A stretch of DNA of 64,000 bases from Alphaproteobacteria bacterium (GTDB taxonomy: Bacteria; Pseudomonadota; Alphaproteobacteria; UBA2966; CAIVPW01): the NCBI GenBank assembly GCA_947481575.1, contig CANKGV010000012.1, positions 1 through 64,000 of the forward strand, read 5' to 3'. This document shows positions 1 to 64,000 of the stretch, piece by piece. The notes under the pieces were generated by a model. The model was given only the letters and a program-made list of their open reading frames with translations, made no database searches and was not told where the DNA came from. Position numbers and translations under genes: made by a program. Position 1 is the stretch's first letter, and every line of letters begins with the position of its first letter.

Positions 1-3000
1 CGGGGCGTCGGCAACCGCCGACACGGCGACGTTCAGGGTGGCGACCGTGGTCGAGGATCCGCCCGCACCTTCGGTGCTGGTGGCCGAGACCGTCAGCGAG
101 AAGTCCGCGTCCGAGTTGGCCGCCGGGGTGATCGAGAGACCGCTCAGCTGATCCGGAGTCAGAGTCCACGTGCCGTCACCGTTGTCGGTACCAGCCGAGA
201 GGCTTGCACCGGCGGGGACGCCGGCGATGGTGACGTTGGTGATGCTCTCCGAGCCGTCGGTATCGGTCAGCGCCGTGGCGATGTTGAGCGGGATCGCCGA
301 GTCGTCTTCGGCGCCAGAGGCGTTGGTCACCGTCACGGTCGGCGCGTCGGCAACCGCCGACACGACGACGTTCAGGGTCGCGACGGTCGTGGCGGAACCG
401 CCCGCAGCTTCCGTGCTGGTGGCCGAGACCGTCAGCGAGAAGTCAGCGTCCGAGTTGGCCGCCGGGGTGATGCTCAGGCCCGAGAGCTGGTCCGGGGTCA
501 GAGTCCACGTGCCGTCACCGTTGTCGCTACCAGCGGACAGGCTGGCACCAGCCGGAACGCCGGCGATGGTGACGTTGGTGATCGACTCGGAGCCGTCCAT
601 GTCGGTCAACGCCGCGGCGATGTTCAGCGGAATGTCGCTGTCCTCGCCCCCGGCCGCGTTGGTCACGGTAACCGTCGGCGCATCCGCCACCGGCGAAACT
701 GCAACGTTCAGTGTTGCAATGGTCGTGGCCGAGCCGCCGACGGCCTCCGAGGAGGTGGCAACAACCGTAAGGTCAAAATCCGCATCCGAATTAGCCGGCG
801 GAGTAATGGTCAAACCGCTCAACTGGTCGGGAGTGAGTGTCCACGAGCCGTCACCGTTGTCGGTACCAGCCGACAGCGACGCGCCAGCGGGCACGCCGCT
901 GATCGTAACGCCGCTGATCGACTCAGAGCCGTCCACGTCGGTCAGCGCGACATCGATGTTCAGCGGAATGTCGCTGTCTTCCGCACCACCCGTGTTCGTC
1001 ACCGTCACGATCGGAGCGTCAGCAACCGCGGAAACGGCGACGTTCAGCGTGGCCACGGTCGTGGCTTCGCCCCCGGCAACTTCCGTACTGGTGGCGGTCA
1101 CCGTCAGTGAGAATTCGCCATACGAACTAGCCGATGGCGTGATGCTCAGGCCGCCCAGTTGGTCCGGCGTCAGAGTCCACGAGCCATCACCGTTGTCGGT
1201 ACCGGCCGACAAGGAAGCGCCCGCGGGAACGCCGCTGATCGTCAGGCTGGAAATCGACTCCGACCCATCAACGTCGCTGAGCGCCACGCCGATATCGAGC
1301 GGGATATCGGTGTCTTCGTCGCCCGTCGCGTTGGTGACCGTAACAATCGGCGCGTCCGCCACGGGCGAGACCGCAACATTCAGCGTCGCCACCGTCGTCG
1401 CAGAACCGCCCGCGGCCTCGGTGGTCGTCGCGGAAACCGTCAAAGCGAAGTCGGCGTCGGAGTTGGCCGGCGGCGTGATGCTAAGGCCCGACAGTTGATC
1501 CGGAGTCAGAGTCCACGTGCCGTCACCGTTGTCGGTACCAGCGGACAGGCTGGCGCCCGCCGGAACGCCGGCGATGGTGACGTTCGTGATCGACTCGGAG
1601 CCATCCGTATCGGTCAGCGCCGTGGCGATGTTGAGCGGGATCGCCGAGTCTTCTGCGCCGGTGGTGTCGGTGACGGTCACGGTCGGAGCATCCGCCACGG
1701 GCGAAACCGCAACGCTCAGCGTAGCGACCGTCGTCGCGGAACCGCCCGCGGCCTCGGACGAGGTTGCAGAAACCGTTAAGTCAAACGACGCGTCCGAGTT
1801 CGCGGCCGGCGTAATGGCTAGGTCAGCAAGTTGATCCGGTGTCAGCGTCCACGAACCGTCGCCATTGTCGGTACCGGCCGAGAGCGTTGCGCCCGCAGGC
1901 ACTCCGCTAATGGTGACGTTGGAGATCGATTCCGACCCGTCCACGTCGGTCAGCGCGACGCCAATGTTCAACGGGATCGCCGAGTCCTCGGCGCCCGAAG
2001 TGTTGGTCACCGTCACGGTCGGCTCATCGGCCACGGCCGACACCGCCACATTGAACGTACCCACAGTCGTCGACAGCGCGCCGCTGGCCTCGACCGATGT
2101 AGCGGTAACCGTCAGATCAAAGTCCGCATCGGAGTTGACCGCCGGAGTGATCGAGAGGCCGTTCAGCTGATCCGGAGTCAGAGTCCACGAACCGTCGCCG
2201 TTATCGGAACCGGCGGACAGGGATGCCCCCGCGGGCACGCCGCTGATCGTGACAGTGGAAATCGACTCAGAGCCGTCAACGTCGGCCAACGCCGCACCGA
2301 TGTTAAGCGGAATGTCGCTGTCCTCGGCACCGGCCGCGTCGGTTACGGTCACCGTCGGCGGGTCGGCCACCGGCGATACGGCAACGTTCAGTGTCGCCAC
2401 CGTCGTCGCCGATCCGCCCGCGGCCTCTGTCGCCGTTGCAGAAACCGTAAGGTCAAAGTCGAGATCCGAGTTCGACGGCGGAGTGATTGTCAGACCATTC
2501 AACTGATCCGGGGTCAGCGTCCACGAACCGTCGCCGTTGTCGGTACCGGCCGACAGGGAAGCTCCGGCGGGAACGCCGCTAATCGTGACGCTGGTGATCG
2601 ACTCGGAACCGTCATGATCGTTCAGGGCAGCGCCGATGTTCAGCGGAATGTCGCTGTCTTCGGCGCCCGTAGCGTCCGTTACCGTCACGGTCGGCGCGTC
2701 GGCCACCGGAGATACCGCAACATTCAGCGTGGCGACCGCGGTCGCAGTACCGCCGCCCGCTTCCGTCGAAGTTGCCGAAACCGTTAGATCAAACGTCGCG
2801 TCCGAATTGGCCGGCGGCGTAATCGTCAGGCCGTTCAACTGATCCGGAGTCAGAGTCCACGAACCGTCGCCGTTGTCGGTACCCGCCGACAGCGCCGCTC
2901 CGGCGGGCACACCGCTGATCGTCACGCTGGTGATCGATTCGGAACCGTCCACGTCATTCAACGCGGCGGAGATGTTCAGCGGAATGTCGCTGTCCTCAGC

Positions 3001-4340
3001 GCCAGCCGCGTTGGTCACGGTAACGGTCGGCGCATCGGCGACCGGTGACACCGCAACGTTCAGCGTCGCGACCGTCGCAGCGGAACCGCCGGCCGCCTCG
3101 GTCGCAGTCGCGGTAACCGTCAGGTCAAAAGCTGCATCCGAGTTAGGCGGCGGCGTAATGGTGAGCCCCGTCAACTGATCCGCAGACAGGGTCCAGGAAC
3201 CATCGCCGTTGTCCGTACCGGCGGACAGCACCGCGCCGGCAGGCACACCACTGATCGTGACGCTGGAGATCGATTCGGAACCATCCACGTCGTTCAGCGA
3301 CGCCGCGATGTTCAGCGGAATATCGCTGTCCTCGGCCCCGGTGGCGTTGGTAACCGTCACCGTCGGCGCATCGGCAACCGGCGACACAGCAACATTCAGT
3401 GTCGCGACCGTGGTGGCCGAGCCGCCCGTGGCTTCGGTCGAGGTTGCGGAAACCGTCAGATCGAATGCCACATCGGAATTCACCGGCGGGGTGATTGTCA
3501 GACCGCTCAGCTGTTGCGGCGTCAGGGTCCACGAGCCGTCGCCGTTGTCCGTGCCGGCAGAAAGTGCTGCGCCGGCAGGAACTCCGCTGATGATCACACT
3601 GGTGATCGATTCGGAACCGTCAACGTCGTTCAGCACCGCGCCGATGTTCAGCGCGATGTCGCTGTCCTCGGCGCCAGATGCGGCCGTCACCGTTACGGTC
3701 GGCACGTCGGCCACCGCATTGATCGCCACACTCAAAGTGGCAACGGTCGTGGCAGAGCCGCCAGCGGCCTCGCTCGACGTCGCCGACACCGTGAGGTTGA
3801 AGGCACCGCTGGTGTTGGGAGCAGGCGTGATCGTAAGGCCATTCAATTGCCCCGGCGTCAGCGTCCACGCGCCGTTGCCGTTATCCGTGCCGGCCGAGAG
3901 CACCGCGCCGGCGGGCACGCCGGCAATGGTGACGCTGGTGATGGATTCCGACCCATCGGCGTCGGTCAGCGCCGCGCCGAGGTTCAAGGCGATCGGCGTG
4001 TCTTCGTCGCCGGTGACATTCGTGACCGTCACGGTCGGCGCATCGGCAACCGCCGAGACGGCAACAGCCAGGGTGGTCGTAGAGGTGGCCGTCATCCCGC
4101 TCGACGATTCGGTCGAGGTAGCGGAAACGGTCAGGTCGAAGTCGGCATCGGAATTGGCGGCGGGCGTAATGGTCAGGCCAGCCAACTGCGCGGGAGTCAG
4201 CGTCCAAGTGCCGTCGCCGTTGTTTGTCCCGGCCGAAAGAACCGCGCCGCTGGGAACGCCCGCAATCGTGACGTTCGAGATGGACTCAGAGCCGTCGGTG
4301 TCCGTCAGGGCCGCGCTGATGTTGAGCGCGATCGAATGAT
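1..4340 (-). repeat. Tandem ~336-bp (112-aa) coding repeats; 13 anchor occurrences visible
   Basis: Anchor 'g[a/c/g]gtcca' (codons of the WTLTP motif) at 162, 501, 837, 1173, 1509, 1845, 2181, 2517, 2853, 3189, 3525, 3861, 4200: spacing 336 bp except two of 339 bp. Confidence 0.93.
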
Positions 4341-6072
4341 CTTCGGCGCCGGAAGCGGCAGACGCTGACAGGTTCGGCGCCGAAGCCGCCAGGTCCGGCG
4401 GCGGAGCTGCTGGCGCGTTGTTCTGCGTGGTGTCGCCGGCAAAGAAGTTGGGCTGCACCAGCGGTGCCGACACTTCGCCGATCTGCGTCGGAGTCGAATT
4501 GAACGCGTTTTGCGAGAGCGCCCCGCTCCCGACCGTGGGCCAGTTGGGTTGGTCCGGGGCAGGCGCCGGAGTGTTGGCGCCGGCAAAGCCAGTGCCGCCC
4601 GCAGCGGTCGCCACCAAGTCGCCCAGCGTCCCGCCGGTCAGGGCCTGTTCGAACGCTTTCTGCGCCGCGCCGGCCGCGTCGCCCCCCAGCGCCTGGGCCT
4701 GCTGGAAGGCAATCTGCGCCGCCGCTTGCGCGATGTTCACGGTACCCGGATCGATACCAGCCTGCAGCGCCTGCGTGACCGCGTCGCCGCCTGCCGGGGC
4801 GTTGGCAGCGTTCGCTGCGGTGGCGGTGCCCGGAGCAGCCGTTGCCGGTGCGCCTAGATCATCAAACGCCGGCGCCGCGGCCGCGGCGGGGGCAGCAGCC
4901 GCAGTCTGAGTCGGCGCAGCCGGAGCACCGTCGCCCGTCACCGGTGCGCCGCCCGCAGCGGCATCAGCCGCAGCCGGCGCGGCTGCGGCGGCCTGAGTCG
5001 GTGCGGCAGGAGCCGCGTCACCAGCAGGGGCAGCGGCAGGGGCATCGCCTGCGGGCGCCGCTCCCGCTGGAGCGGCCGGAGCGGCCTCACCAGCAGGGGT
5101 ACGCGCCGGGTTGTTCTGGTTCTGCAGATTGTTGTTGATCGTCTGATGCAGCATGTCGACCGCATGGCCGAACATCTGGTTCACCTGCGACTGTGGCATC
5201 ACCACCGGCGCGGTCGGAATCGTAAAGAAGCTGGCGATTGTCGTGGTCTGGAACGGCTGGTTCAACACCGTCGTGCCGGCGGAGTTGGTCACCGTAATTT
5301 CGCCGGTGATGCCGGTCTGTTCCTGCAGCAGCGTGATGGTGTTGGCTTCGCCTTCGGCGGCCGCCTGCACGGCGACCTGCGTGCCACGGATGCCGATGGT
5401 CGCCACCGGCGTGCGGACCGTCATTGCGTCCGAGCCCGACTTAGCGATCGCGCCCGACACGAACGAGAACACGCCTTGGACCACCGAGAACGCCGATGTG
5501 CCGGTGTGGCTGGTAGCGTCGTAGACCAGTTCGTCGAGCACCATGCGGGCGCCGCCGCCCACGGTGAAGGTGCTGTTGTCGACAAACGTCACCGCCAGCG
5601 CGCCGTCGCGGCCGGTCTCCATGACGTCGCCCTGGTAAACCTTGTCGCCGACGCTCAGCTGTACGCGCGTGCCGTCGGCGCGAATCGCGAACGCGGCGCC
5701 GGTGGCCGTTTCAACGGTGCCGATCGGCTGGTTGCCGATGGCGCCGCCTTGCTGCGCAACCTGCAGCGGCGCGCCCACGTGGGCCAAACGATCGATCATG
5801 TCCGGCGGCATCGAGGCGCCGCCGGCGGTCTGCAAGGTCGGCGAAGTCCCGACGCTGAAGTAGTCCTGCACCACGGTGGTGCTGCCGTCGGCCCCCTTGA
5901 TGACGAGGTCGTTGCCCGCCTGGCTGAACTCCGCGGTCAGCAGCATCGTGCCGCCCGGAATCACCATGTGCCCGCCGGTGTCGGCATGAAGGACTGTGGT
6001 CGGGCTCGCGACCGAAGCCATTTGCTTCAGGTCGTGGGTCGTCAGACCAAAGGAGATGTCGCCGGCTGCCAT
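1..6072 (-). CDS. Giant FecR-domain protein with tandem Ig/cadherin-like repeats, probable secreted adhesin (3' end beyond the left window edge)
   Basis: Minus-strand reading from ATG at 6072: MAAGDISFGLTTHDLKQMASVASPTTVLHADTGGHMVIPGG...; FecR-like segment VYQGDVMETGRDGALAVTFVDNSTFTVGGGARMVLDELVYD; Ala/Pro-rich linker; then repeats ...ALTDxDGSESITSVTISGVPAGAxLSAGTDNGDGSWTLTPDQLNGLTITPPxNSDAxFDLTVSATSTEAxGGSATTVATLNVAVSPVADAPTVTVTNATGAEDSDIPLNI. No stop seen down to base 1, which is why it is missing from the ORF track. Confidence 0.9.
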   Translation of the reverse strand, partial: MAAGDISFGLTTHDLKQMASVASPTTVLHADTGGHMVIPGGTMLLTAEFSQAGNDLVIKGADGSTTVVQDYFSVGTSPTLQTAGGASMPPDMIDRLAHVGAPLQVAQQGGAIGNQPIGTVETATGAAFAIRADGTRVQLSVGDKVYQGDVMETGRDGALAVTFVDNSTFTVGGGARMVLDELVYDATSHTGTSAFSVVQGVFSFVSGAIAKSGSDAMTVRTPVATIGIRGTQVAVQAAAEGEANTITLLQEQTGITGEITVTNSAGTTVLNQPFQTTTIASFFTIPTAPVVMPQSQVNQMFGHAVDMLHQTINNNLQNQNNPARTPAGEAAPAAPAGAAPAGDAPAAAPAGDAAPAAPTQAAAAAPAAADAAAGGAPVTGDGAPAAPTQTAAAAPAAAAAPAFDDLGAPATAAPGTATAANAANAPAGGDAVTQALQAGIDPGTVNIAQAAAQIAFQQAQALGGDAAGAAQKAFEQALTGGTLGDLVATAAGGTGFAGANTPAPAPDQPNWPTVGSGALSQNAFNSTPTQIGEVSAPLVQPNFFAGDTTQNNAPAAPPPDLAASAPNLSASAASGAEDHSIALNISAALTDTDGSESISNVTIAGVPSGAVLSAGTNNGDGTWTLTPAQLAGLTITPAANSDADFDLTVSATSTESSSGMTATSTTTLAVAVSAVADAPTVTVTNVTGDEDTPIALNLGAALTDADGSESITSVTIAGVPAGAVLSAGTDNGNGAWTLTPGQLNGLTITPAPNTSGAFNLTVSATSSEAAGGSATTVATLSVAINAVADVPTVTVTAASGAEDSDIALNIGAVLNDVDGSESITSVIISGVPAGAALSAGTDNGDGSWTLTPQQLSGLTITPPVNSDVAFDLTVSATSTEATGGSATTVATLNVAVSPVADAPTVTVTNATGAEDSDIPLNIAASLNDVDGSESISSVTISGVPAGAVLSAGTDNGDGSWTLSADQLTGLTITPPPNSDAAFDLTVTATATEAAGGSAATVATLNVAVSPVADAPTVTVTNAAGAEDSDIPLNISAALNDVDGSESITSVTISGVPAGAALSAGTDNGDGSWTLTPDQLNGLTITPPANSDATFDLTVSATSTEAGGGTATAVATLNVAVSPVADAPTVTVTDATGAEDSDIPLNIGAALNDHDGSESITSVTISGVPAGASLSAGTDNGDGSWTLTPDQLNGLTITPPSNSDLDFDLTVSATATEAAGGSATTVATLNVAVSPVADPPTVTVTDAAGAEDSDIPLNIGAALADVDGSESISTVTISGVPAGASLSAGSDNGDGSWTLTPDQLNGLSITPAVNSDADFDLTVTATSVEASGALSTTVGTFNVAVSAVADEPTVTVTNTSGAEDSAIPLNIGVALTDVDGSESISNVTISGVPAGATLSAGTDNGDGSWTLTPDQLADLAITPAANSDASFDLTVSATSSEAAGGSATTVATLSVAVSPVADAPTVTVTDTTGAEDSAIPLNIATALTDTDGSESITNVTIAGVPAGASLSAGTDNGDGTWTLTPDQLSGLSITPPANSDADFALTVSATTTEAAGGSATTVATLNVAVSPVADAPIVTVTNATGDEDTDIPLDIGVALSDVDGSESISSLTISGVPAGASLSAGTDNGDGSWTLTPDQLGGLSITPSASSYGEFSLTVTATSTEVAGGEATTVATLNVAVSAVADAPIVTVTNTGGAEDSDIPLNIDVALTDVDGSESISGVTISGVPAGASLSAGTDNGDGSWTLTPDQLSGLTITPPANSDADFDLTVVATSSEAVGGSATTIATLNVAVSPVADAPTVTVTNAAGGEDSDIPLNIAAALTDMDGSESITNVTIAGVPAGASLSAGSDNGDGTWTLTPDQLSGLSITPAANSDADFSLTVSATSTEAAGGSATTVATLNVVVSAVADAPTVTVTNASGAEDDSAIPLNIATALTDTDGSESITNVTIAGVPAGASLSAGTDNGDGTWTLTPDQLSGLSITPAANSDADFSLTVSATSTEGAGGSSTTVATLNVAVSAVADAP

Positions 6073-6322
6073 GGGAGTACCTGCAAGGTGAACGTCTATT
6101 CGATAGGGGGAATATCGCGCGCGGCAGGGTCGGCGGCAAGCAGAAAAGCGCTAAAAGCCAAATAATATCAAATACTTAGCGGCAAGTTCGCAATCCCATA
6201 GCGCGCGTGAGGGTATGACCAGGACTGCGCCCGTAACGTCTTGATTCGGCGTGGTTCCTTCCTTACAGCAAGCTGAAGAACCGACCGACCGTTCGCGTTT
6301 TGCGAAGGCCCGGGCGCCAAAT

Positions 6323-8011
6323 TCAGTTGACGGATTCCAGCGTGGCGGCGACGCGAACCAGCGCCTGGGACCGGGTCCAGGGGTCCCCGATCGCTTGGGA
6401 CTCCGCCAGCGCCCGGTGCAATGCTTCGCGCGCAGCGGCGCTGTCGCCGCTCTTGGCGCTCACGGTCGCCGCGTTGCACAGCAGCCATACTCGGTCGAGT
6501 GCGCTGGTCAGCTTGCCCGACTCGGCAAACGCCTCGCCGCGGGCGCGCTCGGCCCCCCCGGTGTCGCCGGCGCCGGCTTTGGCAACCGCCAAGCTCCACA
6601 GCGCTTCAGCGCGCAACCGGCCGTCGCTGACGGTCGGGATCACCGCCTCGGCTTGGGCAATCGCGCCGGCGCCTGCAAGCGCCCGGGCGACCGTCGCAAT
6701 CGCCGTGGCGCGCGTGTAAGCCTTGCCCGCATCAACCGCGTTAGCCTCGGCCAGCGCCTGATCGAGCGCGTGCTGTGCCGCGTCCTGGGCACCGGCAACG
6801 GCCCGCTCCGACGCCACCGCCGCCAGCACCGTGGTGCGGAACTGCGGCTCTGGAATCATTGCGACGGCGGCCAGCGCCCCATCGATGTCGCCGCCCGCTG
6901 CCGCCGCGGCCGCCAGCGCCGCCAGCACCACGCGGCGCTGGTTGGGGTCGGTGATCTCGGCCAGCGCGCGCCATGCCTCCGCCTGCCGCCCCAACCCCGC
7001 CAGAGCAGCGGCGACAGCGGCTTTGGCGCCCTCGCGCGGCTCCTCGGCCAGTCCATCGACCAGCCCGCGCGCCGCGTCCAGCACGGCATCCGCCGCGGGT
7101 GCGCCGAGCCGCCCGAGGCTCACCGCGAGTTCGCATAGCATCTCCACTGGCGCCGCCAAGGCCGACAACTGCGGCGCCAGCGCCGCCAGTTGCGCTACCG
7201 TCGCGGCCACCGCGGCATCGTCGTGCCGCCGCGCCTGGGCGCGGGCGATCGCGGTCAGCGCCCGGGCGCGGGCCGCATCGTCGGGAATCACCGCCGCTGC
7301 GCCGATGGCGGCTTCAGTGTCCCCCGCTTCGGCCCGCGCACTGGCGATGTCGCGCAGCGCCGCAATCACGAGGCGGGGGTCGGAGATCCGCGCCGCCGTT
7401 GCGAACGCAGCATCCACCCCCTGGGTGCGGGCCTCGGCCGCCACGATTTGCCCGAGCGTCCAGTCCCGGAAGCGGTCGTCGAACACTGCTTTCACCGACT
7501 CGCTCGCCTCGTTGAGCAGGCAAGCGGTCGTCGGCGCCGCAAAACAGGCGCTGACATCGCGCGTTGGATCGGCGCGCTCGGCCTGCCCGCGCCCTCCCAC
7601 CAAGCCGCGGGTTTCCGGCCGCGCCAGCAACTTGGCCGCCGCCGCCTGCACCTGATCGGCGCGCGCGGCATCAAGCCTGGCGCCCAATTCGATTGCACGG
7701 GTAGTGAATTCGAGGTGGCTAAGCAGCGCCTCGGTGGCGCGGCCGTCCTGTTCCAGGCCCGAACGGCGCTGGTACGCGCGGATCGCATCGCGGGTGTCGT
7801 CGTTACTGCGGCCGTCGGCGACCCCACGTAAATCGCCGAATTCGATCAGCAATTCCTGAATCCGCTGCATCAGCGGACTGGGCGGCAGGGTATCGGGCAT
7901 CGGCACCAGAAGTGCCGGGGTGGCCAGCGCGGCAACCTGGACGCCCGGGGCGCGCAGCCCCACGGAAGGGGCGAGCCCAGCCCACGCAGGCGCCGCGGCG
8001 GCCAGCGCCAC
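6323..8011 (-). CDS. Exported protein with peptidoglycan-binding-like N-terminal region and Ala-rich helical repeats (start uncertain)
   Basis: ORF 6323..8125, but its first ~30 codons are the tRNA-Arg gene (VAQLDRAPDYESGGREFESLRAR). Mature part: ...LMQRIQELLIEFGDLRGVADGRSNDDTRDAIRAYQRRSGLEQDGRAT, PG-binding-like. GTG at 8011 used as a provisional start. Confidence 0.6.
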   Translation of the reverse strand: MALAAAAPAWAGLAPSVGLRAPGVQVAALATPALLVPMPDTLPPSPLMQRIQELLIEFGDLRGVADGRSNDDTRDAIRAYQRRSGLEQDGRATEALLSHLEFTTRAIELGARLDAARADQVQAAAAKLLARPETRGLVGGRGQAERADPTRDVSACFAAPTTACLLNEASESVKAVFDDRFRDWTLGQIVAAEARTQGVDAAFATAARISDPRLVIAALRDIASARAEAGDTEAAIGAAAVIPDDAARARALTAIARAQARRHDDAAVAATVAQLAALAPQLSALAAPVEMLCELAVSLGRLGAPAADAVLDAARGLVDGLAEEPREGAKAAVAAALAGLGRQAEAWRALAEITDPNQRRVVLAALAAAAAAGGDIDGALAAVAMIPEPQFRTTVLAAVASERAVAGAQDAAQHALDQALAEANAVDAGKAYTRATAIATVARALAGAGAIAQAEAVIPTVSDGRLRAEALWSLAVAKAGAGDTGGAERARGEAFAESGKLTSALDRVWLLCNAATVSAKSGDSAAAREALHRALAESQAIGDPWTRSQALVRVAATLESVN

Positions 8012-8039
8012 AGCCAGGATTCCTGCGGGTATCGAGAAA

Positions 8040-8116
8040 TGGCGCGCCCGGAGAGATTCGAACTCCCGACCCCCAGATTCGTAGTCTGGTGCTCTATCCA
8101 GCTGAGCTACGGGCGC
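8040..8116 (-). tRNA. tRNA-Arg (anticodon ACG), CCA encoded
   Basis: Reverse complement GCGCCCGTAGCTCAGCTGGATAGAGCACCAGACTACGAATCTGGGGGTCGGGAGTTCGAATCTCTCCGGGCGCGCCA folds as a cloverleaf; anticodon stem CCAGA/TCTGG, loop CTACGAA. Confidence 0.95.
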
Positions 8117-8407
8117 ATGTGCCATCCGCGTGCACGGTGCAAGAGGCGGCGGCGAAGCGCGCGAACCTAGTCAAATTCACCGCCTAGAGCAAGGGAACCC
8201 CACCGCGCTATCGCGGCAACACTATCCGAGATTCTCCAGACTCCGCCTTGTTTTGCGACTTGTCCCGCCCGGAGCCATTGGTTTAGAATCGACACGAACT
8301 TGAATCGTTACGCGAATGTTTTGCCACACAACGCTGATCGTTCGCTATTTTGTCGTGGTCGTTCTTTCGGGCGGCGCCGAATCATTAACGCAAAGGTGAG
8401 TGCATCC

Positions 8408-9616
8408 ATGCTGCACGGGGGATGGCGCAACGGTGCACTCAAGACGAGTGTACTGGGGTCATTGGTACTGCTTTCTGGTTGTTCGTTCGCGTCGAACGGA
8501 ATGTTTCCGTCCCTGACGGGGCGTTCCGCCACCGCTCCTGCGCAGCAGCAGGCTGCCGCTGCCACTCCGGCCGCGCAAACCGTCGCCACCACCCCACAGT
8601 TGTCGCCCACTTCGGCGCCGCCTGCGCTGGGCACCACGAACTTCGCGCCGCCGTCGGTGACGCAGTTGCCCAACACCGGAACGTTCGTCGGCCAAAAGGT
8701 CGTGGAGCACCGCGGTGAGTTGGTAACGCTGCAATCCACCATCATCCAGCGCAACCAGGCGCTGCAGCAGGCGCGCCAAAAGACCACCGACGACGCGGAA
8801 AAGTATCACGGCACCTTGGCGGCGATTAACACTCGCCTGCAGATCGGCACGACGCCGGGCAACCCGGTGTTGACGAGTCAGTGGCGCGCCGCCCAGCAGC
8901 AGCTCGAAGCGCTGTCGGCCGATATCGCCACCCTCAATAGCGTCGCCAATGACGTCGCGTCCGATTCGGCTATGGCGGCCTATCTGCTGGAAGCAGCCCG
9001 CGCCACCTATGGGCTGGCCGGCGCGATCGATGAAGACCATCGGCAGCTCGCGATTCTGGAAGATGAAACCAACCGCACCGTCGTCTTGATCGATCGCCTA
9101 CTCAACGAGCTGTCGACCGACATCAGCCGCCAAACCGCGTATCTCGGCAGCGAACGGCGCAATCTGCAAACGGTTTCGGTCGCCATTCAGAACGGCGAGA
9201 TTCTTGGCAACGCGCTCTCCAATCGTGCGTTCGTCAGCCTCGGCACGATCAGCAACCCGGCCACCGGCACATTCGCCGCGGTCACCCCGCAGGTTGCACC
9301 GGGCGTGGCCACTTCGGACCAGCCGTTGGTCGTGATCCGCTTCGACCGCGCCAACGTCCAGTATCAACAGCCGTTGTACAACGCGATCTCGGCCGTGCTC
9401 GACCGTTCGCCGCAAGCGAACTTCGATCTGGTCGCCGTGGCAGCAGCTCAAGGTACGGCCGCCAACGTTGCGCTGAACTCCTCGCGGGTGAAGCAAAACG
9501 CCGACGAAGTGGTGCGTGCGCTGACCGATATGGGCCTACCGGCGAGTCGGCTGCGCCTGTCGTCGACCAACAATCCCGACGTTTCCACCAACGAAGTCCG
9601 GATCTACGTCCGCTAA
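8408..9616 (+). CDS. Lipoprotein with C-terminal OmpA-like domain
   Basis: MLHGGWRNGALKTSVLGSLVLLSGCSF lipobox; C-terminal SSRVKQNADEVVRALTDMGLPASRLRLSSTNNPDVSTNEVRIYVR resembles OmpA family. Start moved inward from ORF-track 8300. Confidence 0.65.
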   Translation: MLHGGWRNGALKTSVLGSLVLLSGCSFASNGMFPSLTGRSATAPAQQQAAAATPAAQTVATTPQLSPTSAPPALGTTNFAPPSVTQLPNTGTFVGQKVVEHRGELVTLQSTIIQRNQALQQARQKTTDDAEKYHGTLAAINTRLQIGTTPGNPVLTSQWRAAQQQLEALSADIATLNSVANDVASDSAMAAYLLEAARATYGLAGAIDEDHRQLAILEDETNRTVVLIDRLLNELSTDISRQTAYLGSERRNLQTVSVAIQNGEILGNALSNRAFVSLGTISNPATGTFAAVTPQVAPGVATSDQPLVVIRFDRANVQYQQPLYNAISAVLDRSPQANFDLVAVAAAQGTAANVALNSSRVKQNADEVVRALTDMGLPASRLRLSSTNNPDVSTNEVRIYVR

Positions 9617-9647
9617 CACGGACGCCGAACCGGGACGAACACCTAAG

Positions 9648-9672
9648 CGCCCTCCCCCGTTGGGGGAGGGCG
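9648..9672. terminator. Strong hairpin between convergent genes
   Basis: CGCCCTCCCCC-gtt-GGGGGAGGGCG perfect inverted repeat; no clear T-tract. Confidence 0.6.
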
Positions 9673-9696
9673 ACTGGCGCTGCCCCGCTCAGCGCG

Positions 9697-11193
9697 TCAC
9701 TGCGCCCAGCGCACCGCCGCCATATCGTTGATGAACATCGGCTGGTTGGTCCACAGGCCCTCCAGCCCCGCTCTGGCGATTCCCACCTTGGGCAGCTCGA
9801 ACAGGAATACGTTCACAGCGTCCTCGGCGAGCTTGCGCTGCGCGTCGCCCCACAGCCGGTTCTGTGTCGCAGGATCGGTCGCCCGGTTGGCGCGCGCGAG
9901 GATGTCGCGGAATTCCGGGCTGTCGTACTGAAAGTAGTAGTTGGGGTCGGCATAGATGCCGATGTCCATCGGCTCGACATGGCTGACGATCGAAAGGTCG
10001 TAGTTCTTCTGGGTGTATACGGCGTCGAGCCACCGCGCCCACTCCACCTCCTCGATCTTAATGCGCACGCCGACCTTCGCCAGTTCTGCGGCGATGATCT
10101 GCCCGGACAGGCGAGCGTAGGTCGTCGGCGGCAACGTCAGGGTCGCCTCGAATCCGTTCGGATATCCCGCCTCGCGCAGCAACGCCTTGGCGCGCTCCGG
10201 GTCGTACGCATAGAGGCCGGTAAGGTCCACGTAGGCCGGATTGTGCGGTGCAAAATGGCTACCGATCGGAATGCCGTAGCCGAACATGGCGCCCTGGTTC
10301 ACCTCGTCGCGATTCACCGCAAGCGACAGCGCGCGCCGCACCAACACATTGGCGAACGGCCCGCGCTTGTTGTTCATCGACAGGATTGTCTCGCCCTCCG
10401 TGGTGCCGACCATCACCTTGAAGCGCGGGTCCTTGGCGAACTGCGCGGCATTCTCGACCGCACCCAGATTGGGAAATGCATCCACGTCGCCGGCGCGCAG
10501 CGCCGCCACCTGGGCCGCCGCGTCGTTGATGAACCGGAATACGACGCGGCCGATCCGCACCGACGCTGCATCGCGGTAGCGCGGGTTCTTCACCAGCACC
10601 ACCTGATCCCCGGGCACCCAGCGGTCCAGCATGTAGGGCCCCGTCCCCACCGGCTTGGTGCGGTCGGTCGCTGCCGTCTCCGGCGCAAGGATCACCGATT
10701 CCTTTTCGGCCATGTTGAACAGAAACAGGCCCGATGGCTCCTTCAGCGTGATTGCTACTGTGAGCGGATCGGGGGTCTCGATCCGCTCCATCTGCGTGAA
10801 GTAGCTCTTGCGGCTGTTGGTGCTGTCCGCCGCGGCATTGCGCGCGAACGTCGACTTCACGTCGCCTGCATCGAGCGCCGTGCCGTCCGAAAACACCACG
10901 CCCGCGCGCAAGGCAAACTCATAGGTGCGGCCGTCGGTCGAAACCGTCCAGCGCTCTGCCAAGCCCGGCAATACGGCGCCGCGCTCGTCGATGCGGGTCA
11001 GACCCTCATAGATGTTTAGCTGCGTGATCTCGCCGATCGCCGCAGCCGGATTGACCGTCGGGTCCAGCACCGGCGGTTCCAGCTGCATGCCGATCACCAC
11101 CTGATCCTTGGTCTGCGCTTGCGCGGTCATCGCCACGGCGGCCGCCAACGCGGCGCAGGCAACGCGTACCAACAAACGAGTCCAAGGCGTCAT
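9697..11193 (-). CDS. ABC transporter substrate-binding protein, peptide/dipeptide type (SBP_bac_5)
   Basis: MTPWTRLLVRVACAALAAAVAMTAQAQTKDQVVIGMQLEPPVLDPTVNPAAAIGEITQLNIYEGLTRID...GLAERWTVSTDGRTYEFALRAGVVFSDGT. Confidence 0.9.
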   Translation of the reverse strand: MTPWTRLLVRVACAALAAAVAMTAQAQTKDQVVIGMQLEPPVLDPTVNPAAAIGEITQLNIYEGLTRIDERGAVLPGLAERWTVSTDGRTYEFALRAGVVFSDGTALDAGDVKSTFARNAAADSTNSRKSYFTQMERIETPDPLTVAITLKEPSGLFLFNMAEKESVILAPETAATDRTKPVGTGPYMLDRWVPGDQVVLVKNPRYRDAASVRIGRVVFRFINDAAAQVAALRAGDVDAFPNLGAVENAAQFAKDPRFKVMVGTTEGETILSMNNKRGPFANVLVRRALSLAVNRDEVNQGAMFGYGIPIGSHFAPHNPAYVDLTGLYAYDPERAKALLREAGYPNGFEATLTLPPTTYARLSGQIIAAELAKVGVRIKIEEVEWARWLDAVYTQKNYDLSIVSHVEPMDIGIYADPNYYFQYDSPEFRDILARANRATDPATQNRLWGDAQRKLAEDAVNVFLFELPKVGIARAGLEGLWTNQPMFINDMAAVRWAQ

Positions 11194-11204
11194 GCGACGT
11201 CTCC

Positions 11205-12206
11205 TTACAGGGGCGGCAGTGAGCGGAAGGCCGGAATATCCCCCAAAGACTCCGCAGCGTAAACGGCGCGTCCGATCGCGCGTTCCATGCACACCGCTCC
11301 AGCGGCGCCGATCTGCGCCAGCGCAATGGGCAAAATCGCCTCGCCGCCGGCGGCGCCGGTCGCCAAGGCAAACACTGTGTCGCCGTCGAACGGCGTGTGC
11401 GCCGGCCGCACCGCGCGGGCGATGCCATCCTGCGCCATCATCGCCAGACGCTGCGCTTGCGGCCGCGTCAGCGTCACGTTGGTGGCAATCACGCCGATGG
11501 TGGTGTTGCCACCGGCCTTGGGGTCGCGTTTACCATGCGGCATGTCCCAGTCCGGCACGGTGCGCGGCGGTCCGCCCGCACCGAATTCATTGCCCGCCTC
11601 GGCCGACCACGACCACAACGTGCGCGTGCCGGGAATGATCGGCGAGCCGACCGCGTTGACCGCCACGAGCGCGCCAACCTGCACGTTTCCCGGCAGAATG
11701 ACCGAAGCACTGCCCAGGCCGCCCTTCACCTCGCCGGCAATCGCACCCAGCCCGGCGCCGTAGTTGCCGAGCCGGAAGTCGCGTGCAGTGGCGTCGCAGG
11801 CAGATGTCGCGAGGCGGCGGTAGGGCGGATCGCCGCCCCATGCCTTGTCGCCGCCGTTCAATAGGTCGAACAGGATCGCCGCCGGGACGATCGGCACGCG
11901 CGCAGTCCCCACCGCAAATCCGCGGCCGCGCGCCGCCAGCCATGCCACCACTCCCGACGCCGCATCCAGGCCGAACGCTGATCCGCCGGACAGCACGATC
12001 GCGTCGGTGCGCTCCACCAGCGCGGTCGCATCGAGCGCATCCGTTTCGTGGGTACCCGGTGCGCCGCCGCGCACATCCACGGCGGCAATCGCAGGTTCCA
12101 CCGCCAACACTACGGTCGTACCGGTGCGTACCCGGGCATCCTCGGCGTTGCCCACCAGGATGCCGTCGACGTCGGTAATGAGATTCCTTGGCCCCGGACG
12201 GAGCAT
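11205..12206 (-). CDS. P1 family (DmpA-type, S58) peptidase
   Basis: LITDVDGILVGNAEDARVRTGTTVVLA...GGSAFGLDAASGV...NTTIGVIATNVTLTRPQAQRLAMMAQDGIARAVRPAHTPFDGDTVFAL. Confidence 0.88.
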   Translation of the reverse strand: MLRPGPRNLITDVDGILVGNAEDARVRTGTTVVLAVEPAIAAVDVRGGAPGTHETDALDATALVERTDAIVLSGGSAFGLDAASGVVAWLAARGRGFAVGTARVPIVPAAILFDLLNGGDKAWGGDPPYRRLATSACDATARDFRLGNYGAGLGAIAGEVKGGLGSASVILPGNVQVGALVAVNAVGSPIIPGTRTLWSWSAEAGNEFGAGGPPRTVPDWDMPHGKRDPKAGGNTTIGVIATNVTLTRPQAQRLAMMAQDGIARAVRPAHTPFDGDTVFALATGAAGGEAILPIALAQIGAAGAVCMERAIGRAVYAAESLGDIPAFRSLPPL

Positions 12207-12232
12207 GTCATCGCGCCGATCGTTGCAGGGTG

Positions 12233-12505
12233 CTAGCGGGTCAGATCAGGCGGCGGCGACCGCCGCCAGCCATCGTCGATGTTGTACTGGACCTCGGTGG
12301 CGTAGCACTCGACGCCTGCCAAAGTGCGGTAGCAGTAGCGAGGTTCCTGCGGCAGTGGCGGCGCCACGGGGCACGGGTTCTCGGTGTACGCGCGCACGCG
12401 GCAGCCTTGCTGCTGCAAGTTCGCCAACACCCGGTCCGCGCCAACGCAGCCCGGCAACGCCAGCGTCGCCGCCAATACAGCCACCGTCAGCGCCGCGTTA
12501 CGCAT
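12233..12505 (-). CDS. Small Cys-containing lipoprotein
   Basis: MRNAALTVAVLAATLALPGCVGADRVLANLQQQGCRVRAYTENPCPVAPPLPQEPRYCYRTLAGVECYATEVQ; overlaps 3' end of the upstream histidine kinase gene. Confidence 0.7.
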   Translation of the reverse strand: MRNAALTVAVLAATLALPGCVGADRVLANLQQQGCRVRAYTENPCPVAPPLPQEPRYCYRTLAGVECYATEVQYNIDDGWRRSPPPDLTR

Positions 12506-13964
12506 CGGGAAACTCGATCCGGAAATGCGTGCCGCGCGGATCGCTCCGCACCAGGGTGATCTCGCCCCGGTGGGCACGCACGACGTCGCGGACGATCGAC
12601 AGCCCCAGTCCCGTCCCGTCCGCCTTGGCGCTTGCCGCGAATGGCTTGTAGAGCGATTCGCGCGCGGCGTCGGGCAGACCAGGACCGGAATCGGTGACTT
12701 CAATGGTCACCACACCGCCGCGCCGCGTTGCGGAAAATCGCACCGTTCCGGCGCCGCCGTCCGCTTGGTCGATCGCCTGCACCGAGTTGCGGCCCAGATT
12801 GAGAAGCGCGCGGAACACTTGGTCGCGATCCGCGCGCATCGAAAACGACTCAGGAATATCGTTGCGCCAGTGCAGTCCGCCTTCTGGTGTCACCCCAGCC
12901 GAGATCGCCACTTCGTCCACCAACTCGCGCAGATTGAACGGGACCTTGCGAATGGGTGCCTCGGTCGAACGGCCATAGCGCAACGTGTCGTTGGCCAGCG
13001 CAATGGCGCGATCGATCGATTTCACCAGCGACGGCGACAACCGCCGCACTTCCGGATCGTCGATCAACGCAATGCGGTCCGACATCAGCAGCGCGGTGGC
13101 CAAAATATTGCGCAGATCGTGGCTGATCTTGCTCACCGCGGTGCCAAGCTCTGCCAGGCGCTGGTTTTGCCGCAACGCGCCGCGCAGATCGGTTTGCATG
13201 GCTGCCAGCTCGCGTTCGGCAATACCGATTTCGTCCTTGCGGCCGCTCGGCACCACCACTGCGGTCGGATCGTCGGGATCATGCCGGAATGCCACCATGC
13301 TGTTGGTCACACGCCGCATAGGACCCACGAGCCGGGCCAGCAGCGTGAAGTACACCAGCATCGCGGTGAACACCGACAGCATAACCGACGACGAGACGAT
13401 CCGGCTGGAATAGCCGTACAGGTATTCGGCCATGGGGCCTTCATCCATGACGACTTCCACAAGGCTGCCGGGCTGCTCGCGCGACATGCCAATGGCGCGC
13501 ACCACCCTGCCCTGGCCGTTGCGCAGCACCGCCAGCGCGGCCGGAATGGAATCCAGCACACCCGCGGTGCGCAGGTCATAGGTACCGTCGAGGGTGTCCG
13601 GGTTGTAGTTGACTGGCATCACCAGCCGGGTCGTCTGTGGCCCGCGCACGACGATCGAGCGCACGCCGATTTGCTGCAGGATATGATCGTTCAGGTCGGT
13701 GTCGAGGTCGTTGGGAGCGCCTTGCAGGGCCAAAGTCGCCAAGTCAGCGTCCTGGACGCGGCGGTTCAGGTAGGCGAGCCGCTCGCCGGACACCGATGGC
13801 AGATAGATCGCGACTTCCGCGACCATGACGAACACGATCGTGAGGAACAGCAGCTGGCCCGATAGGCCGCGCACGGCGGCAACGGCCCATTGCGCCGCCC
13901 CCGCCAAAGCCTGTGCGGCCGTAGGCGCATGCGCACGGCCGACCCGAACTTCCTCTTGCGCCAT
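12498..13964 (-). CDS. Membrane-bound sensor histidine kinase
   Basis: Two TM segments, HAMP-like region, H-box KISHDLRNILATALLMSDRI, N/G boxes NLGRNSVQAID, DSGPGLP, GTGLGLSIVRDVVRAHRG. Start MAQEEVRVG at 13964. Confidence 0.88.
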   Translation of the reverse strand: MAQEEVRVGRAHAPTAAQALAGAAQWAVAAVRGLSGQLLFLTIVFVMVAEVAIYLPSVSGERLAYLNRRVQDADLATLALQGAPNDLDTDLNDHILQQIGVRSIVVRGPQTTRLVMPVNYNPDTLDGTYDLRTAGVLDSIPAALAVLRNGQGRVVRAIGMSREQPGSLVEVVMDEGPMAEYLYGYSSRIVSSSVMLSVFTAMLVYFTLLARLVGPMRRVTNSMVAFRHDPDDPTAVVVPSGRKDEIGIAERELAAMQTDLRGALRQNQRLAELGTAVSKISHDLRNILATALLMSDRIALIDDPEVRRLSPSLVKSIDRAIALANDTLRYGRSTEAPIRKVPFNLRELVDEVAISAGVTPEGGLHWRNDIPESFSMRADRDQVFRALLNLGRNSVQAIDQADGGAGTVRFSATRRGGVVTIEVTDSGPGLPDAARESLYKPFAASAKADGTGLGLSIVRDVVRAHRGEITLVRSDPRGTHFRIEFPDA

Positions 13965-14145
13965 AGCGACGGACTGTAAACCTGTGGAAAACCCGGAGCA
14001 AATGTCCGTGAACGAGTCAAGACGGCCGCGGCGCGGCGCCACGGTTGACGAACGCCCGGCCGCTCCCGTATAGGACCGCGGTTGGCCGGCACACCGCCGC
14101 GCCAGCTTTTGCCATTTTCGGCACCGCCAGTCTGGGAGAAGTCCC

Positions 14146-14280
14146 GTGAAACGCACGTATCAGCCGAGCGCGCTCGTTCGTAAGCGCCGCCATGGCTTCC
14201 GCTCCCGGATGCAGACCGCGGGCGGCCGCAAGGTTATCGCCAGCCGTCGCGCAAAGGGGCGCAAGCGGCTCTCGGCTTGA
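14146..14280 (+). CDS. rpmH: 50S ribosomal protein L34
   Basis: GTG start; [44 protein letters not shown]. Too short for the ORF track. Confidence 0.96.
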
Positions 14281-14690
14281 GCGGTCCGCTCCGGATCGGG
14301 CGGCTGCGCAGGCGCTCTGAGTATCTCCGCGTAGCGGCTTCGGGCCGCAAAGTCGCAGCTCCGGGCCTGGTCCTCCAGGTCCGCGCCGGCGGCCCCGAAA
14401 TCGTTCACATCGATGGCCCGGCCGACGCGTGGCTCGGAATTACGGTGAGCAAGCGGGTAGGCGGCTCGGTCCAACGCAACCGCGCCAGGCGGCGCCTTCG
14501 TTCCGCGGCGCGCGAACTGATGCCGCGCCTCGCCCAACCCGGCCATGACTACGTTCTGATCGGCAGGCAGGAAACGTTGACCCGTCCCTACCCCGCACTG
14601 CTGTCCGACCTGGAGGGCGCCTTGCGCCGGAGCGCCCCGCGCCCGGTTGCATCTGCGCCCGCCCCTGACCATTTGGGCACTGCCCCATGA
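14277..14690 (+). CDS. rnpA: Ribonuclease P protein component
   Basis: Position after rpm[21 protein letters not shown]...[28 protein letters not shown]. Confidence 0.93.
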
Positions 14691-14980
14691 ACCTCGCCAC
14701 GCACACCCTGCGCGGCGCCGTGTTCGCGTGGCGGTATCTGCTTTCGCCGGTGATGCCGCAATCGTGCCGGTTTGCCCCGTCGTGTTCGCAGTACGCGTTG
14801 GAGGCTCTCGCCCAACACGGTGCCGTCAGGGGCAGCTGGCTGGCGGCACGGCGTATTCTGCGCTGTCACCCCTGGGGTGGATCGGGCTACGACCCCGTGC
14901 CGGGAGTCGATACCCCCGCCCACTCCCTGGGCCCAACCACCCACCAATCACACCACCGCCATTTGCACGGAGCCCGCTGA
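14687..14980 (+). CDS. yidD: Membrane protein insertion efficiency factor
   Basis: [59 protein letters not shown]. Confidence 0.95.
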
Positions 14981-14986
14981 GCTCGC

Positions 14987-16813
14987 ATGGAACAGCGCAA
15001 CCTGGTCCTGGCCATCGCCCTGTCGCTGGCGATCCTGATCGGCTTCCAACTCCTCTTCCCAGGCAAGCAGCCCGAAGTCGCTGACCAGCAGGCTCCCGCC
15101 CAGACCGCCGGCACGGTCGCCGCGCCTGTCGCGCCGTCGGGCGCGGTTGCCGCCGTCCCGGGCGCGCCGCCGCCCCTGCCGGGAGCCGGCGAAATGGCCG
15201 CCAGCCGCGCCGAAGCAATTTCACGCTCGGCCCGAGTTGCGATCGACTCGCCGCGCCTGCGTGGCTCGATCTCGCTTACCGGCGGCCGCATCGACGACCT
15301 GTGGCTGCGCGACTACTGCGAGACCCAGGATCCCAACAGCGAGCAAGTACTGTTGTTGTCGCCGCCCGGCGCTCCGAACGCGTACTACGCCGAGTTCGGA
15401 CTGATCGGCGATGCGGGGGCCGCGCTCGCCGTTCCCAATGGCGATACAGTGTGGAAGGCCGATGGCGCCTCGCTCACCCCCGCGCGCCCGCTCACCCTGT
15501 CCTGGGACAACGGCCAGGGCCTCAAGTTCAGCCGCATCTACAAGGTCGACGCGGGGGTGGAACTCGCCGAGACGATCCGCGGCGACGTGTGCGCCAGTTC
15601 GCAGAAGCGGAAGACCGGTGGCTATCTCATCACCGTAACGCAGCGCATCGAGAATTCCGGCGACACGGCGGTCAGCCTGTATCCCTACGGCCTGGTTTCG
15701 CGCACCGGCACCCCTGTCGTCGCCGGGTCCTATATCCTGCACGAAGGCCCGATCGGCGTGTTCGGCGGCACCCTGAAGGAAGTCGCTTACAAGGACCTGC
15801 TCAAAGCTCCGGTCGAAGCGAAAAGCACCGGCGGCTGGCTCGGCATTACCGACAAGTACTGGCTGGTGGCGCTCGCGCCCGACCAGGCCCAGGCGTTCGA
15901 CGGTGGGTTCCGCCACAGCACCGTCCCGGGCCCGGCAGGTGCGACCGACAAGTACCAGGTCGATTTCCGCCACGCCGCTGTCACCGTTCCCCGCGGCGGC
16001 ATCGCCGAAGTCACCGACGACTTGTTCGCCGGCGCCAAGGAAGTGGCGACTCTGGAAAACTACCGCGACGGCCACGGCATTGTGCGCTTCGATCTTGCGG
16101 TCGACTGGGGTTGGTTCTTCTTCCTGACCAAGCCTATCTTCCTGGCAATCGACGCGCTGTACCGCGCCACCGGCAACTTCGGCATCGCGATCATCATCTT
16201 CACGATGTTCATGCGGTTGCTGTTCTTCCCGCTGGCCAACCGCTCGTTCAAGTCGTTCGCCGGGATGCGCCGAATCCAGCCCGAGATGCTGAAGATTCGC
16301 GAGGCGTACAAGGACGACAAAGAGCGCCTGACCAAGGAGACGATGGAGCTCTACAAGAAGGCCGGCGTGAATCCGTTGTCGGGGTGCCTGCCGATCCTGA
16401 TGCAGATTCCGGTGTTCTTCTCGCTCTACAAGACGCTCTACGTGACCATCGAGATGCGCCACGCACCGTTCTACGGCTGGATTCACGACCTTTCGGCGCC
16501 CGACCCAACCTCGCTGTTCAACCTGTTTGGCCTCATTCCGTGGACGCCGCCGCTGTTTCTGGCGGTCGGTATTTGGCCGCTGTTGATGGGCGTGTCGATG
16601 TTCCTGCAGCAAAAGTTGAACCCGGCGCCGCCGGATCCGGTGCAGGCGCGCATGTTCATGTTCCTGCCGGTGATATTCACGTTCGTGCTCGCCAACTTTC
16701 CGGCGGGCCTGGTGATCTACTGGACCACCAACAACGTGCTCTCGATGGCTCAGCAGTGGTTCATCATGCGCCGCGCTGACGCAGCGAAGCCGCTCGTCCC
16801 CAAGACCGGCTGA
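14987..16813 (+). CDS. yidC: Membrane protein insertase YidC
   Basis: MEQRNLVLAIALSLAILIGFQLLFPGK...; C-terminal conserved insertase core FKSFAGMRRIQPEMLKIREAYKDDKERLTKETMELYKKAGVNPLSGCLPILMQIPVF. Confidence 0.97.
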   Translation: MEQRNLVLAIALSLAILIGFQLLFPGKQPEVADQQAPAQTAGTVAAPVAPSGAVAAVPGAPPPLPGAGEMAASRAEAISRSARVAIDSPRLRGSISLTGGRIDDLWLRDYCETQDPNSEQVLLLSPPGAPNAYYAEFGLIGDAGAALAVPNGDTVWKADGASLTPARPLTLSWDNGQGLKFSRIYKVDAGVELAETIRGDVCASSQKRKTGGYLITVTQRIENSGDTAVSLYPYGLVSRTGTPVVAGSYILHEGPIGVFGGTLKEVAYKDLLKAPVEAKSTGGWLGITDKYWLVALAPDQAQAFDGGFRHSTVPGPAGATDKYQVDFRHAAVTVPRGGIAEVTDDLFAGAKEVATLENYRDGHGIVRFDLAVDWGWFFFLTKPIFLAIDALYRATGNFGIAIIIFTMFMRLLFFPLANRSFKSFAGMRRIQPEMLKIREAYKDDKERLTKETMELYKKAGVNPLSGCLPILMQIPVFFSLYKTLYVTIEMRHAPFYGWIHDLSAPDPTSLFNLFGLIPWTPPLFLAVGIWPLLMGVSMFLQQKLNPAPPDPVQARMFMFLPVIFTFVLANFPAGLVIYWTTNNVLSMAQQWFIMRRADAAKPLVPKTG

Positions 16814-16819
16814 CAAGCA

Positions 16820-17485
16820 GTGACTCTTAGCGAAGCCAGCCCCCCCATCCCATCGGACGAGCTGACGCCCGAACAGCTGGAGCGGGGCCGACTCCTGTTC
16901 GCCCGCGCCGTCACCTTCGAAGCTGCTGCCGCCAACGTCGACTCGATGCCCGAACCGGGGCTCTCCGAGGTCGCGTTCGCCGGTCGCTCCAACGTCGGCA
17001 AGTCGAGCTTGGTGAACGCATTGGTCGGCCACAAGGCGATGGCCAACGTATCGGCCACGCCGGGCCGCACCCAGCAGATCGTGTTCTTCGACTTGGGCGG
17101 CCGCATGCGGCTCGTCGATCTGCCAGGCTACGGCTACGCCCGCGCGCCCAAACACGCCGTAGCGCAATGGACCAAGCTGATCGAGGACTATCTGCGCGGC
17201 CGCGTCGCGTTGCGCCGCGCGCTGATTCTGATCGACGCCCGGCACGGCCTGAAAGACAGCGACCGTGCCGCGCTAGACTTGTTGGATGGTGCGGCGGTGC
17301 CCACGCAGATCGTGCTCACCAAGGCCGACAAGGCCGGCGTTACAGAACTTGGCGAAATCATCGAGACAATCTCTGCGGAGTTGCGCAAGCATCCGGCCGC
17401 CATGCCCCAAATCGTCGCCACCAGTGCCCTGAAGGGCACCGGCATCCCCGAATTGCGCGCCCGACTGGCAACCCTCGCGATCTAG
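16820..17485 (+). CDS. engB: Ribosome biogenesis GTP-binding protein EngB/YihA/YsxC
   Basis: EVAFAGRSNVGKSSLVNALVGHKAMANVSATPGRTQQIVFFDLGGRMRLVDLPGYGYA; GTG start. Confidence 0.95.
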   Translation: MTLSEASPPIPSDELTPEQLERGRLLFARAVTFEAAAANVDSMPEPGLSEVAFAGRSNVGKSSLVNALVGHKAMANVSATPGRTQQIVFFDLGGRMRLVDLPGYGYARAPKHAVAQWTKLIEDYLRGRVALRRALILIDARHGLKDSDRAALDLLDGAAVPTQIVLTKADKAGVTELGEIIETISAELRKHPAAMPQIVATSALKGTGIPELRARLATLAI

Positions 17486-18876
17486 GCTGCCGCCTCGACC
17501 TCGATGCGGTTGCGGCCCTTGCCCTTGGCCTCGTACAGCGCAGCATCCGCGCGCACCAAAGCACCCGTCACCGTGTCATCCGGCCGGCATTCGGTGATGC
17601 CGAAGCTCGCCGTGAGCCGGATACGCTGACCGTCGTATTCAATCGGCGTGCTTTCGATCGCCCAGCGGAGGCGCTCGCATACCGCATCGGCCGTCGGCAG
17701 GTCCGTTTCCGGCAACAACAACGCAAATTCCTCGCCGCCAATCCGCGCAACCATGTCCTGGGTGCGCAATTGAGCCATCAGCAGCGTGCCGATCGATTCC
17801 AACGCCTTGTCGCCGCCGCCGTGGCCAAAGCGGTCGTTGACCAACTTGAAGAAATCTAGGTCGACACCGACTAACACCAGGGAACGCCGATAGCGTTTGG
17901 CGCGGCCGATTTCCTGCTCGGCGCGTTCCAGAAAGCTGCGCCGGTTGATCAGGCCGGTCAGCCCGTCGGTCGTGGAAAGCCGTATCGCCTCGTCTCGCTC
18001 CGCCTTGAGCGCACTCACAAGGAGGACGTTGAGCATACCGCCCAGGATCGCCAGGCTGGGCACCGGCGTGCCTTCGAACGCCTGGCGCATGATTGAGGCT
18101 CCGGGCGCTGCGGCGAATGCAACCACCGCCAGTCCAATGGCACCGGCGAACACCGCCGCCGCATCGCGGGACGAGAACCGCATCGCAAGCCATGTGCACG
18201 GCAGCAGAACCAGAAACGGCAGCCCCGTAGCGATCTCCGGATCGTCCGACAGGAAGCGTGCCCCCGCCAGGGCGAAGACCAATCCGGCCAGCAGGCTGAG
18301 TTCGATCCAGTTGCGGTGCTCCGGCTTGGCGCGCGGCCACAGCAGGGCAACGGGCGCGACGAGCAGCGCGCCGCTCGCGTCCGACAGGAACCAGGACACG
18401 GCAGTCGATACCACCGATTTCTCTGGGTTGATGCCGGCGAGCGCCGAGGTGATCGCGCCGTTGCTGCCGGTGATGGTGGCGTGCAGGGCGACACCCAAAA
18501 GCAGGAACGCCATGGTTTCCGGCAGGTACATTTCGTGACTGTTTGGGCGGTAGGCGCGGCGCATCAGTTCCGCACCGATGCCGGGGCCAAGGGTATTGCC
18601 GAGCGAGATCGCAGCGGCCACCGCGTAAGGCGAATCGAACAGCATCGCGTTGGCAACAAACGAACCTAGGAAGATCCCCAGCCACACAAAGCGGCCGCGG
18701 GCCACGCACGCCGCTAGGGCGACGCCGGCCGCGGGCCACACCGGTGCCGGGAACAGTCCGAACGCCTCAAAATAAAGGGACACTGACGCGGCGGCGGCGA
18801 GATAGAGACCCGCAACCACCACGGTCGTCGCGGCGAAATCCGCGATACTGACCGGGGCCACGACCGCTGTCCGCAT
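17482..18876 (-). CDS. MASE1-type membrane diguanylate cyclase
   Basis: N-terminal MASE1-like membrane domain (YFEAFGLFPAPVWPAAGVALAACV...); GGEEF motif (RTQDMVARIGGEEFALLLPET) with upstream RxxD I-site. Confidence 0.9.
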   Translation of the reverse strand: MRTAVVAPVSIADFAATTVVVAGLYLAAAASVSLYFEAFGLFPAPVWPAAGVALAACVARGRFVWLGIFLGSFVANAMLFDSPYAVAAAISLGNTLGPGIGAELMRRAYRPNSHEMYLPETMAFLLLGVALHATITGSNGAITSALAGINPEKSVVSTAVSWFLSDASGALLVAPVALLWPRAKPEHRNWIELSLLAGLVFALAGARFLSDDPEIATGLPFLVLLPCTWLAMRFSSRDAAAVFAGAIGLAVVAFAAAPGASIMRQAFEGTPVPSLAILGGMLNVLLVSALKAERDEAIRLSTTDGLTGLINRRSFLERAEQEIGRAKRYRRSLVLVGVDLDFFKLVNDRFGHGGGDKALESIGTLLMAQLRTQDMVARIGGEEFALLLPETDLPTADAVCERLRWAIESTPIEYDGQRIRLTASFGITECRPDDTVTGALVRADAALYEAKGKGRNRIEVEAAA

Positions 18877-19019
18877 AGGGGCTCCACAACCGGCAGTAGA
18901 ACGCGCACGGTTGGGCACAATTCTAGGCCAGCCACGCCCCTCGCGCGAGCCTTGCGTTTTCGCTATACGGTCCCAGCGACCTTCCCGCTACCCGCCTAGT
19001 GTAACTTCCTGTTCCAACC

Positions 19020-19925
19020 GTGATCCAGACTCCGCAACATCCCGAACGTACCCGCTCGCAGTGGATCGAAACCGCGCGCACGCTTGCCGAAGCACTGCCG
19101 TACATGCGGCAATTCGCCGGGCAAACCTTCGTCATCAAGTTTGGCGGCCATGCCATGGGCCAGAGTGAGGCCGGCTCGTCGTTCGCCCGCGACGTAATGC
19201 TCATCAAGCAGGTCGGCATCAACCCGGTGGTGGTCCACGGCGGCGGCCCGCAAATCGGCGAAATGCTGAAGCGCCTGGGCATTGAGAGCCGGTTCGAGCG
19301 CGGGTTGCGCGTCACCGATGAAGCGACGGTCGAGGTGGTCGAGATGGTCCTCGCCGGTTCGATCAACAAGGCGATCGTCAGCGACATCGAAAGCGCTGGC
19401 GGCCACGCCATCGGCATATCGGGCAAGGACGGCCGGCTGATCGAGGCGACCAAACTGATGGGCAAGGGCGCCAGCGACGGAGACCCCGCGGTCGACCTCG
19501 GCTTCGTCGGCGAGCCCGCGCGCATCAACCCGCACGTACTGCAGACGTTCCTGACGACGGACGTGATTCCGGTGGTCGCCCCGATCGGCATCGGCGCGAA
19601 GGGCGAGACCTACAACATCAACGCCGACACCGCCGCTGGTGCGATCGCCGCGGCACTTGGCGCGTCGAAGCTGATCCTGATGACGGACGTGGAGGGCGTG
19701 CTCGACAAGAACAAGGTCCTTTTGCCGAGCCTGACCCAGCGCGAGACGGAACGCCTGATCAAGGACGGCACGATCACTGGCGGCATGATCCCAAAGGTCG
19801 AGACGTGCCTCGATGCCGTCGCGGAAGGCGTGCGGTCGGCGCACATCTTGGATGGCCGCATTCCGCACGTGCTGCTGCTAGAAATCTTCACCGAACACGG
19901 TGTGGGGACGATGATTCGCGGCTGA
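19020..19925 (+). CDS. argB: Acetylglutamate kinase
   Basis: [22 protein letters not shown]...[47 protein letters not shown] start. Confidence 0.95.
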
Positions 19926-20155
19926 GCCGCATGTGACCGGCTGACAAGTTTCCGTGATTATTCAGTAGATTGGCGGCCGTTTCCCGACCGGTCTAGGCCG
20001 CAAGGCTACCAAATCTGGTATGTTTGATTCCTGGGGACTCAAGACCCGGGGTTTTTCGGGCGACTGAGAATCCCAAGGAATCCGCGGGTGACGGGCTACC
20101 AACCTGCGTGGTTTAGCGGTTTCCCTAGAACGGCTGGTGGTGCTTAGGTTGACGC

Positions 20156-20173
20156 CTGTGGATAAGTCCACAG
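20156..20173. promoter_or_regulatory. Palindrome containing a perfect DnaA-box sequence
   Basis: CTGTGGA-taag-TCCACAG; contains TGTGGATAA (reverse complement TTATCCACA). Confidence 0.4.
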
Positions 20174-20186
20174 CGCGGGGAACCAA

Positions 20187-20426
20187 GTGGCCAAGGACTT
20201 TCGCTTCTCAAGGGGACTACGCCCAGCAGTCGGCACCGTTGCCGAGCCGCGGCGCGTGTTCACCACCTCGAGCCACGTGGCACTGACCGCCCGACGCCGG
20301 CGCCGCATGGCCCTGGCGATTCTGGTCGCCGGGCTTGCGGTATTCGTCGGATTCGCCTGGGCGCGCACGCCGGGACCAGCAAGCGCTTCCGCCACCGACA
20401 CGACGATCGCGCGCCTGTCCAACTGA
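20187..20426 (+). CDS. Small single-TM hypothetical protein
   Basis: 79 aa with one TM segment MALAILVAGLAVFVGFAWA; sits in the argB/DUF2336 gap. Confidence 0.5.
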   Translation: MAKDFRFSRGLRPAVGTVAEPRRVFTTSSHVALTARRRRRMALAILVAGLAVFVGFAWARTPGPASASATDTTIARLSN

Positions 20427-20435
20427 CTGGTGGCG

Positions 20436-21704
20436 CTACACCGCCGGCGCGGCGCCTTCCGACTGCTCACGGAAGTAGGTAAGGAGCCAATTCATCTCCG
20501 TATCGGACAACGCGTAGTTCACGCCGTCGCGGGCGTGGATCATTGCGTTAGCAGCGATGCGCGCACCGTGGCGCTGCAACTTCATCGAGCCGCGCGCGGT
20601 TAGACCGGCCTTCCACGAAATTGCCGTGACGGCTTTGCCGGAGCGGCTATCCATCATCTTGTTCACGACTGCTGCGGAGACCCCGGCCTTCAGAGCCAGC
20701 GCCTCCGCCAAGAACCCGCGCTGACCAAGTTCTGCGGCCTGGGTGACCGCATCCTCGGTGAGGCGCCCCAGCGCCTGAAGCTTGGCAACCTTTTCGGCCA
20801 CGCTTTCGATTTGCTCGGTCGATTCCTTCTGAATCCGGCGCTTCACCGCTTCGGAGACCTCCTTCGCCGTGTCGTCATCGAGTTTGTGCTCGGTGCGCAT
20901 CACTTCAAGGATCGCCGCGCTGACAAACCCCGCGATCCGGCGGATCGCACCGAGCGAGAGTTCAGGCCGCCGCGCTAACGGCTCGTGCAGCGGTTCGGCC
21001 TTCTCGGCCTTTTCGATAATCTGGTTCAACGTGTCTTCGCGGATCTGCGCGCTAGGGTTGGCGAGTAGCGTGGCAACCGCCGGGATGTCGTTTGCCGCCA
21101 CGATAGCGCGGGCAACCTTGTCGGATACCGCACTGCGGCGCGAGATCGCCGAAAGGCCGCCATCGGCAACGCCGGCACGGATGATTTCGAGTAGATCGGA
21201 ATCGTTTAGCAGCGGCGAAAATTCCAGGATCGGCGCAGCGACGATCAATTCGACGTCTTGCGCCAACTTGGCGACCACGGGTTTGGGCGCGTGGGTCGCG
21301 TGCTTGATTTCCTCGGCGATGATCCGGCGCACCCGCGGCAGTTGGTCTTGCGCGAGGATCGTCAGAATTTCGAACGTGATTTCCTGCAGCCGCTCCGACT
21401 GGCCGCCGGTAATCCCGGGGATTAGGCGGCCGATCTTGAGGGCGAGATCGGCACGGACGTCCTCGTCGTGGTCGCGCGCCAACACGAGGTCGGCGTGGCG
21501 CGGGGCGGCGGCGTTGGCGGCGATGCTGCGCCGCACCTCCGGCACTTTGTCTTCCGCCAGGAAGTAGAGGATCTCGGGTTGGACGTCGTCGCGCGATGCC
21601 AATTCCGATCGGATCGTATGATCCTTGTTGCGGGCAAACTGCTTCGCCTCGTCGTAGGTGATCTTCGCTGGCAGTTTGCTCTTGCGCTTGAACAGGCCAA
21701 ACAT
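20436..21704 (-). CDS. DUF2336-like helical-repeat protein
   Basis: Repeated VRxDLA/LAxDxxxxVRRxIAxxI helices typical of DUF2336; adjacent to c-di-GMP genes. Confidence 0.75.
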   Translation of the reverse strand: MFGLFKRKSKLPAKITYDEAKQFARNKDHTIRSELASRDDVQPEILYFLAEDKVPEVRRSIAANAAAPRHADLVLARDHDEDVRADLALKIGRLIPGITGGQSERLQEITFEILTILAQDQLPRVRRIIAEEIKHATHAPKPVVAKLAQDVELIVAAPILEFSPLLNDSDLLEIIRAGVADGGLSAISRRSAVSDKVARAIVAANDIPAVATLLANPSAQIREDTLNQIIEKAEKAEPLHEPLARRPELSLGAIRRIAGFVSAAILEVMRTEHKLDDDTAKEVSEAVKRRIQKESTEQIESVAEKVAKLQALGRLTEDAVTQAAELGQRGFLAEALALKAGVSAAVVNKMMDSRSGKAVTAISWKAGLTARGSMKLQRHGARIAANAMIHARDGVNYALSDTEMNWLLTYFREQSEGAAPAV

Positions 21705-23405
21705 CTAGTCGACTACTCCGGCCCCAGGCGGGGCGGCCTCCGCATAGGTGCCCTTGCCGCTCCGCTTCGCCTGGTACATGGCGCGGTCTGCGCGCGCCAC
21801 CAGGGAGGCAAGCGTATCGTCAGCAACGCTGCGAGCGACGCCGACAGAAATGCCGAGAAGCTTTTCCTGACTGGCGGACATGGGGCGTAGCTCGGCGCTC
21901 GCAGCGACAAGTGCCCGGGCTTTGGCGCTGGTAGAGTCGGCATCCACTTCCTCCAGCCACAACGCAAATTCGTCGCCCCCGAGGCGGGCGGCGAGATCGC
22001 CCACCCGCACTGCGGCGGTGGCGATTCGCGCGAGCGAACGAATCGCCTCGTCGCCGCGCTGGTGCCCGAAGCGGTCGTTTACCGCCTTGAAGTTGTCTAG
22101 GTCGATGTACATGAGAGCGCCCGGGCGCCCAGTACGGCGCTGATGAGCGATCCGGCGCTCCAGCTCTTCCATAAACGCGCGGCGATTGAGGAGGCCGGTC
22201 ATGCCGTCGGTACGCGACAGCCTTTCCAGCATCTCGGTGTTGGCGACCTGCTCCAACGCAATGCCGAGGCGATCGGCAACTTCGCCAAGCAGCGACTGTT
22301 CGTCTTCGTCGAACGCGGCATCGGAACGGGCCACGGCGATGGCTCCATTGGTCCGGCCTTGGTATCCGGCCAAAGCGGCCGCGACGGCAACCCCGGATTC
22401 GCATTCTGCGACCACCACACCCGGCGCAGCTCCGGCCAACAGGCGGCGCGCCAATTCAGCGGCGATGGCTTCACCCGCTCCTGCTGCCGCCGTGATCGCA
22501 ATACCCGCTTCGCCATTGCGGTAGATCCAGCACTGAGCGGCCGAGAACGCCTCGGCGGAGACAGATGCAGCGGCCCGCAGCATGGCTGCCGGCTGCACCT
22601 CGCGCCGGATCGCTTCCATGATCGTGGCAAGCAGACGGCTGCGGTTTTGTTCGCGCGCCAGCGCCGCGTCACGTGCGCGCGTCTCAGTCACATCGCGGCA
22701 CACGCCGCGGGTACCAAGGTATTCGCCGTCGTCGCCGAAGACGGGCAGGGACGACACCTGCAAGCAAGCGGGGGCGCCGTGGGCATCGGTCAGCCAAACC
22801 TCGACGTCTTCCATCGGCACTCGTGCGTCGAACGGAAATATCTCGGGCTCCCCGTGCGCTTCGTCGATCATCGCGAACGCCGTGCGGCCGTTCAGTTCCT
22901 CGGCGGCATAGCCCAGTGCGCCCCGTGACACAAAGTGGAAGCGGCCTTCCGAGTCGGTTTCCCAGGCAAAATCCGACGAGCAGGCAACGAGGTCCTTAAA
23001 CAGGCGGCGCGATTGCACGAGGGCGTCAATGAAGCCGCGTTCGACCGTGGTTTCGCGGCCCAGCAAGATCACGCGGGCAGCGCCGTCAGTTGCAAGCAGC
23101 GGCAGCAACGTGACGTCGAACACTTGGCGTGGCCCCCCGGTGCCGGGCAACTCCACTTCGCGGGCCATGGCGCTGTGGTCAGCCAACACCGCGGCCACTG
23201 CTGCGCGCAGCGAGAAATCCGCGCCGGCGCGCAACTCTTCAGCAAGTTCGGCGCCCGTCGCGTTGGCGGCCAACGCACGCCCCAGCGAGTCGAGCAATAC
23301 CGCAGGACCGGGAAAGGTTGCGATGACCGCGTCGGGATCGACCGTGTGATCCGCACCACCGGAACTGGCGGACATCGCGGCGCGGGCGAAGCTCGCCACC
23401 ATCAC
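21705..23405 (-). CDS. PAS/GAF sensor diguanylate cyclase
   Basis: PAS-like N-terminal modules, GAF-like middle, C-terminal RVGDLAARLGGDEFALWLEEVDA (GGDEF with RxxD I-site). Confidence 0.9.
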   Translation of the reverse strand: MMVASFARAAMSASSGGADHTVDPDAVIATFPGPAVLLDSLGRALAANATGAELAEELRAGADFSLRAAVAAVLADHSAMAREVELPGTGGPRQVFDVTLLPLLATDGAARVILLGRETTVERGFIDALVQSRRLFKDLVACSSDFAWETDSEGRFHFVSRGALGYAAEELNGRTAFAMIDEAHGEPEIFPFDARVPMEDVEVWLTDAHGAPACLQVSSLPVFGDDGEYLGTRGVCRDVTETRARDAALAREQNRSRLLATIMEAIRREVQPAAMLRAAASVSAEAFSAAQCWIYRNGEAGIAITAAAGAGEAIAAELARRLLAGAAPGVVVAECESGVAVAAALAGYQGRTNGAIAVARSDAAFDEDEQSLLGEVADRLGIALEQVANTEMLERLSRTDGMTGLLNRRAFMEELERRIAHQRRTGRPGALMYIDLDNFKAVNDRFGHQRGDEAIRSLARIATAAVRVGDLAARLGGDEFALWLEEVDADSTSAKARALVAASAELRPMSASQEKLLGISVGVARSVADDTLASLVARADRAMYQAKRSGKGTYAEAAPPGAGVVD

Positions 23406-25054
23406 GATCCAATCTTCTTGCCCGACACACCCATGCCGGGTTTACCGAAAAGATAGCCTTGACCGTAGTTGACGCCGACCTGCTGCAAAAACTTTGCGAC
23501 CTCTTCGGTCTCGACGAATTCGCCGACGGTCTCGATGCCGAGGTCCGCGCACAGGCCGGCCATCGACTTCAGGAATACCTTGCCGTTCGGCTTAGTGAGC
23601 GCTTCGCGGACATACAGGCCATCGATCTTCACGAAATCGACCTCGAGCGCGCGCAGGTATTGGAACGCAGCGGCGCCGGCGCCGAAATCATCGAGACACA
23701 CATGGTGCCCAAGTTCGCGCAGGCCGTGGAGGATCTTGTTGGTGGCTTCGAGATCGGTGATTTTGGAGCTTTCGGTGACCTCGAACATCAGTTCGTTGCG
23801 GATATCGCCGCAGCGTTTCAGTTCCTTGTGCAGTTCATCGATGAACGCGGGGCTTTCCAGCGAACGGCCCGACAAGTTCACTGCGATCGAGATTGCGTCA
23901 CCGCGTTCCCGCGCTGCCTTGATGCGCGCGATCACCTTGCGCGTCATCGCGAGATCAAAATCGCCGATCAGGCCCACTTCTTCAGCGAAGGTGATTAACT
24001 TGAACGGCGAGGCGTCGGGCCCCGATTCGCGCGGACGCACCAAGGCTTCATAGTGATGCACCTTGCGGTCGGATAGCGCGACGATCGGCTGAAACACGAC
24101 ATCGAACGCCGACGTCGCAAGCATCTTCTTGAAGGACGCGATCTTGGTGCGCGTCTCGTCCAGCATCAACTTGTAGCCGTCGGTGAGCTGGGTGATTGTG
24201 AAGTCGCCGTGGGAATCGGAGAATTTGTTGATCGTGTAGAGCAAGGCCTTGGCGTTGTCGGCCTCGCTCATCGTGGCCTCCAACGCAACCGTGTTGGTGC
24301 CGACCTCCAAGCCCGCCCCGGTGGGATCGGCCTGCTTCGCGGTATCCGAAATGGTCTGCTTGAGGGCGGTGACGTCGAGGTCGGCTTCGTGGACCAAGCC
24401 GAACTTGTCGTCGGCCATACGGCCTGCCGAGGCCCCGTTTACGGAGTTCGCCTGCAGGTAGGTAGCAATGTCGCCCAGGACGCGGTCGGCGGTGGCGCTA
24501 TCGGTGCGCTTCTTCAGGGCGTCGATGCCATCGAGGTCCAACAACGTCATGTTGTACTTGCGGCCGGATTCTTCGCCGGCCTTGATCGCTTGTTGGGCGA
24601 TTTCGGTGAACGCCTGTTTGGCCAGCAGTCCGGTCTGCTGGTCGACATCACCCGCCGCGCGCTGGGGAGTGGCGGGAACCATGCGTTGAGCGGAAAGTGC
24701 GATGAAGGTGCGGCCGCCGCGCATCGGCAGATACGTGCCAAAGGCGGTGACCCGGGCGGCCTTCTTGGTGCCGCGGACAAAGCTAAGCGCCACCGGGCCG
24801 AACCGGCCCTGGCGCTGCGCCGCTTCCAGCGCGGCCTTCAGGAGCATCTTGTCCTTAGCGTCGACCAAGTCGCCAACTGCGCGCCCAGAAAGCTGCTCGG
24901 CGGTCGCACCGGTAAGCCATTGAACGGCGCCAGTGGCGTAGCGGATGACGTATTCGCGGTCGAGTTCAACGAACGCGTCGGCCATGGCGAAGGCAAACGC
25001 CACGAACCGGTCCCGTTCGTACTTCAGATCTACGGCGCCCGGGCCTTCGCCCAT
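23402..25054 (-). CDS. PAS - degenerate GGDEF - EAL phosphodiesterase
   Basis: EAL signatures FQPIVALSDRKVHHYEALVRP, AVNLSGRSL, FEVTES, LDDFGAG, VKIDG, VGEFVET, QGYLFGKP; GGDEF position reads MADDKF. Start MGEGPGAVDLKYERDRF. Confidence 0.9.
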   Translation of the reverse strand: MGEGPGAVDLKYERDRFVAFAFAMADAFVELDREYVIRYATGAVQWLTGATAEQLSGRAVGDLVDAKDKMLLKAALEAAQRQGRFGPVALSFVRGTKKAARVTAFGTYLPMRGGRTFIALSAQRMVPATPQRAAGDVDQQTGLLAKQAFTEIAQQAIKAGEESGRKYNMTLLDLDGIDALKKRTDSATADRVLGDIATYLQANSVNGASAGRMADDKFGLVHEADLDVTALKQTISDTAKQADPTGAGLEVGTNTVALEATMSEADNAKALLYTINKFSDSHGDFTITQLTDGYKLMLDETRTKIASFKKMLATSAFDVVFQPIVALSDRKVHHYEALVRPRESGPDASPFKLITFAEEVGLIGDFDLAMTRKVIARIKAARERGDAISIAVNLSGRSLESPAFIDELHKELKRCGDIRNELMFEVTESSKITDLEATNKILHGLRELGHHVCLDDFGAGAAAFQYLRALEVDFVKIDGLYVREALTKPNGKVFLKSMAGLCADLGIETVGEFVETEEVAKFLQQVGVNYGQGYLFGKPGMGVSGKKIGS

Positions 25055-25129
25055 TTCCTTGTGATCCACGTGGTTGGCCCGCGCCTTGTGGCAACACCTA
25101 CCACACTGTGCTAGTTGCACCCTAGCCGC

Positions 25130-25906
25130 ATGTCCACGCCAACACCCCCTCGTCTGACCGCCGGAAATCTTGCTAAGTCATTGGCAGATATAGACGTCTG
25201 GGTGTTTGACCTGGACAATACGCTGTATCCGCCGAAGAGCAGCTTGTTCCCGCAAATCGACACGCGAATCCGGGATTACATTGCGAATTTCCTGGGGGTG
25301 CTGCCCGAGGAGGCCTACCGGATCCAGAAGCATTTCTTCCACACCTACGGCACCAGCTTGATGGGCATGACACGCGAGCACGGCGCCGAGCCGCGGCCGT
25401 TTCTGGACTATGTGCACGACATCGACATGTCGGTCATCGAACCCGACTCCGCGCTGTGCAGCGCGCTGGAACAACTGCCCGGTCGAAAGTTGGTATTTAC
25501 CAACGCCGATGCGCGCTATGCGACCCGGGTCTTGGAGCGGATCGGTATCGGCCACTGCTTCGAAACGATCTTCGACATCGAGGCGGCCGGGTATCTGCCC
25601 AAGCCCCACGCAGCGACCTACCGGCGGATGCTAGCCGAACACGGGGTGGACCCAGCAACGGCGGTGATGTTCGACGACTTGCCGCGCAATCTCGTGCCCG
25701 CCGCCGAACTGGGGATGACCACGGTCTGGGTGAGCAACACGGCCGAGTGGGTGACCGAAACCGGGGTGGCCCCCGATCACACCGTGGAGCACCTAGCGGA
25801 CTGGTTGCACACCGAGGTCCTGCCGTTAGCTCCGCGCCCTGCAATTGACACCCCTACTGCCCCCGCTATGGTGCCGCGAACACCGTACACGCAGGAAAAG
25901 CCATGA
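25130..25906 (+). CDS. Pyrimidine 5'-nucleotidase (HAD superfamily)
   Basis: [35 protein letters not shown]...[20 protein letters not shown]...[23 protein letters not shown]. Confidence 0.9.
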
Positions 25907-26745
25907 ATTCGGAACGCATCGAAGCCGTTGTCAACGCCGCATGGGAGCAGCGCCAAGCCGTCACCACCGCGACCAAAGGCGAAATCCGCGACGCGGTGAA
26001 CGGTGCGCTGGCCGGTCTGGACGGCGGCACACTGCGGGTTGCGGAAAAGCAGAACGGTGAATGGATTACCCACCAGTGGCTAAAGAAGGCAGTATTGCTT
26101 TCGTTCCGGCTGAACGATTCGGCGCCGATCTCCGGCGGTCCCGGCGGCTCGACTTGGTATGACAAGGTGCCGGCGAAGTTCGCCGGCTGGGACGAGGCGA
26201 AGTTCAAGGCGTCCGGTATCCGCGCCGTGCCGCATTGCATCGTGCGCTATTCCGCGTTTGTGGCACCCGGAGCCATTCTGTTGCCGTGCTTCCTTAACTT
26301 GGGCGCCCGCGTCGACAGCGGTTCGATGATCGACACGTGGGCGACCGTCGGCAGTTGCGCCCAGGTGGGGAAGAACTGCCACATCTCGGGCGGCGCCGGC
26401 ATCGGCGGCGTGTTGGAACCGCTACAAGCCGGGCCGGTAGTCATCGAGGACGACGTGTTCATCGGTGCGCGCGCCGAGGTGGCGGAAGGCGTGATCGTCG
26501 GCGAAGGCTCGGTGCTGTCGATGGGCGTGTACATCGGCGCCAGCACCAAGATCGTCGATCGCGCCACGGGCGAGATTCACTACGGCAAGGTGCCACCGTT
26601 CTCAGTGGTGGTCTCCGGCACCATGCCGGGCAGACCGTTCCCCGATGGCACGCCGGGGCCGGGACTGTATTGCGCGGTGATCGTTAAGCGCGTGGACGCC
26701 AAGACGCGTTCCAAGACCTCGATCAACGAACTCCTGCGGGACTAG
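25903..26745 (+). CDS. dapD: 2,3,4,5-tetrahydropyridine-2,6-dicarboxylate N-succinyltransferase
   Basis: [84 protein letters not shown]. Confidence 0.95.
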
Positions 26746-26757
26746 GCCCCGCCACCA

Positions 26758-27909
26758 ATGGCATTGGCGATGCTTGATCCGGTCGCACTCGCGGCGGCGA
26801 TGATTCGCTGCCGGTCGGTCACGCCGGCCGATGGCGGAACGTTGGCAGAATTGGAGCGTGCACTGGGGCCGCTCGGCTTCGCCTGCACGCGGCTTACGTT
26901 CGGCGAAGGTGCAGACGCGGTGCACAATTTGTTTGCCCGACGCGGCGCCGGCAGGCCGCATTTTTGCTACGCTGGCCACACGGACGTGGTGCCCCCCGGT
27001 GATGAAGGCTCGTGGAGCGTGGGACCGTTCACCGGCGAGGTGAAAGGCGGGTTCCTGTATGGCCGCGGCGCATCCGACATGAAGGGTTCGATCGCCTGCT
27101 TTGCTGCTGCCGTGGCGCGGTTCCTGGGTGACGGCGGCAGCGAACGCGGTTCGATCAGCCTCCTGATCACCGGCGACGAAGAAGGGCCCGCCCACAACGG
27201 GACCGTAAAGGTTCTGGAGTGGATGAAGGCCAATGGCCACGTTCCCGACGTCTGCCTGGTTGGCGAGCCAACCAATCCCTCGCGCCTGGGCGAGATGATC
27301 AAGGTGGGCCGGCGTGGGTCGATGACCGGACGCATGGTTGTGCGGGGCGTCCAGGGCCATGTGGCATATCCGCACCGCGCCAAGAACCCGATCCCACAGA
27401 TGGTGAAACTGCTGGCGGCACTGACCGCTCACCCACTGGATCGTGGCAGCGAGCGATTCGAACCTTCCAATCTGGAGGTCACCACCGTTGACGTGGGCAA
27501 CCCCGCCAACAACGTGATTCCGGCGGAGGTGCGCGCGACGTTCAACATCCGCTTTAACGACCTGCACACGTCGACCACGCTGACCCGCTGGGTCAAACAG
27601 ACGCTGGATGCAGCAGGGGGCAGCTACGAGTTGAAGATCGAAGTTTCGGGCGAATCGTTCCTGACGCCGGCCGGACCGTTCACCGACCTGCTGCAGTCTG
27701 CGGTGAAAGAGGTTTTGGACGTCGCGCCTGAGCTTTCCACCTCGGGCGGCACCTCCGACGCACGGTTCATCCGCAACTACTGCCCGGTGGCTGAGTTCGG
27801 GCTGGTAGGCGAGACCATGCACAAGGTCGATGAGCGCGTCGCGGTGAGCGACTGCGAGCGTCTGACCGCCGTGTATACGACCGTGCTGCGCCGCTACTTC
27901 GCGGCGTGA
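26758..27909 (+). CDS. dapE: Succinyl-diaminopimelate desuccinylase
   Basis: [46 protein letters not shown]...[31 protein letters not shown]. Confidence 0.95.
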
Positions 27910-28469
27910 TGCCGACGCGCGACTACGTGGTGCGTTCGCTGCGGGCTGCCCTGCTACTGGCGCGCTTCGATCCGCGCGGGATGCAGGGGTTCGACGTCAG
28001 CCTGACGGGATTCTGGCGGTCGTTCGGAGCGGCACTGCTCGTTATGCCACTTTCGGCGATCGTGCAGATGCTGAACTTCCCAGTATCAGCGCACGGCACT
28101 GCGTGGGTGGCATTCGTACAGCTGGGCGAGTTCGCCGTTGGACTGGTCGCGTTTCCAATTGCGATGATCTTTGTCGCCCGCCTGATGGGCTGGGGCCGCC
28201 AGTACGTCGGGTACATCATCGCCTACAACTGGTGCGGTGTGCTGCAGAGCGCCTTGTTCTTTCCGATTTCGGTGGCCCAGGCCACCAACGCGTTGCCCGA
28301 CGGCCCTGGCCAGATCATCGAGTTCGCGGTTCTGATCTACGTGCTGCTGTTCGAGACGTTCGTCGCGCGCACGGCATTGCAGACCACGACCACCACGGCC
28401 ATCGGCATGGTGGTACTCGACTACGTGGTGAGCGTCGGCCTATTCCTGACCAGCCAGCGGCTGTTGTAG
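27906..28469 (+). CDS. Hypothetical multi-TM membrane protein
   Basis: 187 aa with several hydrophobic segments; overlaps dapE stop (ATGA). Confidence 0.65.
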
Positions 28470-29234
28470 CGCCTGGCCGCGATCGTAGATGACGCCGGCC
28501 AAGTAAAGGCCGGAGGGAGGCGCGGTTGGGCCGCACCGGGCTCGATCCTTGGCGGCGAGCGCCGCAGCGACGTCGTCGGGCGACCACCTACCCTCGCCCA
28601 CTTGCACCAGAGTGCCGGAGAACGCACGCACCTGATTGTGAAGGAACGAGCGCGCCGCCGCAGTGATCCATACTTCATCGCCCTGCCGTTCCACGTCGAG
28701 CGAATTCAGCGTCTTGATCGGCGTGGCCGACTGGCAATGCACGCTGCGGAACGTGGTGAAGTCGTGGCGACCAACCAACCGCTGCGCGGCCGCATGCATC
28801 GCCGCTTCGTCCAGCGGCGCGAACACGTGCCACGCACGGTCGCGATCAAGACCGAGTGGCGCCGCGCGATTGACGATCCGGTAGCGATAGCGGCGGCCGG
28901 TAGCCCAGAAGCGGGCATGAAAATCCGGTGCAGCCACTTCGGCGCCAAGCACCGCAACGTGGCGCGGGCCGGGGGCGGCGCGGCGAATGTGGTCGTTGAG
29001 CGCGTCACGCACTGTGCGCGCCGCGTGTTCCCGAGCGAGATCGACATGGGCCACTTGAGCGAACGCGTGGACACCCGCGTCGGTACGGCCTGCTCCCACA
29101 ACGGTTGTTGCTTCGCCTGTGAAGCCTTGCACGGCCGCCTCGAGCAACCCCTGTACGGACGGCCCGTTGTCTTGACGTTGCCAACCGACGAAGCCGGTGC
29201 CGTCGTATTCGACCGTGAGCTTATAGCGCGGCAT
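28440..29234 (-). CDS. truA: tRNA pseudouridine(38-40) synthase
   Basis: [41 protein letters not shown]...[20 protein letters not shown]. Confidence 0.96.
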
Positions 29235-30157
29235 CAGTGGATGATCGTGCCGGGTGGAAGCGCGAAGCCACGCAGCAACTCCGCTGCGGTCATCGGCTTC
29301 TTGCCTTCCCTCTGCACGCGTACGAGCCGCAGTGCGCCAGTTCCGCAAGCGACGGTGAGATGTTCGTCGAGAACGATCCCGGGAGCGCCACTACCGGCGA
29401 CCTGCTCTGCCTCCAGCACGCGAATGCGGGAACCATTTGCCTCGCCGAACGCACCGGGGAAGGGTGTAAGGCCGCGCACCATGCGGTCGACATCGGCCGC
29501 TGGTTGATGCCAGTCGATATGGGTTTCAGCGTTGGTGATCTTCTTGGCATAGGTAGCGCCAAGCTCCGGCTGCGGGACCGGGAGCAATGTTCCGGCGGCC
29601 AGCTGCGCGAGTGCATCGACCACAAGCTTGGCGCCCAATTCCGCTAGAGCGTCGTGGACTTCGCCGGCCGTCGGGCGTGGACTGACCTTGGCGCCGGCCG
29701 CGAGCAGCATGGGGCCAGTGTCTAGGCCAGCATCCATCTGCATCACCGTGATGCCGAATTCGGTATCTCCCGCCATCACCGCGCGGGCAATCGGGGCGGC
29801 GCCGCGCCACCGCGGCAACAGCGACGCATGCAGATTTACACAGCCCAAGCGCGGCGCGGCCAACACTGGCGGCGGCAGGATCAGGCCGTAGGCAACGACG
29901 ACCCCAATATCCGCCCCCAGTCCGGCGAACTGCTGCTGGTCGGCTGGGTCCTTGAGATTCACCGGCGTGCGGACGGGAATGCCGAGTTGGTGTGCCGCGA
30001 ATTCCACCGGGGAAGGACGCAGGGCCTGACCGCGGCCGGCGGGCCGGGCGGGCTGCGTGTAGGCGCACACAACACGGTGGCCCGCCGCATGAACGGCACG
30101 CAGCGTCGGCACCGCGAAATCGGGCGTGCCGAGGAAGACTACGGTGAGGGGAGCCAC
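29234..30157 (-). CDS. fmt: Methionyl-tRNA formyltransferase
   Basis: [41 protein letters not shown]...[20 protein letters not shown] overlap with truA. Confidence 0.96.
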
Positions 30158-30170
30158 GCGCGACCCAGGG

Positions 30171-30710
30171 TCACGCGAACGCGGGCTTTTTCCGGGCTTT
30201 CGCGAGCTTGCGCAGGATCATGTGGCGGCGCACCGGCGAGAGACGGTCGACCAGCAGGATGCCCTCAAGATGATCCATCTCGTGCTGCAGACAGCGCGCG
30301 AGGACCCCCGCGGCCTTCAACTCCTGCGATGCACCATTGCGGTCGAGGTATCGCATGGCAACCTCAGCGGGGCGTTCCAGGTCCGCAAACTGGTCCGGAA
30401 TCGACAGGCAGCCTTCTTCGCAGATCACCAAGCTATCGGAGGTCCAGGTGATCTCGGGGTTCACCAGATACAGGGTGGTAGCCTTGGCCGGCTGGTCTTC
30501 GGCGGTCTTTTCCGGCACCTCGGTGACAATGACCCGCTGAGCGACGCCCACTTGAATTGCGGACAAGCCGATGCCCGGCGCGACGCGCATGGTTTCCACC
30601 ATGTCGTCCAGCAGGCGGCGGATTTCGTCGTTGACGCGCGCCACGGGCTCGGAACGAACCTTCAGGCGGCGGTCCGGCGCTTCGATGATCGGCAGCACGG
30701 CCATGGCCAT
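30171..30710 (-). CDS. def: Peptide deformylase
   Basis: GIGLSAIQVGVAQRV, EEGCLSIPDQ, CLQHEMDHLEGILLVDRLS. Confidence 0.95.
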   Translation of the reverse strand: MAMAVLPIIEAPDRRLKVRSEPVARVNDEIRRLLDDMVETMRVAPGIGLSAIQVGVAQRVIVTEVPEKTAEDQPAKATTLYLVNPEITWTSDSLVICEEGCLSIPDQFADLERPAEVAMRYLDRNGASQELKAAGVLARCLQHEMDHLEGILLVDRLSPVRRHMILRKLAKARKKPAFA

Positions 30711-30807
30711 TTAGGTAGAGGCGAGGTGCCGCGGCGTCAAGCAATCCGCCAAAAAAGGCCGCCGCGTTCTTGCAACCGCAACACCGAGTTTACATACTTC
30801 ACCAGCC

Positions 30808-31377
30808 ATGAAACCCCGCCGCAAGCTGTTGAACGCGGACCCGATTGTGGAGCCGCGTCCGTGTGACGTGCCGGGCTGCAAAGCCGAGGCGGTGCACCGG
30901 ACGGCGGCGGCGCGCGACCGGCTGACCGATACCCGTTGGTTTTGCCTGGCGCATGCGCGCGAGTTCAACGCGGCGTGGGACTACTTTAAGGGCATGACGC
31001 CGGTGGAGATTGAGCTGTTCCGGCGCCAGGACGTGATCGGGCACCGGCCGACATGGCCATTTGGCTTGGGTGCGATCGGCGTGGGGCCATTGGGCGAGGC
31101 ATTGCGCGACCGCATCCGTGACGCGTTCGCCGGCGCAGGCATGTACGCCAAAGCACGTGCCAAGCCGCGTCCGGCCCAGCCCACACCCGCGCGGCGCAAG
31201 GCGCTGGCCAAACTCGACCTGAAGCCTGGCTCGACCCGCCTTGAGATCAAGCAGCGTTACAAAGAGCTCGTGAAGCGCTATCACCCCGACCTGAATGGCG
31301 GCGACCGCGGTGGCGAAGAGCGCCTGCGGGCCGTCAACGAGGCCTACCGCATTCTGATGAACCGGAGCACAGCGTGA
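30808..31377 (+). CDS. J-domain (DnaJ-like) protein
   Basis: C-terminal [45 protein letters not shown] with HPD. Confidence 0.9.
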
Positions 31378-32345
31378 ACGAGTCCCAGCATCTGACGGCG
31401 ATGCCCGATATCACGGTGGACACGCGCCAGGCGTTCGGATTCGACTGCGACTTCGCGATTCCGGCGTTTTCCGAGCCGAATGAGCACACGCCGGCGATTG
31501 ACGATGCCTATCGCTTCGATCGCGACACGACGCTGGCGATTCTGTCGGGCTTCGCGTTCAACCGACGGGTAATGATTCAGGGCTACCACGGGACCGGCAA
31601 GTCGACCCACATCGAGCAGGTGGCAGCACGCCTGAACTGGGCGTGCATCCGGGTCAACTTGGACAGCCACATCAGCCGCGTGGACTTGATCGGCAAGGAC
31701 GCCATCGTGTTGCGCGAAGGCCAGCAGGTCACGGAGTTCCGCGAAGGCATTCTGCCATGGGCGCTGCAGTCATCCGCCGCGCTGGTGTTTGACGAGTATG
31801 ACGCGGGCCGGCCGGACGTGATGTTCGTGATCCAGCGCGTGCTGGAGGCAGACGGGCGCCTCACTCTGTTGGATCAGACGCGCGTCCTGCACCCGCATCC
31901 GGCGTTCCGGCTGTTCGCCACCACCAACACGATCGGTCTGGGTGACACCACCGGCCTGTATCACGGCACCCAGCAGATCAACCAAGGCCAGATGGACCGC
32001 TGGAACGTCGTGGCGACACTGAACTACCTGCCCCACGACGACGAGGTGCGCATCGTGCTGGCGAAGGTGCCGACGTTCAACACGAAGGAGCGCCGCGGGC
32101 AGATCTCAGCCATGGTGACGCTTGCCGATCTCACTCGCGCCGGCTTTGTCGCGGGTGATATCTCCACGGTAATGTCGCCACGCACGGTGATCACCTGGGC
32201 CGAGAACACCGAGATCTTCGGGAACCGCGCGTTCGCGTTCCGGCTGACGTTCCTGAACAAGTGCGACGAGGTCGAACGGCCAATCCTGGCCGAGTACTAC
32301 CAGCGCTGCTTCGGCGAAGAACTGCCCGAGTCTGCCGCCCGCTAA
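31374..32345 (+). CDS. cobS: Cobaltochelatase subunit CobS
   Basis: Walker [24 protein letters not shown]+ [23 protein letters not shown]; typical [22 protein letters not shown]-terminus. Confidence 0.93.
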
Positions 32346-32520
32346 AACTTTGCGCTGCCTGCTATTTGTGCGCTTGCTAGGCGCTGGCGCAGCGTGTGAT
32401 CGGGACCCCGCAGACGGTAAAGGACCAGCCCATGCGGCCCTGTTTCCCGCCAACGTGGGCATTCTGAGTTGAAACCTGAAGACCGCCTTCCTGCCGTAGA
32501 CCCGACCGCTCGGTGAATGA

Positions 32521-32559
32521 TGCAACGGGGCGGTGGCGGCAATGCCACCGCCCCCTGCA
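32521..32559 (+). promoter_or_regulatory. Strong hairpin immediately upstream of cobT
   Basis: TGCA-ac-GGGGCGGTGGC-ggcaat-GCCACCGCCCC-c-TGCA; ends 12 nt before the cobT ATG. Confidence 0.55.
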
Positions 32560-32571
32560 TACTCAGGGTCG

Positions 32572-34434
32572 ATGACCGACTCCGAGACCCGCGAAGACAG
32601 GTTCCAGCGCGCCGTTGGCGCCGCTACCACCGCTATTGCCGAGACGCCGGACGTTGCGGTCGCGTTTTCGACGGATGGGCCGTCGGCAAGCGGCCCGCGG
32701 TTACGGCTGCCACTCCCCCACCGCGACTTCACGCCCGTCGACGCCGCGGAGATCCGTGGTTTGGCGGACTCGTTTGCGCTGAAGTTGCGGTATCACGACG
32801 CCGCCGTGCACACGGCAACGTCGCCGCAAGGCAACGACGCCCGAGCGGCATTCGACGCCTGCGAGCAGGCCCGAGTGGAAAGCCTTGGCATCCGGGCAAT
32901 GGCAGGGGTCGGCGGCAACATGGATGCGATGCTGGCGCGCGAGGCCGCGACCACCGGCCTCGACCGAGCCGAGGCCTTGCCGCAGGTCCCGCTACCGTGG
33001 GCGCTGCGTCTGTTCCTGCGCGAGGTTTTGACCGGCCGCCCCGCGCCTGCCCTAGCGCGGAAGTCTGTCGAACTCTGGCGGCCATTGTTGGCGGAGCGGG
33101 CCGGCACGGCGCTGAGCGAGATCTCGGCAGCGATCACCGATCAGGAGGGCTTTGCACGGATCGTGCGTAAGATCCTGGCGGATATCGGCGTGGCCGAGCC
33201 CCAACAGCCCGAGCGCCGCCATTCGGAGGAATCCCCGCCGCAAGATGACAACACTGGCGGCGACAATGACGAGCCGGAGGACACGGGCGACGCCGACGGA
33301 GAGCCGCAGGCATCGGCTGCGGGCAGCGAGTCCCAGGGCGGCGACAGCCAGGAAGGCGCTGACGTGGAGACCGCCGACGGCGAACCGATTGGGCTGGAGG
33401 GATCGGAGCGCCCCGGGCGTTCGGACCGGCGCAACTGGCCCAATTTCGAGGCCCCCGAAACGGGTGAGCCGCCCTACCAAGCCTACACCGAGGCGTTTGA
33501 CGAAATCGTCGACGCAAGCGAGTTGTGCGACGCCGACGAGTTGGCGCGGTTACGCGCGAACCTGGACCAGCAACTGCACCAGTACCAAACCATCACGGGG
33601 CGCTTGGCGCACCGGTTGCAGCGGCTGCTGCTGGCCAAGCAGACCCGCAGTTGGGCGTTCGATCTAGACGAAGGGGTTCTGGATACCGCGCGCCTGGCAC
33701 GAATCGTAGCGAACCCCGAACATCCGCTGTCGTTCAAGCAGGAGAAGGAAACCGACTTCCGCGACACTGTGGTGACACTGTTGATCGACAATTCCGGATC
33801 GATGCGCGGCCGCCCCATCACGGTAGCCGCGATGTGTGCCGATATCTTGAGCCGGACGCTGGAGCGCTGCGGCGTGAAGGCCGAAATCCTGGGATTCACC
33901 ACCCGCGCGTGGAAGGGCGGACGGTCGCGCGACCAATGGGTGGCCGCAGGCAAACCCACATCCCCCGGGCGTCTCAACGACCTGCGCCACATCATTTACA
34001 AGGGCGCCGACGAGCCGTTGCGCCGCGCCCGCCGCAAGCTGGGACTGATGCTGCGGGAGGGCCTGCTCAAGGAGAATATCGATGGCGAGGCGCTGCTGTG
34101 GGCGCATCGCCGACTGGCCGCACGTCCCGAGGAACGACGTATTCTGATGGTGATTTCAGACGGCGCACCGGTCGACGATTCGACGCTTTCCGCTAATGCC
34201 GGCCACTACTTGGATCAGCACCTTCGCCACGTGATCGACTGGATTGAAACGCGCTCGCCCATCGAACTGGTTGCGATTGGCATTGGTCACGATGTGACGC
34301 GGTACTACCGTCGCGCCGTCACCATCGTCGATACCGAGCAGTTGGGCGGCGCGATGATGGATCAACTCGCCTCGCTGTTCGAAGAAGGTTCACCCTCACC
34401 CTTGGGTGCGCGTGGCCGGCGCCGGCGCCATTGA
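32572..34434 (+). CDS. cobT: Cobaltochelatase subunit CobT
   Basis: [33 protein letters not shown]; acidic linker; C-terminal VWA-like [50 protein letters not shown]. Confidence 0.93.
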
Positions 34435-35395
34435 GGCCCTTGTGCGCGTAGTCCTCGGGCTCTTGCTGGCCGCCAGCTTGGCCAATGGCACGGCGGCCGA
34501 GCCAATCACCCTGACCGCACGCCCGATACTCCTGGACCCAGGCGACCCGACCAGGACTACCGTCGGCCAACTCGAGTTTCGCGGCGGCGTGCGCATGACC
34601 TCCACCGATCCACGGTTCGGGGGCCTGTCGGACCTTTCGATCAGCGCCGATGGCACGCGCATGCTCACGATCTCCGACCATGGCGCGTGGGTTTCGGCGC
34701 GCTTGGACTGGGACGGCGGCATGCTGAGAGGGGTCTCAACAGCCGAGTTGATTCCAATGCTGGATGCGAAGGGCGTGCCGCTAGTACCCCCCAACGCCGA
34801 CGCCGAAGCCATGATCACCACTCCGGCCGGCAGGATCGTGACGTTTGAGCGTCAGCACCGCTTGTGGCTGTATCCGGGGGAATGGCCGTTTGCCGTGCCC
34901 CCCCAGGCGTTGTCCACCCCGCCGGGGCTGGCAAAGTCGCCAGCCAACGGCGGCCTCGAAGCGGCCGTTGCTCTGTCGGATGGGCGTTTGGTCCTGTTTG
35001 CCGAACAGTTGAAGGTTGCAGGCGGCCTAGCCGCCTGGGTGCAGGGTGCTGACGGTGCGTTCGCGCCGTTTACGTTTGTCCCGATGCCTGGCTTCGAGCC
35101 GTCCAGCGCAGCGCGGCTACCCGACGGCGATGTGCTGGTACTGCAGCGGCGATTCAATCTATTTGATCGCACCGCCCGTATCGTGCGGATCGCCGCCGCT
35201 GACTTTCAGCCCGGGGCGATGCTTGCCGGCGCCGAGGTGGCGACCATCAATAGCCCCCTCAACCTCGACAACATGGAGGGCATCGCGGCCATTCTCGCCA
35301 GCGACGGAGGAGTGTTGGTGTTCTTGATTTCCGACGACAACTTCAACGTGCTGGAGCGCACGTTGCTGATGGTGTTCCGGCTCGGAGTACCTTAG
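34406..35395 (+). CDS. Esterase-like activity of phytase family protein (exported)
   Basis: [29 protein letters not shown]...[11 protein letters not shown]...[21 protein letters not shown]; follows cobT. Confidence 0.8.
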
Positions 35396-35414
35396 GCGCG
35401 CCTTCCGGCGCGCT
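35394..35414. terminator. Hairpin shared by convergent genes
   Basis: GCGCGCC-ttcc-GGCGCGC between the esterase-like gene and rpmB. Confidence 0.5.
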
Positions 35415-35715
35415 AGGCCGAAGCCGCTGCCTTGGTCTCGTTGACCTTGGTGATGATGTTCTTGGCGCGCCTGGCACGGGTCGACAACTTCGCGTCGTCG
35501 GCCTTGGCAAAGAACGCGTCCAGGCCACCCTGCTTTTCTACCGTGCGCAGCGCAGCGACCGTGACACGCAGGCGGAACTGGCGGCCGGTCGACTCGCTAA
35601 GCAACGACGTCTCTTGAAGGTTCGGCATGAACTGACGCCGGGTCTTGTTCATCGCGTGGCTCACAAGGTTGCCCCGTTGAGCGATGGTTCCGGTCAAGTC
35701 GCAGCGTCTGGCCAT
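35413..35715 (-). CDS. rpmB: 50S ribosomal protein L28
   Basis: MARRCDLTGTIAQRGNLVSHAMNKTRRQFMPNLQETSLLSESTGRQFRLRVTVAALRTVEKQGGLDAFF. Confidence 0.96.
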   Translation of the reverse strand: MARRCDLTGTIAQRGNLVSHAMNKTRRQFMPNLQETSLLSESTGRQFRLRVTVAALRTVEKQGGLDAFFAKADDAKLSTRARRAKNIITKVNETKAAASA

Positions 35716-35809
35716 AGCACCAGCTTCCAGTCAAAAGTGAAGGCGGAAGCCGGTCTTGTACGGGCTGGGGCCCTGCCCCGTCAAGTCACGGCGGACGACA
35801 ATTGCCGCC

Positions 35810-36241
35810 TCAAGGGGGGGCGAGCTTCTCCGCGATGGCGCGAATTTGCTCACGCACTCGGGGATCGAGCCTCAAGAAGATCTCATGGCCGTGGGCCCAC
35901 TGCTTCATCGCATCGAGAATCAAGGCCTCGCGCTGGGGCGTTAGCGGCAGAATGCGGCCCGGCCGGGCACGCGCCTGGCCCACCTCAGCCGCCGCGGTGA
36001 TGGTTGTCTTGGCGTTGGAAGCGGCGGCCCTCACCGCAGCTGCACGGATCGCCGCGACCCGCTCCGGCGGCACCGGTGCTTCAAGCTCGGCAGGAATTGC
36101 CTTTTTTGGGGGAGCGACTGGCGCCACTGCAACCGCCGCCACACGGCTGACCTCGGCCGCGTCAGCGATCGCTTTGGCCCGTGCGGCAGCGCGTCGGGCC
36201 GCGCCACGGCGCAGGAAATTCAGGTCCTTCCACCACACCAT
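35810..36241 (-). CDS. Hypothetical Ala-rich protein
   Basis: MVWWKDLNFLRRGAARRAAARAKAIADAAEVSRVAAVAVAPVAPPKKA...; start chosen inside ORF-track 35810..36775. Confidence 0.5.
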   Translation of the reverse strand: MVWWKDLNFLRRGAARRAAARAKAIADAAEVSRVAAVAVAPVAPPKKAIPAELEAPVPPERVAAIRAAAVRAAASNAKTTITAAAEVGQARARPGRILPLTPQREALILDAMKQWAHGHEIFLRLDPRVREQIRAIAEKLAPP

Positions 36242-36498
36242 TGCCACCCATTCTACAATGCGGCCTGGAATCGAGTCATTTGGCACGTGCCGGGCGACCG
36301 ACTGAACTGCCCGCGAATATTCGCGACCTGAAGCAACTCTTGGGCCACATCCACGCCCACGAAGGGCGGCATCCGCGGACTGGCAGGCCGGCGATCCAAC
36401 CTTACGCAATGATCCGTATGGGCTGATCTTGCGAACCGGACAACAGTGACCATGTAAATCGGAGAACGCAGCGCGGCGTGCTGCCGGGAGACTCGACC

Positions 36499-37212
36499 AT
36501 GAACAACCAGACCAGCACAGTTTCTGGCGATGACAGCGTATGGACCCGTCTGTTATTCGCGATCTTGTTCGCGTTCTTGTTCTATTTCGCCCAAATTCTG
36601 CTCGGCGCGGTCGTCGTGGTGCAGTTCCTGGCGCGCCTACTGACCGGCCGGACCGTTTCCGCCCTCGGCAGGCTCGGCCAGGGCTTGGCGAGTTACTTCT
36701 ATGGCGTAATGCGCTTCCTGACGTTCGGCAGCGACGAAATGCCTTGGCCATTCTCGGCTTGGAGTTCTGAGTCACCTGAAGTGGCAGTCCGCGGGAATGA
36801 CGCGCCGGACGCAGTGGATGACGACAATCTGCTGCGCCGGTTGGTTCACATCATTCTGTTCACCGTCGCCTTCAACCTTTCGATGACAGTCCTGGCGGTG
36901 CTGGTGGTGGTGCAGTTTCTGTGGAAGATCGCAACCGGCGACGCGCTGACGCGTGGCGCCCAGTTCGGCCAGTCCCTTGCGAGCTTCGTGTACGAAGTGG
37001 TTCTGTTCCTGACCTATCGCACCGACGAATTGCCGTGGCCTTTCGCGCCTTGGCCGGAGGGGGCCCCCAGCGCACATTCGGTGCATGTGGAGCGCACGGT
37101 CATCGTGACCCCGCCGCCCCGTTCGCAGCGCCGCCGCCCGAACCTGGCAAACGGCGACGGCCCGAAGGCCGACGCGCCGCGCGATGGTCCTGAGCCGAAC
37201 GGTACGAACTAG
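36499..37212 (+). CDS. DUF4389-like membrane protein with two tandem copies of the domain
   Basis: LLFAILFAFLFYFAQILLGAVVVVQFLARLLTG...FLTFGSDEMPWPFSAW, repeated as LVHIILFTVAFNLSMTVLAVLVVVQFLWKIATG...FLTYRTDELPWPFAPWP. Confidence 0.8.
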   Translation: MNNQTSTVSGDDSVWTRLLFAILFAFLFYFAQILLGAVVVVQFLARLLTGRTVSALGRLGQGLASYFYGVMRFLTFGSDEMPWPFSAWSSESPEVAVRGNDAPDAVDDDNLLRRLVHIILFTVAFNLSMTVLAVLVVVQFLWKIATGDALTRGAQFGQSLASFVYEVVLFLTYRTDELPWPFAPWPEGAPSAHSVHVERTVIVTPPPRSQRRRPNLANGDGPKADAPRDGPEPNGTN

Positions 37213-37233
37213 CTCACCCGCATCCCCTCTCTC

Positions 37234-37272
37234 GCCCTCCCCCGCCAGCGCGGGGGAGGGCTTTTCTTTTTT
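37234..37272 (+). terminator. Rho-independent terminator
   Basis: GCCCTCCCCCGC-cagc-GCGGGGGAGGGC followed by TTTTCTTTTTT. Confidence 0.9.
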
Positions 37273-37338
37273 GCGGGTGGCCGGGGCGGGGCACAGCACT
37301 AGTATTGTGCATGTGGGGAATGGCTAGGGCCGGGTGAC

Positions 37339-39870
37339 ATGCGGACCCAATTGGCGCCGCCGATCGACAATCTGAGCGCCGCCCGTAATGGGTATGGCCG
37401 TGTGCTTGCTGTGCTTGGCCCGACCAACACTGGCAAGACGCACCTCGCGGTCGAGCGGATGCTCGGCCACCGTACCGGCGTGATCGGCCTGCCGCTGCGG
37501 CTTCTGGCCCGGGAGATTTACGACCGCGTGGTTGCGGCGCGTGGTCCCAACGTCGTGGCACTGGTGACGGGTGAGGAAAAAATCATTCCCGACCGTGCAG
37601 CGTATTTCGTGTGCACGGTCGAATCCATGCCGTTGGGACGCTCGTTCGCGTTCGTCGCCATCGACGAAATCCAATTGGCCGCGGACCCTGAACGCGGTCA
37701 CGTGTTTACCGACCGCCTGCTACACGCACGCGGAGCCCAGGAAACGATGTTCCTGGGCGCGGAAACGATTCGGCCGGTGCTGCGCCAATTGCTGCCGGGA
37801 ATCGAGTTCCTGTCGCGGCCGCGTCTGTCCACATTGCGGTTCGATGGGCCGCGCAAGCTCTCGCGGCTGCGACGCCGCAGCGCTGTGGTCGGGTTCTCCG
37901 CCGAGGATGTGTATGCGATGGCAGAGCAGGTCCGCCGCTACCGCGGCGGCGCGGCCGTCGTGTTGGGGGCCCTTTCGCCGCGGACACGTAACGCCCAAGT
38001 GGCGATGTTCGAGGCCGGTGAGGTCGACTACATGGTGGCTACCGACGCAGTCGGCATGGGACTGAATCTGCACTTGGATCATGTGGCGTTTGCCGGCTTG
38101 CGAAAGTTCGATGGCTTCGCCCCCCGCGCCCTGACCGCATCGGAGCTTGGCCAGATCGCCGGCCGGGCAGGGCGCTATCTGTCCGACGGAACCTTCGGGA
38201 CGACGGCAACGTGCAGCGAGCTTGACCCCGAGTTGGTGGAGCGGATCGAGAACCACCGCTTTGACGCCGTAAAGGGGGTCTATTGGCGCAACTCCGATTT
38301 GGAGTTTTCCTCGCCTGGCGCCCTTCTGCGCAGCCTGGATGAGTCGCCGCCGATCGAGTGGCGCAAATTGGTAATGCGGCCCCGGCGCGCCACCGATCAG
38401 GCCGCGTTCATGGCTTTAGCGGAGTCCCGGCCGGTGCAAGGCCGCAACGCGGTACGGCTCTTGTGGGATGTGTGCCAGATCCCCGACTACGATAAGACCC
38501 TCACCGAGTCCCATTCGCGCTTGCTGGGCAGAGTATTCGACTTCCTGACCGGCCCTGGCGGTGAATTGCCGACCGACTGGCTGGCAGGGCAGATCGCGCG
38601 GTTGGACAGAACCGAAGGCGACATTGACGCTTTGTCGGCCCGTATCGCACAGGTCCGTACGTGGACATACGTGTGCCACCACGCAGGTTGGGTGAGGGAT
38701 GCGGTTCATTGGCAGAGCCGCGCTCGGGAGGTTGAAGACCGGCTGTCGGATGCGTTGCACGAACGACTAACGCAGCGGTTCGTGGACCGCCGTAGCGCGG
38801 CGCTGACCCGGCGCTTGGGCAATACGGACGAGATGTACTGCACGGTTACGGCGACCGGCCAAGTGGAGGTGGAGGGTCACCTCATCGGCAGACTCGAGGG
38901 CTTCCGGTTCGTCGCCGACACCAGCCACGGGGGTGAGGTGCGGTTGCTGCTGACCGCGGCCCAGCGCTCGCTCCGCCGCGAACTCAACGTCCGCGCTGGC
39001 AAGCTGTTAACCGATAGTGAGAGCAGTTTGGCGGTAGACGACACCAACATCCTCTGGCGCGGGGACGCGGTAGCCAGGTTAGGGGCAGGGACTACCCCGG
39101 CGGCGCCGAAGATCGCGCTGATCGGGGGTGACCTGCTGGACGGCACGGTGCGACGGGAGATCGAGGCGAAGCTAGCGCGGTTCCTAGACTCCTACCTGGA
39201 TGAAGTGCTGTCACCGCTGCGCGCGATTGCCGCGCCCGGCCTGACCGGTGCCTCGCGGGGTCTGGTGTTTCAACTCGGCGAGGCGATGGGCACGATCACC
39301 CGTGGCGCGGTGTTAGAACAAATCGAGGCGCTGAGTCCCGCCGAACGGCGCGAGTTGCGCCGCCGTGGCGTGCGAATTGGCGCCGCAACGGTGTACCTGC
39401 CATCACTCGTACGGCCGCGCCGAGCGGGCGTGAACGGGTGGCTGTGGGCGATCTACAATGGCGTTGTGCCGGTACCGGTAGCCCCTCGACCGGGCGCGGT
39501 TTCGGTGCAGGTTGCTCCCGACTTGCCCGAAGGATTCCTGCGGGCGTGTGGCTACGTGGTGTTGGGCGAGCGCGCTGTACGCGTGGATATGGCCGAGCGG
39601 CTAGCTTTGGCAGTTCACAGTGCTGCGGAAGCCGGTCCGGTGGCGCCAAGCGCCGAATTGATGGCAACGGTGGGCTGCGGTGGTGAAGCGTTCGCGGGTG
39701 TCATGATCGCGCTCGGCTTCGCTCGGGTCGGCAACGAGGGGCGGTTCACCCGGGCACCCACCCGCCGCGCCGCTGCGCGGCGGCAACGTACGCCACAGCG
39801 GGTGAACGATCAGTCGCCGTTTGCTGTGTTGGCACGATTCCCGGTACCGCGAGGGAAGGCCGGCGCGTGA
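37339..39870 (+). CDS. SUV3/SUPV3L1-like DEAD/DEAH-type RNA helicase
   Basis: VLAVLGPTNTGKTHLAVERMLGH...GVIGLPLRLLAREIYDRV...FVAIDEIQLAADPERGHVFTDRLLHARG...GMGLNLHLDHVAFAGLRKFDG...QIAGRAGRY. Confidence 0.92.
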   Translation: MRTQLAPPIDNLSAARNGYGRVLAVLGPTNTGKTHLAVERMLGHRTGVIGLPLRLLAREIYDRVVAARGPNVVALVTGEEKIIPDRAAYFVCTVESMPLGRSFAFVAIDEIQLAADPERGHVFTDRLLHARGAQETMFLGAETIRPVLRQLLPGIEFLSRPRLSTLRFDGPRKLSRLRRRSAVVGFSAEDVYAMAEQVRRYRGGAAVVLGALSPRTRNAQVAMFEAGEVDYMVATDAVGMGLNLHLDHVAFAGLRKFDGFAPRALTASELGQIAGRAGRYLSDGTFGTTATCSELDPELVERIENHRFDAVKGVYWRNSDLEFSSPGALLRSLDESPPIEWRKLVMRPRRATDQAAFMALAESRPVQGRNAVRLLWDVCQIPDYDKTLTESHSRLLGRVFDFLTGPGGELPTDWLAGQIARLDRTEGDIDALSARIAQVRTWTYVCHHAGWVRDAVHWQSRAREVEDRLSDALHERLTQRFVDRRSAALTRRLGNTDEMYCTVTATGQVEVEGHLIGRLEGFRFVADTSHGGEVRLLLTAAQRSLRRELNVRAGKLLTDSESSLAVDDTNILWRGDAVARLGAGTTPAAPKIALIGGDLLDGTVRREIEAKLARFLDSYLDEVLSPLRAIAAPGLTGASRGLVFQLGEAMGTITRGAVLEQIEALSPAERRELRRRGVRIGAATVYLPSLVRPRRAGVNGWLWAIYNGVVPVPVAPRPGAVSVQVAPDLPEGFLRACGYVVLGERAVRVDMAERLALAVHSAAEAGPVAPSAELMATVGCGGEAFAGVMIALGFARVGNEGRFTRAPTRRAAARRQRTPQRVNDQSPFAVLARFPVPRGKAGA

Positions 39871-40259
39871 TGAATTCCACACCCGATGCCGAGACCCTGC
39901 GGGTTGATCGCTGGCTGTGGTTCGCCCGCATGTTTAAGAGCCGGACCGTGGCGGCTCGGTTTACGGAATCCCACCACCTTCGGATCAACGGCGCCATGGT
40001 GACCAAGCCGAACCACGGGGTACACCCTGGCGACGTGCTTACGTTCGTCCAGGGTGAACGGGTGCGCGTATTGAGGGTGCTTGCCCTAGGCGACCGTCGC
40101 GGTCCAGCGCCGGAGGCCCGCGGCCTGTACGAGGACATCGCACCGCCGCAGGACACGACCCCGCGGCTACAACCTCCCGGGCGGCGCGAGCGTGGCACCG
40201 GCCGCCCAACCAAGGCCGAACGGCGCGCGGTGGATCGCCTGATGGGTGACACGGACTAG
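39867..40259 (+). CDS. S4-domain RNA-binding protein (Hsp15/HslR-like)
   Basis: LRVDRWLWFARMFKSRTVAARFTESHHLRINGAMVTKPNHGVHPGDVLTF. Confidence 0.9.
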   Translation: MMNSTPDAETLRVDRWLWFARMFKSRTVAARFTESHHLRINGAMVTKPNHGVHPGDVLTFVQGERVRVLRVLALGDRRGPAPEARGLYEDIAPPQDTTPRLQPPGRRERGTGRPTKAERRAVDRLMGDTD

Positions 40260-40304
40260 CGCCGAGGGTTGTGAATCCCGACAAACCCGTGTTACGCCCC
40301 CATC

Positions 40305-40778
40305 ATGCTTGACCGCTTTCGTACCCTGTTTTCCGCCCCCAGCCGGCGCGCTTCTCCTGCCGAGGACAGCAAACGCATGGCCGCCGCAGCACTGATGGTG
40401 GAAGCCGCGACCTTGGACGGCAAGGTGGACGCAAAAGAACGCGCGACCATTCGCGACCTACTCCAACGCCACTTCACCATTTCGGAGACCGAGGCCGCGA
40501 CCCTCTTGGCCGAGGCAGAGACAACGCAGGCCACGGCCAACCATCTTCTGCGGTTCACCAGAGCCATCAAGGACACCTATAGCCCTGATGAACGTGTGGC
40601 CATCATCGAGATGTTGTGGGAGGTCGTGTACGCGGACGGGGTGGTGCACCCCTACGAGGCGAACCTGTTGCGTAGAGTCTCTGGACTTCTCTATGTTGCG
40701 GACCTTGAACAGGGCTTGGCGCGCAAGCGCGTGCTAGCCCGCCTAGGACTTGGCGACCCGCCCAATTCTCCGGCCTAA
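40305..40778 (+). CDS. TerB-family protein
   Basis: AAALMVEAATLDGKVDAKERATIRDLLQRHF...EMLWEVVYADGVVHPYEANLLRRVSGLLYV. Confidence 0.85.
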   Translation: MLDRFRTLFSAPSRRASPAEDSKRMAAAALMVEAATLDGKVDAKERATIRDLLQRHFTISETEAATLLAEAETTQATANHLLRFTRAIKDTYSPDERVAIIEMLWEVVYADGVVHPYEANLLRRVSGLLYVADLEQGLARKRVLARLGLGDPPNSPA

Positions 40779-40806
40779 CCGGATCATTCACGAGAGACCG
40801 TAAGCG

Positions 40807-41151
40807 ATGACGTACATCGTCAACGACAAGTGCATTAAGTGTAAGTACACCGACTGTGTCGAGGTGTGCCCCGTGGATTGCTTCTACGAGGGTGAGAACA
40901 TGTTGGTGATTCACCCCGACGAATGCATCGACTGCGGTGTGTGCGAGCCCGAGTGCCCCGTGGAGGCGATTCAGCCTGATACGTCGGGCCAGAATCTCGA
41001 CAAGTGGCTCGAGCTGAACCGGAAGTTTGCCCAAGCGTGGCCAAACTTGACCCGCAAGAAGCCGGCCCCAAAAGACGCGGATCAGTTCAAAGACGAAACC
41101 GGCAAGTTTGAAAAGTACTTCAAGGCGGAGCCGGGCACGGGCGACGTCTAG
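40807..41151 (+). CDS. fdxA: Ferredoxin FdxA (7Fe-type)
   Basis: [55 protein letters not shown]. Confidence 0.95.
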
Positions 41152-41160
41152 CCTGGCCCG

Positions 41161-43647
41161 CTAGAGCCGAATCGGCAGCGACCGGACGCGGCGGCCAAGC
41201 GCCGCCGACACCGCGTTTGCAAGCGCTGGGGCGACCGGCGGCAAGCCCGGTTCGCCAACCCCGCCCGGCGCCTCCCGGCTGGGCACGATGTGCACCTCGA
41301 TGACCGGCGCCTCGGCAAACTTCAGGATCGGGTAGTCCTCGAAGGTACGTTGCTCAACAGCGCCATCGCGGAACGTGATTTCGCCCTTGTAGGCTGCCCC
41401 GAGGCCCTGGATGATCGCGCCCTCCATTTGGGCGGCGATGATGTTGGGGTTGACGATGCTGCCGCAGTAGACCGCGCACACGACGCGGTGGACCTTGATC
41501 CTGCCGTCCGTCACGGAAGCTTCCACCACCTCGGCGACGTAGCTTCCAAACGAGCGGTAGCAGGCGATGCCGCGATGACGGCCTGGCGACGGCGGTGTCC
41601 CCCAGCCCGCACGAGATGCCGCCAGAGCGAGCACGCCACCAAGACGCGGCGTACCAGTGAGCAAGGCAGCGCGATACTCCACCGGATCGCGACCGGCGGC
41701 GGCGGCAAGCTCATCAATAAAGCACTCGACCGCGAACGAGTTCTGACTCGCGCCGACGGCACGCCAAGCACCGAGGGGAACCCCCGGATCGACCGCCACG
41801 TGCTCGATGCGCAGATTGGGAATCGCGTAATGGACGTGGATGCCGTCGAACGAGATGCCAGGACCGGCAACCCGCTGCAGCCAAGCAGTCGGCATTCCGT
41901 CAGCACCGATCGCACCGCGCATCAGCGTCCGGTTGGCGGGGCGGTAGAAGTCGTGGCCCATGTCGTCTTCGCGCGTCCATAGCACCCGCACGGGACGGTC
42001 GACGGCCATCGCAACTTGCACCGCCTCGGCAACGAAATCGCTATGCATGCGGCGGCCGAACCCGCCACCCATATACGTGGCGTGGACCGTCACATCGCGG
42101 TCGCGCAACCCGGAGACGATGGCAGCCGCGCTCCGCGCCTCGCCGAGCGCCTGTGTCGGGGCCCACACCTCGCACCGGCCGCGAGCCACATGCGCTGTGC
42201 AGTTCATCGGCTCCATGGTCCCGTGGGCCTGGAACGGGGTGGTGTACCTTGCCTCGATCACCGACCCGGCGCGCCCCAGGGCTGCAGCAACGTCGCCAGC
42301 AGTGCGCGCGCTACGACCGGACTTGACGAGGCCGGCGTCGAGCGCGCTGGCGATTGCGCTGCTGCTGGGGCCGGACGCGGCGTTCCAGCGCATTGCCAAC
42401 GCGTCGCGGCCGCGTTGCGCAGAGAGAAACGTCTCGCCGACCACCGCGATGCCCGCCGGGACTTCGACCACAGCGACTACCCCTCGGACACGGCGGGCAG
42501 CATCCGTATCGTAGCGCCCGATGCCAACACCGTCGTGGGCCTTGCGGGCGACAAGGGCGACCAACGCGCCGGGCGGTGCCGCATCGATCCCGAATATTGT
42601 TTCGCCGCGCACGTGTCCCGGGACCTCGATCCGTGGCGCTGCCGTACCAATCAGTGCAAATTGACTCGGGTCCTTTGGGACCACCGGCGCCGGCGGTAGT
42701 ATTTGCGCCGCGGCGGAAGCAAGTTCGCCATAGGTAGCGGTCTTGTTGCTTAGGAGGTGGCGCACGATGGCGCGTTCGGCAACGCATTCCTGCACCGGGA
42801 CACGCCACCGCTGCGCTGCCGCGGTCACCAGCATCATCCGGGCACTGGCCCCTGCAAGGCGCAGCGGGTCCCACGACGACCGCACGCTGGTGCTGCCACC
42901 GGTGGACTGATCGCCGAACAACGGATTGGTGTACGCGTCGTCGACCGGTGCGAACTCAGTGCTGATCTGGTCAAGGCCGACTTCCAGTTCTTCCGCCACA
43001 AGCATCGTCAGTCCGGTCACGATTCCCTGGCCCATCTCGGCACGGTCGACCCGAATCGTGACTGAATTGTCCCGACCGATTTCTACCCAGGGGTTGAGCC
43101 TGTGCCGTGGAGCGTTACCTGCGGGGGGGCGGGCTCCAAGGGGTTTGGCCGCCGGGGCGCCAACTGCAGCCGCCCGGTGCAACGCTTTGCGGACACGTGG
43201 ATAGCTGCCGCAACGGCACAGCACTTGCGACATCGCCAGGTCGACAGCGCCATCGCTGGGCGTCGGTGAGCGGCTCAGTAGAGCGGCAGCCGCCATGACC
43301 ATGCCGGGCTGGCAATAGCCACACTGCGGCACCTGCTCGGCGATCCAGGCTTCGATCACCCGGTGACCAGACGAAGCCAGGCCTTCGATGGTGGTTACCG
43401 AGCTGCCAGCAACCGAGTGGATGGGAAGCATGCAGGCCTTGGCGGCCAAGCCGTCAACATGGACGGTACAGATGCCGCACACGCCGACCCCGCAGCCGTA
43501 CTTGGTACCGGTCAGGTTTAGTTGCTCGCGCAATGCCCACAGCAGTGGGGTCCCGGGATCCGCAGAAATGGCCACCGGTTGGCCGTTGACGGTAAGATTG
43601 ATCGGGGTTGAGTCCATGTCAGGGCGGTTGATTTGGGCCGTGCTCAT
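41161..43647 (-). CDS. Single-chain fusion of isoquinoline 1-oxidoreductase alpha ([2Fe-2S]) and beta (molybdopterin) type subunits
   Basis: N-terminal [15 protein letters not shown]...[10 protein letters not shown]...[13 protein letters not shown] fused in frame to [39 protein letters not shown]...[12 protein letters not shown]...[19 protein letters not shown]. Confidence 0.9.
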
Positions 43648-43886
43648 GTGCTTTTCGAACAATTCGTGCTATCGGTAGTCCAGTACGGGTCGCAACCATC
43701 CGAAAACACGGTTCGGACGTCCACAATCGCGGGGTCGGGGAGCGATTGGGGCCAGTTGAGGCGTTCTTTTGCTTCTCAGGAGCTCCGCGAAACAGCCATT
43801 TCGACCGGCCGCGCCGCCGTTGTGCCGAGAGCACTCCGCCGCGCGGGCCGTCGCACCCGGAAACATACGGAGAAGTTTAGAAGCCG

Positions 43887-44390
43887 ATGACCAAGCGCAA
43901 GAGTCATGAGTTCGGGCCAAAGGACTATATCGTGTATCCGACCCACGGGGTTGGGTACATCCAGGCCATCGAGCAGACCGAGATCGCCGGGATGTCGATC
44001 GAGTTGTTCGTGATCATCTTCACGAAGGACAAGATGACGCTGCGCGTGCCCGTCCAAAAGGCAGCGCAAGTGGGTATGCGCAAGCTGTCGACGCCCAAGA
44101 CCATGGACTCGGCATTGGCAACACTGCGCGGCCGCGCGCGGGTAAAGCGCACCATGTGGAGCCGGCGTGCGCAGGAGTACGAGGCCAAGATCAATTCCGG
44201 GGACCCCGTGGCCATCGCGGAGGTGATCCGCGACTTGCACCGGAGTGCCAATCAACCGGACCAGTCCTACAGCGAACGCCAAATTTACGAAGCGGCGCTG
44301 GAGCGGCTCGCGCGCGAGTTGGCCGTCGTCGAGAAGATCGACGAGCAGGCAGCGACGGAGCGGCTCGAAAAGCTGCTGCGCGCTGCGTAG
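43887..44390 (+). CDS. CarD/CdnL-family transcription regulator
   Basis: KRKSHEFGPKDYIVYPTHGVGYIQAIEQTEIAGMSIELFVIIFTKDKMTLRVPVQKA. Confidence 0.94.
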   Translation: MTKRKSHEFGPKDYIVYPTHGVGYIQAIEQTEIAGMSIELFVIIFTKDKMTLRVPVQKAAQVGMRKLSTPKTMDSALATLRGRARVKRTMWSRRAQEYEAKINSGDPVAIAEVIRDLHRSANQPDQSYSERQIYEAALERLARELAVVEKIDEQAATERLEKLLRAA

Positions 44391-44451
44391 CTAGCCCTCG
44401 CCTTCCGTTCCGACCGCGCCGGCGTCAGCCGAAGTGCGGGGGGCGGCGAGC

Positions 44452-45255
44452 ATGGTCGCAGATCCCGCCAGCTTCTTTTCCGTCCTGAAGGCCGCCCGCC
44501 GCGTGTGGGCGGTCGGCGCCATCCATGGCGAGGCGGGCCGCCTCCGCGCGTTGCATGCAGTCCTAGAGCAGCGGCTGCAGCCCGGCGACCGGATCGTCTA
44601 CCTCGGGAACTACCTTGGCTGGGGCCCAGATATCCAGGGCACGCAGGAGGAGTTGCTGCGGCAGCGCATCGCATGGCTGGCGCGGCCGGGGATGTTCGCT
44701 GCCGACGTCGCCTATCTGCGCGGGGCGCAGGAGGAGATGTGGCGCAAGCTGCTCCAACTGCAGTTCGCGCCGAACCCGCGCGAGGTTCTGGAGTGGATGC
44801 TCGGCCAAGGCGTGGCAGCTACCCTTCAGTCGTACGGCCATGACCCCAAGGACGTGCGCATCGCCTGCCGCGAAGGCGCGTTGGCGCTGACCAAGTGGGC
44901 GAATCAGGTCCGCTCCAGCCTGCACGCGCGGCCTGGGCACGACGAGTTGCTGGCGGCGCTTCGGCGTGCCGCCTACACCGAACAATCGGAGCTGCTGTTT
45001 GTTGCAGCGGGCGTTGACCCCGAACGGCCATTGAGCCAGCAAGGCGACGTGTTCTGGTGGGGCACGGGATATTTCGGGCGAATCGAAGCGTATGATGGGT
45101 TTCGCCGGATCATACGCGGGTATGACCGGGCGCGCCGCGGTCTGGACCTGGAGCGATACGCCGTGACTTTGGACGGCGGCTGCGGGTTCGGTGGAACGTT
45201 GAATGCCGCCTGCTTCCAACTGGATGGCTCGCTGGCCGACTGGGTCGAGGCCTAG
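44452..45255 (+). CDS. Degenerate calcineurin-like metallophosphoesterase (predicted pseudo-phosphatase)
   Basis: VWAVGAIHGEAGRLRAL (vs GDIHG), IVYLGNYLGWGP (vs GDYIDRGP), YLRGAQEEMW (vs RGNHE), LFVAAGVDPERPL (vs HAGVDP), LDGGCGFGGTLNA (vs DTGCGFGG). Confidence 0.8.
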   Translation: MVADPASFFSVLKAARRVWAVGAIHGEAGRLRALHAVLEQRLQPGDRIVYLGNYLGWGPDIQGTQEELLRQRIAWLARPGMFAADVAYLRGAQEEMWRKLLQLQFAPNPREVLEWMLGQGVAATLQSYGHDPKDVRIACREGALALTKWANQVRSSLHARPGHDELLAALRRAAYTEQSELLFVAAGVDPERPLSQQGDVFWWGTGYFGRIEAYDGFRRIIRGYDRARRGLDLERYAVTLDGGCGFGGTLNAACFQLDGSLADWVEA

Positions 45256-45417
45256 GGCCCAAAATCCAAAGCAACAATAGGGCTTTTGGGAGCGCGGCGG
45301 ATTGCCGCGCGCATGGCTGCATGGCCTTGGCATCTTGTAATATCCGACAAGCTTACTAATTTATTAGCGGCTCTGGAGGCGGCGTCTCGGCCTCCTGTGT
45401 CAGAATCGGAGGCCACG

Positions 45418-46296
45418 ATGAGTTACCTCGAACGGCCACAAAACCGCACTGCCGATCGCCAATTCATCCGCAAGGCCATGTCTGTGCCGCTGCTCGAACG
45501 AGAGCAGGAGCAAGAACTTGCCAAGCGCTGGCGTGACAAGGGCGACACCTCGGCTTTGCATGCTCTGGTAGCTCCGTACATGCGCCTGGTGATCAGTGCC
45601 GCGACGCGGTACCGGCACTATGGGCTGCCCGCCGGCGACTTGATTCAGGAAGGCAACGTGGGCCTGATGCAGGCTGCGGCCCGGTTCGAGCCGGCGCGTG
45701 AAGTCCGCTTCTCAACCTATGCCATGTGGTGGATTCGCTCGGCGATGCAGGAGTACGTGCTCCGCAACTGGTCGATCGTGCGAACCGGCACGACCGCTGC
45801 CCAGAAGTCGCTGTTTTTCAACCTGCGCCGCCTGCGCGCACGAATCGAAGGTGGTAACACGAGCGCCGACCTGGACAGCGGTGCCAAGGCGGAAATCGCG
45901 CGCGTGCTGCGCGTGCCCCTGCGCGAAGTCGAAGACATGAACCAGCGGCTGCAGGGTCCGGATCGGTCGCTCAATGCGCCTTTGGGCGAAGAAGGCGACG
46001 CTGAGTGGCAAGACATCGTTCCGGATGATGGTCCAAACCCGGAAGAAATCGTCACCGCCGCGCACGACTCGCTCACACGCTCGGCGTGGGTACGTAGCGC
46101 TGTCGCGGAACTGACACCGCGCGAGCAGACCATCATCCGCAAGCGCCGTCTGACGGAAGAATCACAAACGTTGGAAACGCTCGGCCAGTCCCTGGGCATC
46201 AGCAAGGAGCGCGTTCGCCAGATCGAACAAGAGGCCCTGGAGAAGCTGCGTTTGGCAATCCTGCGCCGCGCGGGCGACCCGAGTCAGATTGCGTAG
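45418..46296 (+). CDS. rpoH: RNA polymerase heat-shock sigma factor (sigma-32)
   Basis: MSYLERPQNRTADRQFIRKAMSVPLLEREQEQELAKRW...GLPAGDLIQEGNVGLMQAAARFEPAREVRFSTYAMWWIRSAMQEYVLRNWSIVR. Confidence 0.95.
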   Translation: MSYLERPQNRTADRQFIRKAMSVPLLEREQEQELAKRWRDKGDTSALHALVAPYMRLVISAATRYRHYGLPAGDLIQEGNVGLMQAAARFEPAREVRFSTYAMWWIRSAMQEYVLRNWSIVRTGTTAAQKSLFFNLRRLRARIEGGNTSADLDSGAKAEIARVLRVPLREVEDMNQRLQGPDRSLNAPLGEEGDAEWQDIVPDDGPNPEEIVTAAHDSLTRSAWVRSAVAELTPREQTIIRKRRLTEESQTLETLGQSLGISKERVRQIEQEALEKLRLAILRRAGDPSQIA

Positions 46297-46306
46297 CCCG
46301 TGAATG

Positions 46307-47800
46307 CTAAGGGGCAATTACCTTCAGCCGCTCGCCGTTGGCCACCGTGTGGTGCGGCGAGACTTGGTTGAGCGCCGCCAGCCACGCCAAGGGGTGGTCT
46401 ACGACGCGCATCTGGGCAGCGACGGCCTCGAGCGGCGTAGCCTCATCCGCCGTGTAGACTCGCAGCCGTAGCGGCTGCCAGTTCTTCGCCTCGTCGGCGG
46501 AAATGCGGCGAAAGGATTGGGGGGTTCCCCAAACCTCCTCGATCATGGCCTCCGACATCGATTCTGGCACGAAGAACTGGAACCGGAACACCGTGTTATC
46601 GGTCACGCGGATTGCGGCCAGGAGAATCGAGCCGCCGCCCTGCTCAGGCTTCATCCGCGCGCGCGCCTTGGCGAATAGGACGCCATCCGAAGCCCCCGAC
46701 CACACCGCCTCGAACTTCAGCTCGGAACCGGTATTGCGCCGCAAATAGTCCGCCATGTCCGTAGGCTGCGGCTTTTGTGTGGTTTGGCCATCGAAGCGCA
46801 TACCCGCGCCGTCTGGCCCTTCGGCCACGATCGTGCGGCCCGACCGTGTGAAGTGAAAACCCGGTGGCAGGTCAAAAGTATAGCGGCCCGTTGTATCCAC
46901 GAACCGCGCCCCCTGCACCATGCCCTCGGCGGGGCGACGGCCAAATATCATCCCATCGATCGCGTTGAGAAACTCGGTGCGCCCGGTAAACCAGGGTTGC
47001 GGCCCAGGAGCCGCGACCGTCAGGTAACCGGCGACCGGTCCGTCGGTCGAATCGCTGCTCCCGCGCTGGTAGCCGATGACAACGCTGCGCGCGACGCGCG
47101 AGGCCGCCGCGACTCGATCGGGGATATCGGGGTGGGTCGTATCCCTGGGTGCGGGTGGCGCCATGCCATACGCTGCCGCGACATTCCCCTCTGCCTCGAT
47201 CGCGTTGAGAAACCGCGCCTGGGCCGTCGGATCGTAACCCGCCGCCGCGATTAGGCGGACACCAACCGCATCCGCCTCGAATTCCTGTTCCGTCGTGAAC
47301 GCGTGCATTGCAGCCGCAGCTTCGCTGCGGCCAGTAGCAGGCCGTTCGGCGGCGAATTGGCTGCGGCGAGCACCGTGCCGCAAGATGACGTGGGAAATCT
47401 CGTGGGCTAGGACCGCGGCAACTTCGGATTCATCGTTCGCCACCGCCAGCAATGCCCGGCTCACGTAGACGTAGCCGCCGGGCAGCGCGAATGCGAATAC
47501 TTCGGAGTTGTCGAGTACGTAGAAGTGAAATTGGTAGGCAACTTCATAGCTGGTGATAGACCGCACCACGCGGTCGCCCACGGCCGTGACGTACGCACCA
47601 ATATTCCCGTCTCTGTATTCGCCGCCAAAGCGAGCCAGCATCGCCGGATGCTGCGCGGCGGCGCCAATCGCCTCCATTTCGGGGGTGGGTTCCTGGCTCG
47701 CAACCAGGGGACGGGCGTCCTCGGCAACAGCCAAGCCGTTAGCCGTCACCAAACCGGTGAACAGCGCGGCGGCCAAAGTCCAGGGGACTAGCCTGCTCAT
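46307..47800 (-). CDS. M48-family metalloprotease (exported)
   Basis: VAAVLAHEISHVILRHGARR with HExxH; signal peptide MSRLVPWTLAAALFTGLVTANGLAVA. Confidence 0.9.
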   Translation of the reverse strand: MSRLVPWTLAAALFTGLVTANGLAVAEDARPLVASQEPTPEMEAIGAAAQHPAMLARFGGEYRDGNIGAYVTAVGDRVVRSITSYEVAYQFHFYVLDNSEVFAFALPGGYVYVSRALLAVANDESEVAAVLAHEISHVILRHGARRSQFAAERPATGRSEAAAAMHAFTTEQEFEADAVGVRLIAAAGYDPTAQARFLNAIEAEGNVAAAYGMAPPAPRDTTHPDIPDRVAAASRVARSVVIGYQRGSSDSTDGPVAGYLTVAAPGPQPWFTGRTEFLNAIDGMIFGRRPAEGMVQGARFVDTTGRYTFDLPPGFHFTRSGRTIVAEGPDGAGMRFDGQTTQKPQPTDMADYLRRNTGSELKFEAVWSGASDGVLFAKARARMKPEQGGGSILLAAIRVTDNTVFRFQFFVPESMSEAMIEEVWGTPQSFRRISADEAKNWQPLRLRVYTADEATPLEAVAAQMRVVDHPLAWLAALNQVSPHHTVANGERLKVIAP

Positions 47801-48576
47801 TCGTTGAGCAACTCTATCTGCTCCGGATGGGTCACGTCTATCATCTGTCCGTTGAGCGAGTACAGCCATCCACGCACCCTGACGCTATGCCCAGCTAGGG
47901 CCAAGAGGTCGATCCGTTCCGCACGAAAGACCCGTGCGTCCTGGGCCGATACCGAAACCGTGAAGTCTGTACGCCAGTCGAGGCCGAAGTTGAGATAGAT
48001 GCGCCCGTCGACCGTATCGGTGGCGAGCACCCGAGCCTGCACGATGGCAAAGCCGTTCAAATGCTGAGCGGTCTGCTCGGGTGAGAGTACCGAATACGCG
48101 GGCGACGCCCACAGCCCGACGCGCGCCTCGCGCGCGGTGGCTTCCAGCGCGAGCATTTCGCTCACCAAGGCGCGACTGTCCGGAAGGCTGTGGACCCGCG
48201 CCAGACCACGCGCGAGGATCTCGCCTTGGATCCAGCGCCCCTGGGCATCGTAAAGGTGTGCCTGCAACCATCCGTACCGATCCACCGCAGTTGCACCCAA
48301 CAACAGGTGCACATTCCGTTCCAACACAAGTTGCGCGAGGGCAGACACGGTGTCGCGGGCGTATGGCTGCGCCGGCAGATCCCCCATCGCCATAGCGGGT
48401 GCCTCAATCCCAACTAGGTGGACCGTTCGCCCGTCGGCGAGAACCACCGTGGCGCCATCGATGATCTGGCGCACGACCGCCCACCCGCCATCCGTAAGGG
48501 CAGGGGCTGCCCGCGCGTTGTGCACGGACACACCAAGGACCGCAACGCCGAGCAAGGCAACCAGGAGGGCCCGCAT
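47797..48576 (-). CDS. Exported thermonuclease (SNase)-fold protein lacking canonical catalytic residues
   Basis: IIDGATVVLADGRTVHLVGIEAPAMAMGD...DRYGWLQAHLYDAQGRWIQGEILARGLARV; fold motifs present, catalytic D/R/D/E/R altered. Confidence 0.8.
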   Translation of the reverse strand: MRALLVALLGVAVLGVSVHNARAAPALTDGGWAVVRQIIDGATVVLADGRTVHLVGIEAPAMAMGDLPAQPYARDTVSALAQLVLERNVHLLLGATAVDRYGWLQAHLYDAQGRWIQGEILARGLARVHSLPDSRALVSEMLALEATAREARVGLWASPAYSVLSPEQTAQHLNGFAIVQARVLATDTVDGRIYLNFGLDWRTDFTVSVSAQDARVFRAERIDLLALAGHSVRVRGWLYSLNGQMIDVTHPEQIELLNE

Positions 48577-48657
48577 CGGGAAATCCTAGCATCGCCCCGG
48601 GGAGGTGGGTCATCTCTTACCTGTCAGGCCGACCACATGTAGTCTGGCTCACTCGCG

Positions 48658-48734
48658 GCGCCCGTAGCTCAGCAGGATAGAGCAGCAGATTCCTAATCTG
48701 CAGGCCGTGGGTTCGAATCCCGCCGGGCGCACCA
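48658..48734 (+). tRNA. tRNA-Arg (anticodon CCT), CCA encoded
   Basis: GCGCCCGTAGCTCAGCAGGATAGAGCAGCAGATTCCTAATCTGCAGGCCGTGGGTTCGAATCCCGCCGGGCGCACCA; anticodon loop TTCCTAA. Confidence 0.95.
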
Positions 48735-48803
48735 GTTTCCGATGAGAACAGACGTGAACGCTTCAATCGCTAGCGGGCCGTACCGTCAACTCTTGGGCAC
48801 CGC

Positions 48804-49145
48804 GTGACGGAACCTCGACTCAAAACGGAGCTGTGGGTCCAGGCACAAGTCCGCCTATGCGATATCAACGTTCTCCCCATCGCCATACGCCGCCGCGGCG
48901 ACCCGGACGCAGGAGCTGTGCTGTTGCGGTTGCTGCGCGACGGCAATCGTTCGCTATTGTTGAAACGCGCGACCGTTGCCGGCGGCGGGTCCGGGTGGAT
49001 GGCGGTGGGCGGCAGCGCCGCGACCGATAGACAAGCTGCAGAAGCCTATATCGCCCGCGAGATCGCGCGCGATGATGACCTTTGGGTCATTGAGATCGAG
49101 GACCCTAAGCAGCGTTTCCACGTCGACGGCCCTGTCGGCGAGTAG
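48804..49145 (+). CDS. DUF1491-family protein
   Basis: PRLKTELWVQAQVRLCDINVLPIAIRRRGDPDAGAVLLRLL...RFHVDGPVGE. Confidence 0.75.
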   Translation: MTEPRLKTELWVQAQVRLCDINVLPIAIRRRGDPDAGAVLLRLLRDGNRSLLLKRATVAGGGSGWMAVGGSAATDRQAAEAYIAREIARDDDLWVIEIEDPKQRFHVDGPVGE

Positions 49146-49216
49146 TCCGCTGAACCGGCACGGCCAAGGTTAAGTCGGTAAACGACGGATTCAGCACGTA
49201 TGGGAGACGCATAGCC

Positions 49217-49540
49217 ATGAGACGCCTCGATCGCCCTCCGCAGCCTCGCCACTATCTCCAGTCCGTTGTCGTGGTCGCCGTGACGCTGGCGTTGTCTCTT
49301 ACGATGGGGCTGACCGGATATCACTTTTTGAACGGCGAACCGTGGATGGACGCGTTAGTGGACGCAGCAATGATCTTAAGCGGAATGGGCCCAGTGGCGC
49401 CGCTGCAGGGCGATGCAGCGAAGGCGTTTGCCTCGTTTTACGCGCTGTTCAGCGGCCTGGTCTTCATTGGCACGGCGGCGCTACTCGTGGCGCCCTGGGC
49501 GCACTTGCTGCTGCACAAGCTGCACGCCGAAGACTCTTAG
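49217..49540 (+). CDS. Small membrane protein, pore-domain-like
   Basis: Two TM segments with intervening loop: LALSLTMGLTGYHFLNGEPWMDALVDAAMILSGMGPV...FYALFSGLVFIGTAALLVAPWAH. Confidence 0.6.
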   Translation: MRRLDRPPQPRHYLQSVVVVAVTLALSLTMGLTGYHFLNGEPWMDALVDAAMILSGMGPVAPLQGDAAKAFASFYALFSGLVFIGTAALLVAPWAHLLLHKLHAEDS

Positions 49541-49550
49541 GCGGACGCAG

Positions 49551-50624
49551 TCAGCGTGGGATCGCCGTCTCAAGGTAGGCAATGCCGACTGGCTTGGGAC
49601 CTACGGCGATGAACTGGGTCACCTCGAATTCCGGCACGTTGACCACTGCGACCGTGTCGCGCCCCGATAGCGGCACAAAGAATCGCGTACCCTCGGGCGC
49701 AAATGTGCCCGTCATCGGAGCGCTGCCATCGGGCAGCGCGACCCGTCCGCGAATCTGCAAAAGGTCGGCATCGACAACAGTCAGATCCGCCGAGCTGCGA
49801 TTCACGATCAGACTGAAGCGCCCGTCCGGCGAGAACTCGTTGGACGCTGGATTCGTGCCCAAGCCATCAACCTGCTCGAATCGCTTTACCTCGAACGGGC
49901 GCATCGGGTTGCTGATATCGAGTACCAATTCACCCCCCGAACCCCGGGCGGTCTCGACAAACAGATAGTCGCCCCGAGGGGAGACAGTAGCCATAATCGG
50001 CTCTAGCGCCCGCGTACCCCCGCGCTCCAGAGGAACCGTTACGACCTTCCGGAGCGGATCTACTTGGAACACACTGACCGTGTCGCCGCCCCGATCCGCC
50101 GTAAAACAGTAGCTGCCATCGGCTAGCATCGTCAGGTCGCTTGGATTCGCACCGGGATAGTGATCAGCGGTCTCAACGATACGACCCGCCGTTGGGCTGT
50201 CGGGATCCGCGTCAATCTTGAGGACTTTGTCGGTGCCCGCCGCCGCGCACAGGACAAATCGACCGTCGGGCGTGAGTTCGGTCTGGTTGAGATTCGATCG
50301 TGTGTCGGCCGCGAAGCCAATCGTCCCGGTGGCGGCGTTAATGCCCACGACGCGGCCCGGGATTCCACCCCAGACTAGGTCCCGCCCAAACGCCCACCGG
50401 CTAGCTGGATGGACGAGCGCTACCGGCGATGGCAGCGTCGCCAGAACCTGCAGCGTCTCCGCGTGAACCAATGTAAGCACGGGCCCCGCGTTGCCGCCAA
50501 GGCAACTCACGGCAAGCACCCGATCTGGTTCGGATATCGCGAACGCCATCCGGAGTGGCGCAAACATTGCGGCGCCAAGGCCGCCCCCGGTCCACTGCAG
50601 CAATTGCCGCCGTGACTTGTGCAT
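49551..50624 (-). CDS. Exported YVTN/lactonase-like beta-propeller protein
   Basis: MHKSRRQLLQWTGGGLGAAMFAP signal (Tat-like); repeated blade-like motifs (FVLCAAAGTDKVLKID, YCFTADRGGDTVSVF, FSLIVNRSSADLTVVD, RFFVPLSGRDTVAVVN). Confidence 0.8.
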   Translation of the reverse strand: MHKSRRQLLQWTGGGLGAAMFAPLRMAFAISEPDRVLAVSCLGGNAGPVLTLVHAETLQVLATLPSPVALVHPASRWAFGRDLVWGGIPGRVVGINAATGTIGFAADTRSNLNQTELTPDGRFVLCAAAGTDKVLKIDADPDSPTAGRIVETADHYPGANPSDLTMLADGSYCFTADRGGDTVSVFQVDPLRKVVTVPLERGGTRALEPIMATVSPRGDYLFVETARGSGGELVLDISNPMRPFEVKRFEQVDGLGTNPASNEFSPDGRFSLIVNRSSADLTVVDADLLQIRGRVALPDGSAPMTGTFAPEGTRFFVPLSGRDTVAVVNVPEFEVTQFIAVGPKPVGIAYLETAIPR

Positions 50625-50705
50625 GTATACAGCCTCGTGTTCGGGGCACGACCACCTCGACTGCACTCGAGCAACAAACGGTGCCACAGGCGCAGACGGC
50701 GCAGC

Positions 50706-51221
50706 CTAGTGAAGTCGAGCGGGTACTACCTCAACCACCGGCTCAGCGGAAACGATGTTCAGGTCCCACTCAGCTTTGGCGACGATTTCGGCCAAGATGT
50801 GGCAGAACGAGTGCAGCAGTTCGTCGGTCAGTGAAATACTGACTTCTTTGCCGCGCGCAGGCGAGAAATGGAGTACCCGCATGCCCTGGGGGTTCATGGA
50901 CAGGCGGGCGCGGGTAGCCAGGATCGGCTGATCGCCAATCGGCCGCTCAACGGACTTGATCTCGTATTCGCGAGAAAAGTCCGTGCGGCTCAAAGCCGAT
51001 TCGCGGTGAAAAGCGGCGACAGACCGCTTGGCGACGGACGAGTGCTGGCGCGCGACGTCGGGATGTGCATCGACTGCCTGGTCCAGCAGACGCCACAGTT
51101 GCCGTACATAGCGCCGGGTGAACCACACTAGGTACTCGGCGTGGTCAGTCGTACTGACACGGAGCAGGACGCGATCCTCCTCGGCGTTATATTCGAACCG
51201 GAACTGATACAGCGTTGACAC
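50706..51221 (-). CDS. Hypothetical protein
   Basis: 171-aa ORF MSTLYQFRFEYNAEEDRVLLRVSTTDHAEYLVWFTRRYVRQLWRLLDQ...; no confident family. Confidence 0.6.
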   Translation of the reverse strand: MSTLYQFRFEYNAEEDRVLLRVSTTDHAEYLVWFTRRYVRQLWRLLDQAVDAHPDVARQHSSVAKRSVAAFHRESALSRTDFSREYEIKSVERPIGDQPILATRARLSMNPQGMRVLHFSPARGKEVSISLTDELLHSFCHILAEIVAKAEWDLNIVSAEPVVEVVPARLH

Positions 51222-51283
51222 AGGCGTTCCTCAAGTACCGGGACGCTATTCCTCCCGGCGCCCCAGTCAAGGGGGCGCAGAGA

Positions 51284-52036
51284 TCACGGCCTCAGGCCGT
51301 ACTCCTGAAATTTTTCACGATAGTTGGGTTCGTCCGGCGCTAGATCGAACGCCGCAGCAAAATCATCGAATGCATCGTCCGCCCGATTCAGGCACTCCGC
51401 AGCGATGCCGCGGTTGAAGAGGGGCGTTACGGGGTCCGCCGGATTGAGGTCTAGTGCGGCGGTGAAGTCCTGGTACGCCTCCTCGCAAAATTGGACTTCG
51501 AGGTACGCTCGGCCCCGATTGTTCAGCGGTATCGGGTTGGTCGGCGCAAGAGCGGCCGCGGCCGTGAAATCATCGATGGCACGCCGCAACTCACCGCCAG
51601 CCATGTAGACCACGCCGCGATTGTCGAGCGCCTCGACAAACTTCGGGTCAAGCTTGATCGCCTGGGTGTAGTCAGCGACCGCGAGATCGAGTTCCTCCTG
51701 CGCAAACAAAGCGATACCACGGCCATTGAACACCCGCGCCGCAAACGCACCCGAAACACCGCGATCGATCGCCTCGGTGTAGTCGACGACGGCCCCGGCA
51801 AAGTCGTTCAGATGCCGCCGTGCTTCCCCGCGATAGGCAAACACCCCCGCCTCGTCGCCCAACTTCAGTGTGTGGGATTCGAGCGCCCGCGTCGCATAGA
51901 ATTGCGCCAAGCTCCAGTTTCCCGTGCTCAAGGCGCTGAAGGCCTTCATGCCGTCTTCCATGCCCTGCGCCACCGCCGGCAACGGACCGGCAAGCCCGAC
52001 CACCAAGGCGATGACGCCAATGCGTACGAAGCCCAT
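51284..52036 (-). CDS. Exported TPR protein
   Basis: Signal peptide MGFVRIGVIALVVGLAGPLPAVA; repeated AxADYTQAIKLDPKFVEALDNRGVVY / AIDDFTAAAALAPTNPIPLNNRGRAYLE units. Confidence 0.88.
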   Translation of the reverse strand: MGFVRIGVIALVVGLAGPLPAVAQGMEDGMKAFSALSTGNWSLAQFYATRALESHTLKLGDEAGVFAYRGEARRHLNDFAGAVVDYTEAIDRGVSGAFAARVFNGRGIALFAQEELDLAVADYTQAIKLDPKFVEALDNRGVVYMAGGELRRAIDDFTAAAALAPTNPIPLNNRGRAYLEVQFCEEAYQDFTAALDLNPADPVTPLFNRGIAAECLNRADDAFDDFAAAFDLAPDEPNYREKFQEYGLRP

Positions 52037-52071
52037 CGCCCAACTACAGCACAAGTTGGCCGGCCAAGTCG

Positions 52072-53031
52072 TTAGCGCCGCACGCGCGCGCCCAGCCACA
52101 GCAGAGGCGCGGCCAGCAGGCCGGCGGGCGCTGCTACCGCCACCAGCACAAACACGGATCCCAGGGCGAGCAACCACCAGTCGCCAAGCCAAGCCGCCAG
52201 CAATGCTTCGCCGTGCCGAACGGCGAGCGCGCCCAACAACGCGGCCATCAAGACCGTGCGCCCGCCCAAGGCAACCCAGATCAGCGCCTCTGCCGACAAA
52301 CCAAATCCAATGAGGGTTGGGGACGCGAAGCCGTCGACGGCGACAAACAGTGCTCCGGCGAGTCCGGCAAGCGCACCGCCCGCGGCGAAGGTAGCTACGC
52401 GCCAGGCAAACAGGGAGTACCCGAGATATGCGAGCCGGTTGGGGTTGACGCGGAGCGCGTCCAAAACGAGACCAATGCGTCGCGAGAGAGTCGCGTCGAG
52501 GGTGAAGTAGGCCGCCGCCACCACAACCAGAACTAGGAGGTACGGGGGCGTTGCATCAAAGGCGCTGGTTCCGAGGGGCAAGGGCGGCACCCCCACCAGC
52601 CCGTTGTCCCCCCCGAGACCGTAGTTGCTGCGAATCGACTGTTCGAGCACCACGGCGATCGCCAAGGTCACGATTGCGAAGTACGGCCCGGAAATACTGG
52701 CACCCCAAAACACGAACACGCCCACGATGGCGGCCAGGGCCGCTGCTGACGCTGCGGCAACGATGAGCGCGAGCCATGCGTCTGCGAGACCGGGTCCCAA
52801 TTTGCCCATGGTCAGCAATGCCATGACGTAGCCGCCAGTCCCGAAGAACATGCCCTGGCCAAGGCACAACATGCCGCCGCGCCCCCACACCAATGCGAGC
52901 GAGAGAGCTAGGAGCCCGTACAGCAGGGACCGCGTGAATTGGCCGGTCCAGTAGTCGCCCGCAAGCCACGGGAGAGCCGCCAGCGCGACAAACACCGCGA
53001 GGGAAATCGCCAGGGGAACGCGTGCGATCAT
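52072..53031 (-). CDS. Branched-chain amino acid/urea-type ABC transporter permease (LivM/UrtC-like)
   Basis: GLLALSLALVWGRGGMLCLGQGMFFGTGGYVMALL...; operonic with 53028..55267. Confidence 0.9.
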   Translation of the reverse strand: MIARVPLAISLAVFVALAALPWLAGDYWTGQFTRSLLYGLLALSLALVWGRGGMLCLGQGMFFGTGGYVMALLTMGKLGPGLADAWLALIVAAASAAALAAIVGVFVFWGASISGPYFAIVTLAIAVVLEQSIRSNYGLGGDNGLVGVPPLPLGTSAFDATPPYLLVLVVVAAAYFTLDATLSRRIGLVLDALRVNPNRLAYLGYSLFAWRVATFAAGGALAGLAGALFVAVDGFASPTLIGFGLSAEALIWVALGGRTVLMAALLGALAVRHGEALLAAWLGDWWLLALGSVFVLVAVAAPAGLLAAPLLWLGARVRR

Positions 53032-53867
53032 TCACGCATCAGGCCCTGCGGCCGCAGACGAATCACAACAACCGCCAGGCCAAACACCACAATCTGCACC
53101 GTTACCGGTGACCACAACGCGCCCAGCAGGCTGGTTGAAGCGCCGACCGCCGAGCCACCCGCCAACACTCCGCCTAGCGCACCCGCCCCGCCAACTAGGA
53201 TGGCGAGGAACGCGGGGACCAAGTACCCCAAGCCCATCTGGGGATCGACACTGACCAGGGGTGCGACTAGCGCACCGGCCAACCCCGCAAGTGCCGCCCC
53301 CGCGGCAAAAGTCGCGCTGTATGTGCGATCGGTGTTGAACCCCAACAGTTCAGCAGTCGCCGGCCTAGCCATCACTGCGCGAGTTGCCAGTCCGCGGTTG
53401 GTGCACCGGAGGAACAGGTAGGTTCCCGCGATTACGACGGCCGCTATCGCCATGACGACGAGCCGATACGCGGGGTAGTTCAGGGCCCCCAGTCCCACCA
53501 TGGCATCGAGCGGCAACGGTACACTGTGCGAACCTGGGCCGAAGAGAAGCACGATGGCCTGCTTCAGAACGAGGGAAAGGCCCCAGGTCGCAAGGATCGT
53601 GTCCAACGGCCGGTCCCTCGTGTGGCGTACCAGTACCCACTCGATCATCCAGCCGAAAAAGCCCACAACAACCGCCGCGGCGATAACACAACCCCAGAAC
53701 GGAACGTGCCACCCCTGCAGCCAGACCACCGTGAAAGCACCCGACATTACGAGTTCGCCGTGGGCCATGTTGATGACCCGCATCATGCCGAACACGACCG
53801 CAAGGCCGAGCGCTACCAAGACCAAGACCAACACTGCGGAGACGGCATCGAGGAGGGTTGCGGCCAT
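53028..53867 (-). CDS. Branched-chain amino acid/urea-type ABC transporter permease (LivH/UrtB-like)
   Basis: VLVLVALGLAVVFGMMRVINMAHGELVMSGAF; ATGA overlap with LivM-like gene. Confidence 0.9.
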   Translation of the reverse strand: MAATLLDAVSAVLVLVLVALGLAVVFGMMRVINMAHGELVMSGAFTVVWLQGWHVPFWGCVIAAAVVVGFFGWMIEWVLVRHTRDRPLDTILATWGLSLVLKQAIVLLFGPGSHSVPLPLDAMVGLGALNYPAYRLVVMAIAAVVIAGTYLFLRCTNRGLATRAVMARPATAELLGFNTDRTYSATFAAGAALAGLAGALVAPLVSVDPQMGLGYLVPAFLAILVGGAGALGGVLAGGSAVGASTSLLGALWSPVTVQIVVFGLAVVVIRLRPQGLMRE

Positions 53868-53870
53868 GCG

Positions 53871-54578
53871 CTACAACGCCAGGTGCCGGCGGACCAAGTC
53901 GAAGTCCATACCGATGCTTGCGACCGGAACCGTTTCAGCGATGCCACCATCGGCGAGGAAGCAACAGGTACTGGCCAGGGCTTGAATGAGCTCAAGGTCT
54001 TGCTCCACCAGCAGGACCGTTAGACCGGCCTCGGCGGCAATCTCGCGGAGCCTAGCTGCCAGGACCCGCGTGACCACGGGCGCCAGACCCTCCGACGGTT
54101 CGTCGAGGACCAACAGGCGTGGGGCGCCCATGAGCGTGCGCGCGATTGCGAGCATTTGCTGTTCCCCCCCGGATAGCGATCCAGCTGCTCGATTCCGCAA
54201 TACCTCAAGTGATGGAAACCACCGGTAGGCGGCGACTAGATCGGCCGTCATGTTCTTACCGATGGCGCCGAGCCGCAGATTTTCCTCGACCGATAGGCGT
54301 CCGAAGACCTCCCGGCCTTGCGGTACCAACCCGACCCCGTGACGGGCGAACGTATGCGACGCCCTGTCATTCAACGCAGTCCCGCTGATCCGAACCGTGC
54401 CACGGGTCGGGCTCAGCAGTCCTGCGCAAATTCTGCACAGCGTAGTCTTGCCAGCGCCATTGCGGCCGAGCAACGCAGTGACTGACCCTGCAGCGAGTGT
54501 GAGGTTTAGGCCGTTCAGCACCACGCCACCGCCGTACCCAGCGGTGATGTCCACTAGTTCAAGGGCCGGCGCGGTCAT
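53871..54578 (-). CDS. ABC transporter ATP-binding protein (LivF/UrtE-like)
   Basis: VTALLGRNGAGKTTLCRICAGLLSPTRGTVRISG...GSLSGGEQQMLAIARTLMGAPRLLVLDEPSEGLAP. Confidence 0.92.
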   Translation of the reverse strand: MTAPALELVDITAGYGGGVVLNGLNLTLAAGSVTALLGRNGAGKTTLCRICAGLLSPTRGTVRISGTALNDRASHTFARHGVGLVPQGREVFGRLSVEENLRLGAIGKNMTADLVAAYRWFPSLEVLRNRAAGSLSGGEQQMLAIARTLMGAPRLLVLDEPSEGLAPVVTRVLAARLREIAAEAGLTVLLVEQDLELIQALASTCCFLADGGIAETVPVASIGMDFDLVRRHLAL

Positions 54579-55267
54579 TCGGCGCCGAAGTAGATCTTCT
54601 GCACGTGAGGATCGGAACGAATCTCTGCCATCGTGCCGGTACGAACAACGCGCCCTCGCGCCATCACGGTCACCGGGCAGGAGAGCTTCTCCAGAAAGCC
54701 GACGTCGTGCTCGATCACCCAGACTGCCAGGTTGCCGTCAGCAGCAACTGTCCGAATAAGGTCGACGGTCGCGGCGGTCTCCGCAGCGGTCATGCCCGCC
54801 GTCGGCTCGTCCAACAGTAGGAGGGCCGGCCGGCGGGCCAGGACCATAGCCAGTTCGAGCCATTGGCGTTGCCCATGGCTGAGCATACCGGCAACCGAGT
54901 GGCGCAGCCGAGCAAGTCCGGTACGCGCCAATTCGCGATCAGCGTCCGCACTCGAATGCGCTGCTACCGAAAGATTCTGTTCGACCGTCAATTCGTCGAA
55001 CACCGACGCAACTTGGAATTTGCAGGCAACTCCGAGGCGCGCAATGCGGTGCGGCGGTTGACCGCCGATCTCGATGCCGCGCAAAGAAATCGAGCCACTG
55101 GTTGGTGCGATGGCGCCGGTGACGAGGTTGAACAGGGTGGACTTGCCGCAGCCGTTCGGACCCACAAGCGCATGCAGCGCGCCAGCGTCGAGGGTCATTG
55201 ATACGCCGTCCACAGCCCTCACACCGCCAAAGTCACGGTGAACGTCGCGCAGTTCGAGCAGTGCCAT
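54575..55267 (-). CDS. ABC transporter ATP-binding protein (LivG/UrtD-like)
   Basis: ALHALVGPNGCGKSTLFNLVTGAIAPTSGSISLRG...MLSHGQRQWLELAMVLARRPALLLLDEPTAGMT. Confidence 0.92.
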   Translation of the reverse strand: MALLELRDVHRDFGGVRAVDGVSMTLDAGALHALVGPNGCGKSTLFNLVTGAIAPTSGSISLRGIEIGGQPPHRIARLGVACKFQVASVFDELTVEQNLSVAAHSSADADRELARTGLARLRHSVAGMLSHGQRQWLELAMVLARRPALLLLDEPTAGMTAAETAATVDLIRTVAADGNLAVWVIEHDVGFLEKLSCPVTVMARGRVVRTGTMAEIRSDPHVQKIYFGAE

Positions 55268-55354
55268 GGGTTCGCCTGGACGGTAGATCACCGTACGGTA
55301 TATTCCGACCGGACACAAAAGCGCGCAGGCAGCGGCGCTGAATCAGAGGTGAGC

Positions 55355-56539
55355 ATGGGTAAGTTCAACCGTAGGTCATTCCTGGCGGGAGCCGGGGCGT
55401 CTGTCGCGGTGTCGCCGCTGGCGTTCCCTGCCATTGCGCAGAACCGGCCGATTCCGGTGGGCGCGTGCCTGGAGTTCTCCGGCGGGCTCGAGCTGTTCGG
55501 AAACCAGGCCAAAATTGGCCTCGACCTTGCCGCGGCGGAGATCAACGCATCGGGCGGTATCTTGGGCCGGTCCGTCGAGATCTTGTACCGCGACAACAAG
55601 ACCGATCCGAAGACTGCCGCGGAGCGGACGCGCGAACTGATCCAACTCGATCAAGCGCTCGCCGTTGTGGGGCCGATCACGTCTTCGGCGCGCAACGCCA
55701 TGCAGCCGGCCATCGAAGGCTTGAAGACTCCGTTGCTGTACGCGACCAACTATGAGGGCGCAGACAACGGTGCCGGTTGTGGGCGCTACCTGTTCTTCTT
55801 CAACACCGTACCCAACCAGGACACGGCGCCGCTCATTCCCTGGCTCGCGGCCCGCGGGGTCGGAACGCGATACTACGCGTTCGGGCAGAATTACGTTTGG
55901 CCGCGCAATATGTTCCAGGCCGCCAAGCCGATGATCACGCAGGTGAAAGGCACGTTGCTCGCGGAGGAGTACACGCCTGCCGGGCAGACCAATTTCACTC
56001 CGGTCATCCGCAAGATCGCCGACTCCGGTGCTGATGTTCTGCTGTTCGCCCTGCCGGGCGCCGATGGCATCACCTTCATCAAGCAGGCCGAGGAATTCGG
56101 CCTCATGAAAAAGGTGACAGTCGCATTCTTGGGGTTCAGCGAGACCTATCTGGGTGCGTTCGGCGCCGGCAAGGGCGAGAACATGTACACCGGCGTACCT
56201 TTTGTTGCCTCGGATCCCGATGCTGGCGTCCAGGACTTCGTTGCGCGCGTGCGCAAGCAAGCTGGTCCTGATGTCGGCATCTCCCACTACGTCTTCGCCC
56301 ATTACAACGCCCTGATGGCGTTGAAGCGCGGCGTAGAAAAGTCCGGGAAGCTGGACCGCGAAGGGGCCGTAGACGGCATGGCTGGCTTGAGCATGCCGAT
56401 TGCCACCGGCACCGCTTCGATCACCCAAGGGGATCACCACACGGCGATGCAGATGTACATCGCCAAGACCGAAAACGGGTCTTTGCGGGTCGTCGAAAAG
56501 CTCGGCGTGATTCAGCCGTTGTCCGGCTGCCGGGCGTAG
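55355..56539 (+). CDS. Periplasmic substrate-binding protein (Liv/Urt family), divergent from the transporter genes
   Basis: MGKFNRRSFLAGAGASVAVSPLAFPAIAQNRPIPVGACLEFSGGLELFGNQAKIGLDLAAAEINASGGILGRSVEILYRDNKTDPKTAAERTRELI. Confidence 0.9.
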   Translation: MGKFNRRSFLAGAGASVAVSPLAFPAIAQNRPIPVGACLEFSGGLELFGNQAKIGLDLAAAEINASGGILGRSVEILYRDNKTDPKTAAERTRELIQLDQALAVVGPITSSARNAMQPAIEGLKTPLLYATNYEGADNGAGCGRYLFFFNTVPNQDTAPLIPWLAARGVGTRYYAFGQNYVWPRNMFQAAKPMITQVKGTLLAEEYTPAGQTNFTPVIRKIADSGADVLLFALPGADGITFIKQAEEFGLMKKVTVAFLGFSETYLGAFGAGKGENMYTGVPFVASDPDAGVQDFVARVRKQAGPDVGISHYVFAHYNALMALKRGVEKSGKLDREGAVDGMAGLSMPIATGTASITQGDHHTAMQMYIAKTENGSLRVVEKLGVIQPLSGCRA

Positions 56540-56583
56540 CGGCCGCCCCCGAACGGGCGACCGCGGCCGGATTGAAAGGTTCG

Positions 56584-57615
56584 TTACGCGGTCAGCGTCC
56601 GCGTGACGCCGTCCGGTGTCGTCACGATGGCGGTCGCCTTCTTGCTGGCGCGCTTAAGGATGCTCTCGGCCTGCTTCACCGGCGCAACATAGAGCGCCGT
56701 GGCCAGGCCGTTGGCCTCGGTGGCGCGCGGCGCGATCACCGAAACACCAATATGCGCATCGGCGCTCGCGCCGGTCTTCGGGTCAAACAGGTGGTTGAAG
56801 CGACCAGCGCGGTCGAACACGGTGCCATAGCCGCCCGACGTCGCAACCGCCATGTCGACTAAGTCGATGGACCGCTCGATCCGCTCCGGATTGCGTGGGT
56901 CTTTGAGACCGACAACCCACGGGCGTCCTTCTGGATGGTCGCCCAATGCACGAGTCTCGCCGAGCGAAACGAGCACATGCTCGATGCCGTTGGCCTTGAG
57001 CAGATCGGCCACGCGGTCCGTGATGTAGCCCTGCCCGATGCTGTTCAGCGTGATGCCCATGCCCTTGCGGTCGAGCTTCACGTACAGCGGATTGGTTTCG
57101 ATGCGGCGGTAATCCACCAACGCGCGCGCCGCGGTGACCTGCGCCGCCAACGGGCCCTTTTCATCGTCTGGGTAGCGCGAGAAATGGTCTGCGTAGAGGT
57201 TCCACAGCGGCTGCACGGTGACGTCGAATGCGCCGTCACTGATCTCGCTGTAGTGGCGGGCCTCGGCCAGCAACGCGAGCATGTCGGCGGACGGGCGATT
57301 GACGCGGCCGTCGCGGTTCAAACGAGAAATCTCGCTATCATCGCGGTGCAGGCTGAAGATCGCCTCAAGGCGGTTGAGTTCGGCCACGACCATGTTGAAG
57401 ACGGCGTCGGCGCCCTCGCGGCTCGTGTGCGCGAGCGTAATGGTCGAGTCTGCACCAAGCGTGGTTCCCTGCCACGTGTACAGGTTGACACCCGCACGGG
57501 CCGGACGTGACCACGACACTCCCGAAAGCGACAACCCTGCGGCGGCCCCGAGGATCGTGATGACTCGGCGGCGGGTCGTGCCAGAAGCGGTCCGGACAGT
57601 GTCGTTGCTGCGCAT
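56584..57615 (-). CDS. apbE: FAD:protein FMN transferase (ApbE family)
   Basis: GTTLGADSTITLAHTSREGADAVFNMVVAELNRLEAIFSLHRDDSEISRLNRDG...MGITLNSIGQGYITDRVADLLKANGIEHVLVSLGETRALG...FNHLFDPKTGA. Confidence 0.92.
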   Translation of the reverse strand: MRSNDTVRTASGTTRRRVITILGAAAGLSLSGVSWSRPARAGVNLYTWQGTTLGADSTITLAHTSREGADAVFNMVVAELNRLEAIFSLHRDDSEISRLNRDGRVNRPSADMLALLAEARHYSEISDGAFDVTVQPLWNLYADHFSRYPDDEKGPLAAQVTAARALVDYRRIETNPLYVKLDRKGMGITLNSIGQGYITDRVADLLKANGIEHVLVSLGETRALGDHPEGRPWVVGLKDPRNPERIERSIDLVDMAVATSGGYGTVFDRAGRFNHLFDPKTGASADAHIGVSVIAPRATEANGLATALYVAPVKQAESILKRASKKATAIVTTPDGVTRTLTA

Positions 57616-57689
57616 GCGAAACTCCTCCCAAAGACGCGCGGAAGGTTACACCGGCCGCGACACCGGCGCCAGCAAATGGGGAGACAGGC

Positions 57690-58583
57690 CTACTGACGTC
57701 CGATGTACCGGAGCATGCCACGCTGCGGGTCGTATCCGATTGCCGCCGCTACGAAAAATACGATCGTGAAGCCGGCGACAACCGCCAGGGACACGAGGTT
57801 CATCTTGCCGTAGGCGGCCCACCGGATCAGTTCGATCGCATGGGTGTAGGGGTTCACCTGGGCCAAGTAATAAATGTAGTTCGCGCCGGATTCCCGGAGT
57901 TTCCACAGCGGATATAGCGCCGGAGAAATGAAGAACATTGGGAAGATCACGAAGTTCATCGTCCCCGCAAAGTTCTCCAACTGACGGATGTAGACCGACA
58001 ACAGCAGTCCCAGGGACGACAACATCAATCCGCCCGCCGCCAACGGGAGCAGAATGTAGACCCACCCCGACCACGGAATTCGGGCGGCCAGCGAGGTCGG
58101 TACGAAGAAGCTAAACGCCCAAGCAATCAGCAGGAAGGCATAGGCCTGCAGAATCGACAGGAACGTTGCGGCCAGGAGCTTGAACAACAGCAGCACCCAG
58201 CGCGGCAACGGCGCCGTGAGCAGCAGCCGCATTACCCCCATCTCGCGGTCGTAGACCATCGAGAGCGACGACTGCATGCCGTAGAACAGCAGAACGATCC
58301 CGAGCAGCCCAGGGATAATGTACTCCTGGTACGTCGTGTAGGTTTCGTACGGGGGAACGATCGAAACGCCGAGCAGCGAGCGGAACCCAGCGGCGAATAC
58401 GACCAGCCACAGCAGGGGCCGCACCAGGGCCGAGGCCCAACGGCCTTTTTGCCGGATGAACTTTCCGGTCTCGCGGCCGGAGATGGCCTTCAGCGCGTAC
58501 AGCAGATGCATCGGCGCAGAGACGCGCCGCACCGTTGTTACGTGCTCCACGCCCCTAGGCGCGGCAACTGCTTGTAAGCTCAC
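57690..58583 (-). CDS. ABC-2 type permease, PQQ-dependent-catabolism-associated (PedC/LutF-like)
   Basis: LLYALKAISGRETGKFIRQKGRWASALVRPLLWLVVFAAGFRSLLGVSIVPPYETYTTYQEYIIPGLLGIVLLFYGMQSSLSMVYDREMGVMRLLLTAPLPRW. Confidence 0.85.
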   Translation of the reverse strand: MSLQAVAAPRGVEHVTTVRRVSAPMHLLYALKAISGRETGKFIRQKGRWASALVRPLLWLVVFAAGFRSLLGVSIVPPYETYTTYQEYIIPGLLGIVLLFYGMQSSLSMVYDREMGVMRLLLTAPLPRWVLLLFKLLAATFLSILQAYAFLLIAWAFSFFVPTSLAARIPWSGWVYILLPLAAGGLMLSSLGLLLSVYIRQLENFAGTMNFVIFPMFFISPALYPLWKLRESGANYIYYLAQVNPYTHAIELIRWAAYGKMNLVSLAVVAGFTIVFFVAAAIGYDPQRGMLRYIGRQ

Positions 58584-58630
58584 CGTGTCTCCCCACCCGG
58601 CTTACGCGGGACCCGAATGTCGCGACCCGC

Positions 58631-59860
58631 CTAGAACTTGCAAGTCGTTTCCGGCTTATCGACGCCCAACGTATCAAGTTCGTTTGTCGCATGTTGGAAT
58701 TTCGAGGACGGCATGCGCGCGAGCACGGCGTTGTACGTTTCGACGTACAAGTTCATGCGCAACTGATTGTCCCACGGCCGGTAATTCAGTTGCGACCCGT
58801 GGTATCCATCGAACCGCAACTGGTCGCTGAGCAAGTAGTCGCGCACCGGCTGGAAGTCGAAAGTCTTGGCGCGCTCCGCGGCCTGGACGATCGAGCGAAT
58901 CGCCGACCAAGCGGACCAATCCGGCCCATACATGAAGCGTCCGGCGGCGCGATCGAAGCGTGACGACAACTGCGGTGCACCCTGGCGCTCCCATGCCCAG
59001 GACCACGGCGACGCAACAAGGCCGGTAGTACCGACCACCGGGCGGGGTTTCTGCGTGCCGTAAGGGACATAGCGACCGAACTCACCGTCCTCGTCGACGA
59101 TCCAAGTAACGTCGTAGTCTCGACTGGTCGCGGTCATCAACGCAACGTTGTTCGCTTCGCGTGCGCGCGGGTCGTTGGACAAGACGAACGGCTTCTTGTC
59201 CACGATGGTGCCACCCATGCGCTTGGCAGAGCGCTGCACGGCGGCCGCAAATTTTGCATCTTCGGGCAGAGGGCCCTGCAGCAGAAGGATGCGTGTCCAG
59301 TTCATGCCGGCCAAGTACTGCATGACACCGTCCGCCAGCATGTTGTAGCTGGCCGCGGTGTGGGCAAGATTGCGAGCGCATGACGCCCCGCGCAAACTGT
59401 CGTCCGGATCGGCGACGTTTACAAACAGCACGGTTGGATCTTTGATCGCCGAGGTCAGAGCCTTGGTGACCTCGGTCGGCACGTCGAGCAGGAAGAACCG
59501 GACGTCGTTGTCCTTGCGTTGCTGCTGGACCCAGGCAATCAGGTCTTTCGCGTCGGCGCCTGCCCGCACCACCAGTTCATAGTGCAGGTGCGTGAAGCGC
59601 CCATTGGCATTGGAATCGGCAACGCCAAGTTCAGCGCCCGCGCGCGGCCGGTAGTTGGGGACCGCAGGAATACGCGCATAGACGTAGGCACGGTCGTACT
59701 TGGGATCGTCTTCGATCTCCAGGTAACCGATCTTGAGCGTAGGCTCCGCAGCTGCAGCAGCCAGAGCGGGCGGCACGTTCTGCGGCCAAGCCGCTACGCC
59801 AAGCGTAAGAGCGCCCGCCACAACGAGCAGCGCCATTCCCAATCGTCCGATCCGCACCAT
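58631..59860 (-). CDS. ABC transporter substrate-binding protein of the PQQ-dependent alcohol dehydrogenase system (LutA-like)
   Basis: LKIGYLEIEDDPKYDRAYVYARIPAVPNYRPRAGAELGVADSNANGRFTHLHYELVVRAG...DVTWIVDEDGEFGRYVPYGTQKPRPVVGTTGL. Confidence 0.85.
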   Translation of the reverse strand: MVRIGRLGMALLVVAGALTLGVAAWPQNVPPALAAAAAEPTLKIGYLEIEDDPKYDRAYVYARIPAVPNYRPRAGAELGVADSNANGRFTHLHYELVVRAGADAKDLIAWVQQQRKDNDVRFFLLDVPTEVTKALTSAIKDPTVLFVNVADPDDSLRGASCARNLAHTAASYNMLADGVMQYLAGMNWTRILLLQGPLPEDAKFAAAVQRSAKRMGGTIVDKKPFVLSNDPRAREANNVALMTATSRDYDVTWIVDEDGEFGRYVPYGTQKPRPVVGTTGLVASPWSWAWERQGAPQLSSRFDRAAGRFMYGPDWSAWSAIRSIVQAAERAKTFDFQPVRDYLLSDQLRFDGYHGSQLNYRPWDNQLRMNLYVETYNAVLARMPSSKFQHATNELDTLGVDKPETTCKF

Positions 59861-59881
59861 CGCCGATCCCCCCAGATCGAC

Positions 59882-60946
59882 CTAGTTGCCGAACGCGGAG
59901 ACGCCCGCAAAGTCGTCGACCAACGGGATGTACGGCACCCGGCCGGTCGGCACCGACTTGATCGTCTTCTTGTTCGCGACGTCGATGATCGTGATGTCAT
60001 CCGACAGCGAGTTGGCGATGAACAACTTCGTCTGATCGTTGGAAAGCGCAGCACCCCACGGGCGCGAGCCCGCCAGCACGTAGTCGGTGATCTTCCGGGT
60101 CTTCACATCGACGTACGCGATGTGGTTCGCGCGGCCAAGCGTGATGTATGCCTGCGTGCCTGCCTTGTTCAGCTCAAGTCCTACTGGGGTCACGTCCACC
60201 TGGCGGAACCCCGGCGGCAAGAAGTTGATGACCTGCATCGTCTTGAACGTCGCGGCGTCCACAATATAGACCTCGCCGGACAACTCGCAGGTGATCCACA
60301 ATTCCTTGCGGTCCGGCGTCATGCGGACGCGCCGCGGACGCGTGCCGACCACAAGGTTGTCAATAATGTTGCCGGTGGCGACATCGATCCAGTGGATCAT
60401 GTCGGCCACTTCCGACGTGAGGTAGACCGACTTTCCGTCCGGGGCGACGAAGACGCCTTCCGGCTCGGCGCCGCTTGGAACCTCGTGCTGCAGGACTTTG
60501 TCGCTGGTGTTGATGATCCACATCGAGGAGTCCTCCTCGTTGGCGATGAACATCAACTTCTCGTCCGGACTCAGGGCCAGAACTTCGGGGCTCGGTCCGG
60601 TCGGGATTCCGCCCACACGCTTCAACAGCGCAACGTCGATCAGGTCCACCACGTCCTCATCGCCGCACGCAACGTACAAGGTGGTATGCGCCTGATTGAA
60701 CGCCATGCCACGAGGGCGGCGCGAAGTCTTGATGCGCTTCACCTCGGTGTAATTGACTGGATCGAGAACGACGACTTCGTGGCTCTTCTCGTGACTAACG
60801 AACACAAGGCCCGTGCCGACCGCCGACGCAGGGGGCACGCCAATCAACGGCAACGCCGCGGTAGCGGCGCCCGCCGCAGCACCCTTCAGCAGCGAGCGCC
60901 GATCAAATCCAGATTGCTCTTCGGACGTACGGTTTCGGTTATCCAT
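59882..60946 (-). CDS. PQQ-dependent-catabolism-associated YVTN beta-propeller protein
   Basis: TGLVFVSHEKSHEVVVLDPVNYTEVKRIKTSRRPRGMAFNQAHTTLYVACGDEDVVDLIDVALLKRVGGIPTGPSPEVLALSPDEKLMFIANEEDS. Confidence 0.88.
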   Translation of the reverse strand: MDNRNRTSEEQSGFDRRSLLKGAAAGAATAALPLIGVPPASAVGTGLVFVSHEKSHEVVVLDPVNYTEVKRIKTSRRPRGMAFNQAHTTLYVACGDEDVVDLIDVALLKRVGGIPTGPSPEVLALSPDEKLMFIANEEDSSMWIINTSDKVLQHEVPSGAEPEGVFVAPDGKSVYLTSEVADMIHWIDVATGNIIDNLVVGTRPRRVRMTPDRKELWITCELSGEVYIVDAATFKTMQVINFLPPGFRQVDVTPVGLELNKAGTQAYITLGRANHIAYVDVKTRKITDYVLAGSRPWGAALSNDQTKLFIANSLSDDITIIDVANKKTIKSVPTGRVPYIPLVDDFAGVSAFGN

Positions 60947-60993
60947 AGTCTTCCTCTCCCTGCGCCGAAGCGGCCCGTTGCGGGCGCCAGCAC

Positions 60994-61425
60994 TTATCGA
61001 ACGATGAACTTGCCCTTCATTCCGCGCTCTTCCATGCCATCGACCCAGAAGTCGTAGTCGCCGGGCCGGATGGGCACGAAAAAGATCAGCATCTCACCTT
61101 CGTCGTCGAATTCAACGTCGTGCAGCGCGAGGGGGTGGATCTCGAGGTCGCCGATCTTGATTTCATTGATGAAGGTGTTGCGCCAGAAGTCGTCGGCGCG
61201 GAACTGAAATTCCTCGGTCCCGACGTTCTTGAGCGTGAGCCGGTAGTACTTCCCCGTCTCCAGCTTGAACTCGTATTTCGAGAACGTGAGATCGTCCTTC
61301 ATGATGATCTCGATGTCGTCGGGGCGAGCAGCCAAATTGCCCGCCGCCAGCGCCGACGCCGCACCGACCACGAGCGCCACGGCAACCAGAAGCAGGCGCA
61401 CCGCACCGACGAACAACAACCTCAT
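60994..61425 (-). CDS. Small exported beta-sandwich (cupredoxin-like) protein, paralogue A
   Basis: MRLLFVGAVRLLLVAVALVVGAASALAA signal; IIMKDDLTFSKYEFKLETGKYYRLTLKNVGTEEFQFRADDFWRNTFINEIKIGDLEIHPLALHDVEFDDEGEMLIFFVPIRPGDYDFWVDGMEERGMKGKFIVR. ATG 61425 chosen: 61491 would lie upstream of the predicted sigma-54 start site. Confidence 0.82.
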   Translation of the reverse strand: MRLLFVGAVRLLLVAVALVVGAASALAAGNLAARPDDIEIIMKDDLTFSKYEFKLETGKYYRLTLKNVGTEEFQFRADDFWRNTFINEIKIGDLEIHPLALHDVEFDDEGEMLIFFVPIRPGDYDFWVDGMEERGMKGKFIVR

Positions 61426-61497
61426 CCCCACACTCCAGTCCCCTGTCGCGAGGCGTCTTTTACGGCGCCCAATTGCCTTTTCCAATAGCACGTATAG

Positions 61498-61512
61498 GCA
61501 AACACCGTGCCA
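61498..61512 (-). promoter_or_regulatory. Sigma-54 (-24/-12) promoter for the 61425 -> 57690 operon
   Basis: Minus strand TGGCAC-GGTGT-TTGC; -12 element ends 73 nt before ATG 61425. Confidence 0.8.
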
Positions 61513-61540
61513 AAAAGGCAGTCAGCCTCGGCTCCGGCCT

Positions 61541-61554
61541 AAATCAAGTATGTT
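61541..61554. promoter_or_regulatory. IHF-like site between promoter and palindrome
   Basis: AAATCAAGTATGTT (near WATCAANNNNTTR, one extra base); centre ~42 bp upstream of the promoter centre. Confidence 0.35.
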
Positions 61555-61605
61555 CAATTAGTTACCCTGGGCGCGCGCCGCGATCCATCCGCGGCCGGCC
61601 GGCCT

Positions 61606-61625
61606 GGTGGCTGTTGGGAGCCACC
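61606..61625. promoter_or_regulatory. Palindromic putative enhancer/UAS copy 1
   Basis: GGTGGCT-gttggg-AGCCACC; centre 110.5 bp upstream of the sigma-54 box centre. Confidence 0.65.
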
Positions 61626-61684
61626 GGGTCCGGCCAACACGGGCTGCAGCGGGGCGGTTCCCGCGTCCGCAACCGCAGGCGCAG

Positions 61685-62107
61685 CTATTTCACGGTCATC
61701 GTGCCGGTCAGGTTCTTGCTGGGCAGCGTGAAGGTGTAGCTGCCGGCGCGGACCACGACGAAATAGATGTTCATCTGGCCGCCGCCATCAAACTCGAGAT
61801 AGACACCCGGGCCGGGCGTGTGGATTTCCATGTCGCCGACCGTGATCTGGTTGATGAATGCGTTCTGGAACAAGTCCGGCGCGCGCAGCACGAGGTTGTC
61901 GCACTTTGCATCGCACTTCACGGCCCAGTTGTAGTACTTGCCGGTCTCCAAATCGAACTTGTCGCCCGTCAGCTTGAAGTCAGCGCTGATGGTGGTGGAG
62001 ATCGCCGTCGCGCCGGTCACCAAAGTCCCAGCGGCCTGGGCGGGTGCGGCCACAGCAGCCGCCATGGCGAGCGCACCTAATGCACAGAGAGTAATCTTCG
62101 TGTTCAT
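61685..62107 (-). CDS. Small exported beta-sandwich protein, paralogue B
   Basis: MNTKITLCALGALAMAAAVAAPAQAAG signal; FDLETGKYYNWAVKCDAKCDNLVLRAPDLFQNAFINQITVGDMEIHTPGPGVYLEFDGGGQMNIYFVVVRAGSYTFTLPSKNLTGTMTVK; shares LETGKYY and FINxIxxGDxEIH with paralogue A. Confidence 0.85.
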   Translation of the reverse strand: MNTKITLCALGALAMAAAVAAPAQAAGTLVTGATAISTTISADFKLTGDKFDLETGKYYNWAVKCDAKCDNLVLRAPDLFQNAFINQITVGDMEIHTPGPGVYLEFDGGGQMNIYFVVVRAGSYTFTLPSKNLTGTMTVK

Positions 62108-62195
62108 CGGATTCCCCTAATTCCAACCGCGCACGATGCGCCAGTTGTCCCTCTGTCGGCAGCGCTGCCACCGACCGGATTCGGAAAATCCTATG

Positions 62196-62210
62196 GCAAC
62201 TATTGTGCCA
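62196..62210 (-). promoter_or_regulatory. Sigma-54 promoter for paralogue B
   Basis: Minus strand TGGCAC-AATAG-TTGC; 89 nt before ATG 62107. Confidence 0.8.
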
Positions 62211-62293
62211 TGCTCAACTTGACTACGGAATCCTTGGCGCCCCATGAGCGGCGGGCCTGCTTGAGCAGAGATCGGCCCCTGGCCGGACACTCC

Positions 62294-62313
62294 GGTGGCT
62301 GCTGGGAGCCACC
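62294..62313. promoter_or_regulatory. Palindromic putative enhancer/UAS copy 2
   Basis: GGTGGCT-gctggg-AGCCACC; centre 100.5 bp upstream of the sigma-54 box centre. Confidence 0.65.
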
Positions 62314-62375
62314 ACATCTGCGGGGAGCAGCCGAGCCACAGCCTGCCGGGGGCTTCAGACGCCTCTGAAACGAAC

Positions 62376-62406
62376 CGGCCGCCCGGGGAGGACGGGCGGC
62401 CGGTCC
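62376..62406 (-). terminator. Hairpin downstream of the small lipoprotein gene
   Basis: ACCGGCCGCCC-ggggaggac-GGGCGGCCGGT. Confidence 0.6.
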
Positions 62407-62425
62407 GCGTGCCTCGCTGCCGCAG

Positions 62426-62611
62426 CTACATCGAGCCGGCAGCGTCGCTGGATGCGGTGGGATCGGCCATGACCGCAGGATCGCCTTTGATGAACGGTGC
62501 AGTCATGCTGCACGCAGCCAAAACAATGCAGCCAGCAACCAGCAGGCTGATGCGTGCGAGGGCTGGGACGCTGGCGGACGGCTGAGGGGACGAACTGGCT
62601 GACCTGTGCAT
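62426..62611 (-). CDS. Small lipoprotein (61 aa)
   Basis: MHRSASSSPQPSASVPALARISLLVAGCIVLAACSMTAPFIKGDPAVMADPTASSDAAGSM; lipobox LAAC; preceded by a sigma-54-type promoter. Confidence 0.6.
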   Translation of the reverse strand: MHRSASSSPQPSASVPALARISLLVAGCIVLAACSMTAPFIKGDPAVMADPTASSDAAGSM

Positions 62612-62692
62612 GCGAATCTCCAATGTTACTTCGGACGCAGGGCCGTCGGGTCCCCACGGGGCGGACACCTGAATCCGCGCGCAACAGGCATC

Positions 62693-62707
62693 GCAACCGC
62701 CGTGCCA
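62693..62707 (-). promoter_or_regulatory. Sigma-54 promoter for the small lipoprotein gene
   Basis: Minus strand TGGCAC-GGCGG-TTGC; 82 nt before ATG 62611. Confidence 0.75.
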
Positions 62708-62735
62708 CCCGGAGCAACGGTAGTTATGACGGTAA

Positions 62736-62748
62736 AATCAATATGTTA
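62736..62748. promoter_or_regulatory. IHF consensus site
   Basis: AATCAATATGTTA matches WATCAANNNNTTR exactly; centre 42 bp upstream of the third sigma-54 box. Confidence 0.5.
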
Positions 62749-62796
62749 CCGTGATGACCAGGTCGGTCAGCGCCCGGCCCGGTGCCTAACAAATAG

Positions 62797-64000
62797 TCAG
62801 GCGTTGCCCCGGCCGAAGTCAGTCGGGCGTATGCCGTACTTCTCCATGCGGTATCGCAGTGCCATCCGAGTTATTCCCAACCTGCGCGCCGCCTCGGACG
62901 TGTTGCCTCCGGTATTGGCGAGGGCCGCAGCAATCATCTCTTGTTCCGCGCCGGCAAGGGTCGGCAGCGCTGCTTCCGCGCCGCGGCCTTGCGCTGCCCG
63001 TGAAGCAGCCGCAGGCGCAGCGAGGCGCAGCGATTGAGCGCTGATTCCGCTGCTGTCGGAGAGCAGGACCGACCGCTCGATTACGTTCTTTAGTTCGCGG
63101 ACGTTGCCCGGCCACTCGTACGCCGCAAGCGCCGCGATCGCGTCATCGTGCAGCGCCGGCGCAGCGCGGCCATAGGCGCGGGCCGTGACATCCAGGAAAT
63201 GCCGCGCCAACAAGGGTATGTCCTGCCGGCAGCTACGGAGGGGAGGCAGAGACACCGTTAGAACGTTGAGCCGGAAGTATAGGTCGTCGCGGAACTCGCC
63301 GCGGCTCACCATGGCCGACAGATTGCGATTGGTCGCCGCCACAAACCGCACCGGCACCGGCACCTCCCGGGTACTACCGACCCGGCGCAATTGCCTGCGC
63401 TCCAAGACATTCAGCAGCTTGGCCTGCAATGGCAGCGGCAACTCGCCGATCTCGTCAAGAAACGCGGTCCCGTCTTCCGCGGCCTCAATCAATCCGGCGC
63501 GGGAAACGTGAGCGCTCGTGAACGCGCCGCGCACATGGCCGAATAACTCGGCCTCCATCATTTCCTTGGGCAAGGCAGTGCAATCGATATGGACGAACGG
63601 CCGGTCGCTGCGCGACGAAAGGCGGTGAAGCATCCGGGCGGCGACATCCTTGCCGGTACCCGTCTCGCCAAGAATCAGGACCGTGGGCGGTGAGTCGCCG
63701 GCAATTGCAGCCATTGCTTCGATTTGGCGGCGCGCCTCGCGTAGCGCGGAACTTTCGCCGATCAATGCAGCGCCGTCGCCCGCTCGGCTCTCGCGGGCTT
63801 GCGACAGGTTGAGGCGAGAGCGCAGGCGCGCGGACCGCATAACTTTATCGACGGTGACCAGCAGTTCGTCGAGATCGATCGGCTTCTTCAAGTAGTCGGC
63901 CGCGCCGCGCTTCATCGCTTGAACGGCCTGACCCACGTCGCCATACGCCGTCATTACCAGGACGGTGGGCGCACCTTCGGAACCGTCTGCGATTTCGGAC
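62797..64000 (-). CDS. NtrC-family sigma-54-dependent response regulator (N-terminus beyond the right edge)
   Basis: REC C-terminal half (SEIADGSEGAPTVLVMTAYGDVGQAVQAMKRGAADYLKKPIDLDEL); AAA+ LGETGTGKDVAARMLH, ELFGHVRGAFTSAHVSRAGLIEAAEDGTAFLDEIGELPL; C-terminal Fis-type HTH NTGGNTSEAARRLGITRMALRYRMEKYGI. Confidence 0.94.
   Translation of the reverse strand, partial: SEIADGSEGAPTVLVMTAYGDVGQAVQAMKRGAADYLKKPIDLDELLVTVDKVMRSARLRSRLNLSQARESRAGDGAALIGESSALREARRQIEAMAAIAGDSPPTVLILGETGTGKDVAARMLHRLSSRSDRPFVHIDCTALPKEMMEAELFGHVRGAFTSAHVSRAGLIEAAEDGTAFLDEIGELPLPLQAKLLNVLERRQLRRVGSTREVPVPVRFVAATNRNLSAMVSRGEFRDDLYFRLNVLTVSLPPLRSCRQDIPLLARHFLDVTARAYGRAAPALHDDAIAALAAYEWPGNVRELKNVIERSVLLSDSSGISAQSLRLAAPAAASRAAQGRGAEAALPTLAGAEQEMIAAALANTGGNTSEAARRLGITRMALRYRMEKYGIRPTDFGRGNA

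Follow-up and report, generated by a model that had tools for sequence, protein, structure and literature searches.

Passages of PMC12997753 and the title of PMC6839425 identify PedA1A2BC as the lanthanide transporter of Pseudomonas putida, and PMC7391723 assigns lanthanum transport to the Lut system of M. extorquens. The passages of PMC12997753 also place the two-component system PedS2/PedR2 in a cluster with PedA1A2BC. Both PedS2/PedR2 and MxaY/MxaB of Methylomicrobium buryatense serve in lanthanide-responsive regulation. Like the locus described here, they couple two-component control with PQQ dehydrogenase systems, and the corresponding passages of PMC12997753 and PMC5018670 mention no sigma-54 control for either. 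PedR2 is a LuxR-type regulator, whereas the regulator at our locus is of the NtrC type. Literature searches on sigma-54 (RpoN) together with lanthanide or PQQ regulation turned up no description of the present system. The regulator shares with NtrC, ZraR, AtoC and CbrB the receiver/AAA+/Fis-HTH architecture, a partner histidine kinase, palindromic upstream activating sequences (UASs) ~70-120 bp upstream of -24/-12 promoters, and helical phasing. It differs from these NtrC-family activators in its predicted site, GGTGGYT-N6-ARCCACC, in its GAFTSA loop and in its predicted PQQ/ABC-linked targets.

The window, that is, the whole stretch of DNA analyzed, comprises the first 64,000 nucleotides of a contig from an alphaproteobacterial genome of 2.45 Mb. 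The gene order of the locus, all leftward, is PedB-like ATPase, histidine kinase, NtrC-type response regulator, small lipoprotein, cup1, cup2, PedA2-like beta-propeller, PedA1-like binding protein, PedC-like permease and ApbE. The features are listed below in window coordinates unless contig positions are given; distances between UASs and boxes run from centre to centre and are computed with a 16-bp definition of the box.

Contig positions 65811-66578, beyond the window: PedB-like ATPase (TIGR03864, above cut-off)
Contig positions 64251-65750, beyond the window: partner histidine kinase (domain matches to HAMP, HisKA and HATPase)
62797..64000 and on to contig position 64254, minus strand: NtrC-type response regulator, proposed UAS binder (receiver PF00072, AAA+ sigma-54 activator domain PF00158, Fis-type HTH PF02954)
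62426-62668, minus strand: small lipoprotein ORF
62294..62313, no strand: putative UAS of the cup1 promoter, GGTGGCT-N6-AGCCACC, GGTGGCTGCTGGGAGCCACC; orthologous UAS in G003, G004, G005, G006 and G007
62195..62210, minus strand: sigma-54 box of cup1, TGGCACAATAGTTGCC, 101 bp from the cup1 UAS
61685..62107, minus strand: cup1, secreted cupredoxin-like protein of 140 aa, 40% identical to cup2; predicted regulon member
61606..61625, no strand: putative UAS of the cup2 promoter, GGTGGCT-N6-AGCCACC, GGTGGCTGTTGGGAGCCACC; orthologous UAS in G001 (degenerate), G002, G003, G004 and G006
61497..61512, minus strand: sigma-54 box of cup2, TGGCACGGTGTTTGCC, 111 bp from the cup2 UAS
60994..61425, minus strand: cup2, secreted cupredoxin-fold protein of 143 aa (PF13473); predicted regulon member
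59882..60946, minus strand: PedA2-like PQQ-associated beta-propeller protein (TIGR03866, above cut-off), downstream of cup2 in the same direction
58631..59860, minus strand: PedA1-like ABC substrate-binding protein (TIGR03863, 393.1 bits, slightly below the cut-off of 413.6)
57690..58583, minus strand: PedC-like ABC permease (TIGR03861, above cut-off)

All four subunit types of a PQQ-linked transporter of the PedA1A2BC type are thus encoded at the locus. Compared with PedA1A2BC and LutABEF, the equivalents of PedA2, PedB and PedC score above the curated cut-offs and that of PedA1 just below; the genome adds a second, more divergent copy on contig 22, and lanthanide transport is here a prediction from the genes. 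A Pfam search gave no match to cup1 itself. The AlphaFold2 model of cup2 has a cupredoxin fold (mean pLDDT 82.6), and its Foldseek matches are cupredoxins, with 4hcf at the top. Among eight cup2 orthologues no His, Cys or Met is invariant, so the usual copper ligands seem to have been lost; several Glu/Asp residues are invariant.

The two palindromes before cup1 and cup2 are, in our judgment, very probably enhancer-type UASs of the adjacent NtrC-type response regulator (gene at 62797..>64000). The original prediction described them at 61606-61625 and 62294-62313, centred 110.5 and 100.5 bp from their sigma-54 boxes, with associated coding genes that are strongly diverged. The coordinates are correct, our distances of 111 and 101 bp differ from the earlier values by definition only, leaving the 10-bp difference intact, and the two cup paralogues are indeed only ~40% identical. 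Both boxes carry GG and GC 10 bases apart in a TGGCAC-N5-TTGC context, as in -24/-12 promoters. The window contains no further match to GGTGGCT-N6-AGCCACC, even with up to two mismatches; as a control of this search, at least two matches to the palindrome occurred in 4 of 100 shuffles. Across the 2.45 Mb genome the exact sequence occurs at these two places only, and contig 22 carries a third copy with one mismatch, GGTGGCTGACAGAAACCACC. The palindrome pair and part of the cup coding sequence share a start-to-start spacing of 688 bp in the repeat analysis of the window, so that promoter and gene look like the products of one old tandem duplication.

The site recurs across the family. We detected 17 exact matches to GGTGGYT-N6-ARCCACC in eight family genomes, against ~0.5 expected from base composition (three each in G000, the genome containing the window, and in G003, G004 and G005, two each in G002 and G006, and one in G007). 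All 17 have a correctly oriented sigma-54 box (TGGCA...TTGC) 68-122 bp downstream; 13 of these boxes show at most two mismatches to TGGCACGNNNNTTGCW and four show three. By comparison, six sites that have one mismatch and lie at unrelated positions (L080, L084-L088) all lack a sigma-54 box within 200 bp. Four classes of promoter carry the sites: cup1; cup2; the propeller gene of the second PQQ-linked beta-propeller/ABC operon (contig 22 of the own genome, G003, G004, G005 and G006); and a gene pair encoding a cold-shock-domain and a pentapeptide-repeat protein (G002, G005 and G006, with weaker sites in G001, G003 and G004). G002 has one further site with one mismatch, its box at 111 bp. In G001, which represents the most distant of the sampled genera, a single half-site, TATGGTTGATATAAACCACC, remains at cup2, again with a box at 111 bp. 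A point against the UAS reading is that no good sigma-54 box for cup2 was found in G005. In the cold-shock promoter of the own genome, on contig 16, the site is GGTGGTTGGCGCAACCACC (L207, 3244-3262); its loop is 5 bp long, and a perfect box, TGGCACGGACGTTGCT (3166-3181), lies 79.5 bp away. This site was missed by the pattern searches and found by reading the sequence; the list of regulon members rests on such searches, which sites with other loop lengths can escape. The pairing of a cold-shock-domain protein with a large pentapeptide-repeat protein behind a sigma-54 box and UAS is itself conserved in the family (contig 16 of G000 in L207, L015, L081 and L083).

In alignments of orthologous promoters, the islands of conservation are the UAS and the box. 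As expected of a UAS or enhancer, the inverted repeat lies upstream of a sigma-54 box and is kept across orthologous promoters. The original prediction had proposed selection on the DNA element itself, and had held that an absence from orthologous promoters, or an occurrence mainly as an intergenic repeat, would count against it. The palindrome is present in the orthologous promoters of other family genomes and is kept in several genera whose flanking sequences have diverged beyond alignment. It is not a general intergenic repeat: each of the exact family copies is followed, after 68-122 bp, by a sigma-54 box directed away from the palindrome. Comparative evidence gives the interpretation in the original prediction strong support.

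The distances between sites and boxes are phased. For 25 UAS-to-box distances the best period is ~10.6 bp (R=0.79), with R=0.78 at 10.5 bp. A set of 12 de-replicated distances gives P ~4e-4 against uniform or jittered distances; this set was chosen by eye and treats related genomes as partly independent, and since they are not independent the exact P is not to be leaned on. Paralogous promoters have shifted by whole turns in different lineages (91, 99-102, 111 and 120-122 bp), as DNA looping would require. The spacings thus place UAS and box on one helix face, which is consistent with looping.

The own genome encodes four full sigma-54 activator domains. Three belong to FlbD, NtrC and NtrX, all above the curated NCBIfam cut-offs, and the fourth to the regulator at the locus. 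This regulator has the receiver, AAA+ sigma-54 activator and Fis-type HTH domains of the NtrC family, and stays well below every NCBIfam equivalog cut-off (its best score is 349 bits, against the 714 set for AtoC); by score it is not an orthologue of NtrC, NtrX, FlbD, AtoC or ZraR. The gene for sigma-54, rpoN, is present in all eight family genomes (PF04552). The order kinase, regulator, cupredoxin(s), propeller, binding protein, permease is found in seven of them (the own genome, G001 and G003-G007), with a single cupredoxin in G001, and the contig of G002 covers the cupredoxin-to-permease part only. The family regulators are 63-72% identical, and the sigma-54 contact loop reads GAFTSA in all seven instead of the canonical GAFTGA, which counts as a point against the proposed mechanism. 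Relatives outside the family have GAFTGA (L195, L198) or GAFTNA/GAFTHA, and a literature search for GAFTSA found nothing.

With NtrC, NtrX and FlbD accounted for, the adjacent response regulator is left as the candidate binder, in agreement with the original prediction; this assignment by elimination and linkage draws on the conserved locus order and on the regulator being the sole own activator that is none of those three. The palindromes could instead be UASs for NtrC, NtrX or FlbD. NtrC/NtrX-like pairs do occur in all family genomes, and FlbD too in the own genome; G004, G005 and G006 each have three strong activator-domain matches, namely the locus regulator and a tandem pair ~4 kb apart that resembles the own NtrC/NtrX, a pair identified by name in G000 only. 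We nevertheless regard binding by one of these activators as highly improbable: the site adjoins the regulator gene in a conserved order, its core turns up again next to orthologues of the regulator in other orders and in another class, and it seems unlike the NtrC site, TGCACY-N5-GGTGCA.

The recurrence of the core was observed around kinase orthologues with an adjacent NtrC-type regulator, which occur in other alphaproteobacteria and in gammaproteobacteria. The exact core TGGYT-N6-ARCCA is present in L130, L133, L165 and L195, and four times in L121, no farther than ~320 bp from the start of the kinase or the stop of the regulator; a one-mismatch core lies near the kinase-regulator pair in L176, L190, L192 and L198. 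No exact core was found in 32 control kinase flanks without the regulator (34.6 kb). On the other side, three outgroup loci that have the regulator (L120, L183 and L197) showed no core site, which speaks against the reading of the palindromes as UASs for this regulator. Methylophilaceae kinase orthologues have no NtrC-type regulator next to them and no exact core in their flanks. A composite pattern of UAS core plus box, searched in 395 genomes of the class, gave 8 matches in the three family genomes included in the search and 5, all single, in the other 392; the reversed pattern gave none. Chance was judged to account for some of the outgroup boxes near core sites, such as those that L121 and L195 have inside coding sequence. 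The near-core site of L190 and L192 has a sigma-54 box 112 bp away. In these gammaproteobacterial relatives the near-core sites are paired (L190 6206-6247, L192 797-838), at 112 and 134 bp from the box, and precede genes of secreted proteins whose C-termini are PEP-CTERM-like, not PQQ genes.

A reading of the palindromes as transcription terminators or RNA hairpins that belong to the preceding genes and stand before the next promoter by chance can appeal to the two copies in the window, each of which lies between same-strand genes and could fold into a 7-bp stem with a 6-nt loop. They lack a T tract, however, and a terminator scan calls neither. The copies at the cold-shock operon stand between divergently transcribed genes (G005 in L015, G006 in L081), and sigma-54 boxes follow at constrained, phased distances. 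The inner bases of the arms do not covary among the 17 sites (T/G 5, T/A 5, C/G 4, C/A 3), and this independent variation of the half-sites argues against an RNA stem. The scan, the absent covariation and the divergent placement rule this reading out for practical purposes, leaving it a very small probability. A functionless remnant of the cup1/cup2 tandem duplication, or a dispersed intergenic repeat, would account for the 688-bp spacing common to promoter and gene, but is just as hard to credit and was rejected on the site's conservation in unrelated promoters, given that two unrelated operons on other contigs have the same site in front and that it outlasted the alignable flanks in several genera.

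From the observed site, box, spacing, phasing, conservation, regulator linkage and rpoN presence, we infer binding, phosphorylation, looping and transcription in the following form. The adjacent membrane histidine kinase would phosphorylate the regulator, which would oligomerize on GGTGGYT-N6-ARCCACC. Looping of the DNA would then bring the AAA+ ring to RNA polymerase-sigma-54 at the -24/-12 promoter ~70-120 bp downstream, and ATP hydrolysis would open the promoter. The predicted targets in the own genome are cup1, cup2, the second PQQ-linked beta-propeller/ABC operon (contig 22) and the cold-shock/pentapeptide-repeat operon (contig 16); transcription of cup2 possibly reads through into PedA2-PedA1-PedC. 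The UAS-bearing promoters probably switch on alcohol-oxidation genes and possibly genes for rare-earth-metal uptake. Together these elements would constitute a two-component sigma-54 regulon for which the searched literature gave no description; such a regulon would be ordinary in mechanism, new in its biology and clearly delimited. Sequence alone thus yields a small candidate sigma-54 regulon, complete with activator, kinase, DNA site and promoters and made up of four units in a genome of 2.45 Mb. The hosts are uncultured aquatic alphaproteobacteria with ~20 matches to the PQQ-dehydrogenase family. The own genome has 20 matches to TIGR03075 (PQQ alcohol dehydrogenase), an unusually large set, of which some are fragments and none is above the curated cut-off.

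A metal- or alcohol-related signal is plausible given the PedA1A2BC-type locus and the neighbours of the kinase-regulator pair in relatives, where it adjoins a TonB-dependent receptor gene (L195, L133) or is divergent from PedB/PedC-like genes (L176, from the culturable Methylohalomonas lacus). By analogy with the known systems, our guess is that the kinase senses a lanthanide, PQQ or alcohol. Should the signal be a lanthanide, a sigma-54-dependent route would join the few known lanthanide-responsive regulators, with a directly testable site.

In the regulators of three alphaproteobacterial MAG loci (L121, L130 and L133), the loop that contacts sigma-54 is either missing or unrecognizable. The core sites of these loci lie close to start codons or directly behind the regulator gene, with no convincing sigma-54 box. 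The kept core site in regulators without the loop fits a regulator that left sigma-54 and retained its DNA site, as we infer from these three loci, and such regulators could offer a natural series for enhancer-type activators becoming ordinary ones. More tentatively, and with the odds against it, the whole may be a lanthanide- (or PQQ/alcohol-) responsive two-component system controlling a PedA1A2BC/Lut-like uptake locus via sigma-54, in which some members of the clade lost the contact loop and kept the same DNA site, now shifted close to the start codon; enhancer control would there have given way to ordinary promoter-proximal regulation.

Two further elements of the window flank the small lipoprotein ORF. 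A third good sigma-54 box, TGGCACGGCGGTTGCG, precedes it at 62692-62707 on the minus strand, with no UAS palindrome upstream in the window at up to two mismatches. Just past the lipoprotein gene, at 62371-62407, lies a strong GC-rich inverted repeat without a T tract, composed of 15-nt arms and a 7-nt loop.
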